Below are positions 1 to 10,680 of a stretch of DNA of 10,680 bases, in pieces; within the stretch, counting starts at the first letter, position 1; every line of letters begins with the position of its first letter. The stretch is from Candidatus Curtissbacteria bacterium RIFCSPLOWO2_01_FULL_38_11b (GTDB taxonomy: Bacteria > Patescibacteriota > Microgenomatia > Curtissbacterales > GWA2-41-24). The position numbers and the translations under genes were made by a program. The notes under the pieces were generated by a model. That model saw nothing but the letters and a program-made list of their open reading frames with translations. It was not told the origin of the DNA and ran no database searches. The stretch is taken from NCBI GenBank assembly GCA_001774995.1, contig MFBO01000004.1, positions 1-10,680 of the forward strand, given 5' to 3'.

Positions 1-455
1 GGATTACCTAATTGCGGTTCTTTGACATAATCAAAGATATTTAGTCTATCAGATTTTTTGACAAACTCGAAAAGATATGCAACAAAAACTTTGTAAATAT
101 AGGCTTTAACGGGATTAAATTCGCGAGCGTCTTTTGGAGAAGTATTTTTGATAAAGTGGCTTACTAAAAATGGTCTAAGGTTGAAATTTTTTAAGCCATC
201 AATGACCGGAAAGAGTTGTAGTCTGACAATTCCTAAAATACCCCAGTTAAAATAGCGCATGTTAACTGAACGCTTGAAGTTCTTGATACCACTCTGGGAG
301 AGTTGGTTAATATGGATCTTGTTTAATTTTTGCCAAAATTTAGAGGGTTGGTAAAGAGGTGGTGCTTGATCTAGTTCACCAAACATTTTCGCGAGGTTTT
401 TTAGTTGTAAGCTCATATTAAAATTTGCTTTGTTTTTATTAATGGTTTCTATCAT
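1..455 (-). CDS. Probable sugar O-methyltransferase, N-terminal part (truncated by window edge)
   Basis: The frame opens with ATG at 455 and stays open to the window edge, giving about 151 residues with no stop. The start lies 13 bp after the stop of the upstream gene, so it is the last visible member of the minus-strand sugar operon. The protein shows a run like PLYQPSKFWQKLNKIHIN followed by a stretch beginning NFKRSVNMRYFNWG. From memory this resembles the N-terminal region of the family annotated as 'putative sugar O-methyltransferase', in which the SAM-binding part follows later. That part lies outside the window, so no catalytic motif can be checked. Known of the family: methylation of hydroxyls on surface sugars, usually encoded in polysaccharide clusters. 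Position beside rhamnose-type genes and a glycosyltransferase agrees with this. The reading frame is certain; the function is a family resemblance only. Confidence 0.55.
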   Translation of the reverse strand, partial: MIETINKNKANFNMSLQLKNLAKMFGELDQAPPLYQPSKFWQKLNKIHINQLSQSGIKNFKRSVNMRYFNWGILGIVRLQLFPVIDGLKNFNLRPFLVSHFIKNTSPKDAREFNPVKAYIYKVFVAYLFEFVKKSDRLNIFDYVKEPQLGN

Positions 456-468
456 GTCAAGGCCTTAA

Positions 469-1170
469 TCATTTTTTTACATTTGGAACGTTTGGTTTTT
501 GGTTATGTTTAAATAAAATTGCAGAGATATAGTTGTAATCCAAAATCCAGGCTATGAGTTTTGGTTGAAAATAGCCTTTTTCAATTGAAAATTTACCAGC
601 AATTTCAAGCAATGGAGTTCCAATCAATGGTACATTTTCAATCTTTCTCGTAATTTGCTCATTAAATTTTAAGAGCGTATATTCTCTAGAATTTCTGTAT
701 TTCTGAAGTATTGGTAGAGCTCGACTGAGATTTTTTTCTGCCTCAAAAAATAAAATTGGGGTTTTATCTTCCATAAAAAATTTAGAGAAGTTTTTTTTGA
801 TCCTTGGGATATGTAGTGATACTCCAAGAGCTGCTAACTTCTTCCAATTTTGAGCTTGGCAGATTTCTCTAAATTTTTTAATCTCTCCTATGGTGGTTTT
901 TTGACTTGGGTAAAGGTGTATCCGATTATGAAATTTTTTTGGTATAGCTAATAATATTTGTCTTTTTAATTCGTAGCCTATTGCAGGTTGATTTTGGGAT
1001 ATTTTACCTGCGGATATTATTACGTTTTTAACATCAAACTTTTTACAAATATTTTTTAGAGCAAGGACCTGAATTTTGTTTGCTAAATCAAGAGAGTTTT
1101 TCTTCTCGATATCATACCAGTAGGCATGGACAAGTATTGAATCTAATTCTTTTGAATTGCTTTTAAGCAT
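469..1170 (-). CDS. DUF218 (YdcF/SanA/ElyC)-like protein, tentative
   Basis: About 233 residues from ATG at 1170. A TTG at 1182 would add four codons, but the ATG is preferred. It overlaps the end of the RmlD-like gene by 8 bp, which implies translational coupling. Residue pattern: a hydrophobic strand SILVHAYWY near the N-terminus, then VIISAGK, then a segment containing IHLYPSQKTTIGE, then LHIPRIKKNF. This order matches the DUF218 layout of a Rossmann-like strand, a 'SGG' loop, an 'E..S.NT' motif and an 'H.PR' motif. Several canonical positions differ (SAG instead of SGG; T-T-I-G instead of N-T), so the assignment is weak. DUF218 proteins are linked to envelope polysaccharide and cell-wall processes but have no single known reaction. 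There is no clear signal peptide or membrane segment. Being embedded in a sugar operon is the best functional clue. Confidence 0.5.
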   Translation of the reverse strand: MLKSNSKELDSILVHAYWYDIEKKNSLDLANKIQVLALKNICKKFDVKNVIISAGKISQNQPAIGYELKRQILLAIPKKFHNRIHLYPSQKTTIGEIKKFREICQAQNWKKLAALGVSLHIPRIKKNFSKFFMEDKTPILFFEAEKNLSRALPILQKYRNSREYTLLKFNEQITRKIENVPLIGTPLLEIAGKFSIEKGYFQPKLIAWILDYNYISAILFKHNQKPNVPNVKK

Positions 1171-2050
1171 ATAGCTCGTCAATCGCTTTTTGCCAATTAT
1201 GAAATTTTACATTTAATAATTTGCGTGTTCTTATGTTATTAAGATTACTGTATTTAGGTCGTTTAGGTACGATTTTGTTTTTTATATAGTCATTGAGGCT
1301 TTGACTCTTGATGGTATTTTTAAGATTAAGTTTTTTTGCTATATAAAGAGCTATCTTGTAAGGTGTAGTAATATTCGGACTAGTTATATGATAGATGCCG
1401 CTTTTTTTAAATTTGGCAATTTTTTCAATGGTTTCTGCAAGATCCGGAATAAATGTAGGTGTAAAATAAAAATCTTTAAAGAAAGGTACATTGGTTTTAA
1501 TATAGTGAATGGTTTTGAGAATGAAGTCTTTTTTTGATTTTAAATTACCAAATGGGTAAGAAATGCGGACAATCGCTAATTTAATTTTACTTTTTGCCAA
1601 CTGTTTTTCTCCTAGCAATTTCGTATAGCCATACCAGGTTAATCTTGTTAAATACGCTTTTGGAACAGTGCTCTCTTCGAATCCCCTAGGATATTTTTTA
1701 AAATCGTAAAAAACGCTGTCTGTAGAGATGTGTATCAAAAATGTGTTGTATTTACTGCAGAGTTTTGCTAAGTTTTTAGGTCCTTTGACATTGAGCTTCC
1801 ATGAAATAGAATTTTTATTGCCTCTTTGTTTTTCTGCTTCCTCTACGTCTGTATATGCTGCAAAATTTATGACAACTTGCGATTTATGTTTATTAAAAAA
1901 CGCTAATAGCGAGGGGTAATTTAAAATGTCTAATTCTCTGCTTGAAGGTTTAAGAACGTGGAGACTATTTTTCTCTAAAAGCTGTGTTACTTTGGACCCG
2001 ACAAACCCGTTTGAACCTAAAATAACAACAGGTGTAGAGTTTATTGCCAC
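1163..2050 (-). CDS. rmlD: RmlD-type NAD(P)-dependent sugar-nucleotide reductase (dTDP-4-dehydrorhamnose reductase family)
   Basis: 295 residues, about the usual size for RmlD. It starts with GTG at 2050, two bases after the stop of the RmlC-like gene. Visible features of the extended short-chain dehydrogenase fold, in order: the dinucleotide-binding loop GSNGFVG at residues 12-18, NFAAYTDVEEAE at 62-73 (the RmlD 'N.AAYT.VD.AE' signature), the ISTDSVF strand at 108-114, and the catalytic Tyr-x-x-x-Lys at Y140 and K144 (YGYTK). Known of the family: RmlD reduces dTDP-4-dehydro-rhamnose to dTDP-L-rhamnose in the cytoplasm, the last step of the pathway. The RmlC-type epimerase just upstream fits the same pathway. 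RmlA and RmlB are not in the window, so the exact sugar is inferred. A related reductase acting on another 4-keto sugar is possible. Confidence 0.82.
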   Translation of the reverse strand: MAINSTPVVILGSNGFVGSKVTQLLEKNSLHVLKPSSRELDILNYPSLLAFFNKHKSQVVINFAAYTDVEEAEKQRGNKNSISWKLNVKGPKNLAKLCSKYNTFLIHISTDSVFYDFKKYPRGFEESTVPKAYLTRLTWYGYTKLLGEKQLAKSKIKLAIVRISYPFGNLKSKKDFILKTIHYIKTNVPFFKDFYFTPTFIPDLAETIEKIAKFKKSGIYHITSPNITTPYKIALYIAKKLNLKNTIKSQSLNDYIKNKIVPKRPKYSNLNNIRTRKLLNVKFHNWQKAIDELYA

Positions 2051-2052
2051 CC

Positions 2053-2595
2053 TTAGTTACCCGCCCAGAAGTTTTTGCCAAGAATGTCCCAAGGTAAGCG
2101 ATATTCATCTGGGTTTTTAGGATTATAAGTAAAGTCTGCGAGATAAATAATCGAACTTTTTTTGTTTGAAAAGTTCTTATACCCATGTGCAACACCTTTT
2201 GGTATTAAGACTAAGCTGGCTCCGGCTTTTCCCAATGGTTGTTTAATTATATTGCCTTTCGTAGTTGATTCGCTGCGAAGGTCAGCGAGTCCCACAAGCA
2301 GTTGGCTTTCTTGCGGTATGAACCAGAGATCATTTTGCTTTGCGTGTAAATGCCAAGCCTTAACAATTCCTGGGTCAATCGTTGAATAACTTATCTGTTG
2401 AACTTGAAATTTGGGAAAATTCTGTACCAAAGCATTTTTTTGAAGTCTGACTATTTCTAAAAAATATCCATTTTCTATGACGTGGTGAGGCAGATCAGCA
2501 ATTTTTACGCCTCGTATCTTTTGAGAACTATTGAGACTGCTGGGTGCTCTTATTTGTTTTGCAATGGCAAATGCTATCTTTAGAAAATCCTTCAC
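2053..2595 (-). CDS. RmlC-like cupin, dTDP-4-dehydrorhamnose 3,5-epimerase family
   Basis: 180 residues, the typical length for RmlC. It starts with GTG at 2595, whose bases overlap the TGA stop of the glycosyltransferase (GTGA), a classic coupling arrangement. The cupin core is visible: a strand carrying WHLH at residues 81-84 (the position of the catalytic His of RmlC), then PKGVAHGYKN at 132-141 (the second conserved cupin strand), and a C-terminal NPDEYRLPWD segment where the family carries its conserved Asp/Arg/Asp cluster. Known of the family: double epimerisation at C3 and C5 of dTDP-4-keto-6-deoxyglucose. The WHLH form differs from the textbook RGLHYQ form and belongs to a divergent subgroup. 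The true substrate, and whether it epimerises one or both carbons, is therefore open. Its neighbour is the RmlD-like reductase, which would use the product. Confidence 0.78.
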   Translation of the reverse strand: MKDFLKIAFAIAKQIRAPSSLNSSQKIRGVKIADLPHHVIENGYFLEIVRLQKNALVQNFPKFQVQQISYSTIDPGIVKAWHLHAKQNDLWFIPQESQLLVGLADLRSESTTKGNIIKQPLGKAGASLVLIPKGVAHGYKNFSNKKSSIIYLADFTYNPKNPDEYRLPWDILGKNFWAGN

Positions 2596-3338
2596 CCTTG
2601 CGCCTTAAATATTTTAGATTGAATTCCAATTCTATTAAGTAAAAACATAAAAACAATTTTGAATGTCTGCAGGATATAACTAAGACTGCTCATAAAGCTT
2701 GCGCCCCTTTTTTTTCCAGTGTACGTGGTTTCGATTGGCACTTCCGTGATATTACAGCCAGCAGCTTGGGCTTGAGCTATTATTTCAAAGCTGAAAATGT
2801 AATCGTTGGAATTCGCAGCTAAATTAATTTTTTGTAAGAGAGTTTTAGTATATACGCGAAATCCCTGATGGAGGTCGTTAATTTTTGTATCCAATAGAAA
2901 CTTTGTGATGAAATTTAAAGCTATTATTGGCAAAATTTTCCATTTGAACATACCGCTCCTTTTATAAATATAGCCGTAACTAAAAAAACGGTTTCCTGTA
3001 ACCAGTTCAGCTCCTGACTCGATCTGGCGTATTGCTCTTTGAATAGATGCTGGAGAGTATTCCCCGTCTGGGTGGATGTCGACAATTATATCTGCGCCCC
3101 CTAAAAGACAAAAATTTAATGCTTTTTTTAGATTGCCTCCATAGCCTAAATTATTTTTGTTTCTAATCGTCAAAATGCCTAACTTATTTGAAATTTTCAC
3201 AGTATTGTCGCTTGATGCATCATCGAACAAGATTATTTCATCGAACAATTTTGTTGGCAGCATTTTGTAAAATTTTTCTAATGTACTTGCAGCATTGTAA
3301 GCCAACAATAATGCAACTATCTTACGTTGTTTTGACAT
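2592..3338 (-). CDS. Family 2 glycosyltransferase (DPM1-like)
   Basis: 248 residues from ATG at 3338. It overlaps the methyltransferase gene upstream by 17 bp and the epimerase gene downstream by 4 bp. GT-A fold motifs visible: the N-terminal strand IVALLLAYNA, the nucleotide-binding DDASSDNT at 39-46, NNLGYGGN at 62-69, DIHPDGEY at 87-94 (in the place of the metal-binding DxD), and NDLHQGFRVY at 154-163, which corresponds to the conserved acceptor/catalytic segment of dolichol-phosphate mannose synthase-like enzymes. The C-terminus (about 218-240) is hydrophobic and basic and may sit on the membrane. Known of the family: transfer of a sugar from a nucleotide donor to a lipid phosphate or to a growing glycan at the inner membrane face. 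Donor and acceptor cannot be read from the sequence. Confidence 0.85.
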   Translation of the reverse strand: MSKQRKIVALLLAYNAASTLEKFYKMLPTKLFDEIILFDDASSDNTVKISNKLGILTIRNKNNLGYGGNLKKALNFCLLGGADIIVDIHPDGEYSPASIQRAIRQIESGAELVTGNRFFSYGYIYKRSGMFKWKILPIIALNFITKFLLDTKINDLHQGFRVYTKTLLQKINLAANSNDYIFSFEIIAQAQAAGCNITEVPIETTYTGKKRGASFMSSLSYILQTFKIVFMFLLNRIGIQSKIFKAQG

Positions 3339-4224
3339 TTTGTTTCTTAGCGGCGATAAATGTTATTGGTGATTGGTTAACTAAGAAGAGTATAGTTTCG
3401 GCTACTGTCGATATTGCAATCAGAGGTATGAACAATATGAAGAAAAATGGAAGCTTGTTTTTTTTGAAATGGTCCGTAGACTTAATTGCAAAAATGCTCA
3501 TCATGCTTTCTAAAAATCCCCAAATTACGTATTCGTACGCAAGCACACTTTTCTTTTCAATTAATCTATACCCAGAGCGATTTAGCAAAATATCTTGACC
3601 TTTATTCGTTAAGTGTGAGAGATGTCGGGGCGGGTCTAGATGAAACCAATGTTTTTTAAAAAGTTTAGACTCAAATGAGTCAAATCTTGGAACTTCGATT
3701 AAAATTACCCCATTATTTTTTAGCAATTTGTAAGATTTTTTCAGAAATTCCAGCGGTTTTGCAACATGTTCTAGACTTTCCCAAAAGATTACTGCGTCGA
3801 ATTTATTGTTAGGTTGCCAATTTAAATAATCTGTTTTTAATATATTCTTATTTTTAATTTTTGCTGACGGAAATTCTATGCCAATTGCTTCATATCTATT
3901 CCCTATTAAATCAATAAAATCTCCTTCTCCAGCACCGATTTCAAGAATTCTACCTTTTTTTAAATATTTTTTTAACCAATGTCTTCTTCTTTGGTGAAAC
4001 ATATTAAACGTAATGCTTTTAAATTTTCCCAATATTCCAGGTGAGATCCAATAGTTTGAGTGATAATATTTGGTCAAATTATTTGGAACTGGGTGTGTAA
4101 AACCATTTTGGCAAAGTTTGCAGAAGTAAATGTTAAATTTATTTATAGAAGAAAATTTCAGGGATACTCTTTTTGATTGGTTACAATTAGGACACTCAAT
4201 GTCAATGTCTTTGAACTTAGTCAT
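3322..4224 (-). CDS. Class I SAM-dependent methyltransferase with N-terminal zinc ribbon
   Basis: 300 residues from ATG at 4224; first gene of the minus-strand sugar operon. An N-terminal zinc ribbon is formed by C11-x2-C14 and C35-x2-C38. It is followed by the SAM-binding motif I, ILEIGAGEG, at 93-101 and an acidic motif-II region (AIGIEFPSAK). FDAVIFWESLEHV follows as motif-IV/V, then LLKNNGVILIEVPRFD, and the family-typical HWFHLDPPRHLSHLT. This combination matches the Methyltransf_23-type enzymes common in O-antigen and capsule clusters. A strongly hydrophobic C-terminal segment (about 255-280) could be a membrane anchor, which is less usual. The role is probably methylation of a surface sugar or lipid-linked intermediate; the acceptor is unknown. 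The final 17 bp overlap the glycosyltransferase start. Confidence 0.82.
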   Translation of the reverse strand: MTKFKDIDIECPNCNQSKRVSLKFSSINKFNIYFCKLCQNGFTHPVPNNLTKYYHSNYWISPGILGKFKSITFNMFHQRRRHWLKKYLKKGRILEIGAGEGDFIDLIGNRYEAIGIEFPSAKIKNKNILKTDYLNWQPNNKFDAVIFWESLEHVAKPLEFLKKSYKLLKNNGVILIEVPRFDSFESKLFKKHWFHLDPPRHLSHLTNKGQDILLNRSGYRLIEKKSVLAYEYVIWGFLESMMSIFAIKSTDHFKKNKLPFFFILFIPLIAISTVAETILFLVNQSPITFIAAKKQNVKTT

Positions 4225-4290
4225 ATTTTAAATGGGCATAATTATTGATGACCAGAATTTTACAAAATAGTTTTTAAGCAGTTTCACAAT

Positions 4291-4320
4291 TTTATATTTA
4301 ATCGCAATAATACTGATCAA
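4291..4320 (-). promoter_or_regulatory. Candidate promoter of the sugar operon
   Basis: On the minus strand there is TTGATC (4320-4315) and TATAAA (4296-4291) with an 18-bp spacer, about 65 bp upstream of the methyltransferase start. It fits a sigma70-type promoter, but in such AT-rich DNA a match of this quality can occur by chance. Confidence 0.35.
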
Positions 4321-4332
4321 GCAAGAGATAAG

Positions 4333-4361
4333 TTGTCAGCAAGATAATCTTTGGTTATGTT
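4333..4361 (+). promoter_or_regulatory. pilD-type promoter, copy A
   Basis: TTGTCA at 4333-4338, a 17-bp spacer and TATGTT at 4356-4361, nine bases before the GTG of fragment A. It occupies the same position as the promoter of the intact pilD. If active, it would transcribe rightwards, antisense to the DUF5615 toxin. Confidence 0.5.
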
Positions 4362-4370
4362 GATTAGGTA

Positions 4371-4443
4371 GTGATTCTTTATTTACTGCTCGTTTTTTTG
4401 GTAGGGTCTGCTGTCGGCAGTTTTTTGAATGTAGTGAATAGGA
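4371..4443 (+). pseudogene. pilD 5' fragment, copy A
   Basis: Starting at GTG 4371 the frame reads VILYLLLVFLVGSAVGSFLNVVNR, which aligns residue by residue with the first 25 codons of the intact PilD at 6652. Similarity ends near 4443, after which the frame runs into the end of the toxin gene and stops at 4491-4493. Nucleotide differences from the intact gene are largely synonymous (for example ggg-tct-gct-gtc for Gly-Ser-Ala-Val). The core AGTTTTTTGAATGT (4419-4432) is unchanged. The zinc-binding cysteines, catalytic aspartates and remaining membrane segments are absent, so no peptidase activity is possible. A 40-residue single-pass peptide could be made. Confidence 0.85.
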
Positions 4444-4453
4444 GTAAATTACT

Positions 4454-4786
4454 TCAATTTATTTTATCTTTCACTATGGTAAATTTTCCGTAAAAATCTT
4501 TTTTGGAGGTGAGTAGATTTAGCAAGACTTTTTTCTTATTTTCTACTGATTCATCTTTCAATCTCATAAATATTACACCGGCCGTGACGAATTTTTCTTT
4601 AAATACTAATTCACCAAAATCTTTATCTAAAGTTATTAGAACTCTTTTTTCTTTGTTAGCTATTTCTAGTATTTGAATATCTGGCTTTCCGGGGGCGACT
4701 TTTTTTACCCAAATTATGTTAAAACCTAAATTTTTGCGATATTGTGGAACTCTTACTCCAAGATTTTCATCAGCGATGAATTTCAT
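4454..4786 (-). CDS. DUF5615 PIN-like toxin of a type II TA pair
   Basis: 110 residues using ATG at 4786, which overlaps the antitoxin gene by 17 bp. A frame extension upstream to a TTG at 4822 is unlikely. The protein begins MKFIADEN, the typical DUF5615 opening, and carries the acidic residues expected of a PIN-like nuclease: D6 and E7, D36 in PGKPD, and D54 and D56 in LITLDKDFGE. Known of the family: Mut7-C/PIN-like domain proteins paired with DUF433 antitoxins and thought to be Mg-dependent RNases; few have been tested. The gene ends about 10 bp from the end of pilD fragment A, so the operon runs tail-first into that fragment. A TA role is inferred from the pairing with DUF433. Confidence 0.82.
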   Translation of the reverse strand: MKFIADENLGVRVPQYRKNLGFNIIWVKKVAPGKPDIQILEIANKEKRVLITLDKDFGELVFKEKFVTAGVIFMRLKDESVENKKKVLLNLLTSKKDFYGKFTIVKDKIN

Positions 4787-5009
4787 GGAGATACTTAACA
4801 GAACTTGCGTGCACTGATGCAACAGACTTAGCTGCGTAATTTACAGCCGCTTTAATATCATCTTCGGTAAGTTGAGGAAAGTCACCGAGAATTTCTTCTA
4901 TCGTAAGTTTTTGCGCTAAAAGCTTAAGGATTTGTTCAACCGTAATTCTAGTTCCCTTTACTGTTGGCTTACCAAGCATAATTTTAGGATCAGTAATTAT
5001 TTTTGTCAT
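4770..5009 (-). CDS. DUF433 family antitoxin
   Basis: 79 residues from ATG at 5009. It shows the full DUF433 signature: ITDPKIMLGKPTVKGTRITV at about residues 5-24, then ILKLLAQKLTIEEIL, then FPQLTEDDIKAAVNYAA. This is a winged or helix-turn-helix DNA-binding fold (MerR/VapB-like group) found with DUF5615 toxins. Its stop codon lies inside the toxin gene (17-bp overlap), the usual antitoxin-first order. A -10-like TAAAAT on the minus strand (5024-5019) lies nine bases from the start, so the message may be nearly leaderless; I see no convincing -35 box. Known role: neutralises the partner and usually represses its own operon. Confidence 0.87.
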   Translation of the reverse strand: MTKIITDPKIMLGKPTVKGTRITVEQILKLLAQKLTIEEILGDFPQLTEDDIKAAVNYAAKSVASVHASSVKYLHEIHR

Positions 5010-5076
5010 TTGATGTGAATTTTACCATTATTGAGCCGATTTAAGAAGTGATCGAGCGCAAATCGGGATTGGCCTG

Positions 5077-5106
5077 TTGCATGATTGACGGGATGCTCGT
5101 TATGCT
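5077..5106 (+). promoter_or_regulatory. pilD-type promoter, copy B
   Basis: TTGCAT at 5077-5082, an 18-bp spacer and TATGCT at 5101-5106, six bases before ATG 5113. The geometry and -10 sequence are identical to those of the intact pilD promoter. Confidence 0.55.
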
Positions 5107-5112
5107 AATTTT

Positions 5113-5180
5113 ATGATTTTTTATCTTGTTCTTTCCTTTATCTTTGGCTCTGCCGTTGGCAGTTTTTTGAATGTGGTTAT
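5113..5180 (+). pseudogene. pilD 5' fragment, copy B
   Basis: ATG 5113 opens a frame reading MIFYLVLSFIFGSAVGSFLN followed by VVI, nearly identical to residues 1-23 of intact PilD, including the core AGTTTTTTGAATGT at 5161-5174. Similarity ends at about 5180. The open frame continues to 5340 through sequence antisense to the RelE/ParE toxin, so the 75-residue frame is a chimera and not a real gene. The toxin's TAA stop (5179-5177 on the minus strand) lies within the pilD-like bases. This is the fragment closest in nucleotide sequence to the intact gene, and it shares the bases TATGCTA upstream. Confidence 0.87.
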
Positions 5181-5437
5181 TTGTACGTACTTTCGTCCCT
5201 TTTTCTTATGTCCAGGATATCAAGTGATTTGGAGGTTTCATCAGTATCGAATAGAATTCTATAGTTGCCTACCCTGTTGCGAAATCGGGCCACAGGATAG
5301 TCTACCAATTTTATTGTTCCCAAGACGCGAGGATTTTTAGAGAGTAATTCAATCTTGGTTTTTATTTTTATTTGATTTTGTTTGGGGATTTTTTTAAGGG
5401 ACTTTGCTGCGCGAGTGGAGTAAAGAATTTTATACAT
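5177..5437 (-). CDS. RelE/ParE superfamily toxin
   Basis: 86 residues from ATG at 5437, three bases after the stop of the Phd-type antitoxin. Typical RelE/ParE elements: an N-terminal strand YKILYSTRAAKSLKKIPK, a helix pair with LLSKNPR, then the central RVGNYRILFD strand (the most conserved part of the family), and a final strand LDILDIRKRDESTYK. Known of the family: RelE members cleave mRNA on the ribosome and ParE members poison gyrase. The sequence alone does not separate them, though a Phd/YefM partner favours a RelE-like activity. The last codon and stop sit directly on the end of pilD fragment B. Confidence 0.85.
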   Translation of the reverse strand: MYKILYSTRAAKSLKKIPKQNQIKIKTKIELLSKNPRVLGTIKLVDYPVARFRNRVGNYRILFDTDETSKSLDILDIRKRDESTYK

Positions 5438-5440
5438 TAC

Positions 5441-5746
5441 TTAAATGCCCAGCTGCTTGTAGAGATCCTTTGCAGCAATTCCCTTGCCTGATTTTATTTT
5501 TTTCTTTTGGGTAATTAACTCGCTAATATATTCTTTGTCAGCAAGCTCTCTGATTGCGATTTGTAGTTCATCTATCATTTCATGAAGTTGGTTGTAGCTA
5601 TCCACAGAAGTTAAGATAGCAGAGGGTTTCCCTTGGTTTGTGATGACTATTGGCTCATTGGTCTCTTTGACATTATCCAGAAGCCGGGTTAATTCTTTTC
5701 TGAATTCATGACTACCAATGAATGGTAAGGATAAAGCGTTAATCAT
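5441..5746 (-). CDS. Phd/YefM-type antitoxin
   Basis: 101 residues from ATG at 5746. The N-terminal Phd/YefM fold is clear: SLPFIGSHEFRKELTRLLDNV, then EPIVITNQGKPSAILTSVDSY, matching the family's 'R.....L..v......i.ItrrG.p.avl.s...y'. A variable, charged C-terminal half (about 55-101) would wrap the toxin. The partner RelE/ParE gene follows after three bases. A perfect 14-bp palindrome lies directly upstream, across the likely -10 box, which fits operator binding by the antitoxin or the complex. Confidence 0.87.
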   Translation of the reverse strand: MINALSLPFIGSHEFRKELTRLLDNVKETNEPIVITNQGKPSAILTSVDSYNQLHEMIDELQIAIRELADKEYISELITQKKKIKSGKGIAAKDLYKQLGI

Positions 5747-5753
5747 GTTATGG

Positions 5754-5785
5754 ATATGTTAACATATATGTTAAGAATTAGTCAA
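5754..5785 (-). promoter_or_regulatory. Promoter and palindromic operator of the Phd/RelE operon
   Basis: Minus strand: TTGACT (5785-5780), an 18-bp spacer, TAACAT (5761-5756), ten bases before the ATG. A perfect palindrome ATATGTTAACATAT (5754-5767) covers the -10, and its half ATATGTTAA is repeated directly at 5766-5774. The arrangement suggests autorepression; this is inference from layout. Confidence 0.55.
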
Positions 5786-5799
5786 TGTCTCGTTTGGGA

Positions 5800-5828
5800 T
5801 TGTTTTTCAGAAGTTGTTTGTCTATTCT
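5800..5828 (+). promoter_or_regulatory. pilD-type promoter, copy C
   Basis: TTGTTT at 5800-5805, a 17-bp spacer and TATTCT at 5823-5828, seven bases before GTG 5836. It is weaker than copies B and D but has the same geometry. Confidence 0.4.
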
Positions 5829-5835
5829 CAAGCTA

Positions 5836-5902
5836 GTGATTCTTTATCTTGTCCTCTTTTTTATTTTCGGCTCTGCTATTGGTAGTTTTTTGAATGTGGT
5901 GA
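5836..5902 (+). pseudogene. pilD 5' fragment, copy C
   Basis: From GTG 5836 the frame reads VILYLVLFFIFGSAIGSFLN then VV, aligning with PilD residues 1-22; the only change in the conserved block is Val to Ile. The core is AGTTTTTTGAATGT (5884-5897). It ends against the stop codon of the RelE-type toxin at 5903. The frame continues to 5979 as an artefact over the toxin's antisense strand. Its opening bases (gtgattcttta) are closer to copy A than to the intact gene, so copies A and C may share an origin. Confidence 0.85.
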
Positions 5903-6172
5903 TTATTTTTTTCCAAGCCCAGTGTCATGAGGACCGATGTTTCTCAAAATTATTTGACTATCTTCTATTTGAAAAGTAAATCTATTATGATGGTCAATTC
6001 TTGCTTCGAATTTATTAACACCCTCCATTTTTTTGGCTCTCAATGACGGGTGTCGATAATTTTCTACCAGATACTTTAATTGTTTTGTAAATTTTCGCTG
6101 CAGTTTAATTGGTAGCTTTTTGTATTGTTTGTTAAACGAGGGGGTGAAAATTGGCTTTAAGAATTGAGCCAT
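5903..6172 (-). CDS. RelE-type toxin (mRNA interferase family)
   Basis: 89 residues from ATG at 6172, overlapping the RHH antitoxin gene by 16 bp. Family pattern: FTPSFNKQYKKLPIKLQRKF at the N-terminus, YRHPSLRAKKMEG in the middle (the 'hp.lr.hkL.G' segment), EARIDHHNRFTFQI (the 'wr.rv..~yR..~~i' strand), and LRNIGPHDTGL at the end. This resembles the cytotoxic translational repressor branch of RelE. It is only distantly similar to the toxin at 5177, so the two modules are independent acquisitions and not duplicates. The stop codon abuts pilD fragment C. Confidence 0.83.
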   Translation of the reverse strand: MAQFLKPIFTPSFNKQYKKLPIKLQRKFTKQLKYLVENYRHPSLRAKKMEGVNKFEARIDHHNRFTFQIEDSQIILRNIGPHDTGLGKK

Positions 6173-6414
6173 TTGATTGCATCTTCAACTGAGTCAAACT
6201 TGACTACATTTCCCCTTTTTATATCCTCATCCGCTTTCTTTTCTGACCATTTCCACCACTCATCGCTTCCATATGGAGGTTCGACTTCTTGTGTTAGATA
6301 CTGTCGGAGTAAGTTGCGGATAAATTCTGATCGAGTTGCAAAGCCGCCCTCTTTAGTTTTTTCATCGACTTTTTTAGCTGTAGTTTTCGGAAGAGATATT
6401 GTAATTGTTGTCAT
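6157..6414 (-). CDS. Ribbon-helix-helix (CopG/ParD-like) antitoxin
   Basis: 85 residues from ATG at 6414. The N-terminus TTITISLPKTTAKKVDEKTK, followed by FATRSEFIRNLLRQYL, is a textbook ribbon-helix-helix: a short DNA-contacting strand, then two helices with the R-S-E-F turn. The C-terminal half (about 42-85) is rich in acidic residues and Trp (DEWWKWSEKKADED) and ends VEDAIKWLN, as expected for the toxin-binding arm. The toxin gene begins before this one ends. An inverted repeat overlaps the start and likely promoter, consistent with autoregulation. Confidence 0.87.
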   Translation of the reverse strand: MTTITISLPKTTAKKVDEKTKEGGFATRSEFIRNLLRQYLTQEVEPPYGSDEWWKWSEKKADEDIKRGNVVKFDSVEDAIKWLNS

Positions 6415-6452
6415 ATTGTTAGTATTTAAGAATATTTAACAATATTTGTCAA
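6413..6452 (-). promoter_or_regulatory. Promoter and inverted-repeat operator of the RHH/RelE operon
   Basis: Minus strand: a consensus TTGACA (6452-6447), an 18-bp spacer and TAAATA (6428-6423), then the ATG at 6414 with almost no leader. Perfect 9-bp arms ATATTGTTA (6413-6421) and TAACAATAT (6437-6445) flank the -10 box. These are likely RHH binding sites; autorepression is inferred. Confidence 0.55.
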
Positions 6453-6459
6453 GATATTG

Positions 6460-6487
6460 CTGATAACTTGTTACTTGTCACCTGTTT
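6460..6487. repeat. Degenerate heptamer tandem repeat
   Basis: Four 7-base units, ctgataa, cttgtta, cttgtca and cctgttt, sit between the RHH operon promoter and pilD fragment D. The third unit supplies the TTGTCA -35 box of promoter D. It resembles, on the opposite strand, the clearer TGACAAT heptamers at 8226. Confidence 0.4.
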
Positions 6488-6504
6488 TCTTCTTTCGCTA
6501 TGCT
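6475..6504 (+). promoter_or_regulatory. pilD-type promoter, copy D
   Basis: TTGTCA at 6475-6480, an 18-bp spacer and TATGCT at 6499-6504, the same spacing and -10 as copy B and the intact pilD. Confidence 0.45.
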
Positions 6505-6576
6505 AGATTGTACGTTCTTTTGGTTGATTGTCATTTTTGCTGTAGGTTCTGCAGTCGGCAGTTTTTTGAATGTAGT
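6500..6576 (+). pseudogene. pilD 5' fragment, copy D (most diverged)
   Basis: The frame reads TFFWLIVIFAVGSAVGSFLN then VV from 6512, aligning with PilD residues 1-22. At the position of the PilD start codon it has ACG (6512), so the normal start is lost. An in-frame ATG at 6500 lies inside the -10 box and could only serve a longer upstream transcript. The core AGTTTTTTGAATGT is intact at 6560-6573. The frame stops at 6626-6628. Unlike A-C, no toxin-antitoxin pair follows: only 64 bp separate the fragment end from the -10 of the intact gene. Confidence 0.78.
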
Positions 6577-6615
6577 AGGGGGCCTGTCGATTATTCAGAT
6601 ATTTCAGATGAATGC

Positions 6616-6645
6616 TTGCGCTTTTTAAGGCTTGTTGGTTATGCT
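6616..6645 (+). promoter_or_regulatory. Promoter of intact pilD and probably of the pilus operon
   Basis: TTGCGC at 6616-6621, an 18-bp spacer and TATGCT at 6640-6645, only six bases before the GTG at 6652. Transcription would start at or next to the start codon, giving a leaderless message. The same geometry in the fragment copies supports this reading. Confidence 0.6.
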
Positions 6646-6651
6646 AGATGT

Positions 6652-7425
6652 GTGATTTTTTATCTTATCCTTTCCTTTATCTTTGGCAGTGCTGTTGGCA
6701 GTTTTTTGAATGTGGTTATAGATAGGACGGTGCGGGGTGAAGGTATTGTGGGCAGATCCTATTGTGATCATTGTCGAGCGACTCTTTCGACTCTCGATTT
6801 AATTCCAATTTTTAGCTTTGTTGCACTTGGTGCCAGGTGTCGATATTGCAAAAAAGCATTAAGCTGGCAGTACCCAGTTGTTGAAGGGCTAACCGCCCTA
6901 CTTTTTACTATTGCCTTTTATAGTTTGGTAATCATGGGTGATTTAAATCTAATAACTTTAATTTTTTACTTTTTGACAATATCTGTTGGTATTGTTGTTG
7001 CGGTAGTTGACTTTAAATTTTCCCTTGTGCCTACAACTTTGGTATATGCAGCTACTCTTATTACGCTTTTTTACAACTTTTTTTTCTTAGACCCTCCTGT
7101 TTTTGTTGAAAACGTACTGGCAGCATTTATTCTGGCATTAATTTTTTTGCTAATTGTGGTTTTATCGCGTGGTAGGGGTATGGGGCAAGGTGATATTGTG
7201 CTGGTTTTTTGGATTGGCTTAGTATTAGGTTATAAAGAAGCCTTTGTTGCCATGTTTTTGGCGTTTTCAGTTGGTGCTGTTGTTTCGCTAGCATTAATTG
7301 CTGCTCGTAAAAAGCATTTTGGACAGACAATCCCGTTTGCTCCTTTTCTGATTTTGGGGTTTTTTACAAGTCTATTTTACTCACAGCAGATAATAGATTG
7401 GTATTTAAAATTTGTATATCGATGA
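6652..7425 (+). CDS. pilD: Type IV prepilin peptidase PilD (A24 family)
   Basis: 257 residues from GTG 6652. The frame is open back to 6457, but homology and the promoter place the start at 6652. Domain order is normal: a first membrane segment with GSAVGSFLNVV (12-22), a cytoplasmic zinc loop with C38-x2-C41 and C63-x2-C66, WQYPVVEGLTALLF (72-85), then further membrane segments. The two catalytic aspartates of the aspartyl protease are present: D120 in VAVVDFK and D181 in GMGQGD (176-181). Known role: cuts the leader of prepilins at the inner membrane and, in many bacteria, N-methylates the new N-terminus. It heads the plus-strand pilus operon and is followed after 19 bp by a PilX-like gene. 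Its 5' end and promoter are repeated four times upstream. The intact motifs argue that the gene is functional despite the neighbouring insertions. Confidence 0.93.
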   Translation: MIFYLILSFIFGSAVGSFLNVVIDRTVRGEGIVGRSYCDHCRATLSTLDLIPIFSFVALGARCRYCKKALSWQYPVVEGLTALLFTIAFYSLVIMGDLNLITLIFYFLTISVGIVVAVVDFKFSLVPTTLVYAATLITLFYNFFFLDPPVFVENVLAAFILALIFLLIVVLSRGRGMGQGDIVLVFWIGLVLGYKEAFVAMFLAFSVGAVVSLALIAARKKHFGQTIPFAPFLILGFFTSLFYSQQIIDWYLKFVYR

Positions 7426-7444
7426 GGTGACAATGTAAATAGGT

Positions 7445-8221
7445 ATGAAATCTGGCCAAATATTAATTCTTGTCTTGTTAATAGTTGTTGTTGCACTTGC
7501 AATCGGGTTGTCTGTTGCCTCAAGAAACATTATCAATCTTAGGACTTCAACACAAATTGATCAATCGCAAAGAGCATTTTCAGCAGCAGAAGGCGGCATC
7601 GAAAAGGTTCTTTCGCGATTGCCTGAAAATATCGGAGAAAGCACTGTTCAAGTTGGTGATCTTAAGGCAAAAGTAAATGTTGTGGCCTCGAACATTTACA
7701 AGCGTTCAATTAGCCTTGGAGACGTTGGACAAATACTTTTAGAGGGTGCTACCGGGGGTGAGATCAAAATTGAATGGGCGGAATTACAAACATCAGAAGT
7801 TGAGGATACTAAGGGTGGTCCTGCATCAATTGAGGTCCTTCAAGTTTACGGTGAGGATTCAAATCAGCAAACCCGCTGGTATTTCGGGGGAAAATTTCCA
7901 AGAAGTGGAGAGGATTTGTATTCTGAAAAATCATTAGGACACAAATCTTGCTTAAGTAGCGAATATTGGGGATGCGTTATTTTGGGAATTCAAAAACCTT
8001 CACCGAAAATATTGAGGATTAAACCATTTTGGGCAAGCACAACGGTAAAAGTTTCCGGAGTCGATAGTGGTGCATTATCACTTCAATCTTTTGATATCAC
8101 ATCTACTTCCACAACTGATTGGGGAATTACTCGCAAAGTGCAGGTTACAAGAACTGCCTTACCGCAATTACCGGCGATATTCGATTATGTGTTATATTCT
8201 GAAGGGGATATTGTAAAATAA
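7445..8221 (+). CDS. PilX-like minor pilin / pilus assembly protein
   Basis: 258 residues from ATG 7445. The N-terminus MKSGQILILVLLIVVVALAI is a short basic leader plus a hydrophobic helix (about 5-25), as in prepilin-like proteins. It is followed by the PilX/GspK-type AFSAAEGGIEKVLSRLP at about 45-61. A cut after G4 by the PilD encoded just upstream is plausible, though the usual Glu at position +5 of the mature protein is missing. The rest is a Ser/Thr/Gly-rich extracellular domain with two cysteines, ending with FDYVLYSEGDIVK. Known of the family: minor pilins that prime assembly or modify pilus function. The translation start is odd: the good GAGGTGA at 7424-7430 sits next to an ATG-TAA at 7433, not at the proper distance from 7445. 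Confidence 0.75.
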   Translation: MKSGQILILVLLIVVVALAIGLSVASRNIINLRTSTQIDQSQRAFSAAEGGIEKVLSRLPENIGESTVQVGDLKAKVNVVASNIYKRSISLGDVGQILLEGATGGEIKIEWAELQTSEVEDTKGGPASIEVLQVYGEDSNQQTRWYFGGKFPRSGEDLYSEKSLGHKSCLSSEYWGCVILGIQKPSPKILRIKPFWASTTVKVSGVDSGALSLQSFDITSTSTTDWGITRKVQVTRTALPQLPAIFDYVLYSEGDIVK

Positions 8222-8225
8222 CAGC

Positions 8226-8267
8226 TGACATTTGACAATTGACATTTGACAATTGACAATTGACTAT
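8226..8267. repeat. Heptamer tandem repeat (TGACAAT/TGACATT)
   Basis: Six 7-base units in a row: TGACATT, TGACAAT, TGACATT, TGACAAT, TGACAAT, TGACTAT. They fill nearly the whole gap between the PilX-like gene and the next ATG (8269). Each junction makes a TTGACA box, but none is well spaced to the TATTAT at 8265-8270, so a promoter role is uncertain. Copy number could vary by slippage. Confidence 0.85.
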
Positions 8268-8268
8268 T

Positions 8269-8523
8269 ATGGACAGAAAGAAACTTTTATTATCTATTAT
8301 TGGATTTTTAGCACTAGTTTTGCCTATAATACTTCTTGTGGTATTTACAGGTAATAAAGAGAAACAACCCAGTGCATCTTTAGAGCAAAGACAAATTGAC
8401 CCACAAACTGTTGAAGATGTGGTTAATAAATTTCCAACGCCTGAACCTATAAGCGTACCCTCTCAAGTTCCATCCACTCGATCGGCTACTCCAAGATTGG
8501 AAGGTAGCCCACAGGCTCAGTAG
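8269..8523 (+). CDS. Small membrane-anchored Pro/Ser-rich protein, unknown function
   Basis: 84 residues from ATG 8269; a TTG three codons upstream at 8260 lies in the heptamer repeat and is less likely. Lysines at 4-5 are followed by one hydrophobic helix (about 6-26), then a charged, Pro-, Ser- and Thr-rich tail with no cysteines and no recognisable domain. The expected topology is an N-terminal anchor with the tail outside the membrane. It lies between a PilX-like gene and pilM (9-bp gap), so it is probably transcribed with the pilus genes. It could be an accessory pilus or envelope protein. I do not recognise a family and assign no function. Confidence 0.65.
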   Translation: MDRKKLLLSIIGFLALVLPIILLVVFTGNKEKQPSASLEQRQIDPQTVEDVVNKFPTPEPISVPSQVPSTRSATPRLEGSPQAQ

Positions 8524-8532
8524 TTTTTTGTT

Positions 8533-9552
8533 ATGTCTGCCCAGATATTTGGTCTTGATATCGGAAGATCCTTAATTAAAATAGCCCAAGTTAAAGTAAG
8601 CGGTGGGAAAAAAGAGTTAGTGACAGTTGGTAATACCCCTTCCACAAAAGATGGTCTTAAAACAGAATCAAGGCCCCAGTTAAAAGAACTTTCAGAAATT
8701 GTAAAGACTCTTGTAAAAAATTCCCGGATTGAAGGGAATCGGTGCGCGGTATCTATTGTTGAAGCACAAACAGTAACAAGACTAGTTGAATTGCCAAATT
8801 TAACAGATAAAGAGCTGTCAAGCGCAATTAATTGGGAAGCAGATCAATATATCCCACTTCCTCTGAAAGATGTTAATCTGCAGTACAAAGTGGTATTCAG
8901 GCCTCAGCCAGGTACAAATGGCAAAATGCAAGTACTTCTGATTGCCGCACCAAAGAGGGTAGTTGATAAATATCTTGAGGTTGTCAAGATGGCGGGGCTT
9001 GAACTTTGTGCACTTGAGACAGAATCGTCTTCTTTGGCAAGAGCTCTAACTACTGCCTACGATCCTTTATCTTTGATGGTTTCTATAGGAGCAGTTTCTA
9101 CTGAAATGATACTGGCAAAGGGTGGGAATGCTTACTTTTCCAGATCAGTTGCAAGCGGCGGACAAGCATTAACAAAGACAATTATGAGTGAGTTTTCACT
9201 CTCTGAAAAGCAAGCTGAAGAATATAAAATGGCCTATGGATTACTTGAAGATAAGTTATCAGGAAAAATCGCTGCAGTTTTAAAACCTGTTCTTGATATT
9301 TTGGTTGGGGAAATTTTGAAGGCAGTTGAATATGGACGGACTCATATGCAAGGTGATTTATTAACTAGAGTTATTATTTGTGGCGGTGGTGCATACTTAC
9401 CAGGGCTATGTGAATTTATAACGGAGAAAACCAGCATGGAAGTGATTTTGGCTGACCCGTGGGCTGATTTTTCAAAGAATGGTTTAATTTTAAAAGTTCC
9501 TGGGCAGGGTAGCTTTTATAGCGTGGCTACCGGTCTTGCTTTGAGAACTTGA
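8533..9552 (+). CDS. pilM: Type IV pilus assembly protein PilM
   Basis: 339 residues from ATG 8533, a normal PilM length. It has the actin/FtsA-like ATPase fold: the first phosphate loop FGLDIGRSLIKIAQ at about 6-19 (D9 is the expected acidic residue), a PilM-typical SAINWEADQYIPLPLKDV segment near residue 100, the adenosine-loop region GGGAYLPGL at 284-292, and the ending YSVATGLALR seen in most PilM proteins. Known role: a cytoplasmic ring protein that binds the N-terminal tail of PilN and links the PilN/PilO inner-membrane complex to the assembly motor. The following pilN and pilO genes agree. No Shine-Dalgarno sequence is visible before the start. Confidence 0.93.
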   Translation: MSAQIFGLDIGRSLIKIAQVKVSGGKKELVTVGNTPSTKDGLKTESRPQLKELSEIVKTLVKNSRIEGNRCAVSIVEAQTVTRLVELPNLTDKELSSAINWEADQYIPLPLKDVNLQYKVVFRPQPGTNGKMQVLLIAAPKRVVDKYLEVVKMAGLELCALETESSSLARALTTAYDPLSLMVSIGAVSTEMILAKGGNAYFSRSVASGGQALTKTIMSEFSLSEKQAEEYKMAYGLLEDKLSGKIAAVLKPVLDILVGEILKAVEYGRTHMQGDLLTRVIICGGGAYLPGLCEFITEKTSMEVILADPWADFSKNGLILKVPGQGSFYSVATGLALRT

Positions 9553-9575
9553 GTTCTGTTACGCTGATTTTATAG

Positions 9576-9663
9576 GAGTTAGAAACTAGAGTTAAGGGGA
9601 TAGTTTTTTGCGGGACAATAAATGGCCAAACTGTGGACTCTAAACTCTATTTCACTATTAACT
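9576..9663. repeat. Two degenerate heptamer clusters with partial inverted symmetry in the pilM-pilN gap
   Basis: Left cluster gagttag, aaactag, agttaag (9576-9596); right cluster gactcta, aactcta, tttcact, attaact (9636-9663). TAGAGTT (9587-9593) on the left and AACTCTA (9643-9649) on the right are exact inverted copies, so a stem with a loop of about 50 bases is possible. The 116-bp gap is unusual, since pilM and pilN are normally adjacent. Confidence 0.45.
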
Positions 9664-9668
9664 AAATA

Positions 9669-10202
9669 ATGGCAGAAATAAATCTTATACCACAGGAATC
9701 TAAAAAGTCAGATGACTTTGAAAAATTGCGAGGCAAAATTGTTATTGTTTCAATTATAGTATTGGTTTTAACGGCGTTAGCAGCAATTGTAACTTTAGCT
9801 TTTTTTGCTTATCGAGTTTCTCAAAGAGAAGATTTACTTTCAAAAGTGCAGGAGGCTTCAGCTACTGTCAATAGTTATAAGGAGAATGAGGAATTGATTG
9901 TTGTTACCAAGGATAAGTCTTCTATCTCTTCGCGAATTTTAGGCGCTAGACTGGATATGGTTAATGTATTTACAACTTTAGCGCAAATCATTCCAAAAAA
10001 TGTCTATTTTACGGATTTTAAAATTACAAGTGCTGATATTCAAATCAGTGGCCGGGCAGGATCTTCGGCTGAAATTGCCGGATTAATGTCTGCTCTTCTT
10101 TCAACTGAGGGCGCAAGAATCGCATCTAATGTTTCTATTAATTCTTTGGTTTCTGATGAGACTGGAGCATATACATTTGGCTTAGTTGCAAAAGTTAAAT
10201 AA
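9669..10202 (+). CDS. pilN: Type IV pilus assembly protein PilN
   Basis: 177 residues from ATG 9669. The first residues, MAEINLIPQE, carry the short conserved INL(L/I)P tail by which PilN binds PilM in the cytoplasm. A single membrane helix follows (about 24-48), then a coiled-coil-prone stretch (49-95) and a compact alpha/beta domain with IIPKNVYFTDFKITSADIQI and SGRAGSSAEIAGLMSAL, matching the ferredoxin-like periplasmic domain of PilN. Its stop codon touches the start of pilO. Known role: an inner-membrane scaffold that pairs with PilO. Spacing to pilM is unusually wide (116 bp), so it may have its own translational or transcriptional control. Confidence 0.88.
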   Translation: MAEINLIPQESKKSDDFEKLRGKIVIVSIIVLVLTALAAIVTLAFFAYRVSQREDLLSKVQEASATVNSYKENEELIVVTKDKSSISSRILGARLDMVNVFTTLAQIIPKNVYFTDFKITSADIQISGRAGSSAEIAGLMSALLSTEGARIASNVSINSLVSDETGAYTFGLVAKVK

Positions 10203-10680
10203 ATGAACCTGCCTACAATACCTGTTTTTAAAATAAAAGAAATTTCTGAAGCTAGTCGTGCATTTACATTGGTGGTGCCAGTTGGGTCAATTATTATTTC
10301 CCTATTAATTGTCGGTTTTGTAATTTGGCCCAAAATTAATGAGATACTTGCATTACAGAAAGATAATGAACAACTTGCTATGCAAGCGGATAGCCTGGAG
10401 AAAAAGGCCAGTATATTAGCTGGGCTTGATAAAAATAAACTTGAAGAACAGTTAATTGCAGCTGAACAATTGCTGCCGTCTGATAAAAATGTATTTTCAG
10501 TTCTAAGGCAGGTCGAAGTATCTGCTAGCCAATCCGGAATTCTTCTAAATAAGGTTGAGGCCGTTGCAGGGACTATAAATGAGGAAGTAAGTACTTTGCC
10601 AGCTGTACCTATTGCACCGAGTGTACCGACTACACCAACGACTCCAACTGATAACCCGGTAGCTGGTGCTATACCAAGCC
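10203..10680 (+). CDS. pilO: Type IV pilus assembly protein PilO, N-terminal part (cut by window edge)
   Basis: ATG 10203 follows the pilN stop (10200-10202) with no gap, and the frame is open to the window end, giving 159 residues. It shows a short cytoplasmic tail, one membrane helix (about 21-42), a coiled-coil region (44-90) with INEILALQKDNEQLAMQ, and LLPSDKNVFSVLRQVEVSAS (91-109), which matches the start of the PilO periplasmic domain. From about residue 132 there is a Pro/Thr/Ala-rich low-complexity stretch, unusual inside this domain. The family assignment rests on order after pilM-pilN and on topology. The C-terminal half lies outside the window. Confidence 0.82.
   Translation, partial: MNLPTIPVFKIKEISEASRAFTLVVPVGSIIISLLIVGFVIWPKINEILALQKDNEQLAMQADSLEKKASILAGLDKNKLEEQLIAAEQLLPSDKNVFSVLRQVEVSASQSGILLNKVEAVAGTINEEVSTLPAVPIAPSVPTTPTTPTDNPVAGAIPS

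Follow-up and report, generated by a model that had tools for sequence, protein, structure and literature searches.

Just how chromosomal toxin-antitoxin (TA) operons get into genomes when no mobile element is visible remains to be explained. Some integrative elements carry a replacement gene end, displace the old end and so restore the gene that they enter. Insertion with long target duplication, for which Nobusato in 2000 and Furuta in 2010 are cited, is the closest known kind, among the systems compared here, to the locus that we describe. Accounts of it are given in the excerpts available of PMC3874152, PMC3031569 and PMC1643837, while excerpts of PMC2654758 cover integron cassette arrays, including the TA cassettes of super-integrons, those of PMC6449649 pdif modules moved by XerC/XerD, and those of PMC3240628 homology-facilitated illegitimate recombination.

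In some tiny Patescibacteria, TA pairs lie within conserved genes such as pilD and dciA, and each seems to bring a working replacement end. The starting point of this analysis is a stretch of 10,680 nucleotides (the window) from Candidatus Curtissbacteria bacterium RIFCSPLOWO2_01_FULL_38_11b.

Anatomy of the pilD array

An intact pilD in the window is preceded by four fragments of the pilD 5' end, between which lie three TA pairs unrelated to one another. This is the layout given in a preliminary description of the locus, except that the spacer between the fourth fragment and the start of pilD (about 6577-6651) carries no TA pair. The features are:

4343..4436, + strand: pilD 5' fragment f1, the outermost copy; frame from about 4371, core at 4419-4434
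4454..4795, - strand: toxin-family gene of unit 1, DUF5615 (PF18480); stop 20 nt away from where the fragment peptide ends
4770..5009, - strand: antitoxin-family gene of unit 1, DUF433 (PF04255), by Pfam
5085..5178, + strand: pilD 5' fragment f2; ATG at 5113, core at 5161-5176
5177..5437, - strand: toxin gene of unit 2, ParE (PF05016); stop 1 nt from the joint
5441..5746, - strand: antitoxin gene of unit 2, PhdYefM (PF02604), by Pfam
5808..5901, + strand: pilD 5' fragment f3; GTG at 5836, core at 5884-5899
5903..6172, - strand: toxin-like ORF of unit 3, without Pfam match in the window; stop 4 nt from the joint
6157..6414, - strand: antitoxin gene of unit 3, ribbon-helix-helix (PF01402), by Pfam
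6475..6576, + strand: pilD 5' fragment f4; promoter-like sequence at 6475-6504, in-frame ATG at 6500, core at 6560-6575
6577..6651, + strand: spacer into intact pilD, without TA genes
6652..7425, + strand: intact pilD, prepilin peptidase (PF06750, PF01478); core at 6700-6715

Direct repeats span 4343-4438, 5085-5180, 5808-5903 and 6624-6719, the last being intact pilD, and an additional, shorter copy lies at 6531-6576; self-BLAST gave E-values as low as 4e-25. The fragments remain in frame with pilD and terminate in AGTTTTTTGAATGT[A/G]G; a genome search for the pattern AGTTTTTTRAATGTNG gave five matches, every one in the pilD array locus. Every copy had been described as stopping at the same place; by our reading, pilD homology does end within about 8 nt, but not at a single exact base. 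Between the copies, the cargo consists of DUF5615/DUF433, of ParE/PhdYefM, and of an ORF without Pfam match together with an RHH gene; the relative of this ORF in genome G007 has a weak ParE_like match, under the cut-off. The adjacent toxin-family and antitoxin-family genes are arranged as in type II toxin-antitoxin operons.

Each copy had also been credited with a promoter. Over the 60 nt upstream of the start, similarity to intact pilD is 0.67 for f1, 0.55 for f2, 0.65 for f3 and 0.68 for f4, against a background mean of 0.51 and a 95th percentile of 0.60, and 13 promoter-like matches were observed versus 7.4 in shuffles. The upstream similarity is modest, and 'promoter' is a fair, if weakly supported, label for this sequence. 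An Rfam search of the window matched no family, the viral contigs searched held neither a pilD relative nor a core match, and no candidate came up when the fused fragment ORF was used as a protein query.

Native neighbours and further target genes

Empty sites and sites with different cargo had been predicted, and both are found in relatives. No fragment is present at 10 of the 13 pilD loci scanned in the family, empty sites being seen only in relatives with 57-67% pilD identity; different cargo at pilD and repeated use of dciA also occur. Where a unit is present, synteny at dciA and pilD places the native gene end outside it, with the unit supplying the replacement. At dciA without a unit, the stop of the convergent neighbour lies at most 29 nt from the dciA stop in 9/9 relatives (the neighbour is directly adjacent in 9 of 13 dciA loci); in G000, G010 and G011, which do carry a unit, it is the stop of the outer fragment that the neighbour adjoins (overlap of 4 nt, gap of 8 nt, overlap of 21 nt). 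For pilD, the measure was the distance from the core to the start of the divergent neighbour: 126-131 nt in G003, G010 and G014, counted from the intact gene, and 144 nt in G007, counted from the fragment. This test is thinner, because in the window itself and in the remaining empty relatives pilD has different neighbours. The outer fragment is thus the displaced native end, clearly at dciA and more weakly, in one genome, at pilD, which supports the proposal that a unit enters the gene and restores its end. TA proteins that genomes share have diverged to roughly the extent of core genes (RHH 73%, Phd 74-77%, toxin-like 50%; pilD body 57-67%), and some of the units may therefore be old insertions passed on by descent.

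The special status first assigned to pilD does not hold: many genes are used, at their 5' or 3' ends. Elsewhere in the genome of the window, displaced ends of PMT_2, uvrD, dciA, pyrG, ftsZ, dnaJ and a 934-aa gene border further TA or TA-like pairs; the uvrD toxin, pyrG HicB and ftsZ Phd score under the Pfam cut-off, and the pair at the 934-aa gene is TA-like only. A gene-end scan of this genome at a score of at least 45 gave 29 matches in gene-end geometry versus 12 in the opposite geometry and 11 in a random control, many of the scan matches being paralogues. Two more loci of this genome (L104 12471-14565; L106 7654-9525) were set aside as ambiguous. The last cargo ORF reading towards the joint stops 1-26 nt from it in 13 of the 20 listed units; at L170, the ORF ending near the joint is an extra one, with 181 nt between the joint and the end of the toxin-family ORF. 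Three of the 20 are flipped (uvrD, dtd, L199), and those at G005, rpiB, dciA f3 and ftsZ have no joint-directed cargo ORF nearby.

Across Microgenomates genomes, a flanking peptide repeat was found at 27 of 57 TA loci versus 3 of 28 NUDIX loci (P 0.0008), three of the 27 matches coming from the genome of the window (L158, L186, L194). Each set comprised 30 loci, with enough flank in 28 for DUF433, 29 for Phd, 28 for NUDIX and 29 for ParE; 15, 12, 3 and 9 of these, in the same order, exceeded the threshold, and mismatched flanks did so in 5%, 5%, 4% and 2%. A pilD control set was useless (8/16 positive), as pilin genes repeat there, and random places of the window's genome were positive in 25 of 250 cases, mostly paralogous genes by eye. 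Clear gene ends were recognized by eye in 12 of the 27 (L163, L170, L172, L176, L178, L184, L186, L192, L194, L195, L199, L216), four of them already described pilD arrays, including two from the window, and L216 (tRNA-Pro) depending on an antitoxin match under the cut-off. Paralogues (L158, L177, L188, L197), a tandem TA (L190) and unclear or non-coding cases (L157, L161, L164, L168, L171, L183, L204, L208, L210, L212) were left out of this count. In the ParE phylum set, apparent gene ends were seen only at the window's own locus (L275) and perhaps at L271.

Origin of the gene ends and route of entry

The two copies of a gene end look like different alleles rather than copies of one recipient sequence. 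Coding identity in the 3'-end pairs is 0.67-0.88, and past the stop codon identity is at background in 16/16 (0.30-0.60; background mean 0.48, 95th percentile 0.60). First, second and third codon positions differ 77/34/172 times (24 pairs, 431 codons) in a test biased by hand-chosen, mostly peptide-found pairs, and 37/17/60 times in the DNA-found subset (8 pairs, summed by hand), which includes the four pilD fragments compared with one gene. Identity rises weakly towards the joint (15 pairs versus 5, P 0.05). At pilD, the joint is the best conserved 15-nt window between species: identical runs of at least 12 nt occur there in 28-29% of genome pairs, against 19% just beside it and no more than 11% elsewhere; in dciA, too, such runs peak (13-18%) at the joint. 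RecA and a ComEA-like protein are encoded; a short regular-expression search of the incomplete genome gave no ComEC or DprA signature. RecA-type exchange via 12-20 identical bases in 65-90% similar DNA would be inefficient. We infer that recombination at short interspecies identity, probably involving imported DNA, is to be favoured over a dedicated recombinase.

The reading that we consider probable takes each unit for a small cassette in which a TA operon is joined to one end of a conserved gene, and which would have inserted within the resident copy of that gene, about 10-35 codons from the end. The cassette-borne end would restore the gene and the native end would remain outside as a fragment; repeated insertion at one gene would yield an array. 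Entry would proceed by general recombination at a short tract of interspecies DNA identity, probably with imported DNA; restoration of the gene would render insertion harmless, and TA addiction would discourage loss. In this model the movement of cassettes, and any circles or donors, are conjectural. Tentatively, and with somewhat less than even confidence, we extend it to a genome-wide cassette system of Microgenomates that operates without a dedicated recombinase: ends of housekeeping genes that are conserved at the DNA level would serve as attachment sites, imported cassettes with a spare gene end would insert harmlessly, TA addiction would make loss costly, and many conserved genes, perhaps tRNA genes too, could become platforms.

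Joints stay fixed across different cargos, a pattern that site-specific recombination would fit too. A site-specific recombinase that acts in trans on the cassettes and uses a gene-specific core to attach them, in the manner of integrons, pdif modules and gene-end integrating elements, is the alternative with the most in its favour, yet we regard it as unlikely. By our reading, joints of different cargos are spread over about 8 nt in pilD, and over a few nt in dciA. Elements with a tyrosine recombinase typically restore the gene that they enter, and a PF00589 gene is present in 12/12 genomes searched (G007 lies outside these 12). However, the joints of 14 genes share no common motif (score 5.08, null 5.14, p 0.67); one enzyme would need many unrelated sites; the units of the window have TA genes as their sole content and no recombinase gene, no integron integrase was found within the 10.7 kb, and the incomplete genome holds one PF00589 gene, located elsewhere. 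Serine recombinases were sought by motif only. The site-specific recombinase of the preliminary description is thus not borne out, given joints without a common motif and PF00589 in every genome searched.

Local duplication of the gene end at insertion, in the strict sense of long target duplication, followed by neutral drift of the fragment, is already disfavoured and seems improbable. Duplications of the order of 100 bp are known for restriction-modification genes (excerpts of PMC3874152), and the pilD pair of G007 is 94% identical in its coding part; but the upstream part of this same pair is at background (0.53-0.58), none of the 16 3' pairs is homologous beyond the natural gene end, and second-position differences are too few (third versus second 172 to 34, or 60 to 17 in DNA-found pairs, where 1.7 to 1 is a rough expectation). 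Arrival of a TA pair already linked to a fragment of a foreign gene, with insertion next to a gene left untouched, would yield the same repeats, but the native neighbour adjoins the fragment, not the intact gene, in the three dciA genomes and at pilD in G007, making this explanation more improbable still. An assembly or binning artefact is the least credible of all: the genome is 78% complete in 41 contigs, and contig G037:C97 is probably misbinned because G037 has another pilD on contig C2, yet like anatomy recurs in several assemblies and at many genes, and related pilD arrays in the separately assembled G007, G005 and G037:C97 make an artefact unlikely.

If the cassette reading holds, displaced gene ends are footprints that lend themselves to counting across thousands of genomes; they reveal the gene entered and, in arrays, the order of entry, and recombination at shared identity predicts the position of the joint in any further target gene. 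For annotation, short extra ftsZ, dciA or pilD pieces in such genomes may be cassette scars.

Comparison with known systems

In the literature searched, which lay largely outside subscription papers, we came across no description of displaced gene ends at the borders of TA operons. Going by the excerpts available, integron cassette arrays share tandem small cassettes in one orientation, TA cargo and a single platform, and the label 'integron-like' is apt as an analogy but not as membership: here the 14-gene search found no common attachment site, the sites are coding ends of many genes, and no integrase is linked to the arrays. The pdif modules, as far as their excerpt goes, are likewise small and without their own recombinase, whereas the joints of different genes described here have no shared site and gene ends are replaced. 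Gene-restoring integrative elements also carry a replacement end and displace the old one; our units differ in their size of about 0.6-0.7 kb, in having no recombinase and in entering many target genes per genome. In homology-facilitated illegitimate recombination, according to its excerpt, one homologous end and one non-homologous joint would likewise create a new TA-gene joint, but here the second joint lies at the same core, so that no recipient sequence is lost. Finally, in the excerpts on long target duplication an addiction-type operon without mobility genes lies between direct repeats of the order of 100 bp, just as long direct repeats flank the inserted operon at the pilD array and further loci; in contrast, the copies of our units are allele-like and homologous no further than the natural gene end, the outer copy occupies the native position, and one site is reused by different TA pairs.

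The pilD array and its relatives

The array lies on contig C4 (10.7 kb, the whole window) of a patescibacterial genome of 536 kb (78% complete), and its intact pilD (6652..7425, + strand) is closest, among the best named matches, to pilD of Candidatus Curtissbacteria (63–66%). Upstream stand four in-frame 5' fragments of the gene, each ending at a short conserved core, AGTTTTTTGAATGT[A/G]G. The preliminary description was right about these four fragments and the three toxin-antitoxin (TA) pairs preceding the intact gene; the last spacer before pilD holds no pair.

Gene pairs between the pilD fragments
Unit 1: DUF5615/DUF433, opposite strand to pilD
Unit 2: ParE/PhdYefM, opposite strand to pilD
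Unit 3: toxin-like ORF (no Pfam match) and RHH gene, opposite strand to pilD

In the first two fragments, the core overlaps a hairpin and T run resembling an intrinsic terminator (4408-4420 and 5150-5162). Five terminator-like sites occur in the region, versus 2.0 in shuffles, and the hairpins at these two cores might insulate the TA genes from displaced promoters.

A pilD match was found in 13 of the family's 15 genomes. In a relaxed-profile scan of 13 loci, window included, fragments appeared in the own genome and in relatives G007 and G005, and ten loci had none; empty sites exist, as predicted. Different cargo at this site, also predicted, is seen in G005 and in contig C97 of genome G037. 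In G007, one fragment precedes a pair related to window unit 3 (toxin-like ORF 50%, RHH 73%) and then intact pilD. The G005 locus comprises a fragment, a Phd gene with ParE remains, what is left of a DUF433 unit, and a pilD whose 5' end is different; no open toxin ORF was found in the unit with ParE remains. On C97 (L090), a fragment and a ParE/Phd pair are followed by a second short fragment and a HepT-family gene. The array is Curtissbacteria-like, but the bin belongs to a different family and contains a pilD elsewhere, and the contig is probably misbinned. G005 and C97 share 91% identity across 1.19 kb, through the first unit, beyond which only 39 nt at the core can be aligned, so the pilD-proximal part varies between near relatives. 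When the core pattern was sought more widely, in 373 genomes of the class, at least two core-like matches came up in G000 (the own genome), G007, G037, G013 and G121, on separate contigs in each of the last two.

Other target genes and the native end

The preliminary description had treated pilD as the special site. Scans of the own genome revealed TA or TA-like pairs between intact genes and fragments of their own ends at seven more genes.

Further target genes in the own genome
PMT_2, 5' end: MazE/PIN
uvrD, 3' end: Phd/YafQ-type
dciA, 3' end: DUF433/DUF5615, followed by one unassigned unit and another fragment
pyrG, 3' end: HicA/HicB-type
ftsZ, 3' end: Phd/PIN and nucleotidyltransferase/HepT
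dnaJ, 3' end: MazE/PIN
gene of 934 aa, 3' end: DUF5678 and one unassigned ORF (TA-like only)

At hppA, a second 3' end is present but no cargo. In 13 of 20 units, from this genome and others, the final cargo ORF directed at the joint, the fragment/cargo boundary, stops 1–26 nt from it (median 3). Other repeats were also noted in this genome: five copies of a ~100-bp repeat (L118, contig C28; 1145, 2623, 4072, 4704, 5443) with different genes between them, not obvious TA pairs, and no intact parent gene seen; two copies, 80% identical, resembling a gene 5' end (L098, contig C8; 874-969, 1794-1893), neither followed by an intact gene; and a 347-bp direct repeat whose overlapping copies are 99% identical (L115, contig C25; 124-800), perhaps an assembly effect.

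Which end is native can be read from dciA, found in 13 genomes, all in this family. At nine loci without a unit, the stop of a convergent neighbour lies at most 29 nt from the dciA stop. In the own genome, this neighbour overlaps by 4 nt the stop of the outer fragment (the copy farthest from the intact gene), the same overlap as with dciA itself in G009; G010 and G011 place it at the outer fragment in much the same way. For pilD, comparison of G007 with three relatives whose site is empty gives the same reading as dciA; other relatives have different neighbours. These positions show the outer fragment to be the displaced native end, clearly at dciA and more weakly, in one genome (G007), at pilD; the present gene end apparently came with the cassette (gene end plus TA operon). 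The earlier idea of a unit that enters a gene and restores its end fits this arrangement.

Cargo at dciA
G000, G010: DUF433/DUF5615
G007: DUF433 alone, the fragment persisting only as a remnant (by eye)
G011: AbrB-like/PIN-like pair, other direction (by eye)

The G011 fragment is broken by ~90 nt (L304, ~2555-2660) that resemble, inverted, part of the G007 array (L301, ~2100-2180), perhaps a small mobile repeat.

Probable foreign alleles and their joints

Local duplication would also yield a second gene end. It is disfavoured by identity past the stop codon, which is at background in 16 of 16 3' pairs, and by differences within the coding part of fragment/gene pairs, which are mostly synonymous. 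Two alleles of different lineages would look like this; since peptide-based detection favours pairs with synonymous differences, the codon test does not decide the question by itself.

Joints are nearly constant within pilD and within dciA despite different cargos, and no motif is common to the joints of 14 genes. In pilD, no 15-nt DNA window within the first ~57 codons is better conserved than the one at the joint (13 species), and at dciA the peak of identical runs falls at the joint (11 species). From these alignments, we suggest that foreign cassettes recombine into the gene at a short DNA tract identical between species, which would explain both the near-fixed joints and the absence of a common motif. 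Three elements of this route are our inference: its enzyme, the form of the donor, and the source of each first toxin-core joint. RecA and a ComEA-like protein are encoded in the own genome; a motif search of its 78% complete sequence found no ComEC or DprA signatures.

Occurrence across the class

A same-strand peptide repeat (score at least 50) on both sides of the antitoxin was present at 15 of 28 DUF433 loci from the class and 12 of 29 Phd/YefM loci from relatives, versus 3 of 28 NUDIX loci taken for comparison. By eye, 12 of the 27 flank-repeat TA loci show clear gene ends, as do none of the three positive NUDIX loci. Targets outside the family include genes that, from sequence motifs, we take to resemble fpg, yjbQ, dtd and rpiB, besides unnamed ones; at locus L216, the 3' end of tRNA-Pro is present as a copy. 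Dispersed peptide-level repeats (AEREGFEPS...) lie near NUDIX genes in two genomes (L224, L229), and nearly identical non-coding repeats of at least 63 nt with inverted ends surround a DUF433 locus (L164, 395 and 2208).

The prior reports that we found stop short of alleles of gene ends, native ends that are displaced, arrays built at a single gene, and TA cargo spread over a bacterial class.
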